Source: Leptothermofonsia sichuanensis E412
Lineage (GTDB): Bacteria; Cyanobacteriota; Cyanobacteriia; Leptolyngbyales; Leptolyngbyaceae
Length of the DNA stretch: 64,000 bases
Assembly (NCBI RefSeq): GCF_019891175.1
Contig: NZ_CP072600.1
Coordinates: forward strand, 2,976,001-3,040,000
Direction: 5' to 3'
In this document: one piece after another, positions 1 through 64,000 of the stretch
Position numbering within the stretch: position 1 is the first letter of the stretch
Layout: each line of letters opens with the position of its first letter
Program-made: the position numbers and the translations under genes
The notes under the pieces: model-generated
Told to the model about the DNA's origin: nothing
The model's input: the letters and a program-made list of their open reading frames with translations, nothing else
Databases searched by the model: none

Positions 1-2
1 GG

Positions 3-578
3 GAAGCGATCGCCCTGATCACCCAACTGATTCACCGTAATCCCTCCAGTGCCAGTCACTACAATAACCGGGGCTTGCTCCATTTCCAGAATGGTCAGCT
101 TGAGGCGGCACTGGCAGACTACGACCAGGCATTAAAACTGAATCCACGACTGGCAAAAGTCTACAATAACCGGGCTAACTGCTACGCTGCTCTGGGCTAC
201 CTGGTAGAAGCGATCGCGGATTACGATGTTGCCATTGACCTGGATCCCACGAATATCCGCGCCTGGATCAACCAGGGCATTACCTTCCGCGATCTGGAAA
301 TGTACAGCCAGGCAGTCGAAAACTTTGACCTTGCCCTGCGGTTCACCGAAATCTTACACAACCCCAGCCAGACCAGCAGTTCTACCCTGGAAGGGCACAT
401 TTACGCAGAACGAGGGCGCACTTACCATTTGTCAGGGGACTGGAACTGCGCCGTGGCTGACTACCGGCGTGCTCTCACCGTCCTGCCCCAAACCAGATTG
501 CTGCCCCAGGGAATCTCTTTCCGCCTGCGAACACAGGTGCAGAACTGGCTCAACAACCTGCTCGAACCCCTTGGCTAA
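3..578 (+). CDS. TPR repeat protein, 3' part (gene begins before the window)
   Basis: The reading frame is open from the first complete codon at position 3. It already reads TPR-like sequence (HYNNRGLLHF) before the first possible internal start, a TTG at 75, so the true start lies outside the window. About four tetratricopeptide repeats are visible, with the typical helix pattern in YNNRANCYAALGYLVEAIADY and similar blocks. TPR arrays are protein-protein interaction scaffolds and nothing here shows a catalytic domain. The last 30 residues, rich in Leu and Arg, look like a capping helix. The partner and pathway cannot be told from this fragment. Confidence 0.8.
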   Translation, partial: EAIALITQLIHRNPSSASHYNNRGLLHFQNGQLEAALADYDQALKLNPRLAKVYNNRANCYAALGYLVEAIADYDVAIDLDPTNIRAWINQGITFRDLEMYSQAVENFDLALRFTEILHNPSQTSSSTLEGHIYAERGRTYHLSGDWNCAVADYRRALTVLPQTRLLPQGISFRLRTQVQNWLNNLLEPLG

Positions 579-605
579 ACTGTCCACCAGAAGCACCAAC
601 AGCCT

Positions 606-655
606 GCTTCGTGTCCTTTGTGTCTTCGTGGTGAGTTGTAGAGGTTACTACATCC
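606..655. repeat. Truncated family E (ACCACAGAG-type) repeat
   Basis: The text CTTTGTGTCTTCGTGGTGAG just after the TPR gene matches the right half of the palindromic repeats seen at 13778, 28070 and 36226. The left half is missing, so this is a decayed or partial copy. Confidence 0.4.
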
Positions 656-704
656 TCGATCCTGTGATTCAACCGCAGAAACCTGAATGATTCTGGTTTT
701 CCCA

Positions 705-1100
705 TCACTGGCTGACTGAATCTGCCTTTGGTGCCTGCAAAATTATTTGACGCTGAGAGGGATCAATTCGATTGGTCGTGCGCTGCATTAGAGAACGAGT
801 CTGGGTAGGGTCAAAATACTGCCTGAAATTCGCCTGCACCAGGCTGACGCGCTTCTGAGTCGAATTAACCGCAGCATCCAATTCTTTCAGTTTGGATTCC
901 TGGGTTGCCTGATAAGGAATGAGCTTGACCAGAGCTGCGATCGCGATCGCAGACAACAATATATTCACCCCCAGCTTGATGCTGGTTTCCACTGCAATCT
1001 GCCGATAGGGACTTTGGCGATTACGGTGACTGGAGCGGGGTACCCTCCGTGGGCGTCGAGTTGGTTTTGGTTCAGGCTGGGGAAGTTGGAATGCATACAT
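705..1100 (-). CDS. Small single-pass membrane protein, conserved in cyanobacteria, function unknown
   Basis: A protein of about 131 residues. The ATG at 1100 (MYAFQLPQPE) is preferred over an ATG 24 bases upstream because the basic, Pro-rich N-terminus starts there; no clear Shine-Dalgarno sequence is seen for either. It has a cytoplasmic tail rich in Arg and Pro (RRPRRVPRSS), one hydrophobic segment (about residues 43-62, LLSAIAIAALVKL), then a coiled-coil-like stretch (ESKLKELDAAV) and a conserved-looking tail around NRIDPSQRQII. I recall similar proteins as cyanobacterial hypotheticals; no function is known to me. It is transcribed alone, convergent to the TPR gene. Confidence 0.6.
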   Translation of the reverse strand: MYAFQLPQPEPKPTRRPRRVPRSSHRNRQSPYRQIAVETSIKLGVNILLSAIAIAALVKLIPYQATQESKLKELDAAVNSTQKRVSLVQANFRQYFDPTQTRSLMQRTTNRIDPSQRQIILQAPKADSVSQ

Positions 1101-1536
1101 AGGGTAAGTCCGCTCTGGCAGCAAGCATTAGATTACAGGGGATTCTCCAATTTAGTCAAACTCTTTATTCAGCTCGATTATTTAGCTCTGGTATTCAGCT
1201 TTGGACTGACGCACACTCTACCAGACAAAGAAACGCCGTAAGCAGATGTTCAGGTCAATCGAAACCGCAGGCACAGAAAACAATCCCTTAGAAAATTCCT
1301 TAGGAAGGTCTAATACATTAAAGCCAATCAAAGGTCAAATAGCAAACTTAATTTTCAAAACCCGACTGCAATTGCCCCTCTGACCTGACCCCTCATTTTC
1401 GGACAGAGGACTGAGAGTAGTATTCTTGTTCTGAGACGGGAAATGATGGCAGCCAGTGGCTGTCAATCTCTACCGCAGAAATCCCTACCGCAGAAATCCC
1501 TACCTCCTCTATCGTAAGCGCAAGCCACCCCTGTCT
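1101..1536. other. Divergent intergenic region, 436 bp
   Basis: Spacer between two divergent genes. It must hold both promoters, but no convincing -35/-10 pair was found. The one structure is the 15 bp tandem duplication at 1470-1499. Confidence 0.5.
1470..1499. repeat. Perfect 15 bp tandem duplication
   Basis: CTACCGCAGAAATCC occurs twice head to tail, directly upstream of the exonuclease gene. If the frame is extended upstream to a GTG at 1456, the repeat reads as YRRNP YRRNP, which looks like spurious extension rather than protein. Confidence 0.9.
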
Positions 1537-2529
1537 ATGTCACTCATCACAGCTTTGCCCGAAGGACTTTACTGCCAGCCCGGTGGCTTCTTCATTGATC
1601 CCTGGAAACCCGTCGAGATTGCTCTGGTCACCCATGCCCATGCCGACCATGCTCGATCCGGCTCCAGGCTTTACCTCGCTACTCAGATCTCAACAGGAGT
1701 CCTGAAAAAACGACTGGGCGAATCGATCAACCTGCAAGGCGTTGAATACGGCGAGAAAATCAAACTTGGCGATACCTGGGTTTCCTTTCATCCCGCCGGA
1801 CATGTGCTTGGCTCTGCCCAAATTCGAGTGGAACACCGGGATCAGGTATGGGTGATTTCGGGTGATTACAAACGCTGTGCCGATCCTACCTGCACCCCTT
1901 TTGAAGTGGTTCCCTGTGATACCTTTATTACTGAAGCGACCTTTGGCTTACCCATCTACAAATGGGATTCTGGTGCAGCGATCTGCCGTAGAATCTATGA
2001 CTGGTGGCAGGGAAATCTGGATAGACCTTCACTCCTGTTCTGCTACGCTTTTGGTAAGGCACAACGAATTTTAAGTGAACTGCAAAAGTTCACAGATCAA
2101 CCTGTTTATGTGCATGGTGCAATTCACGGACTGACTGAGATTTATCGCCAGATGGGTGTGGCTATGGTACCAACTGTCCCTGCTTCCGATATGCCACGCA
2201 GTCATAAGTTCAAGGGGGAACTGGTCCTGGCTCCCCCCTCTGCACACCGCTCCAGTTGGATGAAACGGTTCCAGCAACCTCAAACAGCTTTTGCCTCCGG
2301 TTGGATGGCAGTCCGGGGTGCCCGTCGCCACCGGGGCTATGAACGAGGTTTTGTATTATCTGATCATGCAGACTGGTCTGGTCTGGTGAATACGGTCTTG
2401 CAAACTGGAGCCAGGACTGTATATGTCACCCACGGACAAAGCGAAGTATTCGCTCGCTACCTGAGTGAAGTTCACGGACTGAATGCGTTACCGCTAAAAA
2501 CCCTGTTCGAGGGAGAAGGAGACATCTAG
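1537..2529 (+). CDS. MBL-fold exonuclease, ligase-associated type
   Basis: A 330-residue metallo-beta-lactamase/beta-CASP-like protein. Metal ligands are visible: HAHADH at residues 33-38, a later His in FHPAGHVLGS, Asp in ISGDYK and His in LSDHADW. The start MSLITALPEGLY matches the usual beginning of the family annotated as ligase-associated DNA exonuclease; the frame is open further up, but only through the tandem duplication. The family normally sits with an ATP-dependent DNA ligase and an Lhr-type helicase and is thought to trim DNA ends; neither partner is nearby here. The TAG stop (2527-2529) is formed by the junction with a family B element: TA is the target and G is the element's first base. 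Confidence 0.85.
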   Translation: MSLITALPEGLYCQPGGFFIDPWKPVEIALVTHAHADHARSGSRLYLATQISTGVLKKRLGESINLQGVEYGEKIKLGDTWVSFHPAGHVLGSAQIRVEHRDQVWVISGDYKRCADPTCTPFEVVPCDTFITEATFGLPIYKWDSGAAICRRIYDWWQGNLDRPSLLFCYAFGKAQRILSELQKFTDQPVYVHGAIHGLTEIYRQMGVAMVPTVPASDMPRSHKFKGELVLAPPSAHRSSWMKRFQQPQTAFASGWMAVRGARRHRGYERGFVLSDHADWSGLVNTVLQTGARTVYVTHGQSEVFARYLSEVHGLNALPLKTLFEGEGDI

Positions 2530-2630
2530 TAGTCCGTCAAGAATTTGTAAAGAATTATTTTGTGGTGAAAACCTCAAAATAATAACCTTTTCCTGATCCC
2601 AGACTCGCTATTTTAAGGTTGACAAGCCAC
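2529..2630. repeat. Family B short mobile-like element, copy 1
   Basis: A 102 bp element flanked by TA (2527-2528 and 2631-2632). The left end is GTAGTCCGTCAAG and the right end, read inward, is GTGGCTTGTCAACC, an imperfect terminal inverted repeat. The interior (AAAACCTCAAAATAATAACC, CCTGATCCCAGACTC) matches copy 2 at 35128-35221. It codes for nothing, and the TA flanks fit MITEs moved by IS630/Tc1-type transposases. Confidence 0.75.
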
Positions 2631-2696
2631 TAGCTCATCTGCCCCCCTCCCCCCTCTTTCCCCATTTCCCATTCCCTGTCCCCTACGATAAAGTCC

Positions 2697-2843
2697 TCAT
2701 CCCTGAGGCTTTTCGGACAAGCTTCTGGGGGCGTTATAAATCCAGAAGTCCAATTCGCGGCGAATGGCTTCCCGGTCAGGTCCTGGATTGCTGTAGTAAA
2801 GTTGATGGCGAAGTTCCCGAATGATGGCTGTACGATTTCTCAT
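2697..2843 (-). CDS. Possible 48-residue protein, unknown function
   Basis: A short frame with ATG at 2843, preceded by GGAG nine bases upstream. The product begins MRNRTAIIRELRHQLYYSNP and continues with acidic and basic helical-looking sequence (DREAIRRELDFWIYN). Its last residues (SLSEKP) are encoded by sequence resembling a family F repeat end (GGCTTTTCGGACAAGCTT), so the original C-terminus may have been replaced. No family was recognised. The ribosome site and helix-like composition favour a real gene, but chance cannot be excluded at this length. Confidence 0.4.
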   Translation of the reverse strand: MRNRTAIIRELRHQLYYSNPGPDREAIRRELDFWIYNAPRSLSEKPQG

Positions 2844-2963
2844 CACCTGTCACTCCTGTAAAGCAAGTAGAAGATTTGTTTATACATCCATAGTAGCTAA
2901 ATACCTGGAGTTGCTCTTCCCCAGATCGAATGACCCTGTCAGGTGAGGCTGGTATTTCAGTGA

Positions 2964-3078
2964 TATAGCGGTAGCCATCCAGGTCAGGACAACTTAGAAC
3001 CCTCAACCTCTGATCTCATCATTTCTCATCATTTTCCCTCCCCTGCATCCCGTCCCCTGTCCCCTGTTCCCTGCTACC
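2964..3078 (-). repeat. Family C repeat, reversed copy, overlapping the end of the TetR gene
   Basis: Read on the minus strand it has the same parts as the copies at 10444, 32309 and 59680: a GCAGGGAACAGGGGACAGG tract followed by GTTCTAAGTTGTCCTGACC and TGGATGGCTACCGCTATA. The G-rich end overlaps about the last 20 codons of the TetR-family gene. Confidence 0.75.
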
Positions 3079-3681
3079 TATGGGTAGAACACCCATGATC
3101 CATTGCTTCGCTAAAATGGCCATTTCTTCATCAGTTAGTCCGGCCTGGCTCAACGATCGCCAGGTCAAAAACTGAACACAGTGGGCAATCGTGGCTTGTA
3201 GAGGCAGGCAGGTATCTGAATCAGGGTTCCACCCTTTCAATAGCAACTGTTGAGCCTGATCGAGGTAAGCATTGAATCCCTGCATCACTTCCTGGAGGGC
3301 AGGCAAATCGTTCAGGTCACGGTAGACCTTTGCCCACATACGTTGGGTTCGACGGTAATAGCGGTATAGCTCTGATAGGGCAATCTGGCATCGTTTGCCA
3401 GGGGTTTCCACCTCTGCCCACTGGGAACTATCTGGCGGTGGATAGAGGGTGATCCAGCGAGCAGAACAGGCAGACAAAAGGCTGTGCTCGTCTGGGAAGT
3501 GACGGTAGACAGTCAGACGTTGCACCCCTGCTCGTTCAGCGATCGCGCTAATAGTTGTATCCCTGGGACCTAGTTCTTCATGCAGCGCAATCATCGCCTT
3601 GATAATGCGATCTCGCGTCTGCGCCTGCTGTTCAGCCCGTTGCTTGAGGGCATACTTTCGTTTCGTCATTTCATTAATCAT
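3019..3681 (-). CDS. TetR/AcrR-family transcriptional regulator
   Basis: A 220-residue protein with the N-terminal helix-turn-helix of TetR repressors (TTISAIAERAGVQRLTVYRH, about residues 41-60), preceded by a basic helix and followed by an all-helical ligand-binding region. It is divergent from the MBL-fold hydrolase gene, with 123 bp between them holding a near-consensus promoter and an imperfect palindrome, so it probably represses that gene and perhaps itself. The inducer is unknown. The C-terminus from about residue 202 (GSREQGTGDGMQGREN) is translated from a family C repeat, so the native tail and stop seem to have been replaced. A second ATG at 3669 is a possible start. Confidence 0.85.
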   Translation of the reverse strand: MINEMTKRKYALKQRAEQQAQTRDRIIKAMIALHEELGPRDTTISAIAERAGVQRLTVYRHFPDEHSLLSACSARWITLYPPPDSSQWAEVETPGKRCQIALSELYRYYRRTQRMWAKVYRDLNDLPALQEVMQGFNAYLDQAQQLLLKGWNPDSDTCLPLQATIAHCVQFLTWRSLSQAGLTDEEMAILAKQWIMGVLPIGSREQGTGDGMQGRENDEK

Positions 3682-3692
3682 ATCTGTTCACC

Positions 3693-3709
3693 CAATTGTT
3701 GACAAATTG
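3693..3709. promoter_or_regulatory. Candidate TetR operator
   Basis: CAATTGTTGACAAATTG is an imperfect inverted repeat that overlaps the -35 hexamer of the promoter for the hydrolase gene. Its position between the divergent genes fits a repressor site. The assignment is by position and symmetry only. Confidence 0.35.
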
Positions 3710-3728
3710 AGATCGGGCTACCTATACT
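3699..3728 (+). promoter_or_regulatory. Sigma-70-type promoter of the MBL hydrolase gene
   Basis: TTGACA at 3699-3704 and TATACT at 3723-3728 with an 18 bp spacer. The start codon at 3805 is about 75 bases downstream. This is among the clearest promoters in the window. Confidence 0.6.
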
Positions 3729-3804
3729 AATATTCAGTGCACAAGTGTGTTTATCCAAATATCTGCATTGATCCCTGGTCATTGTTCTTTTCATGAGGAA
3801 AACT

Positions 3805-4569
3805 ATGGAACGTCCCACTTTATTAGGGGCACACTTGGTCGCACCCGGTACTCAGTCCATCACCGCCTACTTACCTGTTCCAGGAATGGGGATTCTCCCC
3901 GTTAATGCTTTTGTGATTGAGGCAGAGCAACCCGTTTTAGTCGATACCGGGTTAGCAGCCCTGGAATCTGAATTCATGGATTGCTTGGGTTCAATTCTGG
4001 ATCTGGAAGCCATTCGCTGGATTTGGGTTACTCATACTGATCCAGACCACATTGGCAATCTCCGCGCCATATTAGCAAAAGCCCCCAATGCCCAGGTTGT
4101 TACAACCTTTTTGGGTGCAGGCAAGATGGGACTGAGTCAACTTCCGATTTCAGCAGTCCGTTTAATTGAACCGGGGGGCTATCTGGATGTAGGCGATCGC
4201 CAGTTGCTAGCAGTCATCCCTCCCTGTTTTGACGCGCCGGAAACCATTGGTATCTTTGATTCAAGTACCCAGGTGCTGTACAGTGCCGACTGCTTTGGGG
4301 CACTCATGACCCAACCAGCAGAAAGCGCAGAAGCCATTCACCCTGCGGAGTTGAAGGAAGGACTGATCACCTGGTCACGGGTAGATGCCCCCTGGCTCAG
4401 TCTGGTGGACGAAGTCAGATTTAGAGCGGTGATTCAGTCCATTGACCGACTCAATCCAGAAACGTTCCTGAGTAGCCATCTCCCGGTAGCTCGCAGCCGG
4501 ATTAACTTCCTCCTGGAATCATTGATGTCGGTTTGTGAAACTGGGGAAAGGACGTTAAGTCATACTTAA
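3805..4569 (+). CDS. MBL-fold metallo-hydrolase
   Basis: A 254-residue metallo-beta-lactamase-fold protein. The ATG at 3805 is chosen because GAGGAAA lies just upstream; an in-frame ATG at 3793 has no such site. The metal motif reads HTDPDH within VTHTDPDHIGN, so the second His of the usual HxHxDH is Asp; flavodiiron-type MBL domains also carry an acidic residue at this point, which suggests a diiron centre. A later acidic ligand fits YSADCFG. The substrate is unknown. Its divergent TetR-family neighbour probably controls it, which suggests an inducible detoxification or redox role. Confidence 0.75.
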   Translation: MERPTLLGAHLVAPGTQSITAYLPVPGMGILPVNAFVIEAEQPVLVDTGLAALESEFMDCLGSILDLEAIRWIWVTHTDPDHIGNLRAILAKAPNAQVVTTFLGAGKMGLSQLPISAVRLIEPGGYLDVGDRQLLAVIPPCFDAPETIGIFDSSTQVLYSADCFGALMTQPAESAEAIHPAELKEGLITWSRVDAPWLSLVDEVRFRAVIQSIDRLNPETFLSSHLPVARSRINFLLESLMSVCETGERTLSHT

Positions 4570-4597
4570 ATGGCCCTGACGGAAAGCTGAAAGCTTT

Positions 4598-4722
4598 AAC
4601 TTAGATCTTGCACCATTCTCAACAAGCCTTGAAAAACCGGGTTTCTGAATGAAGAGTCAAGGCTCTTAGGTTAAGTGAATGGCAAGAAACCCGGTTTCTG
4701 ACACTGCTGCAAGATTTGAGTT
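4598..4722. repeat. Family D element with terminal inverted repeats
   Basis: The ends AACTTAGATCTTGCA and TGCAAGATTTGAGTT are imperfect inverted repeats. Inside lie two copies of an ACCGGGTTTCT-type motif (AAAAACCGGGTTTCT and AAGAAACCCGGTTTCT). It is 125 bp, non-coding, and resembles a MITE. No second full copy was seen in the window. Confidence 0.6.
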
Positions 4723-4825
4723 AACTTATCTTCTCAGGCTCTGCCTGGGAACTTTCTCTAAGAAGTTCTGCCTCCTGTGAAGTTCTAGAGGCAGAACCTT
4801 CAGAAGTGCTACTCCACATCTCAGT

Positions 4826-4861
4826 TTTGGAAAGTTCTTCTGGTTTGGAAAGTTCTTCTGG
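4826..4861. repeat. Perfect 18 bp tandem duplication
   Basis: TTTGGAAAGTTCTTCTGG occurs twice head to tail in the spacer downstream of the MBL hydrolase. Confidence 0.9.
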
Positions 4862-4957
4862 TAAATCAGTGGATGGGTGAAAGTAAACTTATCCCACTTG
4901 CATTGCCCATTGTGTGGGGATCTCTGATGAGTGACGTGCTCACCTTTTCACTCTCTT

Positions 4958-6601
4958 TCACTCTATGGCGGCGGGTTTTGCCACTAAGGTCCACCCTTCT
5001 GCGTGAGCCTGGCTGGTGGCGGGCAGCCCTAGCTGTGCCAGGTTTGCTGCATCCGTCAGTAGATATGCCTGGGGAGCACTTTTCCATTGCTCCTTAATCG
5101 CTTCCTCAGAGGTGGGAATTACCCGGCGATCGCTGTAAAAATCCAGGGATGGACGAGTATGCGGGAAGGTTGTCATTACCACCTGACCGGGCGGGACCAC
5201 CTGCTGAATCATCTCAGCAACTGGCTTGACTGGAAACTGCTCATTCAATTCCCAGACCCAGGCAGGTGAAAGCATCAACGACAGCAGGGAAAGGTAGGAA
5301 CCCCAGATTAATACCGGGATAAATTGGGAGTCTTGCCGCCTGACCAAAATCGCAGCAGCCGTGAAGGTGAGAGCTGCCAGGGTCAGGATCAGTGGTAAAT
5401 ACGGTTTGGGTTCCCCCCCCCCGAAACTGTAGTAAAAACTGCCTGTCCAGCCCGCGATCGCCAGCAATCCCAGTAACCCCACCCAGAGTGTTGGGTAACG
5501 GCGACCTGTCTGCCGCATCCCAGTTACGTCTGAGGGATTCCAGGTTTCTCCCAAAAATGCCCCCACTGCCAGAGCCAGGGCCGGATAGATGGGCAACCCA
5601 TACCAGGGCAGTTTCGTTTTCATCAGCGAAATCGCTCCCAGGAAAATAGCAACCCACAGCATGACTAACGTTGCCCAACTGAGACGGCGGTTTTCCCAAA
5701 CTAACCGGCCCCCCCAGGGCAAAAACAAAAGCCAGGGCAGGCTGTACTTCAAGATTTCCAGCAGGTAATACCAGGGGGGACCTGTATTTTGTTCGACTGG
5801 AATCCAGATTCGATGGAACGACTGGCTCCCCAGGCTGATGCTGATAAACGAGTCGCCGTAATGCTGCCACTGTGCTCCATACCAGGCAAACACAGGAAAA
5901 CTACCCAATAACACCCCTCCCCAGACGTAGCCCGAGGTCAGTAAACGTGGAGTGTCCAGCAGAATGAAGACGACGGCGATCGCCCCCAGCAACAGCGCCA
6001 GAATTCCCTTTGTCAGACAAAGCAGCCCAAAGGCAATGCCTGCGCCCAACCCCCAGCGCAGGTTACGCCGGGTTCGCAATACACAATATATCAGTAACAA
6101 AAAAAAGCAAAGGCTTGCTCCATCCAGCATTGCCAGCCGTCCATGACGGACCACCGGCAATAGGGTCAGGTAAACCAGGGCGGCAAATATTGCTGGAAGA
6201 CGGCGAGGAAACAGCTCACGCCCAATTCCGTAGAGTAAAGGAACTGAAACAGCCGTTAGAATTGCCCCTGGCAGGCGGGCTGTCCATTCATTGACACCCC
6301 CGATGTGATAGGTCAGGGCAATCAACCAGTGAAGCAGGGGGGGTTTATTGAGATAGGGCACACCAAAAATCGTTGGGTGCAGCCAGGTCATTGAACCAGG
6401 CTCAGCTCGATAAATTTCGCGGGCAACCTGGGCGACGGTTCCCTCGTCCCAGTCTCGTAACGATACTCCCCCCAGATTGACCATAAATAGCGGCAGAGCT
6501 GCCAGCAGCAGCCCCCCGGCCCAGAGCCGTTCTACCCATTCTTTGGGTGGGGAAGTACCCAGGGGAATGAAGAATCTGAACCGTCCATTATCGCTCATCA
6601 T
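4958..6601 (-). CDS. GT39 family (ArnT/PMT-like) glycosyltransferase
   Basis: A 547-residue polytopic membrane protein, about ten to twelve hydrophobic segments. The first periplasmic loop carries the family's acidic pair (RDWDEGTVAQVAREIY) and the second the KPPLLHWL signature, both typical of transferases that use polyprenyl-phosphate sugars to modify lipids or proteins at the outer face of the membrane. Acceptor and sugar are unknown. It overlaps the end of the mgtC-like gene by 14 bp, so the two are translationally coupled. An uninterrupted run of ten C on the plus strand (5413-5422; G on the coding strand, within GGGEPKP) is a possible slippage site. Confidence 0.85.
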   Translation of the reverse strand: MMSDNGRFRFFIPLGTSPPKEWVERLWAGGLLLAALPLFMVNLGGVSLRDWDEGTVAQVAREIYRAEPGSMTWLHPTIFGVPYLNKPPLLHWLIALTYHIGGVNEWTARLPGAILTAVSVPLLYGIGRELFPRRLPAIFAALVYLTLLPVVRHGRLAMLDGASLCFFLLLIYCVLRTRRNLRWGLGAGIAFGLLCLTKGILALLLGAIAVVFILLDTPRLLTSGYVWGGVLLGSFPVFAWYGAQWQHYGDSFISISLGSQSFHRIWIPVEQNTGPPWYYLLEILKYSLPWLLFLPWGGRLVWENRRLSWATLVMLWVAIFLGAISLMKTKLPWYGLPIYPALALAVGAFLGETWNPSDVTGMRQTGRRYPTLWVGLLGLLAIAGWTGSFYYSFGGGEPKPYLPLILTLAALTFTAAAILVRRQDSQFIPVLIWGSYLSLLSLMLSPAWVWELNEQFPVKPVAEMIQQVVPPGQVVMTTFPHTRPSLDFYSDRRVIPTSEEAIKEQWKSAPQAYLLTDAANLAQLGLPATSQAHAEGWTLVAKPAAIE

Positions 6602-7076
6602 CCTCCCGCCTGAGCGATATAAACCGCTCCAATCCCTTTGCCCCGCTGAGAGTCAGCAAAACTAATAGAGTGCCAATCAGTCCAATTTGCCATAGCCCAC
6701 AGGCCGCCACAATCCCCAGGGCCGCCGTTGCCCAGATGGAGGCGGCTGAGGTAAGCCCTTTAATTCTGGGCTTATCTCTTGAAAACTCAGACAGTTGAAT
6801 AATTTCACCCGCTCCCAAAAAGCCAACGCCCGTGGCAACCCCCTGAATTGCTCGACTGACTGCATCCATCTCGGTCGAGCTACCCGTCAGGGTAACGATG
6901 ACAAAGAGAGCCGCCCCCAGGCTGACCAGCATGTGCGTTCTTAGCCCGGCAGCTTTGCCAGTCATTTCTCGATTAAAGCCAATAATGCCCCCTACTAACG
7001 TTGCCAGAACCAGTCGAAACGTTAAAGTTACCCAATCTCCAGGGTTGAACCAGATAGCACTGACGAATATTGCCAA
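6588..7076 (-). CDS. MgtC/SapB family membrane protein
   Basis: A 162-residue protein with four or five membrane segments and the conserved N-terminal MgtC core (GGIIGFNREMTGKAAGLRTH), including the Arg/Asn/Glu cluster, followed by GVGFLGAGEI. In other bacteria MgtC-type proteins act on membrane energetics and magnesium adaptation; the cyanobacterial role is not settled. It is the upstream gene of a two-gene unit with the GT39 transferase, overlapping its start by 14 bp. It is short enough to lack the C-terminal regulatory domain of the Salmonella protein. Confidence 0.85.
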   Translation of the reverse strand: MAIFVSAIWFNPGDWVTLTFRLVLATLVGGIIGFNREMTGKAAGLRTHMLVSLGAALFVIVTLTGSSTEMDAVSRAIQGVATGVGFLGAGEIIQLSEFSRDKPRIKGLTSAASIWATAALGIVAACGLWQIGLIGTLLVLLTLSGAKGLERFISLRREDDER

Positions 7077-7170
7077 TTAATAGACCTCAAGCGAGTAGGG
7101 GCAGGGGAAGGATTGCTGAATAGAAGTTGCTCGTGCCCTACGGCGTCCATTTAGCAACATGCTTCCCCAA

Positions 7171-8889
7171 TCAATAGGCGATCGGAAGAGGGGGGATCGA
7201 CTCCCCAGCCTCTAATTCATCTGGGTTCCGGGTTGGGAGGGGGATGTTCTCAGGTTTAAGGGTCGTTTCAGGTGCAGAGGGTTGATGGGAAATGGGCACG
7301 GATTTGCCAGCTTCTTTAGAGGAATTTTGATCCAGAATTGGCTTTAAATCCAGCGTGGTAGTAGCTGGCTCTGGTGTCGGCTGGGCAGGAGGTTCTACCT
7401 GGGCAGATTTCGGCTGGTTTATTGCTTTTGGTTTACTGGTAGACTTTACCTGACTGCTGGCACTGGTAGTTTCCGCTTTCCTGAGCAATGCGGTTTCCAC
7501 CTCTTGCAAACTGATGGGTTGCTCTGAGGCACCAGGCACTTCAGCCACAATCATGTAGCCGGCAAAATTATTGCCCCCGACCATACGCAATGCTTCCAGG
7601 ATTCTGGGCATGTGGGCATCAACCAGTTGGCCGTTCTCGTTGTAAAGTTCCAGGGCAGAAAGGCAGCCAATGGTTGGGTTCCAGCTAAAGCTCGCTGGGT
7701 TATTGCCCTTATTGCTAAAGAAATCAGGAGCCTCACCAGTACCATGAATGCGGAACTCACTGCGCCCTGCTTTCCCAGCCCAGAAGCTCTGCTGAATCGC
7801 CCAGTGATTTCGCCAGGAGGGCGGGAGTAAGTTCTGATAATCCTTTAAGTCCCCCTGAAAGGGACCGGATTTACCCGGTAAAAACTGCTTTGCCCCTGGT
7901 TCAAAGGGGACGAACAGCTTAACCAGGGAGAACCGACCATAGGCCCGAAAAAACAAGTCATCCGGTTGAGGCACAATCCCTTCAATACGGAAAATTCCCT
8001 GGGGGGTTTGACCCCGCACAAAGTTCCAGTTCAAGTTGTGGATAGACCGCAGCAGCAGGGGAGTAGACCAGAGTTTGCCATCCCCATGACGGACAAACTG
8101 TCCATCCCGGTCTTTCAGCATCGCCTGACAGAGGACATCGCGATTCGGGCGGCAGAGAACATAGAGATGGAGTTGGCGGGGAGCAACCTCCCACTTCAGC
8201 AAATCTCCCAGGGGTGGCATCTCACCGGGATCGGTCAACTCGGCGACTTCACGAATTGTGGTGTAGAGGTGCACATTTTTGTTCCAACCGGGGAAACGCC
8301 CCTTCACCCGCTCGATCAGACTTTGAACCTGAGCCAGCGGCATTCCCCCCCTGACCAGTGCCGACAATGAAACAGCCACCCACTCAGGATCGCGGCTGCC
8401 TTCAATGGCTTGCAAGAACCGTTGTTCAAATTTCCCATAGGTATCGGGATACCGCAGGTAAAGTTGAGTAGCCACCTTTGTGGCGGCATCAACTGTCCGC
8501 ATTTGTCCATTCGACAGCCCGGAACGGGTCATCAGCCCCAGGATTTGATCAATCGCCTCGACCACAAAGGAGTCTTGAGGCTCCACGACTGCCGTTGTCC
8601 ACAGAATATTGCGCCAGTGTTTTTCGTGCAGATTGGCTACTGGAAATTGGTTCAGGTCATAGTTTTCGGGACGAATCTGCCGGGTCTGTTCCTGCCGCTG
8701 TTGCGATCGCGCATCTGCCGTTGCCTGTGAAATTTGTGCCTCATTGCCGGGCATTGCTTTAGGAGAACGGGCGATCGAAATTGAAGTTGGCTTCATCGCC
8801 AAGCCACTCAATATCAGTGTACCCAGCACACCAAAGGTGCCATACTTCCAGTTCAGGTTCATAGACCATTTCTGCGCAACAGGTTTCAT
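7171..8889 (-). CDS. Exported protein with L,D-transpeptidase (YkuD)-like motif
   Basis: A 572-residue protein. An N-terminal hydrophobic stretch (GTLILSGLAMK) suggests export or membrane anchoring. The central region is helical. Around residues 260-440 there is a beta-rich domain with RIHGTG and, about 25 residues later, PTIGCLSALELYNE, which resembles the His and Cys motif of YkuD transpeptidases (HG...SxGCxR), but with Ala where the final Arg normally is. The C-terminal 120 residues are Pro/Ser/Thr/Lys-rich and probably disordered. If active it would cross-link peptidoglycan; an inactive wall-binding role is also possible. Start candidates are ATG 8889 and 8862. Confidence 0.55.
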   Translation of the reverse strand: MKPVAQKWSMNLNWKYGTFGVLGTLILSGLAMKPTSISIARSPKAMPGNEAQISQATADARSQQRQEQTRQIRPENYDLNQFPVANLHEKHWRNILWTTAVVEPQDSFVVEAIDQILGLMTRSGLSNGQMRTVDAATKVATQLYLRYPDTYGKFEQRFLQAIEGSRDPEWVAVSLSALVRGGMPLAQVQSLIERVKGRFPGWNKNVHLYTTIREVAELTDPGEMPPLGDLLKWEVAPRQLHLYVLCRPNRDVLCQAMLKDRDGQFVRHGDGKLWSTPLLLRSIHNLNWNFVRGQTPQGIFRIEGIVPQPDDLFFRAYGRFSLVKLFVPFEPGAKQFLPGKSGPFQGDLKDYQNLLPPSWRNHWAIQQSFWAGKAGRSEFRIHGTGEAPDFFSNKGNNPASFSWNPTIGCLSALELYNENGQLVDAHMPRILEALRMVGGNNFAGYMIVAEVPGASEQPISLQEVETALLRKAETTSASSQVKSTSKPKAINQPKSAQVEPPAQPTPEPATTTLDLKPILDQNSSKEAGKSVPISHQPSAPETTLKPENIPLPTRNPDELEAGESIPPLPIAY

Positions 8890-9184
8890 CGCCAGCGGTT
8901 AAACGTTGAAGCCATTGAAGAGTGGATGACACAAGTGAACCAGTAGATGGCACAGGAGAATTTCAATCGATGACAACAGGGTTCCCTCTTTTTTAACATC
9001 CATGGTCAGCAAAACCGGAGATGTTCAAAAACTTAAAAAGCTTTACCCGTAAAAAAACTGTTCGGGAACTCAATCGTGTCTTTGAAATTCTTCATAAATA
9101 GAGACACTATGCTACCATCTGGGTGGTTAAGTAGCCTAGTGGTTACAAATAGCTTGATTCTCTGTGGTGGAGGAGATAACGGGA
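8890..9184. other. Divergent intergenic region
   Basis: Holds the promoters of the transpeptidase-like gene and the Gfo/Idh gene. Only short A/T-rich tracts are visible (AAAAACTTAAAAAGC). No repeat or structured RNA was recognised. Confidence 0.4.
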
Positions 9185-10261
9185 GTGCAGGATAGTTTAT
9201 CTTTGGGGTTTTCGAGCGCTTACTTGCAGCGCAACCATTCTGACCCCATTCGAGTTGGTGTGATCGGGGTCGGCAATATGGGGCAACACCATACCCGCAT
9301 CCTTAGCATGTTAAAGGATGTTGAACTGGTCGGTGTTGCTGATGTAAACGTAGAGCGCGGGATTGATACTGCCAGTAAGTATCGGGTTCGTTTTTTTGAA
9401 GACTATCGAGATTTGCTTCAACACGTTGAGGCGGTTTGCATTGCAGTCCCCACAAAACTGCATCATTCCGTTGGCATGAACTGCCTCCAGGCAGGGGTCC
9501 ATGTCTTGATTGAGAAACCGATCGCTGCCAGCATTGCTGAAGCGGAATCCCTGGTCAATGCCGCTGCTGAATCTCAATGTATTTTGCAGGTTGGGCATAT
9601 CGAACGGTTTAATCCTGCATTTCAGGAACTCAGTAAAGTTCTTAAAACAGAGGAACTCCTGGCATTGGAGGCTCACCGCATGAGTCCCTATTCTGACCGG
9701 GCGAATGATGTTTCAGTGGTGCTGGATTTGATGATCCATGATATTGACCTGCTGCTGGAACTGGCATCTTCCCCTGTGGTCAGGTTGACTGCCAGTGGCA
9801 GTCGGGCTTCCGATTCTGGATATCTGGATTACGTTACGGCAACCCTGGGGTTTGCGAACGGGATTGTCGCGACGCTGACCTCTAGCAAAGTGACCCATCG
9901 CAAGATCCGTCGCATTGCAGCCCATTGCAAAAACTCTCTGACAGAAGCGGACTTTTTGAACCATGAGATCCTGATTCATCGCCAGACCACGGCAAATTAT
10001 ATGACGGACTACGGTCAGGTCCTTTATCGGCAGGATGGCTTGATTGAGAAGGTCTACACCAGCAATATTGAGCCTCTCCATGCTGAACTGGAGCATTTTG
10101 TCGGCTGTGTGCGGGGTGGACAGCAGCCATCCGTAGGGGGTGAACAGGCACTCAAGGCTCTCAGGCTGGCAAGCGTGATTGAGCAAATGGCTCTGGATGG
10201 GCAGGTCTGGCAGCCAAAGGAGGTGAAGACCAATGGGCACTCTCCTGTTGCTGTTGGATGA
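9185..10261 (+). CDS. Gfo/Idh/MocA-family oxidoreductase
   Basis: An NAD(P)-dependent dehydrogenase of about 358 residues. The N-terminal Rossmann fold shows VGVIGVGNMGQHHTR, the middle has the family EKP motif (VLIEKPIAAS) and a catalytic-type HDIDLLLEL region. The GTG at 9185 is preferred because GGAGGAG lies about nine bases before it; another GTG at 9164 is in frame. Members oxidise or reduce sugars or sugar nucleotides, or act on biliverdin-like compounds; the substrate cannot be read from sequence. It seems to be transcribed alone. Confidence 0.85.
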   Translation: MQDSLSLGFSSAYLQRNHSDPIRVGVIGVGNMGQHHTRILSMLKDVELVGVADVNVERGIDTASKYRVRFFEDYRDLLQHVEAVCIAVPTKLHHSVGMNCLQAGVHVLIEKPIAASIAEAESLVNAAAESQCILQVGHIERFNPAFQELSKVLKTEELLALEAHRMSPYSDRANDVSVVLDLMIHDIDLLLELASSPVVRLTASGSRASDSGYLDYVTATLGFANGIVATLTSSKVTHRKIRRIAAHCKNSLTEADFLNHEILIHRQTTANYMTDYGQVLYRQDGLIEKVYTSNIEPLHAELEHFVGCVRGGQQPSVGGEQALKALRLASVIEQMALDGQVWQPKEVKTNGHSPVAVG

Positions 10262-10598
10262 TGGGAAAGGGGATTGGGAGTTAAGGATTGTGGATTAATA
10301 AACCGAAAACTCAGGGTTCTACCACGGAGACACAGAGGGCACAGAGAAGTTAAATAGCCCTTTTCAAGGGTGTGAGGTACAGTGAGGGTGCGGAGCACCC
10401 CACTGTGCCTCACACTTCCGTAATTTACTCAATTGAAAAACGTTATAGCAGGAGACAGGGGACAGCGGACGGGGGACAGGGAAGGATGGATGACGGACCA
10501 GGTGTTGAGCGTTCTGATTTGGCCTGACCTGGGTGGCTACTGCTAGACTCTCTGTTCCCTGTGCCTCTGTGGTGAAGTTTTAGGGTGGGTTAGCCATG
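10262..10598. other. Intergenic region with two repeats
   Basis: Contains a partial family E repeat (ACCACGGAGACACAGAGG at about 10320), a family C copy (10444-10546) and a second half repeat (CCCTGTGCCTCTGTGGTGAAG) near 10557. No gene is visible. Confidence 0.6.
10444..10546 (+). repeat. Family C repeat
   Basis: Begins TATAGCAGGAGACAGGGGAC, continues through GTTGAGCGTTCTGATTTGGC and ends GGTGGCTACTGCTAGA. The ends are short inverted repeats (TATAGCAG and CTGCTAGA). It matches the copies at 32309 and 59680 and, reversed, 2964. Confidence 0.75.
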
Positions 10599-11603
10599 CT
10601 ACCCTTCGTCTGTATCCAGGCAACCGACAGCCCGATTGCGCCCGGATGCCTTAGCTTTAAGCAAATTCTGGTCAGCCCGCTGGAGTAAGCGGATCCCCCT
10701 GGAATCATCCGTGGGCTTGAGGGATGCGGTACCAGCGCTAATGGTCAAGTTTAAGGCTAGATGGTCGTCAATGGTGAATGGTTGTTCACTAATCAGGCGG
10801 CAGAGGCGGCGGGAAACCAGCAAGGCTTCTTGCTGGTCAGTGTTGCTGAGGATAATCACAAATTCTTCGCCGCCGTAGCGGAAGAGGGTGTCTCGAAACC
10901 GCAGGTTGTAGCGCAAGCGGCTGGAAATCAGTTGTAGAGCGCGATCGCCCACTGGATGACCATATGTATCATTAATGCTCTTGAAATAATCCACATCCAG
11001 CATAACCAGGCTGAGTGGTTCCATCCGAGTACGGGCGTTTTGCACCTGGCGGGGCAGTTCCCAGTCCAGAGCACGGCGGTTGTTCAGTTCAGTCAGGGGA
11101 TCGGAAAGGGCGATCGCAGACAGGATATCGTTGGTTCGCATTAATTCGCGATGGGTTTTCACCATGCGCAGTCCAGAAGCAATCTGGGATTGCAGAAGCC
11201 GGTTTTGTTGTTTCAAGGTTTCCGGCTCCAGGGACTCCCCCTTAGGATTATGACGGGGAAGCCACAGATAGGCATCTGCTCCACTCTCCAGCGCCTCAAT
11301 TCTGGACTCGGTTTCCCAGTGACGCTCCAGCCAGGGATCGCCCAGCATCTGGGATGGGATGTCCAACACAGTAATGTAGATCCATGCCAGTCTGGTTTGG
11401 GCCTTCACCTCGTGACAAAGTTCAAGGCTACCAGGCTGGTTGCCCTGAAGAATGATCAAGTCAGGCTGTTGAGCCTGGACCAATGGCACAGCTTCACTGG
11501 GAGTGGATGCAACCTCGACTGTACAGGTAACCAGATCTCGGATTCGATTCAAGAGGGTGGATAAAAAATCATCACCTCCTACTAGCAGAATCGAAGCTTC
11601 CAT
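10599..11603 (-). CDS. Diguanylate cyclase with degenerate receiver domain
   Basis: A 334-residue protein. Residues 1-115 resemble a response-regulator receiver, but the phospho-acceptor position is Gln (DLIILQGNQ, residue 53), so ordinary phosphorylation is unlikely. A short helix (about 128-160) links to a GGDEF domain with an intact active site GGEEF (244-248), preceded at the right distance by an RFRD inhibitory site (235-238). It should make cyclic di-GMP and be inhibited by it. It is a single-gene unit with repeats on its downstream side. Confidence 0.85.
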   Translation of the reverse strand: MEASILLVGGDDFLSTLLNRIRDLVTCTVEVASTPSEAVPLVQAQQPDLIILQGNQPGSLELCHEVKAQTRLAWIYITVLDIPSQMLGDPWLERHWETESRIEALESGADAYLWLPRHNPKGESLEPETLKQQNRLLQSQIASGLRMVKTHRELMRTNDILSAIALSDPLTELNNRRALDWELPRQVQNARTRMEPLSLVMLDVDYFKSINDTYGHPVGDRALQLISSRLRYNLRFRDTLFRYGGEEFVIILSNTDQQEALLVSRRLCRLISEQPFTIDDHLALNLTISAGTASLKPTDDSRGIRLLQRADQNLLKAKASGRNRAVGCLDTDEG

Positions 11604-11916
11604 TGGGTTTCAGATGCTTGTCTGGGAATCAAATTGCAAGACTTCACTAGATTACAGGGATTTCAACCACGGAAAGCATACATCATAGACGATTTGCCCG
11701 GAGGATAAGCCCTCCCTCAAATCCGTGACTATCAATATGCCTGGTAACAAAAACTACAGGGGAAGTGCCCGACTTTCCGAAATGCATCCCAGAAAATGTT
11801 CCAGTGAAAAGAAGAAGAAATCTTTTACTGTCTATTCAGAATGCCCATTATTTACTTTTATACTTACGGCATCTGGAATACTTGCGGCATTTGGACGATT
11901 GACAATGGTGAGGGGA
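11604..11916. other. Intergenic region, 313 bp
   Basis: Upstream of the cyclase and downstream of the Nudix gene. It contains an A/G-rich tract (AAGAAGAAGAAATC) and a short direct repeat (CGGCATCTGGAATACTTG, CGGCATTTGGA). I see no gene or structured RNA. Confidence 0.4.
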
Positions 11917-12363
11917 TCACAGGGTTCTCTGTCTGGCAATAAAGTCCAGTAGAATCTGCTGATGGGGTCTTCCTAAAGGACGTATCTGCTGAATTCGACG
12001 GGAGTAGCGATCGCCCTGCATAATTTCTTCAGGCGTTACCCAGTCCATATCAGCCCCTTCATTTAATACAAGCCCATCCAGCCCCACCGTCAGAGATCCG
12101 TGGTAAACATGGCGGATAACTCTGTCATCCTCATAGCGTCCAAATGGACTCAGTAGAGGTGGAGCATAGCCAATCTCCTCCAGAAGTTCCCGCCGCATCG
12201 CCACCTCTCTTGTTTCTCCGGGTTCAATATGCCCTCCAAACAATGCCCAGTGCCCGGGGTAAAGAATCGTAGGAATGTCATCCCGCAATTGCAGCAAGAA
12301 CTTGCCGTCCTGGTGCAGGATGGCAATGGCAACCTGGGGACGCTCAGTTAGGTTACTAGTCAT
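11917..12363 (-). CDS. Nudix hydrolase
   Basis: A 148-residue protein with a complete Nudix box: GHIEPGETREVAMRR followed by ELLEEIG, matching Gx5Ex7REUxEExGU. Such enzymes hydrolyse nucleoside diphosphates linked to another group; the substrate is unknown. Its ATG overlaps the TGA of the upstream lipoprotein gene (ATGA), so the two are probably translated together. Confidence 0.85.
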   Translation of the reverse strand: MTSNLTERPQVAIAILHQDGKFLLQLRDDIPTILYPGHWALFGGHIEPGETREVAMRRELLEEIGYAPPLLSPFGRYEDDRVIRHVYHGSLTVGLDGLVLNEGADMDWVTPEEIMQGDRYSRRIQQIRPLGRPHQQILLDFIARQRTL

Positions 12364-12782
12364 TGACTCTGAACCGCGGGAGTATGCTGAATTTGCTCCT
12401 GCTGCTCAACATAGGCTGAACCCTGCTCCTTGCCATGCAATTGGATGCTTTGATAATGCAGTTTTCCCTGAATCACCACCTCATCACCCTGGTTCAGACT
12501 GGCTTCCCTCGTGACCACCCAAATGCTGCCAGTCTCATCCTGTAACTCATAAACAATTCCTTCCAGCAGGGGCACCCGGTTCTTGACTCTGCCCTTGAGG
12601 TGGACAATTGCCCCCTGCCGGGACGACTTCAGGACATCCTGGATGGAGTCTGTTTGAACCAGTGCCTGAGCGACTCCAAGGGCACTGCCTTCCGGGGCAG
12701 ACTCGGTCATGGGGTTACAGGCGACCAATCCCACAAACGCCAGGGCTGAAACGAGAACTTTCAAGGCTTTAAGCGGATGCAT
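12360..12782 (-). CDS. Small lipoprotein with OB-fold-like domain
   Basis: A 140-residue protein with a lipoprotein signal: basic MHPLKALK, a hydrophobic core and the lipobox LVAC at residues 19-22. The mature part ([20 protein letters not shown], then SIWVVT and [10 protein letters not shown]) has the beta pattern of a small OB fold, as in single-strand-binding-like periplasmic proteins. The ligand is unknown. It is the first gene of a coupled pair with the Nudix hydrolase and is divergent from folD. Confidence 0.6.
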
Positions 12783-12840
12783 AGTTCACACCGAATCTGC
12801 GAAACTGATGAACAGCCAAAACTGTAATAACACATTTGCA

Positions 12841-13716
12841 ATGATCTCAAGCGCCCAACTGCTGGATGGAAAAGCCCTGGCTCACAAAATGCAGGCGGAA
12901 ATGACCAGGCAGGTTCAAAATTTGCACGCCCAACGGGGACGCCCCCCAGGCCTGGCAGTCTTAATGGTTGGGGATAATCCCGCCAGTGCTGCCTATGTGC
13001 GCAATAAAGAGCGAGCCTGCGCCAGTGTGGGGATTGCCTCCTTCGGACAACACTTCCCAGACTCCAGTTCTCAGGCAGAACTGGAAGCCGTCATTCATGC
13101 CCTGAATCAGGATGGTCGCGTAGATGGCATTCTCGTACAGCTACCGCTGCCTGACCATCTGGATGCAGTTGCCCTCCTGAATCAGATTTTGCCTGAAAAG
13201 GATGTCGATGGACTGCATCCCATGAATCTGGGGCGACTGGTACGCGGGGAACCTGGTCTCCGGAGTTGCACACCCGCGGGGGTGATGCGGTTGTTGCAGG
13301 AATATGAAATTGATCCCAAAGGTAAACATGCCGTGGTGATTGGGCGCAGCATTCTGGTAGGCAAGCCGCAGGCATTAATGTTGCTGGAAGCCGATGCCAC
13401 GGTAACCATTGCCCACTCTAAAACACCTGATTTAAGGGCGATCGCCCGGACAGCCGACCTGCTGATCACGGCGGTTGGTCGTCCTTCCATGATCACTGCT
13501 GACATGGTGAAGCCCGGTGCCGTTGTTGTGGATGTGGGCATCAATCGGATTGTCGATGACACGGGCAAAGGGCGACTGGTGGGAGATGTTGACTTTCAAA
13601 GTGTCCAGTCTGTTGCCTCTTTCCTCACCCCCGTTCCCGGTGGCATCGGTCCGATGACAGTGACCATGCTGCTACAAAATACGGTGGAGAGTTTTTTGAG
13701 AAAAAGTGAGGAGTGA
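12841..13716 (+). CDS. folD: Bifunctional methylenetetrahydrofolate dehydrogenase/cyclohydrolase
   Basis: A 291-residue FolD. The start [14 protein letters not shown] fits the family; upstream frame sequence has no support. Active-site Tyr52 and Lys56 are in place ([10 protein letters not shown]), as are VQLPLP and KDVDGLHP. The NADP-binding region reads [12 protein letters not shown]. It converts 5,10-methylene-THF to 10-formyl-THF for purine and formyl-Met synthesis. The last residues (RKSEE) run into a GTGAGGAGTGAGG low-complexity tract. The order folD-crtE-DUF212 is one I recall as common in cyanobacteria. Confidence 0.95.
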
Positions 13717-13777
13717 GGGGTAAGAAGTGAGGAGAGTTATTGGTGTCAGGCAATGGGGATTTCATAACCTGAAACTC

Positions 13778-13827
13778 ACCACAGAGGTACAGAAAACACA
13801 GAGCCATTCCTCTGTGCCCTCTGTGGT
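13778..13827. repeat. Family E palindromic repeat (ACCACAGAG type)
   Basis: ACCACAGAGGTACAGAAAAC pairs with CCTCTGTGCCCTCTGTGGT, giving a hairpin of about 50 bp. Downstream AAAGTTTTCGGTGTATTTAA also matches the flank of the copy at 28070. Confidence 0.8.
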
Positions 13828-13942
13828 AGAGTACTAAAGTTTTCGGTGTATTTAATCCATGATCCTGAGAGAAAAGTAAGAGTTCGGGGTCTATATTTGA
13901 CTCGTGCAGGTTGCCGAAAATGACCCGCCAGTTCTGGCTTCA

Positions 13943-13998
13943 ACCACAAAGACACAAAGCCCCCTAAGAAACTTTGTGTCTCTTTGTGCCTTTGTGGT
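13943..13998. repeat. Family E palindromic repeat, long AAAG variant
   Basis: ACCACAAAGACACAAAG pairs with CTTTGTGCCTTTGTGGT. Similarity to the copy at 38965-39020 extends on both sides (GCAGGTTGCCGAAAATGAC to CTTCTGCCGTAATGC), so the unit is about 120 bp, roughly 13903-14025. Confidence 0.75.
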
Positions 13999-14235
13999 GA
14001 AAAACTTCTGCCGTAATGCATCAGGTGACTACTGCCCTCCACCCACTCTAACCATTAAGAACCAACAACTGACAACGTCCTCTCCCCACCCTGAAAGAAC
14101 GCCAAAAGCGAACACCCCTCTCCCCTTCCCCTTTCCCTATGATTCTTAACGAATGTCCCAAGGGTGCATAAAGCTCCGTAGAATGATGAGGAGCAGCAAC
14201 CTGTCCACTTGATGATGACTGGGAGGGATACAGGA

Positions 14236-15162
14236 ATGGTATTGACGGACGAGCTGCAAGCGTCCCAAGGGGCATCCCGCTTCGATTTACTTGCCTATCT
14301 GGCAGAGCGTCAGCCTTTGGTGGAAACTGCTCTGGATCGCTCCATCCAGGTAATCTATCCCGAAACAATTTATGAGGCGATGCGCTATTCGCTGATGGCG
14401 GGAGGAAAACGTTTGCGCCCAATTCTCTGTCTGGCAACCTGCGAGCTGGCGGGTGGTACTGTGGAGATGGCGATGCCGACGGCCTGCGCTCTGGAAATGA
14501 TTCACACGATGTCGTTGATCCATGATGACCTGCCGGCAATGGACAACGATGACTACCGGCGGGGCAAGTTAACTAACCACAAGGTGTTTGGTGAGGATAT
14601 TGCCATTCTGGCAGGAGATGGTTTACTTGCCTACGCATTTGAGCATGTGGCGGTGGAAACCCCAAATGTGCCCGCCGATCGCCTGCTGCGGATTGTGGCT
14701 ATTCTGGGTCGGGCGGTGGGTGCCGCCGGACTGGTCGGTGGTCAGGTTGTTGATCTGGAGTCTGAGGGCAAACCAGACGTATCGCTGGAAACGCTGACGT
14801 TTATTCACAATCATAAAACTGCTGCCCTGCTGGAGGCTTCTGTGATTTCGGGGGCCATTCTGGCGGGGGCACCGGAGTGCGATGTGCAGCATCTTTCTCG
14901 CTATGCCAAAAATATTGGTCTGGCGTTCCAGATTGTAGACGACATTCTGGACATCACTGCGACTCAGGAGGAGTTAGGAAAGACTGCCGGAAAAGATTTG
15001 CAGGCCCAAAAGGTAACCTACCCCAGTATTTGGGGACTGGAAGAATCCCGGCGGCAGGCGCAGGCGTTGATTCAGGATGCCAAGGCGGAACTGGCAGAAT
15101 TTGGTGAGTCGGCTCTTCCGCTGCTGGCGATCGCAGACTTTATTGTGGCTCGAACCCATTAG
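14236..15162 (+). CDS. crtE: Geranylgeranyl diphosphate synthase
   Basis: A trans-prenyltransferase of about 308 residues. Both aspartate-rich motifs are present: DDLPAMDND (residues 97-105) and DDILD in the C-terminal half, with GGKRLRP for IPP binding. It makes C20 diphosphate for carotenoids, the chlorophyll phytyl chain and plastoquinone. The start [10 protein letters not shown] at 14236 has GGGAGG at good distance; a further ATG at 14209 is in frame. It lies between folD and the DUF212 gene on the same strand. Confidence 0.9.
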
Positions 15163-15286
15163 ACGGGTTGTTTGTAACTGGTGGATGGGAGAAGATGAAG
15201 CCTGACATCCCCTTCCCCCTCCCCAGGGTTGATTCATTGACTGCTCCCTCACACGCTCACTCCCTATCCCTAACTCAAATCACAAC

Positions 15287-15742
15287 ATGCAGGACTTTGG
15301 CGATATCCTCAACAACCAGGTGCTGCTGGTTGCACTTGTGGCGTGTTTTTCTGCCCAGGTATTAAAACTGATGCTCGATTTTGGTAAGAACGGGAAACTA
15401 AATGTCCGGGTGCTGGTTGAAACGGGCGGAATGCCCAGTGCGCACTCTGCTCTGGTGGCAGCCCTGGCAACAGGCGTCGGGCAAACCATGGGCTGGGCAA
15501 GTTCAGAATTTGCGATCGCCGTGGTGTTTGCGGTGATTGTCATGTACGACGCGGCTGGAGTCAGGCAGGCAGCCGGTAAACAAGCCCGCATTCTTAACCA
15601 GATCATTGATGAGTTTTTTCAGGAAGATCACCACTTCAACGAAGACCGCCTCAAGGAACTGCTGGGCCACACTCCGTTTCAGGTGATTGCAGGTTCCATT
15701 TTAGGAATCTTTATCTCCTGGCTGGCAGAGATAGCGTATTAG
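15287..15742 (+). CDS. Divergent PAP2 family (DUF212) membrane protein
   Basis: A 151-residue membrane protein with the family core GGMPSAHSALVAALATGVG and YDAAGVRQAAGKQA. The SAHS motif is shared with acid phosphatases of the PAP2/vanadium haloperoxidase type, so a lipid or prenyl phosphatase role has been suggested for the family but is unproven. Its place directly after crtE would fit a prenyl-diphosphate substrate, which is inference only. About three membrane segments. Confidence 0.85.
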   Translation: MQDFGDILNNQVLLVALVACFSAQVLKLMLDFGKNGKLNVRVLVETGGMPSAHSALVAALATGVGQTMGWASSEFAIAVVFAVIVMYDAAGVRQAAGKQARILNQIIDEFFQEDHHFNEDRLKELLGHTPFQVIAGSILGIFISWLAEIAY

Positions 15743-15748
15743 AACGCT

Positions 15749-16534
15749 TCAGCCATTTCCCGGAAAATGGTCTATTTGGGCATAGCCGCTGAACACCAGC
15801 TTTTTGCCCTGGGTTTCCAGGCGGTTAATTCGCAGGGTGACTCCATCCAGATCAAAGCGATCAAGATCAACCATCGTGTTTAGAACGTCGGCAAATGCCA
15901 TTGTCAGAAGGTGAGACACCCCATGCAGGGATTCTGGAACTACTCCGGGCTCAAACTGAGGATTTTGAAACAAAATGCGGCGGCGACGTTCCGCTGTCAG
16001 GGTTGCCGACAGGCTGATGGGCACTGAACCATTGGGAAGTTCAGTCTTGGCAAAAATCTGGATTCGATTTTCGGGAAGTAACTGGACATTGACATCGGAA
16101 AAAGAGACGGGTTCCCCCCCAGATAAATTGGTTAATTCCGGCGTGTCAACATTTTGAAGCCGCTGTTTGACCAGTTCTGCACTGAACGCCCGATTCAGTC
16201 CCGCTTCAGACAACACCACCTGGGCAACCGCCTGGGTTGGCTGTTTCAATCGAATCTTGCCGCTCAGTACAGAACTGAAGTCGATCGCAACCGCATCGGT
16301 TTCAAAAGACATTTCTTCCACATGGAAATCCCGGCGGATCAGCAGATTGCGCCCGCTCATCTTAAAGCTGTCAATGCTGCCCTGTAGCAGCTTACTGGCA
16401 GGATTACAACGAACGACCACATCCACCGATTCACTTTCCGTGAACAGGTGACGGATGGACTGACTGGTGACTGTACTCAGCATCCGCTCGCTGAAGTCAG
16501 TCCCAGGGGGTGTTGCAGTAAAACCACCAAACAT
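15749..16534 (-). CDS. DUF2993 (LmeA-like) phospholipid-binding protein
   Basis: A protein of about 261 residues starting at MFGGFTATPP, with GGAAA-like spacing upstream (TCTGGAAATCAT). It consists of repeated beta-strand blocks (VDVVVRCNPASKLLQG, IDSFKMSGRNL) of the DUF2993 family; the actinobacterial member LmeA binds phosphoinositides. No signal peptide is obvious. Convergent to the DUF212 gene with a 6 bp spacer. Function in cyanobacteria is unknown. Confidence 0.7.
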   Translation of the reverse strand: MFGGFTATPPGTDFSERMLSTVTSQSIRHLFTESESVDVVVRCNPASKLLQGSIDSFKMSGRNLLIRRDFHVEEMSFETDAVAIDFSSVLSGKIRLKQPTQAVAQVVLSEAGLNRAFSAELVKQRLQNVDTPELTNLSGGEPVSFSDVNVQLLPENRIQIFAKTELPNGSVPISLSATLTAERRRRILFQNPQFEPGVVPESLHGVSHLLTMAFADVLNTMVDLDRFDLDGVTLRINRLETQGKKLVFSGYAQIDHFPGNG

Positions 16535-16753
16535 ATGATTTCCAGACCAGGTAAGTCTTCCCCTAATTTGTAACAAATCGTAAAGAAATCGACAATTGGA
16601 GGGCGGCTTCTCTGTCAGTAGCACACCTCTGTAAAACCTGATTTGAGAAGGGATTGAGAGAATTCAGCCGGGGCTATTCAAGCCTTTCAATTATATCGAT
16701 TTGTAAAGGTTATGGCCGTTGGAATCTGGACGGCAGTGGGGGTTTGGCTGGCG

Positions 16754-17425
16754 TCAGCGATGGATGACCTGAATACACGCTTCAACCGGGAAGCGTTGCT
16801 CCATCGCGGTAATCAAAGCTTCATAGGCTTCCTGATGGGACTGAATCAGAGTCCTGGCTTGCAGAATCGCCCAGCGCTCTTTCTGTAAGCAGTTCCCAGG
16901 CGAAAACCCTAACCGGGTCAGAACGGCTCTGAGCTGCTGGCGATCGCCCTCCCCTCCTTCCACATCTCCGTAAATCAGGGTTTCTGCGGCAATCCCTGCC
17001 ATCCAGACGGTGCAGAAGCGATCCAATAACTGTGCAGAAAGCTTACCCTGCTGGAGTTCGGCTTCTAATTCCTGGGCATCAAACCGGACACCACCATTTC
17101 CTGGATAGCCCTGCCGCAGGGCTTCCCAGGCATTCAAGGCATAGCCTGTCACCGGAATTTGCAACTGGTGGGCAACCAGAAAGTGCCCTGCCTCATGCCG
17201 GATGACACGGGCACGGTGTTGTTCAGAAAAACCAGCCAGCCAATCCAGCAACAGGGTGCCACCCTGCCCCTTCCAACTCAAGCTATCCAACGTAGCCAGA
17301 CTCAGCAGGCTGAAGGTAGCGATCGCCGGCACTACTGGAGAAAGATGGATGAACGGTCCTAACAGGCTGGCCAGAGTTACGACAAAGACTGAAATCGCAA
17401 TCAGATTAAGAGAAATTTGGGACAT
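16754..17425 (-). CDS. Membrane-anchored FtsH-like (M41) peptidase-domain protein without AAA domain
   Basis: A protein of about 223 residues beginning MSQISLNLIA. Two N-terminal hydrophobic segments (residues 7-48) are followed by the zinc site HEAGH (77-81) and, further on, a helical domain with VWMAGIAAETLIYG, where FtsH has its third ligand region. The ATPase part of FtsH is absent. Similar proteins occur in cyanobacteria and plastids. It may cleave membrane proteins or act as a substrate-holding factor; the HExxH motif is intact, so activity is possible. Confidence 0.75.
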   Translation of the reverse strand: MSQISLNLIAISVFVVTLASLLGPFIHLSPVVPAIATFSLLSLATLDSLSWKGQGGTLLLDWLAGFSEQHRARVIRHEAGHFLVAHQLQIPVTGYALNAWEALRQGYPGNGGVRFDAQELEAELQQGKLSAQLLDRFCTVWMAGIAAETLIYGDVEGGEGDRQQLRAVLTRLGFSPGNCLQKERWAILQARTLIQSHQEAYEALITAMEQRFPVEACIQVIHR

Positions 17426-17670
17426 TGGAAACCAGTAACAAAGCACTATCCCATCATCCCACTATCCCACCGTTAAGACCCACCCAAAGACCCTGGCAGC
17501 ATGAATGATGAACTCTGTCCCTTCTCTGCCCCTGATTTAATCCATGCAACTGCCCCAGGATTTGACCAGAATATTCACGAATCCTTTGAAGACTGCTATA
17601 TACTGCTGTCGATCAGGTTTGTGGATTTGCTCCCTGAAGCAGTGACCACATTCCTTCGTAGAACAAAACC

Positions 17671-18882
17671 TTGGTGTGGGATGTGAGTGGGAATGGAGAA
17701 TGGCACGAACATTCTGCTGGAGATTCACTCCTGGCAGATTTGAACATTGCTCTGGTGCATGAGTGGTTGACCCCAAAGGCAACCGGCGGATCGGAACTGG
17801 TTGTGCAGGAAATTTTGAAATGGCTGGACGCTGACCTCTACGCCCTGATTGACTTTGAGTCTACCAATCCAGAGAGTTACCTGTTTAAGCGCACGATTGG
17901 TACCACATTCTTGCAACACTTTCCGTGGGCACAAAATGGCGTCCAGAAGTATTTGCCCTTTTTACCGCTGGCGATCGAACAGCTTGACCTGCGGGAATAC
18001 GACATTATTCTTTCGTCCTCTCATTTAGTGGCAAAGGGGGTTCTTACCGGAGCACAGCAACTCCATGTGTGTTATTGCCATGCCCCCATGCGCTACGCCT
18101 GGGATCTGACCTTTGACTACCTGGCAAGTAGCCGAATGGGAAAAGGACTACCGGGAGTGCTGACCCGCTACCTGCTGCATCGTTTGCGTCAGTGGGATGT
18201 ACTCACGGCGAATCGAGTAGATTATTTCATTGCCAATTCCAAAAGTACGGCGCGGCGAATCTGGCGGTGCTATCGTCGCCCGGCAAAGGTCATTTATCCA
18301 CCCGTAGACGTTCAACGATTTGCCTTGCAATCGCAAAAACAGGATTTTTATCTGACAGTATCGCGGCTGGTTAGCTATAAAAAGATTGCACTGATTGTCA
18401 GGGCATTTAATCAATTGGGGCTGCCATTAGTTGTGATTGGAAGTGGTCCTGAACTGAACCAGATTCGCCAGCTTGCTCACTCGAATGTGCAGGTTTTGGG
18501 CTGGCAACCAGATGCGGTGGTTGAGGAATATATGGGGCAGGCAAAAGCATTTGTTTATGCAGCGTTTGAAGACTTTGGGATTGCACCAGTAGAAGCCCAG
18601 GCCTGCGGCACGCCTGTGATTGCCTATGGGGCTGGAGGAACCTTAGAGACAGTGCGGGATGTTCGTCAGGAGGGCGAGAATGGCACCGGAATTCTCTTCC
18701 ATCAACAAACTGAAGCCGCATTGATGGAAACCATTATTTTGTTTGAACAGTATCAGAAAATACTGAATCCAGAGGTGCTGCGATCGCACGCCCTTTCCTT
18801 TCGTCCCGAAGTCTTTAAAGATCACTATTGCGCTTTCCTGAAACAGTGCTACGAAGAGTTTCAAACTGCGTCTCGACTATGA
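17671..18882 (+). CDS. Glycosyltransferase family 4
   Basis: A GT-B glycosyltransferase of up to 403 residues. The N-terminal domain starts at NIALVHEWLTPKATGGSE; the C-terminal nucleotide-sugar domain has FYLTVSRLVSYKK and the ExFGIAPVEAQACGTPVIAY block. The start is uncertain: the frame opens with TTG at 17671 and another start could lie nearer residue 24. The downstream priming sugar transferase suggests joint work on an exopolysaccharide or cell-surface glycan. Confidence 0.85.
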   Translation: MVWDVSGNGEWHEHSAGDSLLADLNIALVHEWLTPKATGGSELVVQEILKWLDADLYALIDFESTNPESYLFKRTIGTTFLQHFPWAQNGVQKYLPFLPLAIEQLDLREYDIILSSSHLVAKGVLTGAQQLHVCYCHAPMRYAWDLTFDYLASSRMGKGLPGVLTRYLLHRLRQWDVLTANRVDYFIANSKSTARRIWRCYRRPAKVIYPPVDVQRFALQSQKQDFYLTVSRLVSYKKIALIVRAFNQLGLPLVVIGSGPELNQIRQLAHSNVQVLGWQPDAVVEEYMGQAKAFVYAAFEDFGIAPVEAQACGTPVIAYGAGGTLETVRDVRQEGENGTGILFHQQTEAALMETIILFEQYQKILNPEVLRSHALSFRPEVFKDHYCAFLKQCYEEFQTASRL

Positions 18883-19002
18883 GATTTTCCTGATTTGCCC
18901 CATGACCTATGAAATCTTTGCCTAAATTGGAATCAAATTCTGCGTAGAGGGGGTCAGTGGCTTTATGATGGGGACTGTGTGGTGTGGATGTGAAGGAGTA
19001 AG

Positions 19003-19707
19003 ATGACTGCCGAAAGCCAACTCATTTCCGGCAAATCTGTTCGTTCGTTGATTCGGCGAGGGTTGCTCCCTGCGCTTTCAATTGCTCTTGATGGAGAATT
19101 TTCTAAGCGACTGTTCGATATTCTGTTTTCCCTGACGGTTCTGATCGTCTTTTCTCCGGTCTATCTGTTTTTGATGCTGCTGATTGCTTTAAGTTCTCCC
19201 GGTCCTGTTTTCTATGTGCAGAAACGGATGGGACGCAACTTCAAACCGTTTGGTTGTATTAAATTCAGAACAATGGTTCCGAATGCGGATGAAGTCCTGT
19301 ACGAAATCATGGAGACCTCACCTCGCCTGCGTCAGGAATTTCGGAAAAACTTCAAACTGAAACGGGACCCCAGGATTACCTGGATTGGGCGCTTCCTGAG
19401 GATGACCAGTCTGGATGAGTTTCCTCAATTTCTGAATGTGCTCAAGGGGGATATGAGCGTTGTAGGTCCTCGCCCGGTCGTGTATGAAGAACTGGAACGC
19501 TATGGCAGACATGCCGAAAGGGTATTCAGCATCCGACCAGGGATTACGGGGCTATGGCAGGTATCAGGGCGGAATGACATTCCCTACCCCAGGCGGGTTC
19601 AGATTGATATTTATTACGTCAATTTCCGCAGCTTCATCATGGATTTGTGGATTGTCTTTAAGACGATTGGGGTTATCATTTTCCCAAAAGATAATGGTGC
19701 CTATTGA
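19003..19707 (+). CDS. Priming sugar transferase (WcaJ/ExoY type)
   Basis: A 234-residue polyprenyl-phosphate sugar-1-phosphate transferase. One membrane helix (about residues 38-65) is followed by the catalytic domain with KFRTMVPNAD, RDPRITWIGRFLR, SLDEFPQ and VVGPRP. It starts exopolysaccharide repeat-unit synthesis by moving a sugar phosphate from a UDP-sugar to undecaprenyl phosphate. AAGGAG lies seven bases before the ATG. The upstream GT4 is a likely next enzyme in the same pathway; polymerase and flippase genes are not in the window. Confidence 0.9.
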   Translation: MTAESQLISGKSVRSLIRRGLLPALSIALDGEFSKRLFDILFSLTVLIVFSPVYLFLMLLIALSSPGPVFYVQKRMGRNFKPFGCIKFRTMVPNADEVLYEIMETSPRLRQEFRKNFKLKRDPRITWIGRFLRMTSLDEFPQFLNVLKGDMSVVGPRPVVYEELERYGRHAERVFSIRPGITGLWQVSGRNDIPYPRRVQIDIYYVNFRSFIMDLWIVFKTIGVIIFPKDNGAY

Positions 19708-19830
19708 GCAAACGGTTCCTGGTTCAGGGTAGCTTCCTGGCTCCGGTGGCTGCTGGCAGTTTTCCTCAACCCATCTGGGTTCCTGAGTTCGTTGAGGATT
19801 TAGTTGAGGGCATGGGGGGATTCTCCATTC

Positions 19831-22497
19831 ATGAAGCCCGTGAACGTCGTCCCGTCCTTTCATCAACTCCTCACGCCCAAACGGCTGGCAATTTTAGAGG
19901 CTGTTCTAATTGGGTTGGTAGCTGCGATCGCAGCCGTTTCCCTGAAGCGGGGCATTGACTGGCTGGGCGGATGGCGATTACAGGAATCCTTGATTGCCCC
20001 AGCATGGTTGCTTTTGCCAGCCGTTGGTCTGGCAGGTGGATTGCTGGCAGGGATCCTGGTTGACTGGATTGCCCCAGAAGCCAGCGGTAGTGGTGTCCCC
20101 CAGGTCAAGGCGGCTCTGGCCCATGTGCCCCTTGCCCTCAACCTGCGGGTTGCCCTGGTCAAACTGGTCAGTACCCTGTTGACACTGAGCAGTGGTTTTG
20201 TCCTGGGCAGACAGGGACCTACTGTCCAGGTTGGAGCAGCCCTTGCCGCCCAGCTCAGTCGGTGGGTACCGGCATCGCCAGATCATCAACGACAACTCCT
20301 GGCCGCAGGGGCAGCCGCTGGCCTGGCTGCCGGGTTTGATGCTCCCATCGCCGGGGTGATGTTTGTGATTGAGGAACTGCTTCAGGATGTGTCCAGCCTG
20401 ACCCTGGGGACGGCCATCCTGGCCTCGTTTACTGGAGGAGTGGTTTCGCGGGTTCTGGGGGGTCCCGGTTTGAGGTTAGGGTTTGACCCACTGCGACATC
20501 AGACTGACTTTTCTCTGCACCAGATCCCCTTTCTGCTGCTGTTGGGCGTTCTGGCAGGAGGATTTGCAGCTCTCTTTAATCGGGGTATTGTGACAACCCT
20601 GCGGTTCAGTCGGCGACAGGTGCGCCTCAGTCTACCGATCAAAATTGGGCTGGCCGGACTGATTTCCGGCTTGACGGCAGCCCTGCTACCGCCTGTGTTT
20701 CGAGACACCAACCACTTGCAGATGTTTCTGACGGTGGGAAATGCCGACTGGACCATGACCATCGGGGCATTTGTATTCCAGTTTGTCCTGACGCTGGTGG
20801 CTTGTAGTGCCGAGACGCCTGGAGGACTATTCATCCCCAGTCTGATTTTGGGAGCCGCTCTGGGGCATCTGGTAGGGATGGCGGAAGATACCCTGCTGGC
20901 AGGCCAGGGACAACCTGTCCTCTACGGATTGACAGGCATGGGAGCATTTTTTGGTGCGGTTGCAAAGGTGCCAGTCACGGCGCTCGTGATTGTGTTTGAG
21001 ATGACCACCAACTTCAATATGGTGCTGCCCTTGATGATTGCTTCCGTGACGGCTTATCTGGTGGCAGAGTGGCTGGCTCCTGGTTCTCTTTATACCCATT
21101 TACTGGAATTGAAAGGGATTCATCTGGAATTGGGAACGGTGAGCGATGGACTGTGGGCACGGCTGAAGGCAGCCGATGTGATGCAGAAAACGGTGGAAAC
21201 CCTTTCCAGCCAGATGAGTCTGGATGAGGTAGTGCAGGCATTTTCCCGATCGCATCATCGCGGGTTTCCAGTGGTAGATGAGGGCAAACTGGTGGGCATT
21301 GTGACTCAATCCGATCTGGATAAGATTGCTCAACGGAAATTACCGGGCACCGCTCTACTACAGGAAATCATGACTCCGCACCCCATTACCGTGCATTCAG
21401 GCGACACCCTGAGTCATGTGCTCTACTTACTCTCCCGTTACAAGCTTTCCCGGTTGCCCGTAGTCGATCATCGCAGACTGGTGGGGATCATCACCCGCAG
21501 TGATATTTTACGAGTAGAGTCTGATAAATTGCGGGGGGGGGCTGACCCGATCAAGCCCCGGGCGGAGCCTTCCTACGTGGTCTACCAGACACGATCGCCC
21601 GCCACAGGACAGGGCAAAATTCTATTGCCGTTGAGTAATCCCCAAACAGCACCAGGATTGTTAAAGCTGGCCCTGGCGATCGCCCGCGAACGGAACTACG
21701 AAGTGGAATGTTTGCAGGTCATTTCCGTCCCTCGTCACAGTTCTCCGGCTCAAGTAGGGGTGAACACGGCTGCCAGCCGTCGTCTCTTAGCCCACGCCGC
21801 CAGGCAGGCAAAAAACTGGCGGATTCCCTTCCACAGCCAGATTCGGGCAACCCATAGTGTGTCCCAGGCAATTTTGGAAACGGTTCAGGAGGAGCACGTC
21901 GATATGCTGCTGATGGGCTGGAAAGGCAGCACATCCACCCCTGGGCGCATCTTTGGTGATGTGGTAGACACCGTTATTCGGCAGGCTGCCTGTGATGTCG
22001 TGCTGGTGAAATTGGGAGAAGATTGGGCAGACGTTGAGCATGAAACAACGGAGACTACAGCTTTATCCCAGGCATCTGTCCACACGCTGATACACTGGAT
22101 GCGGCTAAAACGCTGGCTGATTCCGATTGCGGGTGGACCCAATTCTCAGTATGCCATTACCCTGTTGCCAGCCCTGGTGTCCCTGACCCAGAACCCGGAG
22201 ATTCGGCTGTGCCAGGTATTCCCCCGGACCAAAGCTCCCCTGAATATTCATACCTTAGAAGCTGATGCGGCATTTCTGCGGCAGCGCCTGCACAATCCAG
22301 TGACTATGATCCCGGTCTGTTCTGACTCTGTCGCAGAAGCCGTGATTGATATGGCGCAGAAAGACCAGTGTGATGTGATTGTACTGGGAGCCAGCCGGGA
22401 AGGGCTGCTGCAACAGGCAATTCATGGCAATATTCCTGAGGCGATCGCCCGTCACTCCCAATGCACAGTAATTCTGGTGAGAAAAGCAATTTCTTGA
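19831..22497 (+). CDS. ClC chloride transporter fused to CBS pair and two USP domains
   Basis: About 888 residues: a ClC membrane domain (about 20-425), two CBS domains (about 445-570) and two universal-stress-like domains (about 590-730 and 760-888). Anion-path motifs are GSGVP (86-90) and GRQGPTVQ (126-133). In exchangers such as E. coli ClC the third residue of the latter is the gating Glu; here it is Gln128 (codon CAG), while the internal Glu pair (IEELL, 181-182) remains. This may give uncoupled, channel-like anion movement. The CBS and USP domains suggest control by adenine nucleotides. A run of nine G lies between CBS and USP (about 21533-21541). TTG 19804 is another possible start. 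Confidence 0.85.
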   Translation: MKPVNVVPSFHQLLTPKRLAILEAVLIGLVAAIAAVSLKRGIDWLGGWRLQESLIAPAWLLLPAVGLAGGLLAGILVDWIAPEASGSGVPQVKAALAHVPLALNLRVALVKLVSTLLTLSSGFVLGRQGPTVQVGAALAAQLSRWVPASPDHQRQLLAAGAAAGLAAGFDAPIAGVMFVIEELLQDVSSLTLGTAILASFTGGVVSRVLGGPGLRLGFDPLRHQTDFSLHQIPFLLLLGVLAGGFAALFNRGIVTTLRFSRRQVRLSLPIKIGLAGLISGLTAALLPPVFRDTNHLQMFLTVGNADWTMTIGAFVFQFVLTLVACSAETPGGLFIPSLILGAALGHLVGMAEDTLLAGQGQPVLYGLTGMGAFFGAVAKVPVTALVIVFEMTTNFNMVLPLMIASVTAYLVAEWLAPGSLYTHLLELKGIHLELGTVSDGLWARLKAADVMQKTVETLSSQMSLDEVVQAFSRSHHRGFPVVDEGKLVGIVTQSDLDKIAQRKLPGTALLQEIMTPHPITVHSGDTLSHVLYLLSRYKLSRLPVVDHRRLVGIITRSDILRVESDKLRGGADPIKPRAEPSYVVYQTRSPATGQGKILLPLSNPQTAPGLLKLALAIARERNYEVECLQVISVPRHSSPAQVGVNTAASRRLLAHAARQAKNWRIPFHSQIRATHSVSQAILETVQEEHVDMLLMGWKGSTSTPGRIFGDVVDTVIRQAACDVVLVKLGEDWADVEHETTETTALSQASVHTLIHWMRLKRWLIPIAGGPNSQYAITLLPALVSLTQNPEIRLCQVFPRTKAPLNIHTLEADAAFLRQRLHNPVTMIPVCSDSVAEAVIDMAQKDQCDVIVLGASREGLLQQAIHGNIPEAIARHSQCTVILVRKAIS

Positions 22498-22626
22498 GCG
22501 CGTTCAAAACTGACTTTCCCTGATTCAGGCAACAAAGCCGATCCGGGATGATTTAATCTGCGCTCCTGCGTTGGAAGGTCATTCCAAATGGTAAAGTCCT
22601 GATTGGAGGGTCTTGAGGAATTTGAC

Positions 22627-23673
22627 ATGAAAGCGCAGGTGTTTCGGGGAGTCAATCAGCTCAGTTACGAAGAGATTCCAATGCCAGAGATTGCACCAGA
22701 TGAGGTTCTGGTGCAGGTAAAGGTGGTTGGATTGTGTCAGTCAGATATTAAAAAAATTCGCTATCCACTCTATGAGCCACCCCGTGTTTTTGGGCATGAA
22801 ACCGCTGGCACGATCGCCGCTATTGGTTCTGAGGTAAAAGGCTGGCAGGTGGGAGATCGAGTCATTGTCCTGCATCATATCCCCTGTATGCACTGTGCCT
22901 ACTGCCTGAATGACAACTTTTCCATGTGCGATGTCTATAAGAACATCACGACTACTGCCGGTTTTGCCCCCAGTGGGGGTGGTTTTGCCGAATATGTGAA
23001 GGTGCCAGGGCATATCGTGCGCAATGGTGGCTTGATGACGATTCCAGAGGATGTGACCTTTGAACAAGCCAGCTTTGTTGAGCCAACGAACTGCTGTCTG
23101 AAAGCAGTCAAAAAAGCACAGGTGCAACCCGGTCAAACCGTTTTGATTACGGGGGCAGGCCCCATCGGACTGATGTTTATTATGCTGGTGAAACACTTTG
23201 GGGCACGGGCGATCGCCACTGACCTGATTCCCAGCCGCATTAATAAAGCCCTGGAAGTTGGTGCTGATGCTGCTTTTGATGCTCGTGATCCCGATCTGGC
23301 TGCCAGAGTCCATGCCATGACTGATGGCATTGGGGCAGATACCAGCTTGCTGGCAGTTCCCAGTGAAAAAGCCTTCTTCCAGGCACTCGACTGCACCCGC
23401 AAAGGTGGCAAGATTCTGTTCTTTGCCGAATTTCCTGATGAGGTTGAAATTCCCATCAATCCCAATATTCTCTACCGCCGTGAGATTGATTTAATGGGCA
23501 GCTACAGTTCTTCCTTCCGCGTCCAGCGATTAGCGGCAGAGATTGTGTTTAACCGGCGAATTGATGTGGATGCCCTGGTGAGCGATCGCTACCCCCTCAA
23601 GGATCTGGCGATCGCGGTAGAGCAGGCAGTTGCTCCCACGCCTGAAACCTATAAGATTTTAATTTATCCTTAA
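22627..23673 (+). CDS. Zinc-dependent medium-chain alcohol/polyol dehydrogenase
   Basis: A 348-residue MDR enzyme. The start MKAQVFRG has GAGG nine bases upstream. Catalytic zinc ligands fit CQSD and GHE (VFGHETAG); the structural zinc site is complete (CMHCAYCLNDNFSMC). The cofactor site reads ITGAGPIGLMF. It resembles sorbitol, threonine and sugar-alcohol dehydrogenases; substrate not deducible. A hairpin terminator lies about 150 bp downstream. Confidence 0.85.
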   Translation: MKAQVFRGVNQLSYEEIPMPEIAPDEVLVQVKVVGLCQSDIKKIRYPLYEPPRVFGHETAGTIAAIGSEVKGWQVGDRVIVLHHIPCMHCAYCLNDNFSMCDVYKNITTTAGFAPSGGGFAEYVKVPGHIVRNGGLMTIPEDVTFEQASFVEPTNCCLKAVKKAQVQPGQTVLITGAGPIGLMFIMLVKHFGARAIATDLIPSRINKALEVGADAAFDARDPDLAARVHAMTDGIGADTSLLAVPSEKAFFQALDCTRKGGKILFFAEFPDEVEIPINPNILYRREIDLMGSYSSSFRVQRLAAEIVFNRRIDVDALVSDRYPLKDLAIAVEQAVAPTPETYKILIYP

Positions 23674-23818
23674 GGGTTGTTAAGCCATAGCTTCATACGT
23701 TCTCGTGACGAAGTTGGAAGGGGAGTAGAGATATTACAACGAACGTATTACAGCAGACGAGGCAGATACCCGATTGAACGCTCTGCGCCGTTGGATGCCC
23801 ACACATGACCACCAAAAA

Positions 23819-23850
23819 GCGCTCAGGCACTGTTGCCTGAGCGCCTTTCA
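23819..23850 (+). terminator. Rho-independent-type terminator
   Basis: An 11 bp perfect stem GCGCTCAGGCA / TGCCTGAGCGC with a four-base loop, preceded by AAAAA and followed by CTTTC. It can serve the alcohol dehydrogenase gene and, because of the A run, weakly also the opposite direction. Confidence 0.7.
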
Positions 23851-23908
23851 AATCAACCTGCAATCAAACCGGATGGAATGACTTGCCAGGAAACACTAGT
23901 AGAAACTA

Positions 23909-24011
23909 GTGTTCCGTTAGGAAAATCTTGACGGGTCGCAGACCGTCAAAATTTAACTTCAATCAGCCTTTCAGTATTCAGTTACCTGTCAAACTTAATT
24001 TGACAGACCAC
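23909..24011. repeat. Family A short mobile-like element, copy 1
   Basis: A 103 bp element flanked by TA (23907-23908 and 24012-24013). One end is GTGTTCCGTTAGG and the other, read inward, is GTGGTCTGTCAAATT. It contains the palindrome-like parts GACGGGTCGCAGACCGTC and CTGTCAAACTTAATTTGACAG. It matches the copy at 45231-45333 over its whole length in reverse. Its C at 24011 completes the stop codon of the rbp gene on the minus strand. Confidence 0.85.
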
Positions 24012-24313
24012 TAGTAGCTTCGAGAGAAGCTATCCCGTCTCTGCTTACCATTGCCGAAGGAATTTCTGTTTTCGCGGGGCTTTGCTTTGTTGACCTTCAG
24101 ATCACGCCCCATCCATTCAGCCCCATCCAGTGCATCAATTGCAGCCTGCTCTTCGGCATCTGTGCCCATTTCAACGAAACCAAAACCGCGCATCCGACCA
24201 GTTTCACGATCAGTAGGAAGCTGAACCCGCTTGACAGAACCATACTCAGCAAAAACAGCGGTTACCTCAGCTTCTGTAACCTGATAGGACAGGTTACCAA
24301 TATAAATTGACAT
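24011..24313 (-). CDS. RNA-binding protein, single RRM (cyanobacterial Rbp)
   Basis: A 100-residue protein with one RNA recognition motif: RNP2 is IYIGNL (residues 3-8) and RNP1 is RGFGFVEM. The tail is short, Arg/Ser-rich and lacks the Gly-rich repeats of the larger type. Cyanobacterial Rbps are often cold-induced and bind mRNA; the roughly 130 bp A/T-rich leader before this ATG could carry such control. The TAG stop is formed by target TA plus the terminal G of a family A element, so the element sits exactly at the gene's end without changing the protein. Confidence 0.9.
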   Translation of the reverse strand: MSIYIGNLSYQVTEAEVTAVFAEYGSVKRVQLPTDRETGRMRGFGFVEMGTDAEEQAAIDALDGAEWMGRDLKVNKAKPRENRNSFGNGKQRRDSFSRSY

Positions 24314-24451
24314 TCACTTAGCTCCAAAATCAAATGGACGTAAAGAATGAGATTTCGGAGAGAAGTCTGCCAATACAAAACGTGAAAAACTCGTTGATAC
24401 TAGAAACAAAAACTTCACCGATATTCATCTCACTGTGATTATAGCACATCT

Positions 24452-25513
24452 CTAAGCCACACAGATTCCATATCTGGGCAGCAACTCATGGGTGATATAG
24501 AAATGATGTGCCTGCAAGGCATCATGGAAAAGTTTCCAGTGGCTGGTCAGGAAACTGGGGTCATAGTGATAGATCTCATTGCGCTCTACTTCATCCCTGG
24601 TCCCCAGGGCCTCATGCTTCCAGGATCCCTTGCCCTTAGCAATATAGGTGATCCCTGCTGGACCAAAACTGAACTTGCCCGCTGCTATCGCCGCTACCCA
24701 TTGTTGATGGCGCATGGTTCCACTATTGTCTGTAATGGTCTGAAACAGGGTGGCGATCAGGGCTTTATCAGGTTCAGGCAATCCGGGTACTGTGGCATCC
24801 GGGTCACCTGAACGATACCGTCGCATGACCCGACACAGGCAATCTGCCGCTTCCAGGAAGTCTTTGGGATTATCCCGGCTGATTTTTTCCCCCCGTCCAT
24901 TGGTATAGCCCCAGCGGAGAAAGGGCTTATCGGGGTTGCTCAAAACAGCCCCATGCCCCAGGGGCAATGCTTCACCAATAAAAAATCCTTTTAACCGATT
25001 CACCAGGGCGCGATCGGGCAAACCGTCACCATCGACTAAACTGCGGGCTTCATTCACCCGATGATTAACCCCAGCAAAGCCCTGATGCGCCCAGGTATCC
25101 GCATAAACGTGCATGGTAATGCCCAGTCGATATAACCCATAAGCAGCATCCTGGCGAAGGATGCACTCTCTCACCATCTCCTGAGCGACATAGCTATTGG
25201 GGCAACAGATTAACTTGTCAATAAAGGTACCGCCTGGATCTTGCCCCGCTGGTAACCCTCCGTTTCCCGGTAAAAAGTGGAACGGAATCCAGACCTGGTA
25301 GTTTGCCAGTTCCTGAAAGTTTCGATAATCCAGCATCTTATGGGCAGAGCTGATCCGGTCAAACATGGCTCCGTTATCGAATCGGATGGTGCCTGCATTG
25401 ATGGCATCATCCACATATTGGGCCGCATAAGCAATCACACTGGCTGCTGGATGCTCAAAACCCGCCAAACGGGCACATACATAGGTCACGCCATGGTGAA
25501 AGTCTATTTGCAT
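24452..25513 (-). CDS. DUF6765-like protein, putative metal-dependent hydrolase
   Basis: A 353-residue protein beginning MQIDFHHGVTYVCARLAGF, which I recall as the start of DUF6765 proteins. Many His and Asp residues could bind metal: DFHH, YVDDA, HVYADTWAHQGFAG and HAHHF-like motifs near the end (LQAHHFYITHE). The pattern resembles the zinc-dependent phospholipase C / S1-P1 nuclease helical fold, but that is inference. No signal peptide is visible. It appears to be a single gene. Confidence 0.55.
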   Translation of the reverse strand: MQIDFHHGVTYVCARLAGFEHPAASVIAYAAQYVDDAINAGTIRFDNGAMFDRISSAHKMLDYRNFQELANYQVWIPFHFLPGNGGLPAGQDPGGTFIDKLICCPNSYVAQEMVRECILRQDAAYGLYRLGITMHVYADTWAHQGFAGVNHRVNEARSLVDGDGLPDRALVNRLKGFFIGEALPLGHGAVLSNPDKPFLRWGYTNGRGEKISRDNPKDFLEAADCLCRVMRRYRSGDPDATVPGLPEPDKALIATLFQTITDNSGTMRHQQWVAAIAAGKFSFGPAGITYIAKGKGSWKHEALGTRDEVERNEIYHYDPSFLTSHWKLFHDALQAHHFYITHELLPRYGICVA

Positions 25514-25665
25514 GGTGAATCAATCGTCCAGACGCACGTTTAAATCTGTCCCAGGTCAAAGAGAAGTATCAATACCTTAGAGGTTGATCTTTCTGCTTGC
25601 CCCGCTTTGACATTTTTTTTAAGACTCAACGGCATTTCCTAGCCATTAATCGCTGGCTTCAGAAT

Positions 25666-26031
25666 TCACTCCATCCCCGGCAGGAAACCGACTTCACGCC
25701 CAAATCGCAGCATTTCCAGGCTGCGATCGCCATAGACGGCCTCAATTTGCTGCCGGCAACAGTCAATCGCAAAATCATTCAACTCTTCTGGCTCAATCCC
25801 AAACATTTCCTGGAATACAGGTGCTTCAACCCGGCAGAAGCGCGGGCGATCAGGATAAATACGGCACTCACGAGTGCCATGGTCAAAATAAACACACCAG
25901 CCCCCGTCACCCACCATACTCAGGTAAAGGTCTAACTCCTGGGGGGAAAGGTACTCCGCCAGCTCAGGTCGTTCAGCGGGATCCAGGTGACAACAGGCAC
26001 CGCAGTTCTTCACACATTGCCATGTCGCCAT
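25666..26031 (-). CDS. YkgJ-family cysteine cluster protein
   Basis: A 121-residue protein with an N-terminal Cys cluster (CVKNCGACCHLD) and further Cys in CRIYPDRPRFC and DCC. This set matches the YkgJ family, which is thought to bind zinc or an iron-sulfur cluster; the role is unknown. It is divergent from psb30. Confidence 0.85.
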   Translation of the reverse strand: MATWQCVKNCGACCHLDPAERPELAEYLSPQELDLYLSMVGDGGWCVYFDHGTRECRIYPDRPRFCRVEAPVFQEMFGIEPEELNDFAIDCCRQQIEAVYGDRSLEMLRFGREVGFLPGME

Positions 26032-26298
26032 ACCTTCAAACCCACCGCCACAACACTTTGTTAATCCAGCTTAACCTTTCCCCAAAACGGGTATCAAAAT
26101 TTTGCATCGGGGTAGGGGAGAATGCCTCAGGAGTAAGGAATCGGAGGATTGTATACTTTTATTAATTTTCTTAAAAGTGAGACACCAGACCGATAAAATA
26201 GGTTCCGTTGCAGAAATTTCATTGGCTTTCATCCAGTGGTTTTTCTATTCACTGGCTTTTTCTGTTCACTGCCTATTGACGTAGGACTCGGAGGGGTA

Positions 26299-26439
26299 AT
26301 GAGTTTTGTTAATGACCTGCTCAATGTATTCGGCGGGATTAATTTTGAAGCGATTGTTCAGTTAACCATGTTAGCTGCCATTGTCATTGCTGGGCCTGCT
26401 GTGATTTTCCTGCTTGCCGCACGCGGCGGGGATTTGTAG
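26299..26439 (+). CDS. psb30: Photosystem II protein Psb30 (Ycf12)
   Basis: A 46-residue single-helix protein: FEAIVQLTMLAAIVIAGPAV followed by IFLLAARGGDL, which is the hallmark of Psb30, a small intrinsic subunit of photosystem II near PsbJ and PsbK that stabilises the complex. GGAGGGG lies a few bases before the ATG at 26299. A strong terminator follows about 90 bp downstream, so it is transcribed on its own. Confidence 0.95.
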   Translation: MSFVNDLLNVFGGINFEAIVQLTMLAAIVIAGPAVIFLLAARGGDL

Positions 26440-26530
26440 ACAGCAGAATTTCTGGATGTTCTGTAGCTTTTTCCCAGAGTCATCCAGCATGAGGTCAAAA
26501 AATTTCTTCAAGTATGAGAGAGTAGTGACG

Positions 26531-26556
26531 AGCCCGACGGAAGTCGGGCTTTTTAT
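26531..26556 (+). terminator. Rho-independent terminator of psb30
   Basis: The perfect 8 bp stem AGCCCGAC / GTCGGGCT with a GGAA tetraloop is followed directly by TTTTATT. Confidence 0.85.
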
Positions 26557-26585
26557 TGGTCTTTGGGGAAGGGTAGAAAGATTGG

Positions 26586-27053
26586 TTATCTGAATGCGGC
26601 TTCTGTACGCCTGTTGATTTCTTCGGGAGATAATTCTTCAACCGGGCAGGAAATAGACCAATGGTGACCAAAAGGATCGACCAGTTTGCCATAGCGATCG
26701 CCCCAGAACATATTTTCCAGTGGCATTGTCACAGTCGCACCTGCACTCACCGCCCGTTCAAACCAGGCATCCGCATCATCCACCGTCAGGTGAAGGGTTA
26801 CGGGTGAACCTTGAAGTGCCAGGGGCGATACACTGCCATACTCCGGAAATTCATCATTCAGGTAAATCGGGGAATTCCCAATCGTTAATTCCGCATGCAT
26901 GATGGAGTTCCTACCGGGGGTGTGCATCCGGTATCGTTCTACGGCATTAAATGCTCGCTGATAGAAATCAATTGCCGCATTTGCATCCGATACGACCAGG
27001 TGAGGAGTGATCGCTGGCCTGGTTGGAGCAGGGAAGTTTGCTGAAGCAGTCAT
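26586..27053 (-). CDS. VOC-family (glyoxalase/PhnB-like) protein
   Basis: A protein of about 155 residues starting MTASANFPAP, with AAGGAG seven bases upstream. It shows the vicinal-oxygen-chelate pattern of paired beta-alpha-beta modules: HLVVSDANAAIDFYQRAFNA, then MHAELTIGNSPIYLNDE, VTLHLTVDDADAWFERA and WGDRYGKLVDPFGHHW. This subgroup (PhnB/YdcJ-like) has no agreed activity. It is convergent to psb30 across the terminator. Confidence 0.85.
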   Translation of the reverse strand: MTASANFPAPTRPAITPHLVVSDANAAIDFYQRAFNAVERYRMHTPGRNSIMHAELTIGNSPIYLNDEFPEYGSVSPLALQGSPVTLHLTVDDADAWFERAVSAGATVTMPLENMFWGDRYGKLVDPFGHHWSISCPVEELSPEEINRRTEAAFR

Positions 27054-27184
27054 CGTCTTTCTCCTTGCAGAATGGGCAATACCGAAAGCTGAACATAAAT
27101 TTGCATGGGGCACCCCGGTGCATCTCAATCTTATCCATATCTCAACTGGGGCACTCAGTCGCAGGACAGAGGTGAATGGTCAAT

Positions 27185-27240
27185 CTAGTGCAAGAAAGCA
27201 GAAAGCAAAATCCTAGTGCAAGAAAGCAGAAAGCAAAATC
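27185..27240. repeat. Perfect 28 bp tandem duplication
   Basis: A 28 bp unit beginning CTAGTGCAAGAAAGCAG and ending AAAGCAAAATC is present twice with no mismatch, the longest of the tandem duplications in the window outside the FecR gene. Confidence 0.95.
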
Positions 27241-27414
27241 CCGATAAATTCTAAAGTTGAGCATCAAGGCCCTGTACGGTTATTTCTGCCAACCCGCATT
27301 AGTTCACATGCACTAAAAATTAGTTCGCACGTACCAAAAAGTCAAGACCTGAACTTTATCCAATGGTGAGTTGAAAAGACATTGCTGAATCTGGGGATGA
27401 AAAAGGTACTGGAT

Positions 27415-27440
27415 AGCCTGGATATATAGCCTGGATATAT
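27415..27440. repeat. Perfect 13 bp tandem duplication
   Basis: AGCCTGGATATAT occurs twice head to tail. Confidence 0.9.
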
Positions 27441-27569
27441 ATCAGGACGCCCATCGCACCAGGTTATGAAAATTTTTGTGTAGTATTTCTTTGCTTGAGG
27501 AACTTAAACGCCTGCATCGAAGTCTTGAGGAGCATCAAGGGGATTCCAGAAAGCCCTCCAGGAAACCAT

Positions 27570-27597
27570 TTTCTGAGAAAGAATTTCTGAGAAAGAA
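27570..27597. repeat. Perfect 14 bp tandem duplication
   Basis: TTTCTGAGAAAGAA occurs twice head to tail. Confidence 0.9.
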
Positions 27598-27708
27598 TCC
27601 TTTGCAGCATAGGGTGAAATTCCTCAACTTAGAGCTAGATTGAATTTGAGGGACTGGTAGTCTTCCAGTAAGCAAGGGAGTTTCTTCCGTTTAGGGAGTT
27701 GAGCAACG

Positions 27709-27975
27709 ATGAATCGAAAAATTCTTGGAACGACTATATTAATGGCAGCCCTTGCCCTGGGTAGCTCTGCCACTGCCGCAAATCCAGACCACGTCAGACG
27801 GTTACTCAATACCAATGCCTGTCCTAACTGTGACTTGAGTGGAGCAGATCTGCGCCGGGCGAATCTCAGAGGGGCGGACCTCCGAAATGCAGATTTAAGA
27901 TATGCCGACCTGCGAGGAGCAGATTTGAGGGGTGCTAACCTGAAAGGTGCCAATCTTTACGGAATCCGTCGCTGA
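27709..27975 (+). CDS. Exported pentapeptide-repeat protein
   Basis: An 88-residue protein. A signal peptide ([20 protein letters not shown], cleavage near ATAA) precedes a short Cys-containing linker ([13 protein letters not shown]) and about eight pentapeptides of the A(D/N)LRx type up to the end. Such repeats fold into a right-handed beta-helix. The CPNC pair could be a disulfide or metal site. Small secreted pentapeptide proteins of this design are common in cyanobacteria and lack a known function. Confidence 0.85.
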
Positions 27976-28069
27976 GGAGTCGGGATCCAATCCACTGGAA
28001 AACCTGGAATAGCCTGGAACAGGTGTGATTAGAATTCTTTACAAGAAACTTAGGAATACCTGAAGCTTC

Positions 28070-28118
28070 ACCACAGAGACCCAGAGCCATTTCTCTGTGA
28101 CCTCTGTGTCTCTGTGGT
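28070..28118. repeat. Family E palindromic repeat
   Basis: ACCACAGAGACCCAGAGCC pairs with CTCTGTGTCTCTGTGGT around a short loop. The right flank (AAAGTTTCCGGCTGATTGAA) resembles that of the copy at 13778. It lies in the spacer before the OGT gene. Confidence 0.8.
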
Positions 28119-28248
28119 AAGTAAGTCTAAAGTTTCCGGCTGATTGAATCCACGCTCCTTAACAGAAGCGAGTCAGGCATGTCATAGCAAGAATGCTGTG
28201 ATAATTGGGAACTGTATCCATTAGAGTTAGATTTTCTGCAAATTAACG

Positions 28249-30501
28249 ATGATGGTTGACAGGGTTCCTGTTGAGGTACTGGATCAGCAGCGGCAGGCAG
28301 AGGCATGTTTGAGAGAAGGGGACTATGCTCAGGCGGCAGACCTTTTCCAATGGCTGATTGAGGCGGAGCCGCAAGCGAAAGAGCATTGCTGGAAATTGGG
28401 ATTAACGATGCTTCTGCAAGGGCAGGAAGCGGAAGCTCAGACTGTCTGGATGCTGGCAATGGTGGATGGCAACACTGACCAGATACAGCAGTGGACGATG
28501 GACCTGTTCTCCGTTTTACGGGCAGAGGCTGAACGGCGAGAAGCGGCTGGTGAGTATTCGGTCGCCTGGGGAATTCGTCAGCACATGCGAGAAATTGACC
28601 CCGCTGATCTGACCAATCTTCTCCATCTGGTGTGCCTGCTGTTTCAGTTGGATGCTTTTACAATCGAGAGCTTGATGGATCTGGGGGTGCTTCCCCTGCT
28701 TCAGGCAGAAGGTACCAGGGTACCCGTTGATTCAGATTTACTTTCGCGGGTGCTCAAGCATCTTTTAGCGATCGCGCCTTTCGAAGTCGTGACGGTTGAT
28801 TTTGCAGCCGCCTGTTTGAAGGCCAGCTCTGACCCTCTGGAAATTGTGCTGCTGCTGATGCATCGGGCAATTGAGATTGGCAACAACCTGGGCAATCCCC
28901 AGGCCGCCATCCAATACATCAAACTTTGCCTGGAAGTGCTGCCAGATGATCTGGCAATTTTGGGTCATCTGGCACACTTTTACCAGAACGCGAACCAGCA
29001 CGCAGAAGGGATTGAAGTCGCAAGACGATACTGCACGCTGGCACGGGCACTGCCTGATCAAATCTTTGGAGCGTTTGTCATGCTGCGATCGCTCCTCCGG
29101 GCGGGCGGTTACTGGGACACCATTTTCCCAATCTTTGACCATCAGGACACCTTAATTGCAGACCTGAGCACTACCCAGACTGACCCGCTTGACCCCAATA
29201 CGATTCTGCAACTGACGACCTCTACCTTCTGCCAGCCCTACATCCGCGACTCCCTGGCTCAAAACCGTCTGACCCAGAATCGCCTGATGAAGGTATGCCA
29301 GTCCAGTGTGCAGTCTTACGCCCGCGATCGCATCGCCACTTATCAGCAGGGGTTTGCTGCCAGAACCAGTCAACGGGATGCCACCCGCCCGCTTCGTATT
29401 GGCTATGTGTCTCACTGTATGCGGCGGCACTCAGTGGGTTGGTTAAGCCGCTGGTTGTTTGAACATCATGATCGGGAGCGGTTTCATCTCTATGGATACT
29501 TTTGGAATGCTCAGGAACCCGTGTGGGATACCCTGCAACAGTGGTTCATGCAGCATGTCCACCAGGCCAGGATATTAGGCAGGGACAGTCAGGAGATTGC
29601 TAATCGTATTTTTGAAGATGAAATTGATATTCTGGTTGACCTGGACAGCATCACGGCTGACGTTGTCTGCGAGGTCATGATGTTGAAACCTGCGCCAATA
29701 CAGGTGACCTGGTTAGGCTGGGATGCGTCTGGAATTCCGGCAATCGATTACTATATTGCCGATCCCTATGTTTTGCCCGATGGTGCCGACGATCATTACG
29801 TGGAAACTATCTGGCGCTTACCCCAGACTTACATTGCAGTCGATGGGTTTGAGGTCGGTGTGCCCAGCCTGCGGCGTGAACAGTTAGAAATCCCCGCAGA
29901 TGCTGTGATTTACTGGAGTGGACAGAGTGCTTACAAGCGGCATCCGGACACCGTGCGATCGCAACTGAAAATCATTAAAATGGTTCCAAATAGTTATTTC
30001 CTGATTAAAGGGATCAACAATCAAGGCTCCATCCAGCAATCCTTTCTGCAAGTGGCGGCTGAAGTTGGCGTGGACCCGTCGCGCCTGCGGTTTTTGAACG
30101 ATGTGGCAGAGGAGCAAACCCATCGGGCAAATCTGAGCATTGCAGATGTTGTCCTGGACACTTACCCTTACAACGGTGCAACCACCACGCTAGAAACTTT
30201 GTGGATGGGCATTCCTATGGTGACACGGGTAGGGGAGCACTTTTCCAGTCGCAACAGCTACACCATGATGATGAATGCAGGCATCACGGAGGGCATTGCC
30301 TGGAACCATGAAGACTATGTGAAGTGGGGAGTCCGGCTGGGTCAAGATGCTGACCTGCGGAAACAAATTACCTGGAAACTATGGCAGTCGCGTCGAAACT
30401 CTCCCCTGTGGAATGCCAGGACGTTCACACGAGAAATGGAGAATGCCTATGAGCAGATGTGGGAAATCTATAGCTGTCGCCACTCAAACCCTGATGTTTA
30501 A
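28249..30501 (+). CDS. SPINDLY-like protein O-glycosyltransferase (GT41) with TPR domain
   Basis: A 750-residue protein. The N-terminal third is helical with degenerate TPRs (ACLREGDYAQAADLFQWLIE). From about residue 380 it matches the C-terminal domain of OGT/SPINDLY enzymes: RIGYVSHCMRRHSVGW, DILVDLDSIT, PAPIQVTWLGWDASG and DTYPYNGATTTLETLWMGIP. These enzymes move GlcNAc or fucose to Ser/Thr of proteins; donor and targets are unknown here. The stop overlaps the ATG of the following lipoprotein by 8 bp, so the three genes to 32291 probably form one transcript. Confidence 0.85.
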   Translation: MMVDRVPVEVLDQQRQAEACLREGDYAQAADLFQWLIEAEPQAKEHCWKLGLTMLLQGQEAEAQTVWMLAMVDGNTDQIQQWTMDLFSVLRAEAERREAAGEYSVAWGIRQHMREIDPADLTNLLHLVCLLFQLDAFTIESLMDLGVLPLLQAEGTRVPVDSDLLSRVLKHLLAIAPFEVVTVDFAAACLKASSDPLEIVLLLMHRAIEIGNNLGNPQAAIQYIKLCLEVLPDDLAILGHLAHFYQNANQHAEGIEVARRYCTLARALPDQIFGAFVMLRSLLRAGGYWDTIFPIFDHQDTLIADLSTTQTDPLDPNTILQLTTSTFCQPYIRDSLAQNRLTQNRLMKVCQSSVQSYARDRIATYQQGFAARTSQRDATRPLRIGYVSHCMRRHSVGWLSRWLFEHHDRERFHLYGYFWNAQEPVWDTLQQWFMQHVHQARILGRDSQEIANRIFEDEIDILVDLDSITADVVCEVMMLKPAPIQVTWLGWDASGIPAIDYYIADPYVLPDGADDHYVETIWRLPQTYIAVDGFEVGVPSLRREQLEIPADAVIYWSGQSAYKRHPDTVRSQLKIIKMVPNSYFLIKGINNQGSIQQSFLQVAAEVGVDPSRLRFLNDVAEEQTHRANLSIADVVLDTYPYNGATTTLETLWMGIPMVTRVGEHFSSRNSYTMMMNAGITEGIAWNHEDYVKWGVRLGQDADLRKQITWKLWQSRRNSPLWNARTFTREMENAYEQMWEIYSCRHSNPDV

Positions 30502-31389
30502 CCGAGCTTTGCCCCAACTGGTCACGATCGCCCTGCTGGCAGCAATTGTCGGCTGTTCCACTTCGGTGCAGGTATCCCAGACGAATATGCCTGAAACGAC
30601 TTCATCAGATGCGGCTCCAGCCGTCAGCCCATCTGCTCAGCCCAGTTCAGAGCCACCAGCTCCCCGAAAGTCCAACCCAAAGGGATCGCTCTCAACAATC
30701 AGGCTGTCAATCAGTTATCGAAAGGGGACTATAGCAAGGCACTGGCGACTTTTAGCCAGGCAATTCAAGCGGACGCCAGGCTGGCAGAGGCTTATCTGGG
30801 ACGCGGCATCGCCCATTCAGGGTTACGCCAGCGCCAGGCAGCCTTGCAAAACTACAACCAGGCCATTCAGTTAGATGCCAGCTTTGCCGAGGCATACCTG
30901 AACCGGGCAGATGAGTATGCCGCCATGGGTAATCCCAAAGCGGCGATCGCAGACTTTGAGCGGGCAGCCCAACTATTTTCGCAACGGGGAAACCAGGCGG
31001 AAGCTCGCCTGGCCCAATCCCGCATAGCAGATCTCAAACCGCCTTCCACAGCAGTTCATCGCCCCAGCAGGGTTCCCGTGGCAACCAATCCTAAAATGGC
31101 ACTGGCCATGCACCTTAAACAGGCTGGCGCAAAAATGTACGGCACTTACTGGTGTTCGGTCTGTAACTGGCAGCGAGAGCAGTTTGGTGAGGCAGCCTTC
31201 AGGCAGATCACCTACGTGGAGTGCGATCCCAAGGGTGCCAATCCTCAACTGCACCTGTGCAACCAGGCCAATATTTCTGCCTATCCCACCTGGGAAATTA
31301 ATGGTCGCCTTTTTTCACCGGGCGGGTATCCTCTACAGGAGTTGGCTAATCTTTCGGGGTATCAGGGACCTCGTAATTTTGGGGGGTAA
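30494..31389 (+). pseudogene. TPR-thioredoxin lipoprotein gene with a one-base frameshift
   Basis: The ATG at 30494 starts a lipoprotein signal (MFNRALPQLVTIALLAAIVG, then Cys) and a Ser/Pro-rich linker. The coherent continuation, two TPRs (ALNNQAVNQLSKGDYSKAL, LQNYNQAIQLDASFAEAYL) and a thioredoxin-like domain with YWCSVC, lies in the frame one base back. Adding one C to the CCCC run at 30662-30665 would join them as PPAPPKVQPKGIALNN, so a single-base deletion or sequencing error is the simplest reading. The thioredoxin part resembles the one fused to cyanobacterial VKOR (LTO1) and would be exported. Directly downstream is a CcdA-type protein, its likely electron donor. The downstream frame could also be expressed alone from TTG 30844. 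Confidence 0.7.
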
Positions 31390-31391
31390 GG

Positions 31392-32291
31392 ATGGGTATC
31401 TCAGCAACCCGGTGGGCAAAACTGTTCCTGCTACTGGTGCTCGGCATGGGAGTGGCACTGCTGGTAATAGCCGTGGAACAGTTCAACCAGATGGGAGCGC
31501 TGCGGACCTTTGACCAGTTTGTTACCACGCTTGGAAGCGAGTATCGGCAGTGGTTTCAGCAGCAGAATACGAATAACCTGCCCTGGCTGGTGGTGCTGTC
31601 CTTTGCCGGAGGGCTGGTTGCCAGTATTTCACCCTGTATTCTGTCTCTCTTGCCGGTCAACCTGACCTATATTGGCACTCGTGAAATTACATCCCGGCGC
31701 GATGCCCTGTGCAAGGCGGGGGCTTTTGTCCTGGGAGTAATCACAATCCTCAGTCTGTTTAGTTTGTTTTCTTCCCTGGCGGCGATCGTCCTGATCCGAT
31801 TTCGAGGCTATTTTCACATCCTTGTCGGAATCATTATTCTGGGAATGGGGCTGAGCCTTGCCAGAATCATTACGCTGCCGTTGCCTTCCTATAAGTTCGT
31901 CAGCATTGGTGGTTCAGCACCTGCCAGATCCCTGAAAACCCCATTCTGGCTGATAGGTCAGTTGCGAATGTTGCTTGCAGGACCCTATGGTGTGGGGCTG
32001 ACTTTCGCCCTGGTCAGTTCTCCCTGCACCAGCCCAGTTATGTTTGCGGTTCTGGCAGTCGGGGCAGCCACTGGCTCTCAATGGTTGAGTGTGCTGACAA
32101 TGGTGAGCTATGCGATTGGGTACACGGCAATCATTTTCTTCGCCAGCCTGTTTGCCGGGCTGGCAAAGCAAACCCACACTCTTCTGGCCCATTCAGAAAT
32201 GATCGTCCGTTGCGCCAGTTTACTGCTGCTGATGATTGGGGGGTTTTATCTGGTCGATGGTAGCCGCTGGGTGATTGCAACCTGGATGTGA
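31392..32291 (+). CDS. CcdA/DsbD-type thiol-disulfide transporter
   Basis: A 299-residue membrane protein. After one N-terminal helix and an extramembrane segment, six or so helices carry the paired Cys-Pro motifs of the CcdA family (ISPCILSLLPVNL and SSPCTSPVMFAVL). These carry reducing equivalents from cytoplasmic thioredoxin across the membrane. The ATG lies two bases after the stop of the thioredoxin-like lipoprotein gene, which strongly suggests that the pair works together in keeping exported proteins or cytochrome precursors reduced. Confidence 0.85.
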   Translation: MGISATRWAKLFLLLVLGMGVALLVIAVEQFNQMGALRTFDQFVTTLGSEYRQWFQQQNTNNLPWLVVLSFAGGLVASISPCILSLLPVNLTYIGTREITSRRDALCKAGAFVLGVITILSLFSLFSSLAAIVLIRFRGYFHILVGIIILGMGLSLARIITLPLPSYKFVSIGGSAPARSLKTPFWLIGQLRMLLAGPYGVGLTFALVSSPCTSPVMFAVLAVGAATGSQWLSVLTMVSYAIGYTAIIFFASLFAGLAKQTHTLLAHSEMIVRCASLLLLMIGGFYLVDGSRWVIATWM

Positions 32292-32308
32292 GAAGCCAGT
32301 CAAGAAAA

Positions 32309-32413
32309 TATAGCAGGGGGCAGGGGATGGGAGATGGGGAACAGGGAAGGATGGACAACGGGACAAGGGGTTGAGCGTTCTAATCTGTCCTGATCTGGAT
32401 GGCTACCGCTATT
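32309..32413 (+). repeat. Family C repeat
   Basis: Begins TATAGCAGGGGGCAGGGG and continues GTTGAGCGTTCTAATCTGTC to GGATGGCTACCGCTATT. It follows the CcdA gene by about 20 bp. Confidence 0.75.
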
Positions 32414-32451
32414 GCAGGCTGGGTTGCTACAAGATGAGTTGCTACAAGATT

Positions 32452-32482
32452 AAAAAAACGCACCAACAACCACGTTGGTGCG
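32452..32482 (-). terminator. Terminator of the PEP-CTERM gene
   Basis: A 9 bp perfect stem CGCACCAAC / GTTGGTGCG with a run of seven A on its left. On the minus strand this is a stem followed by TTTTTTT, about 120 bp after the stop of the PEP-CTERM gene. Between the two lie three copies of AGAAACACCCT. Confidence 0.8.
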
Positions 32483-32601
32483 GATAGATTGAATTACACC
32501 TGCCGGGTTCCTGGCATTATCCAGGAACACAAACGAGAAACACCCTTCGATCAGAAACACCCTTAATCAAGAAGTAATCAAGAAACACCCTGGTGGTTGG
32601 C

Positions 32602-33168
32602 TTAAGCTTGCCGGGCTTTTTCAGTCTGACGCTTACGCAGTGTGGCAACGCTGATGCCCAATCCAACCAGTCCGGGCAACAGTGCCGGGGTTGGGATGAC
32701 AGTGGGGGTACCTATGGCATAGGTTCCGATTGGACCAGAGGTCGCTGTGAATACCTGCTGGGTTAGATCGTCTAACTGCACAAGTGTACCCGTGGTTAAC
32801 TCCTGGAACTGGAAGTTAAGGCCCAGTAATGTTCCCCCGTTAAACACAAGCCGGGGAAAGAAAGTGGCTGGACGGGGATCGGACGCTGCCGTATACGTGT
32901 TCCCTAAAAGGGTGAGACTCAAGTTCTGCAATCCACTGCCGGTGGTTAAGAACTCAAGCCCTGCACCAGTCAGGAAACTGTCGTCAAAAGTCACGGAGCC
33001 AGCCGTACTGCTCACAGGTCCTGACCCCAAGTCAACATTGATGCTCAGGGGAGCAGATAGAATGGCTGCTTGTGCCGGGGATGGTTTCAGGCTGGTGCTG
33101 CCAAGCGCAATACAGGCTGCACCAACAGCAGCAACCGATAGCTTTTTCACTACGGTTGAGGTTGTCAT
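32602..33168 (-). CDS. PEP-CTERM (PTPA-type) exported protein
   Basis: A 188-residue protein starting MTTSTVVKKLSVAAVG with GGAGG upstream. A signal peptide ends near PAQAA. The mature part is beta-rich and of low recognisable homology. The C-terminus has the cyanobacterial variant of the exosortase sorting signal: PTPALLPGLVGLG, a hydrophobic helix, then RKRQTEKARQ. This marks it for processing by an exosortase and surface display or release, often with extracellular polysaccharide. Neighbours give no functional clue. Confidence 0.8.
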   Translation of the reverse strand: MTTSTVVKKLSVAAVGAACIALGSTSLKPSPAQAAILSAPLSINVDLGSGPVSSTAGSVTFDDSFLTGAGLEFLTTGSGLQNLSLTLLGNTYTAASDPRPATFFPRLVFNGGTLLGLNFQFQELTTGTLVQLDDLTQQVFTATSGPIGTYAIGTPTVIPTPALLPGLVGLGISVATLRKRQTEKARQA

Positions 33169-33616
33169 CGTTGATTCCTCCAAAAAAGATGAACATTGGG
33201 TGGTAGAGTCCCCTTTTTTTGGAAGCAAAATCAGCAAATCCTCAAGATTTCATCAATCGGTAGTTGCCAACCCACCCATCAATTTAGTTGACGAAACTTT
33301 ATGCCTGTCAGGAAAACGTACCAGATTCCAGATTGTCCTTCCCATAGCAGACCTGAATCAATGGCGCTCTATTAACGCGGCTCAATCGACGGTGAAAGGG
33401 GGCGGCACTGTATTAAGATCACCACCCCTGCTTCAGGAAACTTTGCATTTGCTTAAGGATCGAGTTTGCTTTGAGGTAACACTGGCAGCTTCAGGACAGC
33501 CAGTAGACACGACATTGATTGCTTTCCTGGCAATCTCGATCCAGTGTGAAAATCGTGCTGTCACTGTGTTACATTCTTTATGAACAGCAATACATAATGT
33601 AGGAATTTTTCCCTTC
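33169..33616. other. Divergent region upstream of petB
   Basis: Must hold the promoters of petB and of the PEP-CTERM gene. An open frame on the plus strand through it is antisense to the PEP-CTERM gene and has no coding character. No structured RNA was recognised. Confidence 0.5.
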
Positions 33617-34285
33617 ATGTTTACCAAGCAGGTAACTGATTCCAAAGCGTTTCAGTGGTTTCAGGAGCGCCTGGAGATTCAGGCGATCGCCGATGATATC
33701 TCCAGTAAGTATGTCCCCCCCCATGTCAACATCTTTTATTGCCTTGGTGGTATCACCCTTGTCTGCTTTCTGATTCAGTTTGCGACTGGGTTTGCCATGA
33801 CCTTCTACTACAGACCAACGGTTGCAGAAGCCTTCAGTTCTGTTCAGTATCTTATGACTGAAGTTAACTTTGGCTGGTTGATTCGCTCCATTCACCGCTG
33901 GTCTGCCAGCATGATGGTGCTGATGATGATTCTGCATGTCTTCCGGGTTTACCTGACCGGCGGTTTCAAAAAGCCCCGCGAGTTGACCTGGGTAACTGGT
34001 GTCATCCTGGCAGTGATTACTGTTTCCTTCGGTGTAACGGGTTATTCTCTGCCCTGGGATCAGGTTGGCTACTGGGCGGTCAAAATCGTTTCCAATGTGC
34101 CTGAAGCAATTCCTGTAGTTGGTACCTTAATCGCTGATTTGCTCCGAGGCGGTTCCAGCGTTGGTCAGGCAACCTTGACTCGTTACTACAGCGCCCACAC
34201 TTTTGTTCTGCCCTGGCTGATTGCAGTCTTTATGCTGCTCCACTTCCTGATGATCCGCAAGCAGGGAATTTCGGGTCCCCTGTAA
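33617..34285 (+). CDS. petB: Cytochrome b6 of the cytochrome b6f complex
   Basis: A 222-residue protein nearly identical in pattern to other cyanobacterial PetB. Haem-ligating His pairs lie in [19 protein letters not shown] and in [19 protein letters not shown]. The Cys in NIFYCLGG is the covalent anchor of haem c-n. It carries electrons between plastoquinol and the Qn site in the thylakoid membrane. It forms the usual pair with petD, 114 bp downstream. Confidence 0.98.
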
Positions 34286-34399
34286 TGGTTGGTTGACCTG
34301 TTTGCCAGGTTAAGCCATTATGATGTGAACATCAGATTTCTTTTTAACTTGCTTCCAGTCCCGACCTGCCGACTTCAGAGATAAAGGAACACGTTAACT

Positions 34400-34882
34400 A
34401 TGGCAACGATTAAGAAGCCAGACCTGAGTGACCCCCAACTTCGGGCCAAGTTGGCAAAAGGAATGGGTCACAACTATTATGGTGAGCCTGCCTGGCCCAA
34501 CGACCTCCTCTACATTTTTCCGGTGGTTATTCTGGGAACGATCGCCCTTTGTGTGGGTCTGGCCGTACTTGACCCTGCAATGGTGGGCGAGCCTGCCGAT
34601 CCCTTCGCAACCCCGCTGGAAATTTTGCCTGAGTGGTATCTTTACCCGGTATTTCAGATTCTTCGCTCTGTCCCCAACAAATTGCTGGGGGTCATGCTGA
34701 TGTCTGCCGTACCCTTAGGTTTGATTCTGGTCCCGTTCATTGAAAGTGTGAACAAGTTTCAGAATCCCTTCCGCCGTCCAGTCGCAACGACGCTCTTCTT
34801 GATTGGAACTCTGGTTACGATCTGGCTGGGTGTGGGTGCAACTTTCCCCATCGATAAGTCTTTGACCTGGGGACTGTTTTAG
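34400..34882 (+). CDS. petD: Cytochrome b6f complex subunit IV
   Basis: A 160-residue protein with the Qo-site PEWY motif ([16 protein letters not shown]) and three membrane helices. It completes the cytochrome b part of the b6f complex with PetB. Start [18 protein letters not shown] is canonical; AAAGGAAC lies upstream. The long inverted repeat beyond its stop probably ends or protects the transcript. Confidence 0.98.
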
Positions 34883-34930
34883 GCTTCAGGTTCTGCCCAT
34901 CTCTCCATCGTATAAATTTCCATCGTATAA

Positions 34931-34986
34931 TTTGCCTGTCAGATTGATCGATAGTGGTCCTGCCATCGATTTGTCTGGCAGGCAAA
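34931..34986 (+). terminator. Long hairpin downstream of petD
   Basis: TTTGCCTGTCAGA pairs with TCTGGCAGGCAAA (one mismatch), with an inner ATCGAT pair. It lies about 50 bp after petD and probably acts as terminator or 3' stabiliser, though no long T run follows. An imperfect tandem repeat CCATCGTATAA(A)TTT precedes it. Confidence 0.55.
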
Positions 34987-35127
34987 TGTCTTTAAAGCCC
35001 TTAAGTACACAGCCGGGCAGGAGAATCACTCCACGTTTGAGGCTTTTTCTGGCAGAGAGGGTAGTAAGAAGGGTGTAACGCCATCAGGACAATGATTGTA
35101 AATCCGAGAAGAAAACAGTAAAAGGTA

Positions 35128-35221
35128 GTGGGTCTGTCAAGAATGATTTTGTGGGTTGAAAACCCCAAAATAATAACCCTTTTCTGATCCCAGACTCTCA
35201 ACTTCAAGATTGACAACCCAG
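35128..35221. repeat. Family B short mobile-like element, copy 2
   Basis: A 94 bp element with TA on each side (35126-35127, 35222-35223). It begins GTGGGTCTGTCAAGAATG and shares the interior AAAACCCCAAAATAATAACC and CTGATCCCAGACTC with the copy at 2529. It ends 9 bp beyond the stop codon of the convergent FGE-like gene. Confidence 0.75.
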
Positions 35222-35230
35222 TAGACTGTT

Positions 35231-36181
35231 CTATAAGTTCAAGGCAATGCGAAATCCTATGTCATAAAGGTTGGCATCCAGTTCCATTTTGCCTCTGGCG
35301 GCGGAGCGGCAGGAGCGGGGTCCGCTATTCCAGGATCCTCCGCGGAGGATGCGTTGGGAGCAGTCTCCATCATTCATCCAGGCATTACCATCAGTAGGGG
35401 CGTTTTCATAGGTATTGTGCCAGCAGTCCTGGCACCACTCCCGGATATTACCGTGCAGGTCAAATAACCCAAATAGGTTAGCACTCTGGAAACTGCCTAC
35501 TTCAGTGGTTTCCCGGCGATCGCCCCCGGCTGGTCCTTTGCCATAGGAACCCTTGCTGCAAATTCGACCTTCAAATTCCCAATCAATTCCAGAGTAGTTG
35601 GCCAGGTCTGTGGTGATGGTTTCACCAAAGTAAAAAGGAGTTTGAGTGTTGGCTCGACAGCTATATTCCCATTCGGCTTCACTGGGGAGACGATAGTTTA
35701 GTCCAGTATGGAGCGATAGGCGCTCACAAAATTCAACTGCATCCAGCCAGGAAACCTGTTCAACGGGGCGTTTCTTCCCAGCAAAACAGGATGGTTGGGG
35801 AACCAGTGCACGATTTACCTGCGGCAGGGCAGCGACAACACCCCATTGCGCTTGAGTGACCGGGTACTTGCCCATCCAGAAGGGAGCGATCGCTACTTCA
35901 TGCTGGGGGGATTGGCTGGGATGCCATCCCTCCTCTGGCTTCGCCGCCCCCATTAAAAATGTGCCACCTGGAATCCCTACCAGTTCCAGCACAATGCCCT
36001 CTCCCAAATCTTCAACTAAACACTGAGTAGAGCGATGCTGCTGTTCCTGCGGCTGACCGTAGATGTCTACCGCAAGGGTTTCAAACTCAAACTCAACAAA
36101 ATTGGGCATTGGTGCCTGGCCCTTGCAACTTTTCAAACGCTGTTCAACATTATTCACAGGAGAGTTGGGTAGAGATACCAA
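35231..36181 (-). CDS. Formylglycine-generating-enzyme-like (SUMF1 domain) protein
   Basis: Up to 316 residues; ATG 36109 is an alternative start. Residues from about 60 onward form the FGE-sulfatase fold: VGIPGGTFLMGA, MGKYPVTQAQW, YRLPSEAEWEYSCRA, LFDLHGNIREWCQD, RILRGGSWNSGPRSCRSAAR and GFRI. True FGE oxidises a Cys of sulfatases, whereas many bacterial relatives have other roles, such as effector or C-type lectin-like proteins; no sulfatase gene is nearby. The N-terminal 55 residues are not recognised. Confidence 0.8.
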   Translation of the reverse strand: MVSLPNSPVNNVEQRLKSCKGQAPMPNFVEFEFETLAVDIYGQPQEQQHRSTQCLVEDLGEGIVLELVGIPGGTFLMGAAKPEEGWHPSQSPQHEVAIAPFWMGKYPVTQAQWGVVAALPQVNRALVPQPSCFAGKKRPVEQVSWLDAVEFCERLSLHTGLNYRLPSEAEWEYSCRANTQTPFYFGETITTDLANYSGIDWEFEGRICSKGSYGKGPAGGDRRETTEVGSFQSANLFGLFDLHGNIREWCQDCWHNTYENAPTDGNAWMNDGDCSQRILRGGSWNSGPRSCRSAARGKMELDANLYDIGFRIALNL

Positions 36182-36602
36182 TCCTTGAGGATCGTGGATT
36201 CAACAACCGAAAAATTCAGGATTTTACCACAGAGACACGGAGAAATGGCTCTGTGTGCTCTGGATCTCTGTGGTGAAGTTTCAGGTTATAACATCCTCAT
36301 TTCTTAGAGCCAGAACCAGTACATTGAGGAACCGCTATTTTACTACGATCGCGTTGAAGATTCAGCACCAATATTAGGAGCGCTATAGAAACGAATCCAA
36401 ATTATTGCTCTTGACGTAATTGATTTGGATTCGCTCAAAATTCAACATCCATGGCTGACGCCGCTGCTTTTGTGGTGGAGATGTCAATCAGTTCAGGACT
36501 GAAGTTTGTGCAACCGTTATGGACCCAGTGTGCGACAGTCTCCAGACCTCTGGTGTTTGAGAGGATGATTGGTGACGCCGATAACATTCAGCACGTTCTA
36601 CT
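36182..36602. other. Divergent intergenic region, 421 bp
   Basis: Contains a family E palindrome (36226-36274). The part near the sigma gene contains TGCAACCG (about 36509), a motif that recurs about 150 bp before the ferritin-like gene (near 38052) and could be part of an ECF promoter; this is speculative. Confidence 0.4.
36226..36274. repeat. Family E palindromic repeat
   Basis: ACCACAGAGACACGGAG pairs with CTCTGGATCTCTGTGGT; the right flank GAAGTTTCAGG recurs beside other copies. Confidence 0.8.
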
Positions 36603-37295
36603 ATGGGTATTTTGAGAATCAGCATTCTTCAACGTCTTGAATCCTCAGAAGATTCTTCTGAACCAAACAAAGTTTTGAGTATACTTGCTTATACGCCCGA
36701 TGAAAAAAATCAGTTTTGGATGGCGACACCTGCCGCGGACGATGATGTTTCACTGCTTGCCCGCATTGCTCAGCGCGATCAAACCGCTCTGTCCCTGCTT
36801 TATGATCGCTATGCCCGGATTGTTTATGGTTTAGCTTTTAAGAGCTTGCGATCTGTGGAGGAAAGTGAAGAGGTCGTGCTGGATGTATTTGCCCAGGTCT
36901 GGCGCATTGCCGATCGCTATCAGGTCCAAAAAGGCCGGGCGGATACCTGGTTGTTTACCTTAGCCCGTAGTCGGATTCTTGATCGCCTCCGCAAGGTGAA
37001 ACGAACCCATCCCTCGACACTGGTATCCATTGATGCTGTAGAGATCCAACCCAGAGCAAATGCCGTAGACCTGTTTGAGGAAGCATCTATTAGAGAGCGG
37101 CGCAGTCAGGTGATGGCCGCTCTGCAAACTCTACCGGATGAGCAACGTTTCGTTTTGGAACTCGCCTATTTCCAGGGGCTAACTCAAAGTGAAATTGTAG
37201 CTCAAACCGGGCTGGCATTAGGAACGGTTAAAACGAGAATTCGGTTAGGATTGAGTAAGTTAAAGTCTGCTCTTGGTTCAAAGGAGGACTTGTAG
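36603..37295 (+). CDS. ECF-type sigma factor
   Basis: A protein of up to 230 residues; an in-frame ATG at 36720 (MATPAADDD) may be the true start. Region 2 is visible in LYDRYARIVYGLAFKSL and DVFAQVWRIADRY, region 4 in LPDEQRFVLELAYFQGLTQS and GTVKTRIRLGLSKLK. It lacks regions 1 and 3, so it is a group 4 sigma factor. The next gene is a cupin anti-sigma factor, 33 bp downstream, a typical pairing. Confidence 0.9.
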   Translation: MGILRISILQRLESSEDSSEPNKVLSILAYTPDEKNQFWMATPAADDDVSLLARIAQRDQTALSLLYDRYARIVYGLAFKSLRSVEESEEVVLDVFAQVWRIADRYQVQKGRADTWLFTLARSRILDRLRKVKRTHPSTLVSIDAVEIQPRANAVDLFEEASIRERRSQVMAALQTLPDEQRFVLELAYFQGLTQSEIVAQTGLALGTVKTRIRLGLSKLKSALGSKEDL

Positions 37296-37328
37296 CAAGG
37301 CGTGAGATATTAGAAGACGATCGTCACC

Positions 37329-37958
37329 ATGGACACTGAACACAACTGCTTTTGTGAACTGGCTCCCCTGTATGCTCTAGATTTACTGAACGAGCAGGAA
37401 AAAGCCTGGGTTGAGCAACAGGTGGCCGAGTGCCCAGATCTGGCAGAAGAACTGTCTGGCTACCAATCTGCGGTCACTGCACTCCCCTACAGTGTTCCAG
37501 CATTGTCTATGGCAGAGAATTTAAAGGAGAGGTTATTGACTGGCCTTAATCTAGAGGTTCCATCCTCAGACCCTATCTCTCCCCCAGTCTCTCCTGCTTA
37601 TGTAGCCATCCGGTCTCAGGACCTGAACTGGCAGCCCCATCCAACTCCAGGGGTCATGGTTGCGATTGTGCATCGGGATGAGGTGAAACGGGAAATTGTG
37701 GGTTTCCTGCGGGCTGAGCCGGGGGTTCGCTATCCCTGGCACCGTCATGCTGCCATTGAAGAGATCTTCATGTTGGAAGGCGATCTGGTGATTGAGGATG
37801 AAGTTTATGGAGCCGGAGACTATATCCGATCAAGTTCTGGTTCCAGTCATGCCCCTTATACCAATCATGGGTGCCGATTTTTCTTCCATACTTCAATTGA
37901 TGACGAATATCCTGAATTACCTGCTAATACAGCCGTTTCCAATCCCTTGACAGAATAA
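37329..37958 (+). CDS. ChrR-like anti-sigma factor with cupin domain
   Basis: A 209-residue protein. Residues 1-75 look like a zinc-type anti-sigma domain (NCFCELAPLYALDLLNEQE), although the full H-x3-C-x2-C ligand set of ChrR is not evident. Residues 95-190 form a cupin with metal ligands in YPWHRHAAIEEIFMLEGDL and the second motif DYIRSSSGSSHAPY. ChrR holds an ECF sigma factor until singlet oxygen or peroxide acts; a similar redox or metal sensing role is likely. It directly follows the sigma gene. Confidence 0.8.
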   Translation: MDTEHNCFCELAPLYALDLLNEQEKAWVEQQVAECPDLAEELSGYQSAVTALPYSVPALSMAENLKERLLTGLNLEVPSSDPISPPVSPAYVAIRSQDLNWQPHPTPGVMVAIVHRDEVKREIVGFLRAEPGVRYPWHRHAAIEEIFMLEGDLVIEDEVYGAGDYIRSSSGSSHAPYTNHGCRFFFHTSIDDEYPELPANTAVSNPLTE

Positions 37959-38193
37959 AATCTTTGACTTCTCGGAATCCGTTGAGAGTTCGAGAGTTGC
38001 TTTTTGTATCTCTGCCATACATCTCCAGGAGAATAGATTTCACAATCATTTTGCAACCGCCTCTAAACTGGGTTGGAATTAAAGATTTCACAAATTAGAG
38101 ACAAAAGAGATAAATGCATCCAACTGAAATTTAGTGTCGTATATCTCCATAGTTGACTCAATTGAACCTTTAATTGCAACAGGAGTTGATACG

Positions 38194-38853
38194 ATGGATA
38201 GTCGCTTGTCGCCCCGATCTCGCCGTTCTTACACCATTTCTCGCCGGGGACTGGTTGTTGGCGGTGCGATCGCTGGGGTTTCTTCAGCATTCGGGTTCTC
38301 AGCCTTAACTGCCCAGGTTGGACGGGCAATGCCCGCCGGGGATAAAAACAAGGATGCCGCCATTCTGAATAATGCGCTGTTTTACGAACATCAGGCAATC
38401 TGGGCATATAGTGTGGCGGCTGGAAAACTGAGCGATAGCAATATCGGTAAAGCAGTCAAAGCGCTGGCATTAAAAAATCAGGCAGACCATAAAGCCCATC
38501 GGGATGCGTTAGCAGCAGCTGTTCGCAGTTTGGGGGTTACTCCCGTTGGTGCCGCTCAAAGCTACGATCTCTCCAGTTATATTCAACGAGGGGAAGGCAA
38601 TTTAGACTCTGACGTAAACATTGCCAAGTTGGCTTTAGCCCTTGAAACGGATGCGGCGATCGCCTACACCACTGAAATCGCCCAACTCAACAATCCTTCC
38701 TTAATCACAGCAGGAGCCAGCATTGGTTCTACAGAAGCTTCCCATGCCACCGCAATTCGAGCAGCATTCGTTGCATTAGGAATCAATCTTGACTATGTTC
38801 CCGCTTCATTTATCAGTTCAGATACTCGTAACCTCTGGGTGTTAAAGGTTTGA
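38194..38853 (+). CDS. Tat-exported ferritin-like domain protein
   Basis: A 219-residue protein starting MDSRLSPRSR with AGGAG nine bases upstream. The Tat signal reads SRRGLVVGGAIAGVSSAFG, cleaved near residue 50. The mature part is a ferritin-like four-helix bundle with NNALFYEHQAIWAY, KNQADHKAHRDAL, LALETDAAIAYTTE and EASHATAIRAAF, each supplying Glu or His for a metal pair. It follows the sigma/anti-sigma genes in the same direction, ends in a terminator, and is a likely target of that sigma factor. Confidence 0.8.
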   Translation: MDSRLSPRSRRSYTISRRGLVVGGAIAGVSSAFGFSALTAQVGRAMPAGDKNKDAAILNNALFYEHQAIWAYSVAAGKLSDSNIGKAVKALALKNQADHKAHRDALAAAVRSLGVTPVGAAQSYDLSSYIQRGEGNLDSDVNIAKLALALETDAAIAYTTEIAQLNNPSLITAGASIGSTEASHATAIRAAFVALGINLDYVPASFISSDTRNLWVLKV

Positions 38854-38862
38854 CATGAGCGC

Positions 38863-38907
38863 CGTTCGACTGAGCGTTCGCCGAATGTCTCAGTCGAACG
38901 TTTCATT
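38863..38907 (+). terminator. Terminator after the ferritin-like gene
   Basis: The 12 bp perfect stem CGTTCGACTGAG / CTCAGTCGAACG with a 14-base loop is followed by TTTCATT. Just after it, GACAGACCGCCAG resembles a lone family A end. Confidence 0.75.
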
Positions 38908-38964
38908 AACGTTGACAGACCGCCAGTGCAGATTGTTGAAAATAACCCACCAGTTTTGGCTTGA

Positions 38965-39020
38965 ACCACAAAGACACCAAGGGCACTCAGAAACTTTGTG
39001 CTCCTTTGTGCCTTTGTGGT
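38965..39020. repeat. Family E palindromic repeat, long AAAG variant
   Basis: ACCACAAAGACACCAAG pairs with CTTTGTGCCTTTGTGGT. Similarity to 13943-13998 extends over about 38924-39055 on both sides. Confidence 0.75.
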
Positions 39021-39069
39021 GAAAACCTTCTGCCGCAATGCCTGGACTCTGCAACACCTGAACCAGGGG

Positions 39070-39732
39070 TCACGCCCTTTCAATCTGCGCTTTCAAAGTC
39101 TCCCCATTGGCAGGTACCAGATCGCCATGACTGAGTGTCCAGCACTGATCAGCAATATCCACCAGATCATTGGCATCATGGGAAACAATCAGCAAACTCC
39201 AGTGGGTCTTTAACTTGGCCAGCAGGTTTACCAACTGCCGTCGCATAGACCAATCCAGTCCAGCGGTTGGTTCATCCAGCAGTAACAGGTGGGGCTGCCG
39301 AATCAGTTGTACGGCAAAGGCCAATCGTCGCTGCTGACCACCACTGAGCGAGTTGGGAGAAGTGTTTAGAGGCAATTGGGACAACCCCACTTCATTCAAA
39401 GCCTCCTGGATGCGATCGCTGCTCACATCCGGGTGCCCCAAGCGTAATTCTTCTAGAATTGTGCCCCCGCAAAAGTGCCGTTCTGGAAACTGAAACACCA
39501 GCCCGCTCAACTGTTGCAGATACAGGGCATTTAATTCCTGTTCACGCCAGTAAATATCCCCCGAAGTCCGTTCAGCCAGCCCCGCTAAAATTTCCAGCAA
39601 GGTTGTCTTGCCGGAACCACTGGGACCAATTACCAAACCCATTTGTTTCGGTGCAATTTCCAGATTCACCGACTTCAAAATCGGTTTCTGACTGGCGGTT
39701 GGATGGTAGGTCAGATTGCGAATATAGAGCAT
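39070..39732 (-). CDS. ABC transporter ATP-binding protein
   Basis: A 220-residue ATPase starting MLYIRNLTYHPTASQ; a longer frame to 39834 lacks support. Walker A is GPSGSGKTT, the Q-loop region FQFPERHF, the signature LSGGQQRRLAF, Walker B LLLLDEPTAGLD and the switch His in IVSHD. The FPERHF form is like that of energy-coupling-factor (cobalt/nickel/vitamin) ATPases. No permease gene is adjacent, so the partner lies elsewhere. Confidence 0.85.
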   Translation of the reverse strand: MLYIRNLTYHPTASQKPILKSVNLEIAPKQMGLVIGPSGSGKTTLLEILAGLAERTSGDIYWREQELNALYLQQLSGLVFQFPERHFCGGTILEELRLGHPDVSSDRIQEALNEVGLSQLPLNTSPNSLSGGQQRRLAFAVQLIRQPHLLLLDEPTAGLDWSMRRQLVNLLAKLKTHWSLLIVSHDANDLVDIADQCWTLSHGDLVPANGETLKAQIERA

Positions 39733-40001
39733 GACAAGGATAAGGATGAAGGATATGAGGCTGTACAGCTTTGCCGTTCCCCCAGGGTGGGATATATGAC
39801 TTTGTTCCGGCAGGGTGGAATGAACCTGGAACACAGGATGAGAACTATCGTCTACGGATTTGTCCTCTAAACCTCCATTGGCTTTGTGAGACTAAGCTGC
39901 CTGCTCAATACCTGGGTGGGCGGTTTTTCTAGCCGGGTGCCTTTAATTCCCTGGTTCAGAATCAGTGGTCAAGAGGACGATCCCACTCTAACGAATCCCA
40001 C

Positions 40002-40075
40002 TTAAAGCCTATCCGAAAAGCCCCAACGGTCAAAACCTGAACCCGGACTCAAGAAGTTTTCCGATGGGCTTTTAG
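40002..40075. repeat. Family F repeat, copy 1
   Basis: TTAAAGCCTATCCGAAAAGC at one end and TTTTCCGATGGGCTTTTAG at the other are inverted. The whole unit is the approximate reverse complement of 41230-41304. Confidence 0.75.
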
Positions 40076-40163
40076 AGGTATCTCACCAACCTGAGGATGG
40101 CTACAGAGATTATCAGGGGATGTCAAACTCGATCAGGGCGGCTTAGTATAGGTAGTTGGATTT

Positions 40164-40191
40164 GATTGACCAGGACAGATTGACCAGGACA
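40164..40191. repeat. Perfect 14 bp tandem duplication before the TPR gene
   Basis: GATTGACCAGGACA occurs twice, ending six bases before the ATG of the next gene, in the position where a ribosome site would be expected. Confidence 0.9.
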
Positions 40192-40197
40192 TAAACT

Positions 40198-41142
40198 ATG
40201 ACAAATTGGTTCACCATGTCTCCGCCAGCTCATTCAAATGCTCCTCTCAAAGCGGTATTTGGCATTGCCAGCGCCACGCTAATTTCGCTCAGTCTTTGGG
40301 CAATCCCATCTCTTGCTAAAGACCCGTTTCGTAACAGTGACGCTCGACCGATTGGAGAAACCACCGAAAAAGCCTTTCGGGCTTTCTTTGAACAGGGCAA
40401 TTACCCCGCGGCTGAAAAGCATCTGGAACAGGCAGATACCGGTGAACCCATGACGCCTGCTATGAAAGCTTCCCTGGTTTATATTGACTGGCAGGGAGAG
40501 AAAGACCCCCAGAAAAAAGCGGCGTTGCTGGAAGAATTTCGTTCCTACGCCGAACAGACCCGCACCTCCGCCCAAGCCGTTTTAGGAAAAGACCCTCTGC
40601 GAGGTAACCTTTATCTGGCGGTAAGCCACTTTTTGAGCGCGGGCTACGCCGTGTTGAAAGATGGCACGGTGAAAGGAATGCCCCAGGGATTGAGTGAAGT
40701 GCAGCAGGCATTCAAATATCTGGATGCCGCGGAGAAACAGTCTCCCAACGACCCTGAACTGAACCTGGTCAAGGGCTACATCGAACTGCTGATGGCAATG
40801 AATCTGCCATTTTCCAGCCCTTCGCAGGCGATCGACCGGCTCAAACAACATGCTAAACCCGCTTATCTGGCGGATCGGGGCATTGCCCTTGCCTATCGCG
40901 ATCTAAACCAACCAGTCAAAGCATTAGAAGCCGTTGACCGTGCGATTCAGGCCACACCAGATAATCCTGAACTCTACTATCTGAAAGCTCAGATCCTGGT
41001 GAAACAGGGCAATAACCAGGGCAGTATTCCTTTCTTTGAACGGGCACTGCAAAAGCAGGACCAGTTACCGCCAGCCCTGGTCAGACAAATTAGCCGTGAA
41101 CTTGATCGCACCCGCCGTCGGGTTGCCAATGTTGGCAAGTAA
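40198..41142 (+). CDS. Sll0314/Alr1548-family TPR protein
   Basis: A 314-residue protein with an N-terminal signal or anchor segment (about residues 17-40, VFGIASATLISLSLWAIPSL) and then the conserved start of this cyanobacterial family, DARPIGETTEKAFRAFFEQG. TPR units run to the end (DRGIALAYRDLNQPVKALEA, YYLKAQILVKQGNN). It is probably exported to the periplasm or lumen. Function unknown. The stop codon lies within a tandem duplication, and inverted family F repeats flank the gene. Confidence 0.8.
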   Translation: MTNWFTMSPPAHSNAPLKAVFGIASATLISLSLWAIPSLAKDPFRNSDARPIGETTEKAFRAFFEQGNYPAAEKHLEQADTGEPMTPAMKASLVYIDWQGEKDPQKKAALLEEFRSYAEQTRTSAQAVLGKDPLRGNLYLAVSHFLSAGYAVLKDGTVKGMPQGLSEVQQAFKYLDAAEKQSPNDPELNLVKGYIELLMAMNLPFSSPSQAIDRLKQHAKPAYLADRGIALAYRDLNQPVKALEAVDRAIQATPDNPELYYLKAQILVKQGNNQGSIPFFERALQKQDQLPPALVRQISRELDRTRRRVANVGK

Positions 41143-41171
41143 TGATTGGCAAGTAATGATTGGCAAGTAAT
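41132..41171. repeat. 14 bp tandem repeat, 2.8 copies, over the stop codon
   Basis: TTGGCAAGTAATGA is repeated nearly three times. The first copy encodes the last residues (GK) and the TAA of the TPR gene. Confidence 0.9.
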
Positions 41172-41229
41172 TAACAGGTTATCCGACCTTAGCTTTTCTT
41201 TACAATCTGAAGCAAAAGACGCGATTAAA

Positions 41230-41304
41230 CTAAAAGCCTATCCGAAAACTTCCTCAGTCTGGATTTGAGCTTTGTCTATTGGGGCTTTTCGGATAGGCTT
41301 TAAG
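41230..41304. repeat. Family F repeat, copy 2 (inverted relative to copy 1)
   Basis: Begins CTAAAAGCCTATCCGAAAAC and ends GGCTTTTCGGATAGGCTTTA, so the ends are inverted repeats of about 17 bp. It pairs with copy 1 on the other side of the TPR gene. Confidence 0.8.
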
Positions 41305-41321
41305 TATCTCTGCTCTCAAAC

Positions 41322-41355
41322 AGATTCCTGGCTTCTCGCCAGAAGCCGGGAATCT
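41322..41355. repeat. 15 bp inverted repeat (hairpin)
   Basis: AGATTCCTGGCTTCT and AGAAGCCGGGAATCT pair with one mismatch around CGCC. It lies between the family F repeat and the DUF3531 gene. No T run follows, so it is more likely a repeat than a terminator. Confidence 0.6.
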
Positions 41356-41425
41356 GAGTCGTGCTTTAGTTCCTGATAGGGATAATTTCGATGGGTTTCT
41401 GATTTGATCGGGTGGAGGTTAACCC

Positions 41426-41887
41426 ATGCAGGTGGAATTTCGTGAGTTTGACCCCTTTAATCTCTGGATCTGGATTGAGTTCAGCGTCATTCCTTCCGAG
41501 ATGGAGAAACAATACCTGGAGGAGGTGTTCAACTCCTGGTTTTTCCTGGGGAAATTAGGCGGTTTTAATGCGGAAAACCTTCAGGTCCAGGACACCGGGA
41601 TTGATATCAGTTACATGGAGTATGACGAAAGTACCGCGGATAATAGTCTGGCAGCGTTAATGCACAACATGGGCGAGTTGGAGTATGACGGTACCTGGGC
41701 CAGGTGCTGGTTTGACTTGGGGACGAGTGACGGGATTGCCATCGATATATTGATTAATGCCCTGCGCCAGTTCAGCCAGGACTATGTCGCGCTGGAACGA
41801 TTGATGATTGGTGGTGAAAACGAAGACTGGCCCGTGCCGGGGCGCGATCGCCTTTCCAGCTTTGTTCTGGAGAATGAATACAACTAA
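41426..41887 (+). CDS. DUF3531 family protein
   Basis: A 153-residue acidic, soluble protein typical of this cyanobacterial/plastid family (VEFREFDPFNLWIWIEFSV, FNSWFFLGKLGGFN, TWARCWFDLGTSD). GGTGGAGG lies before the ATG. The function is not known to me. It appears to stand alone before ileS. Confidence 0.8.
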   Translation: MQVEFREFDPFNLWIWIEFSVIPSEMEKQYLEEVFNSWFFLGKLGGFNAENLQVQDTGIDISYMEYDESTADNSLAALMHNMGELEYDGTWARCWFDLGTSDGIAIDILINALRQFSQDYVALERLMIGGENEDWPVPGRDRLSSFVLENEYN

Positions 41888-42233
41888 ACTGCAACCAGGA
41901 TTCAGACAACGTTGCCCATGGCGTTAATGGGCAAAGAATGCTCAAGGGTGTGATGGGTAAAAATTCAGGTATTCAATGCCATAACTGCTTCAATGCCATA
42001 ACCACAGGGAACCACCCAGTTTTCCGGGAATTACCTGACATTCCTTATCAGGGGGTACTCTCTCTGTCCAGAATAGTGGCAAACCTTGAAGCCTGTGCGG
42101 CTTCTCATCGATAATACGTAATAGTTGCAAGACATCCGCTGCTTCAAGCTATACTACATATACTACAAGCGGCGGATAACTTGTTGCCTGCCAGTACGTA
42201 TCTCTCTCACCTACTAACTCTCACCTACTAACT
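41888..42233. other. Intergenic region before ileS, 346 bp
   Basis: Contains a short direct repeat (CAATGCCATAAC twice near 41970-42005) and a 14 bp tandem duplication at 42204-42231 ending two bases before the ileS start. No leader RNA with tRNA-binding features was recognised. Confidence 0.5.
42204..42231. repeat. Perfect 14 bp tandem duplication at the ileS start
   Basis: CTCTCACCTACTAA occurs twice; the GTG start of ileS follows after CT. It occupies the ribosome-site position and has no Shine-Dalgarno sequence. Confidence 0.9.
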
Positions 42234-45131
42234 GTGACAGATTCAGGACTCTACAAAGACACCGTCAACCTGCCCAAGACCAGTTTTGATATGCGGGCAA
42301 ACGCCACCAAACGAGAGCCAGAGCTACAGGCGTTTTGGGCAGAGCACCAGATTTATCAGCACCTGTCGCAGAATAATCCGGGTGCCCTCTTTGTGTTACA
42401 TGATGGACCACCCTACGCTAATGGTTCCCTCCACATCGGGCACGCCCTGAACAAGATTCTGAAGGACGTGATCAATAAATATCAACTGCTCCAGGGTCGG
42501 AAAGTTCGTTATGTGCCCGGGTGGGACTGTCATGGGTTGCCGATTGAACTGAAAGTGCTGCAAACCCTGAAACCAGAAGAGCGGAAGCAACTGACCCCCA
42601 TTAAACTACGCCAGAAGGCAAAGGAATTTGCCCTCAAAACCGTGGATGAGCAACGCCAGAGTTTCAAACGCTATGGGGTTTGGGGTGACTGGGACCATCC
42701 CTACCTCACCCTCACGCCTGAATACGAAGCCGCCCAGATTGATGTGTTTGGGCAGATGGTTCTGAAAGGTTACATCTACCGGGGTTTGAAGCCAGTCCAC
42801 TGGAGTCCCAGTTCCCGGACTGCACTGGCAGAGGCAGAGTTGGAATACCCAGAGGGGCACACCTCGCGATCGCTCTACGCCGCTTTTGAAGTTACCAGCC
42901 TGCCCCCGGCACTGCAAGCCCCCCTCGATCCCTACCTGGGGGAACTGGGGGTTGCCATCTGGACGACAACTCCCTGGACAATCCCGGCGAACCTGGCAGT
43001 CAGTGTCAATCCAGCCCTGGTGTATGCTGTGGTGGAAGTAGGAGAGGGATTGAACTTAAAAACTCGCCTGGGACCAATGCGCTACCTGATCGTCGCAAAA
43101 GACCTGGTGGAAAGGCTTTCCGAAACCCTGGGAACCAGCCTGACAGTGCAGGCAACGGTGATGGGAAAGACCCTGGAGCATACAACCTATCGTCATCCTC
43201 TGTTTGATCGCCAGAGCGAAGTTGTGATTGGTGGTGATTACGTTACCACTGAATCTGGTACCGGACTGGTGCATACGGCTCCCGGTCACGGTCAGGATGA
43301 CTATCTGGTGGGTCAACGTTATGGGTTACCAATCCTGTCCCCGGTGGATGACGATGGCAACTTTACGGAAGAAGCAGGTGTGTTTGCGGGGCTGAATGTC
43401 CTGGGAGAGGGAAATGGAGCCGTCGTGGATGCCCTCAAGGAAGCCGGGGCATTGCTGAAGGAAGAACCCTACCTGCACAAGTATCCCTACGACTGGCGCA
43501 CTAAAAAGCCCACCATCTTCCGTGCCACGGAGCAGTGGTTTGCCTCTGTAGCGGGGTTCCGGGAACAGGCATTAAAGGCGATCGCAGAAGTCACCTGGAT
43601 TCCGGCCCAGGGTGAAAACCGGATCACCGCTATGGTTGCCGAACGTTCCGACTGGTGCATCTCTCGTCAGCGCAGTTGGGGGGTGCCAATCCCGGTGTTT
43701 TATGACGAGGAGACGAATGAACCGCTCCTGAACGAAGAAACCATCCGTCATGTCCGTGCCATCATCGCTGAGCATGGTTCCGATGCCTGGTGGGAACTAT
43801 CCGTCGAAGAACTGCTACCCGAACCCTACCGGAATAACGGACGCACTTACCGCAAAGGCACCGACACAATGGATGTCTGGTTTGACTCCGGTTCCTCCTG
43901 GGCGGCAGTGGCGGAGCAGCGTCCAGAGTTGCACTACCCGGTTGAAATGTACCTGGAAGGCTCTGACCAGCACCGGGGCTGGTTTCAGTCCAGTCTGCTG
44001 ACCAGTGTGGCTGTGCATGGACACGCCCCCTATAAGGCCGTGCTGACCCACGGCTTTACCCTGGACGAACAGGGGCGCAAGATGAGCAAGTCCCTGGGCA
44101 ATACCGTTGACCCTTCCATTGTGATCAACGGGGGCAAAAATCAGAAGGAGGAACCCCCCTACGGAGCTGATGTTCTGAGGCTCTGGGTGTCTTCGGTTGA
44201 TTACTCTTCCGATGTGCCTATTGGTAAGAATATCCTGAAGCAACTGGCAGACATTTATCGCAAGATCCGCAACACTGCCCGCTTCTTGTTGGGTAATCTG
44301 CACGACTTTGATCCAGCCACTAATGCGGTTCCCTATGAGAAACTGCCAGAACTGGATCGCTACATGCTGCATCGCATGACTGAGGTATTCAGCGAAGTCA
44401 ATGATGCATTTGAAAGTTTTCAGTTCTTCCGCTTCTTCCAGACCGTGCAAAACTTCTGTGTTGTGGATCTATCCAACTTTTACCTGGATATTGCCAAAGA
44501 CCGGCTTTACATCAGTGCGGCGGACTCTCCCCGGCGGCGCAGTTGTCAGACGGTGCTGGCAGCAGCACTGGAAAACCTGGCACGGGCGATCGCCCCGGTT
44601 CTCTCCCATATGGCGGAAGACATCTGGCAACATCTGCCCTATCCAACCCCTCATCAATCGGTATTCCAGTCTGGTTGGCTAAAACTGGAAGACCAGTGGC
44701 AGGCTCCCAAACTGGCAGAAAAGTGGCAGGCTCTACGCCAGATCCGGGCGGAGGTGAATAAAGTGCTGGAGCAGGCACGCACTGAAAAGGCGATCGGTTC
44801 TTCCCTGGAGGCAAAAGTTCTGCTGTATGTGTCTACTTCTCAACAGCGCCAGCTCTTGCAAACACTAAATCCAGCCGATAGTTTGATCAGGAATGGGGTG
44901 GACGAACTGCGCTATCTGTTTCTCACCTCTCAAGTTGAACTGGTAGACTCTCTTCATGCCTTAGAAGGGCTGAAATATAGTTTCCAATCTGGCTCATTGG
45001 GAATTGGAGTGGTGGATGCTGATGGACAGAAATGCGATCGCTGCTGGAACTACTCCACCTATGTGGGGAAGTCAACCGAGCATCCCACCCTTTGCGAACG
45101 CTGCATTCCCGCCATTTCAGGAGACTTCTAG
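42234..45131 (+). CDS. ileS: Isoleucyl-tRNA synthetase
   Basis: A 965-residue class I synthetase. The HIGH motif is in YANGSLHIGHALNK, KMSKS in GRKMSKSLGN. The CP1 editing domain lies between (WTTTPWTIPANLAV, then HTAPGHGQDDY). The C-terminal zinc knuckle is complete (CDRCWNYSTYVG ... CERC), as in bacterial-type IleRS. The start is GTG at 42234 with no ribosome site, as often in cyanobacteria. A large hairpin and a family A element follow. Confidence 0.97.
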   Translation: MTDSGLYKDTVNLPKTSFDMRANATKREPELQAFWAEHQIYQHLSQNNPGALFVLHDGPPYANGSLHIGHALNKILKDVINKYQLLQGRKVRYVPGWDCHGLPIELKVLQTLKPEERKQLTPIKLRQKAKEFALKTVDEQRQSFKRYGVWGDWDHPYLTLTPEYEAAQIDVFGQMVLKGYIYRGLKPVHWSPSSRTALAEAELEYPEGHTSRSLYAAFEVTSLPPALQAPLDPYLGELGVAIWTTTPWTIPANLAVSVNPALVYAVVEVGEGLNLKTRLGPMRYLIVAKDLVERLSETLGTSLTVQATVMGKTLEHTTYRHPLFDRQSEVVIGGDYVTTESGTGLVHTAPGHGQDDYLVGQRYGLPILSPVDDDGNFTEEAGVFAGLNVLGEGNGAVVDALKEAGALLKEEPYLHKYPYDWRTKKPTIFRATEQWFASVAGFREQALKAIAEVTWIPAQGENRITAMVAERSDWCISRQRSWGVPIPVFYDEETNEPLLNEETIRHVRAIIAEHGSDAWWELSVEELLPEPYRNNGRTYRKGTDTMDVWFDSGSSWAAVAEQRPELHYPVEMYLEGSDQHRGWFQSSLLTSVAVHGHAPYKAVLTHGFTLDEQGRKMSKSLGNTVDPSIVINGGKNQKEEPPYGADVLRLWVSSVDYSSDVPIGKNILKQLADIYRKIRNTARFLLGNLHDFDPATNAVPYEKLPELDRYMLHRMTEVFSEVNDAFESFQFFRFFQTVQNFCVVDLSNFYLDIAKDRLYISAADSPRRRSCQTVLAAALENLARAIAPVLSHMAEDIWQHLPYPTPHQSVFQSGWLKLEDQWQAPKLAEKWQALRQIRAEVNKVLEQARTEKAIGSSLEAKVLLYVSTSQQRQLLQTLNPADSLIRNGVDELRYLFLTSQVELVDSLHALEGLKYSFQSGSLGIGVVDADGQKCDRCWNYSTYVGKSTEHPTLCERCIPAISGDF

Positions 45132-45137
45132 AGCATC

Positions 45138-45222
45138 GGTACAGGATTCCAGGAAATCGGATTTCTTGTGAGAAATTCAACGAAACCTGGGTTTCGGTAG
45201 AAGAAATCCAATTTCTGTACCG
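45138..45222. repeat. Large imperfect hairpin after ileS
   Basis: GGTACAGG and GAAATCGGATTTCT pair with AGAAATCCAATTTC and CTGTACC; further inside, AACCTGGGTTTC is partly self-complementary. It starts 7 bp after the stop and may act as 3' end of the ileS transcript, although no T run follows. Confidence 0.6.
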
Positions 45223-45230
45223 GCGTTCTA

Positions 45231-45333
45231 GTGGTCTGTCAAATTAAATTTGACAGGTAACTGAATACTGAAAGGCTGATTGGAGTTAAATTTTGAGGGT
45301 CTGCGACCCGTCAAAATTTTCCTGACGGAACAC
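45231..45333. repeat. Family A short mobile-like element, copy 2 (reverse)
   Basis: 103 bp, the same length as copy 1, with TA at 45229-45230 and CA where the second TA should be. Begins GTGGTCTGTCAAATTAAATT and ends TTTTCCTGACGGAACAC. Confidence 0.85.
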
Positions 45334-45662
45334 CAGTGTAGGAACTCCTCACTTTTGCAACATCGACTTGTTGAAAGTGTTGGGTTTCACCTGACTTGCA
45401 AGGCAATCGCTACGAGGTGGGCGATCGCACCGACCTGTCACGAACCGCTACTCAAAATTGTGAGATTGGCGAGTATTCTATCTTCGGTGGTGTTGATTTT
45501 ACACTCGTTGTCAGGCAGGAAGCTCCAGTTTCCACCTGCCACTTGCCAATTATTCTGTCTACCCTGTCTACTGGCCCGGGTACTCTGGAAGCTGGCGCTT
45601 CCATGCGCTATTACGAGCCTGGAGCCTGATAACCAGGTTATAAGACAGGAAGGCCGAAAAAA
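45334..45662. other. Intergenic region between family A element and tRNA-Val
   Basis: Holds a repeat similar to 52856-53000 in reverse: GAAGCTCCAGTTTCCACCTG, then CTGGAAGCTGGCGCTTCC and CCTGGAGCCTGATAACCAGG. Open frames here carry no recognisable protein. Confidence 0.5.
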
Positions 45663-45734
45663 TGGGCGATACTAGATTCGAACTAGTGACTCTCTGCTTG
45701 TAAGGCAGATACTCTACCGCTGAGTTAATCGCCC
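45663..45734 (-). tRNA. tRNA-Val (anticodon TAC)
   Basis: On the minus strand the 72-base cloverleaf starts GGGCGATTAACTCAGCGG and ends ATCGCCCA. The acceptor stem GGGCGAT / ATCGCCC is perfect. The anticodon arm is TCTGC-CTTACAA-GCAGA, with TAC in the loop; the T arm has GTTCGAATC. CCA is not encoded. Confidence 0.95.
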
Positions 45735-45809
45735 AGACACAGACTTTTATTGTAACAGAACGACCGCACTCCTGCTACGATTCTGAAAGAAATTCTGATC
45801 ACCTGTGCC

Positions 45810-46604
45810 ATGCCCTCTGGTCAAACCCATGACAGCATTACCCTCTGGAGTCTGCCACTGGTTGCCGGATTGACCTTTGAGCGCACCCAGAGCAGTGGGC
45901 TGACTCTGATGGTGTCAGGGGGATTCCTGTTCAGCGGACTGATGTTTGGTCCTGATCTGGATATTTACTCCCGCCAGTACCGACGTTGGGGACCGCTGCG
46001 CTGGATCTGGCTTCCCTATCAGCGGGGGATGCGCCACCGATCGCTGTTGTCCCACGGTCCCCTGGTCGGTACAGCCCTGCGAATTCTGTACCTGATGGTC
46101 TGGCTGGGGGCGTTGGGTTTTGGGCTAACGGTGCTGGGGGCGATCGCCTTCCAGTGGCTGGGCATTGTTGAACAATGGCACCTGCTTGCCTACTACCAGA
46201 TAGAAGAGAGCACTGCCTGGCTTGGTCAGGTGCTTCAGCGACACCCGGCAGAAACCATTGCCCTTGCGATTGGGCTGGAGTTAGGCGGAGTCAGCCATTC
46301 CCTCAGTGATTGGGTTGAATCCATCTGGAAGCGCCATCGAGTCAACCGTCAATTTCGTACTCGCATTCAAGGCCAGATTAGCCGTTATCAACCGCCCCAG
46401 CCAACCCGGGTATCCTTTAGAGTTAGAACACCGGAAACTGAGCGCCCACGGGATTACCCCTTCATCCGTACAGTATCATCTCGTATTCAGAGTTACTTCC
46501 AGGAAAAACCTGTGCGTTCTCCCAAGCCAGTATCTTCCCCGGTTCCACCCCATTTGCAACGAAGTCCTCAACTGCCGCCTTTCATTCGACAAAGGAAGCC
46601 GTAA
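45810..46604 (+). CDS. DUF2227 membrane metal-binding protein
   Basis: A 264-residue protein with the family's start SGQTHDSITLWSLP and FGPDLDIYSRQYRRWG, RHRSLLSHGP and LGGVSHSLSDW. The His and Asp residues are in the pattern of the YdjM-like membrane hydrolases and suggest metal binding. Three or four hydrophobic segments, then a Pro-rich basic tail of about 80 residues. The last 23 bp overlap the convergent DUF6999-like gene. Confidence 0.75.
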   Translation: MPSGQTHDSITLWSLPLVAGLTFERTQSSGLTLMVSGGFLFSGLMFGPDLDIYSRQYRRWGPLRWIWLPYQRGMRHRSLLSHGPLVGTALRILYLMVWLGALGFGLTVLGAIAFQWLGIVEQWHLLAYYQIEESTAWLGQVLQRHPAETIALAIGLELGGVSHSLSDWVESIWKRHRVNRQFRTRIQGQISRYQPPQPTRVSFRVRTPETERPRDYPFIRTVSSRIQSYFQEKPVRSPKPVSSPVPPHLQRSPQLPPFIRQRKP

Positions 46605-47517
46605 TTTCCTTGCGGATCTCCAGGTAGCGGTGCAGGTACTCGGTGATAATGCCATGCAGGAGAAGGTTACGGGCGGCGGCAAAGGGGCTTTCCGGTGCCA
46701 GGGGGTGGCGGTTTGTGATGATGTGGTTCCAGTTGTAGTCGCCGGTAATCTGACTGAAGTAACAACCGAAGTTCTCATCAAATTCCAGGGACAGCACAGC
46801 CCGTTCAAATTCTTCACTGGTGAGGCAGAGGGAATAGAACACTTTGAATAACTCAATTGCCGATTCCAGATCTAAAATTTGCAACCTGTGACGCTGGGAG
46901 ACATCGATATCAATTTCTATAGGTTTGATGCTGGCATAGGTCAAACCCCGTTGCTGCACCTGCTGTATCCAGGTGGGATTGGTACGTTGTGCCTGGTTAT
47001 AATCCAGCACAAAGTTGTAAAGAATCAGATCATGTTCCAGAAACGCATTCTCTGCCAGGTCATCAACGGTGCGTGGGTAGAGTGTGGATTTCTCAATGGT
47101 TGGGTCGGGTCCATTATCAATCAGAAAATTGACAATGTTGGAACCAAGGCAAAGGTGACGCACAATCAGATAACAGGCTTCTGGGGTAACAAACGTTTTC
47201 AGAAACCAGGCAGCCGAACGGTGCATCAATGTATAGTTGCTGAACTGGAAGGGCAAAAGACGTTTTACCGTCATAATCAACGCCAGCAGAATATTGGCAA
47301 TAATTTTGATTGGAATCAGCAATAAGGCGCGGGTCCAGTTTTGCAAATCGCGGATCATATAGGCTTTTGCTACCGGATCCACCGGAATTGCCTGATCCAG
47401 GTAGAGGGCATCCCAGGCATTGGGATTGCGGCGATCGCGGGGGTGAGGCGTGTAGGGAGCGATCGCAGCCGCTGAGAGGGCTGACTCAGGGTGAGTTTGA
47501 ACAGACATTGGCTTCAT
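46582..47517 (-). CDS. DUF6999-like protein, last gene of the lipid cluster
   Basis: A 311-residue protein of unknown function. It has NPNAWDALYLDQAIPVD near the N-terminus, a long hydrophobic region (about residues 66-87, IPIKIIANILLALIMTV), then MHRSAAWFLKTFVTPEACYL and IVRHLCLGSNIVNFLIDN, which I recall from DUF6999; this is from memory and unverified. No catalytic motif is obvious. It follows the methyltransferase by 122 bp on the same strand, at the end of six genes that look like a lipid pathway, and may be a membrane-bound accessory enzyme. Confidence 0.55.
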   Translation of the reverse strand: MKPMSVQTHPESALSAAAIAPYTPHPRDRRNPNAWDALYLDQAIPVDPVAKAYMIRDLQNWTRALLLIPIKIIANILLALIMTVKRLLPFQFSNYTLMHRSAAWFLKTFVTPEACYLIVRHLCLGSNIVNFLIDNGPDPTIEKSTLYPRTVDDLAENAFLEHDLILYNFVLDYNQAQRTNPTWIQQVQQRGLTYASIKPIEIDIDVSQRHRLQILDLESAIELFKVFYSLCLTSEEFERAVLSLEFDENFGCYFSQITGDYNWNHIITNRHPLAPESPFAAARNLLLHGIITEYLHRYLEIRKEITASFVE

Positions 47518-47639
47518 AGGACAGGAACTATTGTTGGTTGTTGGTTGTTAGTTGTTAGTAATGTAGTAATGCAGGTTGGGTTTCGCTAACGCTCTACCCA
47601 ACCCTTTCGTCGATGGTGCAAAACTAATGACTCACTGCA

Positions 47640-48527
47640 CTACTCCTTATAGGCTTGCACAACGCCAAAGATCCCAAAGGAATCCATTTGGGTTTGAAGC
47701 CCTTTGAAACCGGCGGCGATCGCCCACGTTTGGGTCAGTTCATAGGAGCGCAGTCGCATTGCCCAGGGTTTTCCCGTGTGGGAGTTCAACACTCTGGCAA
47801 TTAATTCCAGTTGGGGATGATAGGGCTGAATCGTAAAGATTAATACTCCTTTGGAGGCCAGAATTCGGTGTAACTGGTGGAAGTGGTTTCTGACCCGGTC
47901 ATCATCGGGCAGAATTTCGTGTAACCCGGATACCACAATTAAATTTGGACGGGGAAAGACCCGTTCCAGTGCTGCATCACTGAATGCATCTGCCTGCTCG
48001 ATGGTGGCGGTGACTCCCAATTGAGTGGCCAGTTCCTGTGCCTGTTTTACATTTTCCGGCATGTAATCGCGCAGGGTTGCAGTGATGGTATCTGCTGGAA
48101 ATTCACTCAGCACTTCTAAATCGTAACGTCCGCCGCCACAGGCAACATCTAAAAGGTGGACAGGAATGCCCTGAGCGATATGAGTTTGAATCGTCTGCCG
48201 CAGCACTCCTTTCAAAATCTGCTCCCGTTCACGGATTCCCTGCCAGCCCTGGGAATTTAAGTAGATGCGATCAATCACTTTACCCAACCAGTTCTTCCCA
48301 GATGGCTGATTGCGATAAACATATTCCAGCATTACGCCGGAATCAAACCCATATTGTGAACCAATGGCAATTCCGTCGGATAGCTGCCCCACACTGTTGA
48401 GTAACTGCTTAAAAAGGCCGTAATACATGCGTTTAGGGTGCCATGCGGGTAAGGGTTGAATCAGGGATTGATAGGAGGGCAGGCAATTTTGAGACAAGGA
48501 ATTTTGAGACAAGGAATTTTGAGTCAT
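47640..48527 (-). CDS. Class I SAM-dependent methyltransferase
   Basis: A 295-residue protein. The SAM-binding motif I is LLDVACGGGRYDLEVL (about residue 125), followed by TATLRDYMPENVKQA and the post-II segment NLIVVSGLHEILPDD. The N-terminal 100 residues (YYGLFKQLLNSVGQLSDGI, GSQYGFDSG) are not in ordinary methyltransferases and resemble the methylating half of proteins annotated as hydrolase/methyltransferase fusions. The first residues (NSLSQNSLSQN) come from a 15 bp tandem duplication. In this cluster the substrate is probably a lipid head group or acyl precursor. Confidence 0.7.
   Translation of the reverse strand: MTQNSLSQNSLSQNCLPSYQSLIQPLPAWHPKRMYYGLFKQLLNSVGQLSDGIAIGSQYGFDSGVMLEYVYRNQPSGKNWLGKVIDRIYLNSQGWQGIREREQILKGVLRQTIQTHIAQGIPVHLLDVACGGGRYDLEVLSEFPADTITATLRDYMPENVKQAQELATQLGVTATIEQADAFSDAALERVFPRPNLIVVSGLHEILPDDDRVRNHFHQLHRILASKGVLIFTIQPYHPQLELIARVLNSHTGKPWAMRLRSYELTQTWAIAAGFKGLQTQMDSFGIFGVVQAYKE
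48486..48523. repeat. 15 bp tandem repeat inside the methyltransferase start
   Basis: ATTTTGAGACAAGGA is present 2.5 times and encodes the repeated NSLSQ at the N-terminus. The period is a multiple of three, so the frame is kept. Confidence 0.9.
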
Positions 48528-48591
48528 TGAGGAACTCCTGTTTGAATGGAATTGTGAATGGAATTGTCGGCGTTGTCTATTACTGATTGCA

Positions 48592-49233
48592 TTACTCCCA
48601 TGCCAGGAAGTTTTCTTGAGTGGTTAAGGCGTTCATTTTTTGATTTAGCAGATGCATGAATCCCTTTTTACTACCTGTCCACCAGATGGGTTCGCCAATC
48701 AGAACATCACAACAGAAAGGAACTAAGAGTTTTTCACCTTTGGGTAGAGCTTTGCCCAGGCCGTGGAGAAAAACAGGATAAATTGGCACCGTGGGATGGC
48801 GCTTTGCAAGATGGGCAATACCGCTCTGAAATTCAGATAGTAATTCGGGTTTGCCCCTTGTCCCTTCCGGGTAAAGAATCAGGATGTCGCCCTTGGTCAG
48901 GGATTCTGAGCAACCTTGCAGGGGATCCTGACCGTGGGCTTTTACCTGTCGATTCAGGGGAATAATGCCGATGATGTTGAGTGAAAACCAGGCCAGTAAC
49001 GGATTTTGCAAGAAATAGTCGGCGGCGGCGATGGGGTGGATTTTTTCTAACAATCGGATTGGAAACAGATTCATCAATACCATCGTATCCAAGTGACTGT
49101 TGTGGTTGGCAACGATGATGGCCGGTCCTGTTTTTGGTAAACGTTCCCGATGACTGATCCGTACTCCCAGAATCACAAACACAATAAATTTGACAATTAT
49201 GAGAAAGAATAGCGATCGCAATAGTTGAGTCAT
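48592..49233 (-). CDS. 1-acyl-glycerol-phosphate acyltransferase (PlsC family)
   Basis: A protein of about 213 residues starting MTQLLRSLFFLI, with one or two membrane segments at the N-terminus. The catalytic NHxxxxD motif is VANHNSHLDTMVL and the phosphate-binding block is YPEGTRGKPEL. It adds an acyl chain to a lysophosphatidate-like acceptor. Its ATG overlaps the TGA of the upstream cdsA-like gene (ATGA), so the two are coupled. Confidence 0.85.
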   Translation of the reverse strand: MTQLLRSLFFLIIVKFIVFVILGVRISHRERLPKTGPAIIVANHNSHLDTMVLMNLFPIRLLEKIHPIAAADYFLQNPLLAWFSLNIIGIIPLNRQVKAHGQDPLQGCSESLTKGDILILYPEGTRGKPELLSEFQSGIAHLAKRHPTVPIYPVFLHGLGKALPKGEKLLVPFCCDVLIGEPIWWTGSKKGFMHLLNQKMNALTTQENFLAWE

Positions 49234-50192
49234 CTCAATCCCCCGATCCATCCAGAAAAGTAGAAATAGACAGTGAAATGGAAGAAAAGTGGGGCTGTAT
49301 AGGTGAGGCTATCAATTCGATCCAGAATACCGCCGTGCCCAGGTATGAGACTGCTGCTATCTTTTACACCCAGGTCACGCTTGAGGGCTGATACGGTGAT
49401 ATCTCCAATGAAACCTGTAAGACCAATCAACAGTCCAAGCACAACAGCATGAACCCGATGAAATGGAGTCAGCCAGGGAGCCAGAAGAATCGCGATTAAA
49501 ACCGTTGTCATAATCCCTCCCAGCAGTCCTTCCCAGGTTTTATTGGGACTGACCCTGGGGATAACCTTGTGCTGTCCAAAGCATCGACCAAATATGTATT
49601 GGGCAATGTCATTGCTTTCCGTCAGAAACACCAGATAAAACAGGAGTCCTGCACCACCAGCGGCTGGATTGCCTGCGGTAGGAAGCATCAGCAAATAAGC
49701 AAGATGACCCAGGCTAAAAACGGTTAACATTAAGCCCCATTGCAACGTTCCGACGGCTTTCAGAAATCCCTGAGTTTCTTCCAGCAGCACCAAGCGCATG
49801 GGCAAAAACAGGAACATATAAATGGGTATGAAAATCAGGAACATGATGTACCAGTTGATCGAAATCCAGTAATACTGAAGCACGATCGCCAGGTATGCCC
49901 ACAGTAAAGCCTGCCGATCCACCCGCCGGGTTGGAATCAGGGACAAATACTCTTTAAGTGCCAGAAAGCTGACAAAGGCGAAAAAGACCAGCGAAACGGT
50001 TTGATTGAGCAATGCCACCAAAAGCATGGTCACCATCAGCCACCAGGATTTTACCCGTTGTTTGAGTTCGGTATAGTCCTGATTTGGCTTGACAAACGCA
50101 AGGGTGTAAATCATGCCAGTGGAAACACAGAGTAACCCAAATACCCCGGCAAACGCCCATAGAACATTAGTGGGCAGCCCCATCCTGATCAT
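49230..50192 (-). CDS. Phosphatidate cytidylyltransferase (CdsA family)
   Basis: Up to 320 residues; ATG 50183 is another possible start. Eight or so membrane helices. The C-terminal CdsA signature is intact: SALKRDLGVKDSSSLIPGHG followed by GILDRIDS. It makes CDP-diacylglycerol (or a related CDP-lipid) from a phosphatidic acid and CTP. It overlaps the CDP-alcohol phosphatidyltransferase gene by 26 bp and the acyltransferase gene by 4 bp. Since the genome should hold a housekeeping cdsA elsewhere, this is likely a pathway-specific copy. Confidence 0.85.
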   Translation of the reverse strand: MIRMGLPTNVLWAFAGVFGLLCVSTGMIYTLAFVKPNQDYTELKQRVKSWWLMVTMLLVALLNQTVSLVFFAFVSFLALKEYLSLIPTRRVDRQALLWAYLAIVLQYYWISINWYIMFLIFIPIYMFLFLPMRLVLLEETQGFLKAVGTLQWGLMLTVFSLGHLAYLLMLPTAGNPAAGGAGLLFYLVFLTESNDIAQYIFGRCFGQHKVIPRVSPNKTWEGLLGGIMTTVLIAILLAPWLTPFHRVHAVVLGLLIGLTGFIGDITVSALKRDLGVKDSSSLIPGHGGILDRIDSLTYTAPLFFHFTVYFYFSGWIGGLR

Positions 50193-50799
50193 GGTTTTCT
50201 ACCTCTAAGAGTGCGTTTCTAACTCGATCGCGGATTGTCCATACAAGCAAGCCAGTGACACCAATCCATACCCAATCCAGCCATGCACCCGGTGTCACAC
50301 CAGAGGCGAGCAGGAGGGCAATTACACTGAACACAAAGGCGCGATCGCTCTTACCCATATAGCCGTCATAGCGTCGCTGTCCCCCTACGACTGCACCCAG
50401 AACGCCTGCCATTTCACTGATGATGGACAGAATGACAATTAAAACCAGCAGGTAACCCTTCACACCAGCAATCAAGCTAAAGGGGAGATACAGAGCCGCA
50501 TCCGAAATCACATCACCCAGCTCATTCAATATGGCTCCCAAAGCAGACTTCATGCCATACTCACGGGCTAACATGCCATCGATGGCATTCAGTGCCATAC
50601 GGACAAATGATATCAGGGGAATGAGCAGAAGCACCCCTCGCCACGCATGTCCAGCAGCGATCGCGATGCCTGCCAGACCAGAAAGCAGAACGGCTGCGAT
50701 CGTAACTTGATTGGCTGTGACTCCCCAGGTGGCTAACTGAGCAACCAGGGGTCGCAATTGCTGTTGAAAAGCGGGTTTCAGTTGATATAAGCCAGACAT
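50167..50799 (-). CDS. CDP-alcohol phosphatidyltransferase with altered motif
   Basis: A 210-residue membrane protein with five or six helices. The family motif DGx2ARx8Gx3Dx3D reads DGMLAREYGMKSALGAIL then NELGD: the third Asp is Asn. The following VISDAALYLP has further acidic residues. The change may reflect a subfamily with a different alcohol acceptor, as I recall NELGD-type sequences in other genomes. It joins CDP-lipid to an alcohol. It is the second gene of the lipid cluster. Confidence 0.8.
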   Translation of the reverse strand: MSGLYQLKPAFQQQLRPLVAQLATWGVTANQVTIAAVLLSGLAGIAIAAGHAWRGVLLLIPLISFVRMALNAIDGMLAREYGMKSALGAILNELGDVISDAALYLPFSLIAGVKGYLLVLIVILSIISEMAGVLGAVVGGQRRYDGYMGKSDRAFVFSVIALLLASGVTPGAWLDWVWIGVTGLLVWTIRDRVRNALLEVENHDQDGAAH

Positions 50800-50809
50800 A
50801 ATCTAAATA

Positions 50810-50878
50810 GTCTGTCAATTAGACGGGTATAGCAGGGAACAGGGACGCAGACTCGTCAAAATTTTCCTGATAGAAAAC
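50810..50878. repeat. Decayed family A element with a family C piece inside
   Basis: Flanked by TA (50808-50809, 50879-50880). The left end GTCTGTCAATT and the right part GCAGACTCGTCAAAATTTTC, CTGATAGAAAAC match family A. Between them is TATAGCAGGGAACAGGGA, the start of a family C repeat. Its terminal C (50878) forms the G of the TAG stop of the ketosynthase gene. Confidence 0.65.
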
Positions 50879-52815
50879 TAATGGATTTCTTCCAGTTGCA
50901 GCAGATACAAGCGGGCAGTGACCTGAGCAGTTTTCACAATCCGTTGAGCAATTTCCTGGGTCATCCACTCAGCATTGATCAAGGAATTCAATTTGCCAAT
51001 GTGGGACTCATCGTTTTCGCTATGGTAAGCCAGAAACGAAACCTGATCGTCCTGCAAATTCAGGGTTGCCTTGATTTGCTCTGCCCACTTACCGGCCAGA
51101 TTATTCCCTAACCCTTCAATGATGAACATACTGCCAATCAAATCCACCGGATTTTCCCGTGATGCCTGATGGAAGATGAACGCCGACAGTGCCTCACTGC
51201 CAATGTTCTTTTCCGCATTCACAATATCTTCCAGCACACCCCCGACTGAAACATAGTTACGTTCCAGCATTTGAAAGTCGCGATGTTCGTCCTGGGCGTG
51301 ACCAATGAACAGCGATCGCAACCGGAAATCCGTCATATTAGATGCCGCCCGGGCAATCCAGCGGGCACCTTCGACTACCTGGGGGCGCAGGTTACGCAGG
51401 AGTGCCTGGTAATCCTCCACCGTAAATTCACCCCGATGCAGTTTGCGCACCATTGGTACCGAGCGAATTTTCCGCTCAAACTCCAGCCAGGTAAGGGCGA
51501 GGTGGTGCAGGAGGTAGGCAGAAGGGGTGGGGGGTGAGGAGTGGGGAGTTGAAAGTTGAAAGTTGGACGTTGAAAGTGGAGACTTGGAGAGTGAAGAATG
51601 TTCTCCTACCTCCTCCGCTTCTCTGCTCCCCTGCTCCCCTTTCTCGTCTTCCCTCTCTCCGCTCCCCTCTCTTCTCTCCTCTCTCCCCTCCCCCACGACC
51701 GTCAACAGCAGATACGCCGTTGTAAACCGCCCACTTTCGGGAACGAAGCAGAAGATTTTCTGTCCGGGTTGCAACTTGCCAGAGTGGAAGAGTTCTTCCA
51801 GCATCAGGTAGATGGAGGCACAGCCAGTGTTTCCGCGGGTGTAGAGGTTGGTGAACCACTTTTCTTCGGGAATCATGCAGCCTGCTTTTTCCAGCAGTTC
51901 TACGATTTGTCCCCGGAAGAAGTGGGAGGAGTAGTGACAGAGTAGCCAGTCAATCTCATCGGGATGCACCCGCCCCAGTTCAATCAGCTTCAGCCAGCCT
52001 TCGACGCCCAGCTTGATGACATTGTCCAGTAAGCGAATGTTCTGGCGCAGGTTAATGGCTCCAGCTTCGGCCGCCGCCGCGTAGGAGGGATAGTCCATCC
52101 AGCTTTTTTGAGCCGACTCGGTGTCGGTTCCGGCATACATGCAGACCGGGTAGGCATTTGCGTGGGAAGCCATCTCAATCCACTCGACTTTAAGGCTGAT
52201 GCCTGTTGAGTTGGGATGGTTCTGAATCAGGAAAGCTCCGGCACCATCGGAGAGCATCCAGCGGAGAAATTCGGTATCGAAGCTGAGGGGTTTTCCGGCT
52301 TTAATGCTGGCTTCGGTTTCAAAGTGGGTGTGTTTAAACAGGCGAGAGGGTTGTTCCGAAGCAACGGCGATCGCTGCCCGCTTTTCCCCCAACTTCACCT
52401 GAGAACAGGCATACTTTAATGCGGCCACTCCGGCACAGCACACCCCCATATTAGTGATGGTTTCCAGGGGCGACAGTTCGGGCAGTTCCCCATGCACCAT
52501 ACTGGCAAATCCCGGCACCAGCAAATCTGCCCAACTGGTTCCAGCGCAGAGTAGATCGATCGCTGCTGGTTCCAGATCAACCTGGCTCAAGGCATCTCGA
52601 ACAGCGTGCGCTGCCATCTGGCTATTGAGATAGGTTGTTTGTTGATTTTGATCCAGGGCATAGTAGCGTTGCTGAATGCCATTGCTTTTGAGAATCCGAT
52701 GTTTGACTTTGGAAGGGCGATCGTTGATCCTGCCCAGGTAGTCCTCCATCTGGTCATTGGCGATCGGATTTCCAGGCAAAAACTTGCCGATGCTGTTAAT
52801 AAACACACCGTACAT
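50878..52815 (-). CDS. StlD/DarB-like ketosynthase fused to haem-oxygenase-like diiron domain
   Basis: A 645-residue protein. Residues 1-375 are a thiolase-fold beta-ketoacyl synthase III with catalytic Cys126 or 127 (NMGVCCAGVAALK), His294 (LLCHYSSHFF) and Asn329 (TRGNTGCAS); the opening FINSIGKFLPGNPIANDQME is like the StlD/DarB group, which joins acyl chains in resorcinol-type lipids. Residues 377-432 are a Glu/Arg/Ser low-complexity linker. Residues 435-645 resemble the haem-oxygenase-like diiron oxidase/oxygenase fold, with Glu482, the HAQDEH segment (506-511), Glu567 and a final HxxxDxxH (His598, Asp602, His605). UndA and CADD belong to that fold and act on fatty acids or aromatic substrates. 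First gene of the lipid cluster; stop codon made by a family A remnant. Confidence 0.8.
   Translation of the reverse strand: MYGVFINSIGKFLPGNPIANDQMEDYLGRINDRPSKVKHRILKSNGIQQRYYALDQNQQTTYLNSQMAAHAVRDALSQVDLEPAAIDLLCAGTSWADLLVPGFASMVHGELPELSPLETITNMGVCCAGVAALKYACSQVKLGEKRAAIAVASEQPSRLFKHTHFETEASIKAGKPLSFDTEFLRWMLSDGAGAFLIQNHPNSTGISLKVEWIEMASHANAYPVCMYAGTDTESAQKSWMDYPSYAAAAEAGAINLRQNIRLLDNVIKLGVEGWLKLIELGRVHPDEIDWLLCHYSSHFFRGQIVELLEKAGCMIPEEKWFTNLYTRGNTGCASIYLMLEELFHSGKLQPGQKIFCFVPESGRFTTAYLLLTVVGEGREERREGSGEREDEKGEQGSREAEEVGEHSSLSKSPLSTSNFQLSTPHSSPPTPSAYLLHHLALTWLEFERKIRSVPMVRKLHRGEFTVEDYQALLRNLRPQVVEGARWIARAASNMTDFRLRSLFIGHAQDEHRDFQMLERNYVSVGGVLEDIVNAEKNIGSEALSAFIFHQASRENPVDLIGSMFIIEGLGNNLAGKWAEQIKATLNLQDDQVSFLAYHSENDESHIGKLNSLINAEWMTQEIAQRIVKTAQVTARLYLLQLEEIH
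51522..51690. repeat. Low-complexity purine/pyrimidine tract inside the ketosynthase fusion
   Basis: On the plus strand it is made of GTTGAAAGTTGAAAGTTGG and CTCCGCTTCTCTGCTCCCC-type runs, the kind of sequence otherwise found between genes here (compare 53035-53085). The frame is kept, giving a hydrophilic linker between the two domains. Confidence 0.75.
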
Positions 52816-53082
52816 GATTATTCCTCTTGAATTGTGTCAATGGTCGATTTGGTCCCTGGTGGTCCCTGGTTACCAGGCTCCAGCTTAGTAAACCTTCTGT
52901 GGAAGCTGGAGTTTCCACTTTCCACTTACCAATCGTTTCGTCTACTTACCCAGGTAATCTGGAAGCTCTCCTGTGTCGTTACCAGGCTCCAGCCTGGTAA
53001 CGAGAACTAAACTAACAACTAACAACCAATAACTCACTTCTCACTCCTCACTCCTGACTCCTCACTCCTCACCCCTCACTTC
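52816..53082. other. Intergenic region with repeats
   Basis: Has a 10 bp tandem duplication GGTCCCTGGT (52851-52870), a repeat with GTTACCAGGCTCCAGC at both ends (about 52869-53007) related to 45510-45640 in reverse, and a run of CTCACTCCT units (53036-53085) next to the following gene's stop. Confidence 0.55.
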
Positions 53083-53811
53083 TCAAAAACGGTAGTTGCG
53101 ATCGCGCACCCATAAGCTAACCGGCACACTGTTTCCGTGGGCATCAACTTTGACATCGACGACAAATGCCTGCCGTTGCGGTTGACCTGGGCGCTGTTGA
53201 GGCTGTCCCGGTTGCCGTTGAGCTTGATTAATTTCGGCGTTTAACTGATTTCGCTGATCCTCTGGCATGTAGTAGGTTTCTAATCCGTAGATGACCTGCC
53301 AGCCAGTGTATTCTCCCCGCAATGCCACCTGATCAGGTGCCAGATCGGTTGGGCGTTTGGCACTTACCCGAACAGGTTTCCAGGGAGTTGGAGGAGTGGT
53401 GTTAGCAGACTGAGGGGCTTCCAGTACAACATAAAGACTGGCACGCTCATAGGATGGATGGGTATCGAAGAATTCTTTGCCACCGGGGAGCTTTTTCAGA
53501 TCATCCGGTCTGGAGATGGTGTAGTTGAGGGTTTGAGAATAGCCCCGCAACAGGTCATAGGGGTCTACTGGAACCGTTTGCAGGGTAATTGGAGTGCCTG
53601 TGATGGAGGTGTAGGCATCCTGGGCTGGAATTGCCACAATCAGAGCAGACTGAAACAGAAGGGGAACCCAAAATCGCCAGGAGGGAATCCTGCGAGGCAA
53701 TGGTTTTGAGCTTTGGTTCTCCTGTTCCACTTCTGGAACCACTTCTGGAACGAAGGATTGAGGCGATTCAGGCTCGGAATTGGGGCTGTTGAGAGGAGTA
53801 TTAGAAGTCAT
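53083..53811 (-). CDS. GDYXXLXY-domain protein
   Basis: A 242-residue protein with one membrane helix (about residues 46-63, FWVPLLFQSALIVAI), a disordered acidic N-terminus and an exported domain with DPYDLLRGYSQTLNY, which is the GDYxxLxY-type motif, and LRGEYTGWQVIYGLETYY. Near the end there is a PGQPQQRPGQPQ repeat. The family always seems to accompany DUF2157 membrane proteins; here the ATG overlaps the TGA of that gene. Function unknown. Confidence 0.8.
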   Translation of the reverse strand: MTSNTPLNSPNSEPESPQSFVPEVVPEVEQENQSSKPLPRRIPSWRFWVPLLFQSALIVAIPAQDAYTSITGTPITLQTVPVDPYDLLRGYSQTLNYTISRPDDLKKLPGGKEFFDTHPSYERASLYVVLEAPQSANTTPPTPWKPVRVSAKRPTDLAPDQVALRGEYTGWQVIYGLETYYMPEDQRNQLNAEINQAQRQPGQPQQRPGQPQRQAFVVDVKVDAHGNSVPVSLWVRDRNYRF

Positions 53812-55271
53812 GGAGTACCCTCCTGGGAGGAATTGGCGGGAAGTGCAGATTTGGCAGGTTTAAGATTGCGTTCAAAGTAAAGACCAGCAACGATGACACC
53901 CACTCCGCAGAGGATGAAGACAAATGCCTTCAACAGAAGGGCGGTGTCATATTCCAGCATTCGGCTCAGAATGCCCAATACCAGCAACGACATCCCGCCC
54001 CAGAAGGTACGGCGGGTACCCAGTGCCAGCCCATCCCGAATCAGGGCGATCGCCAGCAGAAACAGCATCAGGTTGACCAGGAAGGGAGCGATTACTGGTA
54101 AAGGTTGCACACTGGTATGCCAGAAGAAGATGGCTGCCGTCAGAATCGTGAAGATGGCGATCGCACCATTATTCACAGACTTTTCCTGGAACAGGCTCAG
54201 GTAGCGCAACCGATAACTCAGGCGCAACCATCCCAGGAGGGTCAGAACCAGGAACAGGAACACATCCAGGTGACGCCAGAGTTGCCCGCTCCAGGCATCA
54301 CTGGAGGGGGAAAAGAATCCTCTGTCCCAGAGCCAGTGAAACGAGAAAAGGTAGAACAGGAAGCTGAAAAACCAGACAGACAAACTGCGGGCAATGGCTG
54401 AGAACGGATCAACGGGAGCGGGAACAGGGGAAACCACACGACTACCGGACTCTCTGGACAATTGCCAGAGATGGCTATCATAGGCCCACAACAGGGCAGG
54501 CGGCAGGGCAAAGGCGATCGCCACCAGCCACCCTGCCTCCCGGTACTGCCAGATGGATAAAGGTTTTATTCCGAACACAAACAGGGTTGCAAAAGCAATG
54601 CCACTCAAACAAAAGAGGACCCGCGATCGACGGCACCAGTACGCCAGAGGCACAAAAACCAGACTGGCAATCAGGGCCATGTTAGGCATGACCATCCCTA
54701 TCCAGGATGACATCTGAGCAAAACTGCCACTGAACCACCACATCCAGTAACCAATAAACAGCAAAATCCATGCCAGGACACCCAGGGAAACAAGCCTCAG
54801 ACCGTATGCCATTGCCACCACCCCCAATCCCCAGATGAAGTAGAGTTCAAACACTTCTCCACTTTGGTGAAACATCTGGGACATCAGTGCCATGTTTGCT
54901 CCCAGAATCAATGCCCCCGTCAACAGCAGTCCGTGGCCTAATCGCTGTAAACCTCTACCAATCGCAGGCTTTCGCCACAGGTAAAACCCCGCAACATTCA
55001 CTCCAACGAAGAGACTGATCAATAGAAAAACGCGAAACTCCCGTGACCATTCCTGCCAGTTGGCGGCAACAAAGGTGATCACCCCCAGGCCCAGGAGAAT
55101 TCCCCCTAAGCTCAGCAAAATAGTGACAAAGCGATTGCTGGCAGACGCTTCAATCTCTTCCAGGTGATAGCGGTCTGATAATCGCTGATAGAGGGAGGCA
55201 TCAATCAATCCGTCCTGCCACCATTTCTCTGCCTCCTGGCGCAACTGGCGGCGAAAATTTTCAGTTACCAT
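53808..55271 (-). CDS. DUF2157 membrane protein
   Basis: A 487-residue protein. The cytoplasmic N-terminus (LRQEAEKWWQDGLIDASLYQ, LSDRYHLEE) is the DUF2157 start; about 12 to 14 membrane helices follow. No transport or enzymatic motif was recognised. It forms a coupled pair with the GDYXXLXY protein (ATGA overlap). Confidence 0.8.
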   Translation of the reverse strand: MVTENFRRQLRQEAEKWWQDGLIDASLYQRLSDRYHLEEIEASASNRFVTILLSLGGILLGLGVITFVAANWQEWSREFRVFLLISLFVGVNVAGFYLWRKPAIGRGLQRLGHGLLLTGALILGANMALMSQMFHQSGEVFELYFIWGLGVVAMAYGLRLVSLGVLAWILLFIGYWMWWFSGSFAQMSSWIGMVMPNMALIASLVFVPLAYWCRRSRVLFCLSGIAFATLFVFGIKPLSIWQYREAGWLVAIAFALPPALLWAYDSHLWQLSRESGSRVVSPVPAPVDPFSAIARSLSVWFFSFLFYLFSFHWLWDRGFFSPSSDAWSGQLWRHLDVFLFLVLTLLGWLRLSYRLRYLSLFQEKSVNNGAIAIFTILTAAIFFWHTSVQPLPVIAPFLVNLMLFLLAIALIRDGLALGTRRTFWGGMSLLVLGILSRMLEYDTALLLKAFVFILCGVGVIVAGLYFERNLKPAKSALPANSSQEGTP

Positions 55272-55319
55272 AATGATTCCTTATCCCTGGCTCTTCTCAG
55301 ATGGCCTTCCAATCACTGG

Positions 55320-55604
55320 CTATGGCTTAAACGGATCATACTCTGCCAGAAATTTCTCTAATTTTGCCTCATCCACCCGGTTCAAAACCTGGTTTGATTC
55401 ATGAACATCTCGTAACGTTTTAGAAAGACTGATGGTAGAGCCGACGGAAAATAGCAGTCCCATACTCAGATAACCTTTGATCCAATTATCAGCCGGGAGA
55501 TAAAGAATGCCGATCGCCGTTGCAAATATTGAAATTGCAAATGAAGCCCAGGATTGAAAGATCCAGGCGGAACTATGGGATTGGGTTAGGCTCAGTCTGG
55601 TCAT
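55320..55604 (-). CDS. YiaA/YiaB family inner membrane protein
   Basis: A 94-residue protein starting MTRLSLTQSHSSAW; the frame extends further up but without support. Two membrane helices (WIFQSWASFAISIFATAIGI and GYLSMGLLFSVGSTISL) and a charged tail (RDVHESNQVLNRVDEAKLEK) match YiaAB proteins. Role unknown. Confidence 0.7.
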   Translation of the reverse strand: MTRLSLTQSHSSAWIFQSWASFAISIFATAIGILYLPADNWIKGYLSMGLLFSVGSTISLSKTLRDVHESNQVLNRVDEAKLEKFLAEYDPFKP

Positions 55605-56184
55605 AGTCGTAAATAAAGGAAACAACAAAAGGAAGCAACATTGAGGAACACAAATCAGAATCGCAGATTCAACTCTGCCAATATCGTTAAGCAACCCCTT
55701 ACGTGAGATGGGAATCCTGGAAAAATTCACTAATATCGTCAAACGTTAATGGGAATTGACCATCAACTTTGAGCTAATAACATCAATTTCAGACCTGACT
55801 ATCTGAGAAATAAACCTTCATTTGCAATCAGAAATCAAATGAGATAACGAAAGAATGATTACTGATTGATTCATTCATCTGACTCGATTCAGCTTCAAAT
55901 CTCACTTTTCGAGCGTTGTAGCCATCAAAATATAAGTCAAACTAGCAAATGTAAAACCTTATCACTTCTACCACCGGATACTTCACCCCACCCTGCGGAA
56001 ACGCTAGAGGCAACATCCCTCACCTCTCATTTCTCATTTCTGACCTCTCATCTCTAAATCATGACTAACAGGAATGCTCAACTGTCCACCCTTATCCTTG
56101 TGCCACTTTTAATAAGTGGTACGAGACAAACCGTTGAAACAGTTGTCCAGGCGAGATTTGAGGTGGATTAAGAGGACACATTCA
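55605..56184. other. Divergent intergenic region, 580 bp
   Basis: A/T-rich near the YiaAB gene, then a CTCACCTCTCATTTCTC low-complexity tract (about 56018-56057) and a hairpin GTGCCACTT / AAGTGGTAC (about 56099-56121) before the Coq4-like gene. No further gene was seen. Confidence 0.5.
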
Positions 56185-56685
56185 ATGGACAGATCCCATT
56201 CCGTTTTTGTTGTTAGAAATCAAACAATCACTCTGCGAGAAGGACTCGATCGCTACTACCAGGCAAACCCCGACTTTGTGCAAAATCAAGACCTGTGGGT
56301 GGGGCGAATGCGGATTCCCTGGTGCGATATGCAACGACACGACATCATGCATGTCGTTACAGGTTACAGTACCGAACTGGATCAGGAGCTTCAATTAATT
56401 GGTTTCCTGTTAACTGCCCTCACCTGGCGACGCCCCTGGTACTACTATGCCCAGAGCTTTGTCGTATTTCTGGAGCTTCTCTGGCAGTCTGTTCAGGGCA
56501 AAGCCTGGGGAAGCCGTTACTTTAACCCTGTGCAGGTCTGTCAACTGTACATGAAAGGAGTAAGACAGGGATTCACCATTCGTAAAAAAATTGATGCCTA
56601 CATTGACCCTGAAACTGTCCTGGATAGAAAACTGGTGTCTCTGAGGCAAGAGTACGGGATTCAAAATGCAGGGGCATGGGATTAG
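56185..56685 (+). CDS. Coq4-like protein
   Basis: A 166-residue protein starting MDRSHSVFVVRN; AGAGGA lies upstream. The metal motif of Coq4, HDxxHx11E, is complete: HDIMHVVTGYSTELDQE, about residues 52-68. It is preceded by PDFVQNQDLWVGR and followed by helical hydrophobic sequence. In eukaryotes Coq4 acts in the coenzyme Q complex, removing the C1 carboxyl group and helping hydroxylation. Cyanobacteria make plastoquinone, so another isoprenoid or lipid substrate, or a scaffold role, is likely. Confidence 0.7.
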   Translation: MDRSHSVFVVRNQTITLREGLDRYYQANPDFVQNQDLWVGRMRIPWCDMQRHDIMHVVTGYSTELDQELQLIGFLLTALTWRRPWYYYAQSFVVFLELLWQSVQGKAWGSRYFNPVQVCQLYMKGVRQGFTIRKKIDAYIDPETVLDRKLVSLRQEYGIQNAGAWD

Positions 56686-56763
56686 GCACTCAAACTGACC
56701 CAATGTTTCAATCGACGTTCCCCTATGTCCGGATTAGTGACGCCATGTGCAACTTGGAAGCCA

Positions 56764-56829
56764 AGATCCCCGGTGTCTCGTGGACTTCAATCGAATTGGC
56801 TGGCCAGCCTCCCCAGACACCGGGGATCT
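56764..56829. repeat. Perfect 15 bp inverted repeat
   Basis: AGATCCCCGGTGTCT and AGACACCGGGGATCT are exact inverted copies, 36 bases apart, between the convergent Coq4-like and clpB genes. It may end both transcripts or be a dispersed palindromic repeat. Confidence 0.7.
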
Positions 56830-56908
56830 GAAGGTTGTCGCACTTCGGGTTAGTGGGGGTGCAGAACGTTTCGACGAGATCCCATCCACCCATCCAGAGC
56901 ACTACCCT

Positions 56909-59569
56909 CTAAGAAACGATCGCCGCGGTTCCTTTCACCGCTGATGGCTGTTTGCGAAACACGAGTCTGTCGTTGACCACATCAATCACAATGGTGTCAC
57001 CCTCACCAAAGGTGTTTTCCAGGATTTTGGTGGCGATCGGATTTTGCAGTTCCCGTTGAATGGCCCGTTTGAGGGGACGGGCACCGTAGGTGGGGTCATA
57101 CCCTGCCTCTGCAATATGATCCTGGGCAGCCGCACTGATCTCCAGTTTAATTTTCTGGTCTGCCAGCATTGCCTGGATGCGCTTGATTTGCAGCCCTACG
57201 ATCTGGCTCAGTTCGCTGCGGCTGAGGGGATGGAACAGAATGAGGTCATCCACCCGATTCAGAAATTCAGGCCGGAAGTGCTTCCGCAGGGCACTCATGA
57301 CTCGCTTACGCATTTCCTCATAACGAGAGTCATCCCCGGATACATCCAGAATATGATCACTACCAATGTTACTGGTCATAACGATGACGGTATTGCGGAA
57401 GTCCACAGTGCGTCCCTGGGAATCGGTGATGCGCCCATCATCCAGCACTTGCAGCAGGATGTTAAACACGTCCTGATGGGCCTTTTCCACCTCGTCAAAC
57501 AGTACCACTGAGTAGGGTTTGCGCCGCACGGCTTCTGAAAGCTGCCCCCCTTCTTCATAACCAACGTAACCGGGAGGGGCACCAATTAAACGAGCAACGG
57601 CGTGTTTCTCCATGTATTCGGACATGTCAATGCGGACAATGGCATCATCCGTGTCAAACAAAAATTGTGCCAGGGCGCGGGCAAGCTCGGTCTTACCAAC
57701 CCCGGTGGGTCCCATAAACAGGAAAGAACCAATCGGACGTGCCAGATCTTTCATCCCGGCACGGGCACGCCGGATCGCTGCCGAAACGGCTTCGACGGCT
57801 TCTTGCTGCCCAATCACCCGCTCATGCAGATGGGTTTCCAGTTGCAGAAGTTTCTGCCGTTCCGATTCCAGCAGGCGGTTGACAGGAATGCCTGTCCAGC
57901 GGGCAACAATCTCTGCGATGTCAGATTCTGTCACCTGTTCTCGCAACAGGGCAGAGCCGTGGGTTTGCAGTTCCAGGAGTCTAGCTTCCTGGGCCTCGCG
58001 CTCATGCTGGACTGCCTCCAATTTGCCGTACTTCAGTTGGGCAGCGGTGTTCAAATCATAGGCACGCTCTGCCTGCTCAATTTGCACCCGCAGTTGGTCT
58101 TCTTCTTCCTTCAGGCTTTTAATCTTATCCAGGACCTGTTTTTCCCCCTGCCATTGGGAATCCAGCTTTGCCTGTTTCTGTGCCAGATCGGCAATTTCCT
58201 GCTCAATCCGCTCCAGTCGGTCCTTTGATGCCCGGGTGGAGGCCGGCACAACGAGCTGATCTTCTCCCTTTAAGGAGAGTTTTTCCATCTCTAGCTGCAT
58301 CAGGCGGCGATCGATCGCTTCCAGTTCCGCCGGTTTAGAGGTGATCTCCATTTTCAACTTGGCAGCGGCCTCATCTACCAGGTCGATCGCCTTATCTGGC
58401 AGGAAGCGATCGGAAATATAGCGGGAAGACAGGGTGGCAGCAGCAACCAGTGCCGAGTCAGTGATCTTGACCCCGTGGTGCACTTCGTAGCGCTCCTTTA
58501 AGCCGCGCAGGATGGAGATGGTATCTTCCACACTGGGCTGATCCACATAGACCTGCTGGAATCGACGTTCCAGAGCGGCATCCTTTTCAATGTACTTGCG
58601 ATACTCGTCCAGGGTGGTGGCACCAATACAGCGCAGCTCACCTCGCGCCAGCATGGGTTTCAGCAAATTTCCAGCATCCATCGTGCCCTGGGCAGAGCCA
58701 GTGCCAATGACAGTGTGCAGTTCGTCAATAAACAGGACAATCTGCCCATCGGAGTGGATCACTTCCTTCAGGACTGATCGCAGACGGTCTTCAAACTCAC
58801 CCCGGTATTTTGCGCCAGCAATCAGGGAACCCATGTCCAGGGCAATCAACCGCCGGTTTTTGAGGGATTCCGGCACATCGCCGTTTACAATTCGTTGAGC
58901 TAGCCCCTCGGCGATCGCAGTTTTCCCAACTCCCGGCTCCCCAATTAATACTGGATTGTTCTTTGTTCGTCGAGAAAGGACCTGAACCACCCGCCGAATT
59001 TCCTCATCCCGTCCAATCACCGGGTCTGTTTTGCCTGCTTTTGCCTGTTCGGTCAGATCCCGTCCATATTTTTCCAGGGCAGCATAGCGAGATTCGGGGT
59101 TTTGATCCGTCACCTTCTGACTACCCCGCAGCTCTTTAATGGCGGTTTCTAAGCGTTTTGGCTCCAGATTAAACAGCTTGAGGGTGCGCAATCCCAGGCG
59201 GGGATCAACGGCATAAGCCAGCAACAGATGTTCGATGGAGATAAAGCTATCCTGCCAGTTCTGGCGGGCTTCCTCCGCTTTATCCAATAGAACATCCAGG
59301 TTCCGCCCCAGGTAAATATTTTCGATGTTAGCGTTGTAGACTTTGGTCTGGGAACGGGTAAACTTATCGATTTCCTGGAACAGGCGAGTGGGGTCAACCC
59401 CGGACCGGGTCAAAATTTGCGTTGCCAGCCCCTCCGGTTGTTCCAGCAAAGCAATCATCAAGTGTTCAACCTCCAGGTTTTGCTGCTTGTAGCGGCGGGC
59501 AATATCCTGGGACTGGACGATCGCTTCCCATGCTTTGTCGGTGAACTTATCTGGATCGGTGGGCTGCAT
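56909..59569 (-). CDS. clpB: ClpB-type AAA+ disaggregase
   Basis: An 886-residue chaperone starting [16 protein letters not shown]. It has the N-terminal Clp repeats, a first AAA+ domain ([17 protein letters not shown], Walker [10 protein letters not shown]), the coiled-coil middle domain (about residues 400-530) and a second AAA+ domain ([24 protein letters not shown]). There is no ClpP-binding loop, as expected for ClpB. It resolves protein aggregates with DnaK. Cyanobacteria usually have two ClpB forms; which one this is cannot be told here. No CIRCE element was seen upstream. Confidence 0.93.
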
Positions 59570-59679
59570 GTGTGAATGAACGGCTAAACGAGTAGAAATA
59601 CGTATACCTAGCGTTTTCAGTATAGCGAGAAGCGTTGATGAGTTTTGAGTTTTGTGGCGTGAGTTTTGGCAATCCAGCA

Positions 59680-59816
59680 ATATCGCAGGGGACGGGGAAC
59701 AGGGGACAGGGAACAGGGAACGGGAAACAGGGGACGGAGTATGGGAAAGATAAGGATGACGAGATCCGGGTTTAAGCGTTCTAATTTGTCCTGACCTGGA
59801 TGGCGACTGCTATAGC
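59680..59816 (+). repeat. Family C repeat, long copy
   Basis: Begins ATATCGCAGGGGACGGGG, has an expanded GGGAACAGGGGACAGGG tract, then AAGCGTTCTAATTTGTCCTG and ends GGCGACTGCTATAG. It lies between the divergent clpB and HAD genes. Confidence 0.75.
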
Positions 59817-59868
59817 CTGCACCGCTGGCTTGCGGTAGGGTAGTACCGATGTTAACCAATGACTTGTT

Positions 59869-60657
59869 ATGCCAGCCAGCTTCCCTGGTGTTCTTGCCCT
59901 TGACTTTGATGGTGTTCTCTGTGATGGCTTGAAAGAATATTTCCAGTCTGCCTGGCGGGCTTACTGGGAGTTGTGGCAACTGGACGATCCACTCCCACCA
60001 GAGGGGATCGCCCAGCGATTTTATCGACTGCGTCCTGTGGTCGAAACCGGATGGGAAATGCCTGTGGTTTTGCGAGCGATTGAGTTGGGGGTTTCAGATG
60101 ATCAGATCTTGCAGAACTGGGCAGCGATCGCCCAACAGATTGTGCAAAACGAGCACCTGGAGCCTGTCCAGTTGGCGGCAAAAGTAGATGGGATCCGCGA
60201 TCGCTGGATTGCTTCTGACCCAGATAGCTGGCTGGCAGAACACGTTTTCTATCCAGGCGTCATTGATCGGCTGAAGCTTGCCCTGGCCAGCCCGGTACAC
60301 ACGGTCATTATCAGCACGAAGGAAAAGCGCTTCATTGAAACCCTATTGCAGCAGCAGGGAGTGGACCTGACTAACCTGCAAATTTACGGAAAGGAAACCC
60401 AACGTCCAAAACATCAAATTTTGCGAGAGTTGAAAGCCGCCTGCGGTGCTGATCCAGTGGTCTGGTTTGTCGAAGATCGGCTCAAAACCTTACAGAGTGT
60501 GCAGAGGCAGGAAGACTTAAATAATGTGGTTTTGTTTCTGGCTGATTGGGGTTACAACACTCAGACCGATCGAGCGGCCGCAATGGGAGATTCCCTGATT
60601 CATCTCCTCTCCCTGGAACAGTTCAGCCAGCAATTTACCGCCTGGCTTCCGGGCTAG
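59869..60657 (+). CDS. HAD-superfamily hydrolase
   Basis: A 262-residue protein. HAD motif I is ALDFDGVLCDG (Asp12 and Asp14), motif II TVIISTKEK and the motif IV acidic pair lies in VWFVEDRLKTL. The helical cap between motifs I and II is about 110 residues. It is probably a small-molecule phosphatase; substrate unknown. The start MPASFPGVLAL fits the fold, with nothing more N-terminal needed. Confidence 0.85.
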   Translation: MPASFPGVLALDFDGVLCDGLKEYFQSAWRAYWELWQLDDPLPPEGIAQRFYRLRPVVETGWEMPVVLRAIELGVSDDQILQNWAAIAQQIVQNEHLEPVQLAAKVDGIRDRWIASDPDSWLAEHVFYPGVIDRLKLALASPVHTVIISTKEKRFIETLLQQQGVDLTNLQIYGKETQRPKHQILRELKAACGADPVVWFVEDRLKTLQSVQRQEDLNNVVLFLADWGYNTQTDRAAAMGDSLIHLLSLEQFSQQFTAWLPG

Positions 60658-60694
60658 CGATAGCACAATACTGTGGATTAAATACAAAGAATAG

Positions 60695-60740
60695 CGGAAT
60701 TTCTCCGTGTTCTCTGTACCTCTGGGGTGAAGTTTCAGAT
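60695..60740. repeat. Partial family E repeat
   Basis: TTCTCCGTGTTCTCTGTACC and TCTGGGGTGAAGTTTCAG match the right half and flank of the family E copies. It lies between the convergent HAD and HDAC-like genes. Confidence 0.5.
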
Positions 60741-60753
60741 GATAAAATCCCCC

Positions 60754-61668
60754 CTACCCAACCTGACGATATACATTGCTGGCAGCTCGATGCACCAGGG
60801 AATGACGGTAGACCAGGGATTTCAAATCATCGGCATACCCACCGCCAATGACACAGGCAACTGGATACCCCTGGGAAAGACAGGTTCCCAGCACTTGCAT
60901 TTCACGACGGAAAAGCCCGGTATCAGTGAGGGCAAGTTTACCGAGGCGATCGCCGACATGGGGATCGACTCCTGCATCGTAAAGGACAAGGTCGGGCCTG
61001 ACCTGGGACAATAAATCCGGTAAATAGGCTGCCAGGGTTTGCAGGTAGTCATCATCTTCCATTCCTTCTGGCAGGGGCACATCCAGGTCACTCTGTTGTT
61101 TGGTACCGGGGAAGTTGACTTCACAGTGCATGGAAAAAGTGAACACACGCGGCTCGTTCTGGAAAATATAGGCAGTTCCATCTCCCTGGTGCACATCCAG
61201 GTCAACAATCAGAATGTTTTGCACCAGGTTCTTCTGGAGCAGAAGAGAGGCCGCGATCGCCAGATCATTGAAAATACAAAATCCAGACCCATACTCAGGA
61301 AACGCATGGTGAGTTCCGCCAGCAGTGTTGCAGGCTAACCCGTACTGTAAGGCAAGCTTTGCAGTCAGAATGGTCCCCCCCACAGCCACACAGGTACGAT
61401 TAACCAGTGCCGGACTCCAGGGCAGCCCAATCCGTCGCTGGGATTTGGGGTCGAGGGTTCCCTGGCAGTATGCCTGCACATAGTCCGGGGTATGGACAAG
61501 TTCTATCCATTCCTGGGGAGGGCGTTCTGGAGTATGAACCTGATCTGAATTGATCACACCCTCAGCCATGAGCATTTCGTAGAGCATCCGAAACTTCGGC
61601 ATCGGGAAGCGATGTCCTTCAGGAAGGGGGGCTACATAGTCAGAGTGATAGACGATCGGTAAATCCAC
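60754..61668 (-). CDS. Histone deacetylase-family (AcuC-like) amidohydrolase
   Basis: A 304-residue protein with the zinc deacetylase core: the His pair in AGGTHHAFPEYGSGFC, the metal Asp-His set DLDVHQGDGTA and the second Asp in YDAGVDPHVGD, then GGGYADD. In bacteria such enzymes deacetylate small amines, acetoin-related compounds or proteins. The substrate is open. Single gene. Confidence 0.9.
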   Translation of the reverse strand: MDLPIVYHSDYVAPLPEGHRFPMPKFRMLYEMLMAEGVINSDQVHTPERPPQEWIELVHTPDYVQAYCQGTLDPKSQRRIGLPWSPALVNRTCVAVGGTILTAKLALQYGLACNTAGGTHHAFPEYGSGFCIFNDLAIAASLLLQKNLVQNILIVDLDVHQGDGTAYIFQNEPRVFTFSMHCEVNFPGTKQQSDLDVPLPEGMEDDDYLQTLAAYLPDLLSQVRPDLVLYDAGVDPHVGDRLGKLALTDTGLFRREMQVLGTCLSQGYPVACVIGGGYADDLKSLVYRHSLVHRAASNVYRQVG

Positions 61669-62093
61669 GGGTTTAGATGATGCAACATTCCATTACGGAA
61701 CTCCTGGGGCCAGTCTTTCGTTGCTAGAATCAAGATCCTTGTATAAAAAATGGCTTGCATACATCTTCTGGCAAAGTTCGGCTATTGTCTTCTTTGCCTC
61801 TTCTAAATTTGTAGCGTTAGATATGAATTTGTGGCTCAGATATGAATGATCCGGACTGGGCTTCCCATGCTGGAAGAGGTTCTTTCACAAAAAATATTGG
61901 CAGTAAAGACAGAGATTGGTTCTACCCGGTGGTTCTCTCTATGCTTGGAGATGAAACCTGAGAGCGGTTTTTACGTCTGAAGAGATGTTCTGAAAACTCT
62001 GGTATCAAGCAAGCTCTGGATATAGAGGAAGCGTTGGCATGGGGGAATCTCTGGTATAGAGAAACCGAAACCCGGTTCGCTGAGGTTGTTTGC
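61669..62093. other. Divergent intergenic region, 425 bp
   Basis: Holds the promoters of the HDAC-like and FecR-domain genes. Only a GAAACCGAAACCCGGTT motif near 62070, like the interior of the family D element, was noticed. Confidence 0.4.
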
Positions 62094-63371
62094 ATGAATA
62101 GAAACCTGCGGAAGAGATTAACCTGGTCACTGACTGTGGCAGTGTGGGGAGGAAGCCTGTTCCTGCTGCCAATTGCAGTACGTGCAGAAACCCCACTGAC
62201 CCGGGCAGTTGTCCAATCCATCCGCAATTCAGTCCGGTTGTTACAGCAAAACCAGGCACCTCGACCTGCCAGGGTCAGGGATGCAATGGCACCGGGAGAT
62301 GCCCTCTCAACTGCGCGGTTATCTTTAGCAGAACTGAAGTTTAATGACGGCTCTCTGGCCAGGGTAGGTGAACAGGCTTTGTTTCAGTTTCTACCCAGAA
62401 CCCGCACCTTTCGGCTCAACAATGGCACCGTCCTGCTGTTGATTCCCCCCGGTCAGGGCCAGACACGAATTCAGACCCCAAACGCTGCTACGGGAATTCG
62501 AGGTTCGGCGTTGTTTGTCCGGTATGTGCCTGAGACGGAGACAACTCTGGTGGGAGCGCTTACCACCAGTGGAATTGAAGTTGCTAACCGCGATCGCACC
62601 CAAAACCAACCTCTGGCAGGAGGGCAGATGGCGGTCATTGTCCAGAACCGAATTGAGCGGGTCTATAACTTTGACCTCAGAACCTTTTATGAAACGAGTG
62701 ATCTGGTCAAAGGGTTGAGTCTGTCCGGTGGGGAATCCAGCCGCTCAGCCGATCCAGCGATCGCCGCCGTCCAGAAAGAGACGATTGCCGCCATCGAAGC
62801 GCAGACTCCCATTACTGACTCCCGCCCTGCTCAGAACTTGATGGGGATCGGCACGGTTGAGCCTCAGACTGGATCCCCTGGCAGCGATCGTCGTCCTGAA
62901 TTTGAAACTGTTGTCCCTCCCAATCCAGGTGATTTAACCCTTCCTCAATCGGCAACGGCTTCTCAACCCAGCCAATTTCCCCTGACCGGCGTTATTCCAC
63001 GATCGCCGGGTCAAGACGCTTTGGGAATCGGTTCAGATGGGGCTGTTTCGGGACGGGGGAACAATCCCGCTGGTCGGACGGGAACGGCACCGGGGCTGGC
63101 AGGTACCACTCCCGGTCAGTCGAATAGTGGCCCACCGGGTCAGACGGGAACGCCACCGGGGCTGACAGGAACGGCACCGGGGCTGGCAGGTACCACTCCC
63201 GGTCAGTCGAATAGTGGCCCACCGGGTCAGACGGGAACGCCACCGGGGCTGACAGGAACGGCACCGGGGCTGGCAGGTACCACTCCCGGTCAGTCGGGCA
63301 ACGGTCCACCAGGGCTGACAGGGACAGCACCAGGGCTGGTAAGGAATACCCCTGCCGTTAAGAGCAGGTAA
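62094..63371 (+). CDS. Exported FecR-domain protein with Gly/Pro/Thr repeats
   Basis: About 425 residues, starting MNRNLRKRLTWSL with GAGG nine bases upstream. A signal peptide ends near VRAET. Residues 30-175 carry the FecR fold (GDALSTARLSLAELKFNDGS, RLNNGTVLLLIPPGQG, IQTPNAATGIRGSALFVRY). Then a linker and a C-terminal region made of a 29-residue repeat (GTAPGLAGTTPGQSNSGPPG followed by QTGTPPGLT). In Gram-negative signalling FecR senses an outer-membrane transporter, but here there is no cytoplasmic part, so a periplasmic structural or surface role is more likely. Stop abuts the convergent MEKHLA gene. Confidence 0.75.
   Translation: MNRNLRKRLTWSLTVAVWGGSLFLLPIAVRAETPLTRAVVQSIRNSVRLLQQNQAPRPARVRDAMAPGDALSTARLSLAELKFNDGSLARVGEQALFQFLPRTRTFRLNNGTVLLLIPPGQGQTRIQTPNAATGIRGSALFVRYVPETETTLVGALTTSGIEVANRDRTQNQPLAGGQMAVIVQNRIERVYNFDLRTFYETSDLVKGLSLSGGESSRSADPAIAAVQKETIAAIEAQTPITDSRPAQNLMGIGTVEPQTGSPGSDRRPEFETVVPPNPGDLTLPQSATASQPSQFPLTGVIPRSPGQDALGIGSDGAVSGRGNNPAGRTGTAPGLAGTTPGQSNSGPPGQTGTPPGLTGTAPGLAGTTPGQSNSGPPGQTGTPPGLTGTAPGLAGTTPGQSGNGPPGLTGTAPGLVRNTPAVKSR
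63081..63340. repeat. 87 bp coding tandem repeat in the FecR-domain gene
   Basis: Two essentially identical 87 bp units (63081-63167 and 63168-63254) and a diverged partial third unit. Each starts GGAACGGCACCGGGGCTGGC. The period is 29 codons. Near identity at DNA level means recent duplication. Confidence 0.9.
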
Positions 63372-63845
63372 TCACTCATCCACAATCCATTCCCATTTAG
63401 GAAAGGTGGCGGCCTGTCCACAGGGCTGCTGTCCTTCATCCAGAACGGTCCAGAGCAAAACCTGCTCAATCCAGAACCGCCTGCCAGTGCTGGAAATACG
63501 GATGCCCCTATAGTTGTCGATATAGCCGTTTGCTCTGGCTTGGGCAAGCAGGCGATCGCGCTCCTCCTGGGCGACAGGTGCAACCGTCTGACGGGAAGGG
63601 GTCTGGATAAACTGTTCCCAACTCAATTCCCACAGTTCCAGCGCCCTGCGATTGCCATAGTTAAAGATGGGGTCTGCCTCCGTGCCGTGGGAAACCAGCA
63701 CAAAGGGAGCTTCAAATAGCATCCGGGCAATTTCTATGGGGGTACCTGTGGTGTCCAGCAGCGATCGCCCCGTCCAGCCGGAAAAACTTTGTAATAGTCG
63801 CTGGCTATGCCGAATAATTGAAGGCTGCTGCCACGGTTCGTCCAT
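63372..63845 (-). CDS. MEKHLA-domain protein
   Basis: A 157-residue protein with the PAS-like MEKHLA domain: APFVLVSHGTEADPIFNYGN, RRALELWELSWEQFIQTPSR, GYIDNYRGIRISSTGRRFWI. Such domains bind small ligands or act in sensing; the same domain ends plant HD-ZIP III proteins. It has no output domain. Convergent to the FecR gene with no spacer. Confidence 0.8.
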   Translation of the reverse strand: MDEPWQQPSIIRHSQRLLQSFSGWTGRSLLDTTGTPIEIARMLFEAPFVLVSHGTEADPIFNYGNRRALELWELSWEQFIQTPSRQTVAPVAQEERDRLLAQARANGYIDNYRGIRISSTGRRFWIEQVLLWTVLDEGQQPCGQAATFPKWEWIVDE

Positions 63846-63923
63846 TGATTAGCTCCCATAATTCAATTCATAAAAGAAATATTATGATAGGAATATTAAT
63901 GATTCTTCACGAAAACTAAAGCT

Positions 63924-64000
63924 GTGGTTGCAAACCTTGACAAGATCTCAACCCCTGAGAAACTGGCCTGGAACTGGCGGGGTCATAGGATACAGTACAC
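63924..64000 (+). CDS. Alpha/beta hydrolase, N-terminal fragment (runs off the window)
   Basis: From GTG 63924 the frame reads VVANLDKISTPEKLAWNWRG and HRIQY up to the edge. This resembles the start of cyanobacterial alpha/beta hydrolases (W-x-W-x-G-x-x-I-x-Y before the first strand). The upstream frame is closed by a TGA at 63900. Only 25 codons are visible, so the call is tentative. Confidence 0.4.
   Translation, partial: MVANLDKISTPEKLAWNWRGHRIQY

Follow-up and report, generated by a model that had tools for sequence, protein, structure and literature searches.

In the window analysed here, the 64,000-nucleotide stretch of the Leptothermofonsia sichuanensis E412 genome as a whole, six genes lie on the reverse (-) strand between positions 46582 and 52815. 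The first in reading direction encodes a fusion protein, KS-HDO, in which a StlD/DarB-type ketosynthase (KS) domain (residues 1-376; 51688..52815) is joined to a heme-oxygenase-like dimetal oxidase (HDO) domain (50878..51519) by a low-complexity linker (51520..51687) that is variable in the alignment of relatives and overlaps repeats common to intergenic DNA. It is followed by the genes for a YnbA-like CDP-alcohol phosphatidyltransferase (CDP-OH; 50167..50799), a YnbB-like CdsA of the CDP-diacylglycerol synthase type (49230..50192), a PlsC-type lysophospholipid acyltransferase (48592..49251), a methyltransferase resembling the C-terminal domain of YnbC (47640..48527) and a DUF6999 protein (46582..47517). 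The Pfam scores all exceed the curated cut-offs: ACP_syn_III_C 43.8 bits, Haem_oxygenas_2 (PF14518) 31.9, CDP-OH_P_transf (PF01066) 33.6, CTP_transf_1 227.5, Acyltransferase (PF01553) 83.9, Methyltransf_20 (PF12147) 286 and DUF6999 (PF22523) 359.7. A sequence-only reading of the locus had named these six overlapping or closely spaced genes and their domains, and both stand; the NCBIfam StlD/DarB model NF005293 gives 447.7 bits, just short of its cut-off of 450.

Spacing is uneven across the block. The CDP-OH and CdsA genes overlap by 26 bp and the CdsA and PlsC genes by 22 bp, while 78 bp separate KS-HDO from CDP-OH, 64 bp PlsC from the methyltransferase and 122 bp the methyltransferase from DUF6999; overlaps are thus confined to the inner four genes (the quartet). 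The G+C content is lower in the quartet (0.456-0.494) than in the KS (0.503-0.552), a difference that is not decisive. No clear transcription boundary was found in a scan of the locus, which returned 9 promoter-like sites (10.5 expected) and 13 terminator-like sites (10.2 expected).

The same reading held that none of the genes is the housekeeping copy, and the single-contig genome of 6.43 Mb agrees. A genome-wide profile search detected a second CdsA-type gene (C1:825773, 220.7 bits), a PgsA above the TIGR00560 cut-off (C1:2882819, 170.2 versus 109.1) and seven further PlsC-type matches, one of which exceeds the AGP_acyltrn cut-off. Its assignment of the locus to lipid chemistry is likewise borne out by family membership.

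The KS-HDO and DUF6999 cassette

The outer genes, KS-HDO and DUF6999, are an old conserved cassette (module A) that occurs without the inner four. Among 67 other DUF6999 loci that were fetched, 61 also contain KS-HDO, which DUF6999 adjoins in relatives, and quartet genes are found in none. These loci partly overlap the genomes of a 386-genome cyanobacterial sample, in which all eight other genomes with DUF6999 above the cut-off carry it within 0.6 kb of KS-HDO, again without the quartet. Genomes were searched for five of the six loci lacking KS-HDO; the fusion lies elsewhere in four and is absent from one. It was found neither in G394 nor in the genome with a DUF6999 fragment (L134/G428). In the cyanobacterial sample, G277 and G295 matched DUF6999 weakly and were set aside, with no cassette genes nearby. 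One match in the Acidobacteriota sample (G835) spans only 40 positions, and the Caulobacter control also gave a match.

Outside the cyanobacteria, KS, HDO and DUF6999 follow one another in order in three Actinomycetota genomes, in Longispora and two Acidobacteria MAGs, and on a Pseudoalteromonas plasmid, where KS and HDO are separate genes. The trio is also present in two more Acidobacteriota, in one of which two ORFs intervene. No single branch of the KS tree sets the cassette sequences apart, because the long Streptomyces and Pseudoalteromonas sequences are not resolved in it.

A further gene, 56116..56685 on the forward (+) strand, encodes a Coq4-like protein with an HDxxH...E motif. It lies outside the six-gene block, was missed by the sequence-only reading and co-occurs with the outer pair. 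Across the 42 genomes of the taxonomic family, which are related by kinship and hence not independent, DUF6999 is present in 19, KS-HDO in 18, a close Coq4-like homologue in 17 and the quartet CDP-OH gene in one, that of the strain studied here. The close homologue accompanies KS-HDO in 17 of 18 genomes and is present in none of the 24 without it. Distant paralogues at E ~1e-6, found in three of those 24 genomes and in one with KS-HDO (G404, G406, G414 and a second match in G417), are excluded from the count of 17; their inclusion gives 20 of 42. Three genera each include one genome (G410, G399 or G418) that has none of the three genes, while congeners have them. The Coq4-like gene is found in 17 of the 67 DUF6999 loci, and every non-cyanobacterial locus tested lacks it. 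A gene of 185 aa upstream of the Pseudoalteromonas KS was considered as a Coq4 counterpart and rejected; it has no Pfam match either. The Coq4-like protein is a probable third member of module A. Beyond its cluster, 3 of the 25 neighbour clusters listed are mixed-strand (11, 8 and 5 loci); by their first residues these were taken for sensor and TPR families.

Our literature search returned no papers on DUF6999, and no description of a cyanobacterial KS/heme-oxygenase-like fusion appeared in the portions of the literature covered. Cyanobacterial DarA/DarB clusters are described, in the sections available, with CylC halogenases and not with a KS-HDO fusion. Module A is therefore a widely conserved cassette that is apparently undescribed, as far as the literature was searched.

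The inner ynbABC-type quartet

The inner four genes (module B) resemble the ynb operon of Escherichia coli, whose ynbABC order their YnbA-, YnbB- and YnbC-like members keep. Identity amounts to 44.9% with YnbA over 198 aa, 45.2% with YnbB over 301 aa and 41.6% with the methyltransferase domain of YnbC; the methyltransferase, a protein of 295 aa, matches YnbC residues 312-583 only. The ynb-type operon that Citrobacter TSA-1 carries has its PlsC gene in the corresponding place. Of 5426 genomes, 4227 have at least 80% of ynbABC, and no product of this operon was found in the parts of the literature searched (PMC6362211; PMC2435150). The quartet occurs without module A, in the same order and at 50-70% identity, in three other cyanobacteria, and alone on a Pseudanabaena plasmid. 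Its gene set, together with YnbD, is carried on plasmids of Citrobacter, Shinella and Burkholderia. It is best read as a mobile ynbABC-type phospholipid module.

This distribution bears directly on the claim of the sequence-only reading that all six genes form one dedicated pathway, whose phospholipid-like product would carry an unusual acyl or aromatic part. The common strand, the small gaps, the compatible enzyme families and the housekeeping copies elsewhere all fit such a pathway. The six-gene set is, however, confined to this genome and was found in no relative examined, an outcome that the sequence-only reading itself counted against its claim, the quartet is missing from every other DUF6999 locus, its CDP-OH gene occurs in a single family genome and each half is found elsewhere without the other. 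A single pathway is thus very improbable, and the sequence-only reading as a whole is partly supported.

The quartet points the same way as its neighbours HDO and DUF6999, from which gaps of 78 and 122 bp without a clear terminator separate it. This would also suit a local co-option, in which a quartet acquired by chance now modifies or carries the module A product, or is co-regulated with it in this strain. No second case was encountered, the overlaps stay within the quartet and the locus lacks it in the other module A carriers examined, which makes co-option rather unlikely.

We consider it probable, by contrast, that two functionally separate lipid modules are nested in one directional block, with A leading to an oxidised alkyl lipid and B to a minor phospholipid. 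This reading draws on the observed gene content and homologies, on the finding that each module occurs without the other, on the three-gene co-occurrence, on the KS catalytic residues and on the predicted HDO fold. From these we infer which module was inserted, as well as each reaction and product given below: module B would have been gained horizontally and ended up between HDO and DUF6999. Being co-directional with A, the quartet could now be co-transcribed with it, which speaks against the two-module reading.

Candidate chemistry of the two modules

The KS profile aligns with StlD (5gk0) over positions 3-374 (E 4e-103). Residues C126, E154, H294 and N329 are identical in all 68 aligned KS rows and match StlD 5gk0/5gk2; E154 corresponds to a glutamate that we take to be important in StlD-type ketosynthases. 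For the HDO domain, with 31.9 bits against the PF14518 cut-off of 28.9, the AlphaFold2 model (pLDDT 91.4) predicts a heme-oxygenase-like fold, superposing on 3dde (Z 25.5, rmsd 2.0, 212 aligned residues), CADD 1rcw (Z 24.1, rmsd 2.0, 208 aligned) and UndA 4wwj (Z 19.4, rmsd 2.9, 212 aligned). The Pseudoalteromonas HDO, which has a gene of its own, is not matched by PF14518 at E <=1. The usual ligand set of the superfamily is three His and three carboxylates on the three core helices. E135 and the HxxxDxxH residues H166, D170 and H173 are invariant in 35 of 35 HDO rows. In the helix-1 column, a His in 3dde and in four free-standing relatives is replaced by Asp81 in the cassette HDO, which shares ~20% identity with the outside rows and whose metal site may therefore depart from the usual one; H74 and H79 are invariant nearby, and E78 is also close.

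The DUF6999 protein (PF22523 cut-off, 27 bits) is predicted to be all-helical (AF2 pLDDT 86.5). Its model found no match in the PDB by Foldseek at E <=0.001 and none at Z >=5 among 574 chains by VIA-align, and a sequence search of the PDB gave one match at E 0.72, which was not used. The Coq4-like family matches PF05019 weakly in 15 of 15 homologues, below the cut-off (12.7 versus 22.9 bits; best E 0.0024), and nothing was found for it in the PDB by sequence at E <0.1.

In the proposed pathway of module A, the KS would join two activated acyl chains by StlD/DarB-type chemistry. The resulting 1,3-dicarbonyl or dialkyl ring would then pass to the tethered HDO, which would use O2 to oxidise it by aromatisation or hydroxylation. 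Later steps such as ring decarboxylation or hydroxylation may fall to DUF6999 and, in many cyanobacteria, to the Coq4-like protein, and the product would be an oxidised alkyl lipid, probably aromatic or quinone-like. It is also conceivable that no ring is formed and that the KS yields a beta-keto acid or long ketone, which the HDO cleaves oxidatively or decarboxylates. The HDO fold takes in the fatty-acid decarboxylase UndA, and the four free-standing HDO relatives are flanked by an AMP-binding protein and an SDR, which fits acyl substrates. Such a product is nevertheless doubtful, as the KS finds its best PDB match, by a wide margin and along its entire length, in ring-forming StlD and retains E154, and the Coq4-like partner suggests ring chemistry.

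Module A could also be a protective system against oxidative or drying stress, in line with the several carriers of the cassette whose genera are found in mats and soil crusts. Acinetobacter offers a precedent with DtpC, an HDO-like protein that limits desiccation-induced H2O2 (PMC13232832). Its gene forms a two-gene operon with katE, and no ketosynthase is mentioned in the accessible part of that report (PMC13232832). This partnership, and the fusion of the HDO to a synthase, which argues for synthesis, leave a protective role highly improbable.

A more specific version of the ring-forming pathway is itself unlikely to hold in full. In it, the cyanobacterial KS-HDO, DUF6999 and Coq4-like protein would together make a new redox lipid of polyketide origin, either an alkyl hydroquinone or a quinone, and scattered members of other phyla would do so without the Coq4-like step. 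The KS would build the ring, the fused HDO, with an altered helix-1 metal site, would oxidise it, the Coq4-like protein would exchange a ring carboxyl for a hydroxyl, and DUF6999 would represent a new enzyme fold. For module B, PlsC would provide phosphatidate, the YnbB-like enzyme CDP-diacylglycerol and the YnbA-like enzyme a minor phospholipid, with methylation in addition.

One plausible six-gene story is thus replaced by two testable ones. The unstudied Pfam family DUF6999 is now tied to a ring-forming-type ketosynthase and an O2-activating enzyme, and its function is therefore approachable via two- or three-gene expression. The KS-oxidase cassette has the same gene order in cyanobacteria, Actinomycetota and Acidobacteriota and on a Pseudoalteromonas plasmid. 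The E. coli ynb operon now takes its place in a broader family, some plasmid-borne members of which have an acyltransferase in addition.

Comparison with known systems

The cassette KS aligns full-length with StlD and retains the catalytic Cys, His and Asn as well as E154. It differs from the StlD/DarB enzymes in scoring 2.3 bits under their NCBIfam cut-off and far below that of the DarB model (400 versus 550), and in having an HDO, fused or as a separate partner, and DUF6999 at its side. With the HDO superfamily (CADD, UndA, SznF, DtpC) the cassette HDO shares the predicted fold and the four invariant metal-site candidates E135, H166, D170 and H173, whereas Asp81 in place of the helix-1 His and the fusion to a KS set it apart.

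The Coq4-like protein recalls Coq4, which acts in the oxidative decarboxylation of coenzyme Q synthesis, in its HDxxH...E motif region and in the weak PF05019 match of all its homologues, but remains below the Pfam cut-off and has no PDB sequence match at E <0.1. Ubiquinone is not known as a cyanobacterial product.

In module B, homologues of YnbA, YnbB and the YnbC methyltransferase follow the order of E. coli ynbABC. Unlike both that operon and the one of Citrobacter TSA-1, the locus is devoid of the alpha/beta-hydrolase half of YnbC and of a YnbD-type phosphatase, YnbD giving no BLASTP match among the 16 window queries tested. With PlsC included, the order of the quartet is identical to that of the Citrobacter TSA-1 plasmid operon.

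Two probable nested gene modules

The sequence-only reading had described six ORFs with lipid-related domains and this was borne out: all are encoded by the minus strand and carry the domains as named. A StlD/DarB-type ketosynthase fused to a heme-oxygenase-like dimetal oxidase (KS-HDO) and a DUF6999 gene enclose a quartet encoding a CDP-alcohol phosphatidyltransferase (CDP-OH), CdsA, PlsC and a methyltransferase (Methyltransf_20). The view that none is the housekeeping copy also stands, because the host genome, a single 6.43-Mb contig, holds a second CdsA-type gene, seven more PlsC-type matches (eight in all), and a PgsA and an AGP acyltransferase, both above the NCBIfam cut-offs, the latter being one of the seven. 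The proposal of a single six-gene pathway found no support. A scan of named genomes yielded 67 DUF6999 loci, and the quartet is present in none of them and KS plus HDO in 61. The best reading is that of two nested modules, a ynb-type phospholipid module and a cassette of KS-HDO, DUF6999 and a Coq4-like gene.

Neighbourhood conservation, suggested earlier as a check on the six-gene set, was seen at other DUF6999 loci for the outer pair only. DUF6999 scored above cut-off in nine of 386 cyanobacterial genomes sampled, host included, and in all eight others KS-HDO adjoins it, with none of the inner four genes in the surrounding stretches of about 20 kb. This count and that of the 67 loci are not independent, since several genomes are common to both. 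The closest named loci came from cyanobacteria labelled Lyngbya, Stenomitos, Leptolyngbya, Tildeniella and Pantanalinema. Six of the 67 loci were devoid of KS-HDO (L079, L118, L121, L122, L132 and L134). Searches of five of their genomes showed KS-HDO elsewhere in four and none in that of L134. In the L118 genome, KS-HDO runs up to a contig edge, so that it may adjoin DUF6999 there too. L132 lies at the end of a contig, and its sister contig in the same assembly (L135) carries KS-HDO.

Distribution of the cassette

Outside the cyanobacteria, DUF6999 was detected in 4 of 396 Actinomycetota genomes, and KS, HDO and DUF6999 follow in this order in all four (Longispora and three others). Five of 396 Acidobacteriota genomes carry DUF6999; KS-HDO lies upstream in four of these (four loci read), once with two intervening ORFs. 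On a Pseudoalteromonas plasmid, KS and HDO are separate genes followed by DUF6999, the HDO being 50% identical to the fused domain. The cassette order thus persists at DUF6999 identities of about 27-34%, and tblastn found no quartet member in these non-cyanobacterial loci. A 185-aa protein directly upstream of the Pseudoalteromonas KS (L072:14436-14993; no Pfam match) may also belong to the cassette on that plasmid. A contig labelled Euryarchaeota (L139:3447-5360) bears a cassette very close to those in two Acidobacteria MAGs; because of this likeness and its broken KS frame it was not counted as archaeal, and the label is probably a binning error.

Between KS-HDO and the Coq4-like gene (56116-56685, plus strand) come a minus-strand GDYXXLXY/DUF2157 pair and, past it, a small ORF (53083-55271); relatives of this pair were found in none of the 67 cassette loci. 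Of these loci, 17 include the Coq4-like gene, which varies in strand and in the side of the cassette that it occupies, and which was the cassette's commonest partner when all locus ORFs were clustered (15 loci at the clustering threshold). The clustering also showed three further mixed-strand groups (11, 8 and 5 loci), which resemble generic sensor or TPR proteins; the other groups shown are each confined to one strand and look like synteny shared among related strains.

In the host's family (42 genomes), DUF6999 was present in 19 (as fragments in one, G394) and KS-HDO in 18 of these, and 17 of those 18 also have a close Coq4-like homologue (E below 1e-60); the one without it, G423, is 85% complete. 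Relaxing the threshold to E 1e-5 brings the Coq4 count to 20 by adding three genomes devoid of KS-HDO, whose matches are distant paralogues (E about 1e-6). Fisher's exact test for KS-HDO against close Coq4-like homologues (17/1/0/24), which ignores kinship, gave 7e-11. Kinship does not explain the whole pattern, because three genomes (G410, G399, which is 84% complete, and G418) lack all three genes and differ in this from genomes of their own genus.

The quartet as a ynb-type module

The quartet proteins are 44.9% identical to E. coli YnbA, 45.2% to YnbB and 41.6% to the methyltransferase half of YnbC. Methyltransf_20 matched 30 of the 386 cyanobacterial genomes at E 0.001 and strongly (E below 1e-80) only four, host included. 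The other three have the same order of CDP-OH, CdsA, PlsC and methyltransferase at 50-70% identity, with no match to KS, HDO or DUF6999 at these loci (one on a contig of only 8.1 kb). Looser versions occur at four more fetched cyanobacterial loci (seven fetched in all). Among plasmids, 30 records had a CDP-OH relative, and four of these were read: a Pseudanabaena plasmid holds the exact quartet, a Citrobacter plasmid the quartet with full-length YnbC and YnbD, and Shinella and Burkholderia plasmids the Citrobacter gene set rearranged; no ketosynthase is annotated in any of the four stretches. We infer that the quartet is a horizontally acquired unit now lying between HDO and DUF6999, because it stands alone elsewhere, its CDP-OH protein occurs in one of the 42 family genomes, the host's, and its overlaps of 26 and 22 bp are internal, with wider outer junctions (gaps of 78 and 122 bp).

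One of these looser loci (L068:8104-14545) looks like a different lipid cluster from that of the window. Its ynb-like set shares a single-strand run with genes that by inspection encode a Rieske-type oxygenase, an aminotransferase-like protein, a hydrolase and an SDR. In small genomes (about 2 Mb) from other parts of the phylum (L069-L071), the ynb-like set is rearranged, and its CdsA shows 48-50% identity to that of the window.

E. coli YnbB is described as a non-essential CdsA paralogue whose overproduction raises MPIase (PMC6362211). A ynbC transposon insertion is reported to cause polyphosphate accumulation in one strain background, and a Keio-background deletion none (PMC2435150). A limited literature search found no product for the whole operon.

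Proposed chemistry of the cassette

StlD/DarB-type ketosynthases form 1,3-cyclohexanediones and resorcinols. The alignment with StlD spans the whole KS, and C126, E154, H294 and N329 are identical in 68/68 rows, one of which (L139) contains an internal stop; H294 aligns with the StlD His at which 5gk0 and its deposited variant 5gk2 differ. The KS-HDO linker (51520-51687) overlaps low-complexity repeats that recur in intergenic DNA around 53036-53079 (inverted repeats I1, I3 and I5), as though the reading frame had absorbed repeat DNA.

The HDO domain gave a confident model matching 3dde and CADD, with E78, E135, H166, D170 and H173 invariant in 35/35 sequences. Its metal site may be altered, because Asp81 replaces a His of four free-standing relatives and 3dde, and most HDOs are described as using three His and three carboxylates as ligands (PMC13108848); H74 and H79, both invariant, lie near Asp81. 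Free-standing relatives between an AMP-binding protein and an SDR form a recurring three-gene set on Citrobacter, Variovorax, Alteromonas and Vibrio plasmids (L224-L227). DUF6999 was modelled as all-helical (pLDDT 86.5), with no confident fold match in structure comparison; its seven residues invariant over 43 sequences (R120, H121, H162, D163, D216, H288 and E293) suggest that it is an enzyme.

From the StlD alignment and residues, the HDO model, the DUF6999 residues and the relation to COQ4, we infer every reaction of the cassette: KS would catalyse a ring-forming condensation, the fused HDO domain would then oxidise the product with O2, and further ring tailoring would follow. Human COQ4 is described as swapping a ring carboxyl for a hydroxyl (PMC11495197), and the cyanobacterial protein is only its weak relative. 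Within the literature searched, the cassette and the combination of its enzymes are apparently undescribed; the recognisable enzymes themselves are of known kinds.
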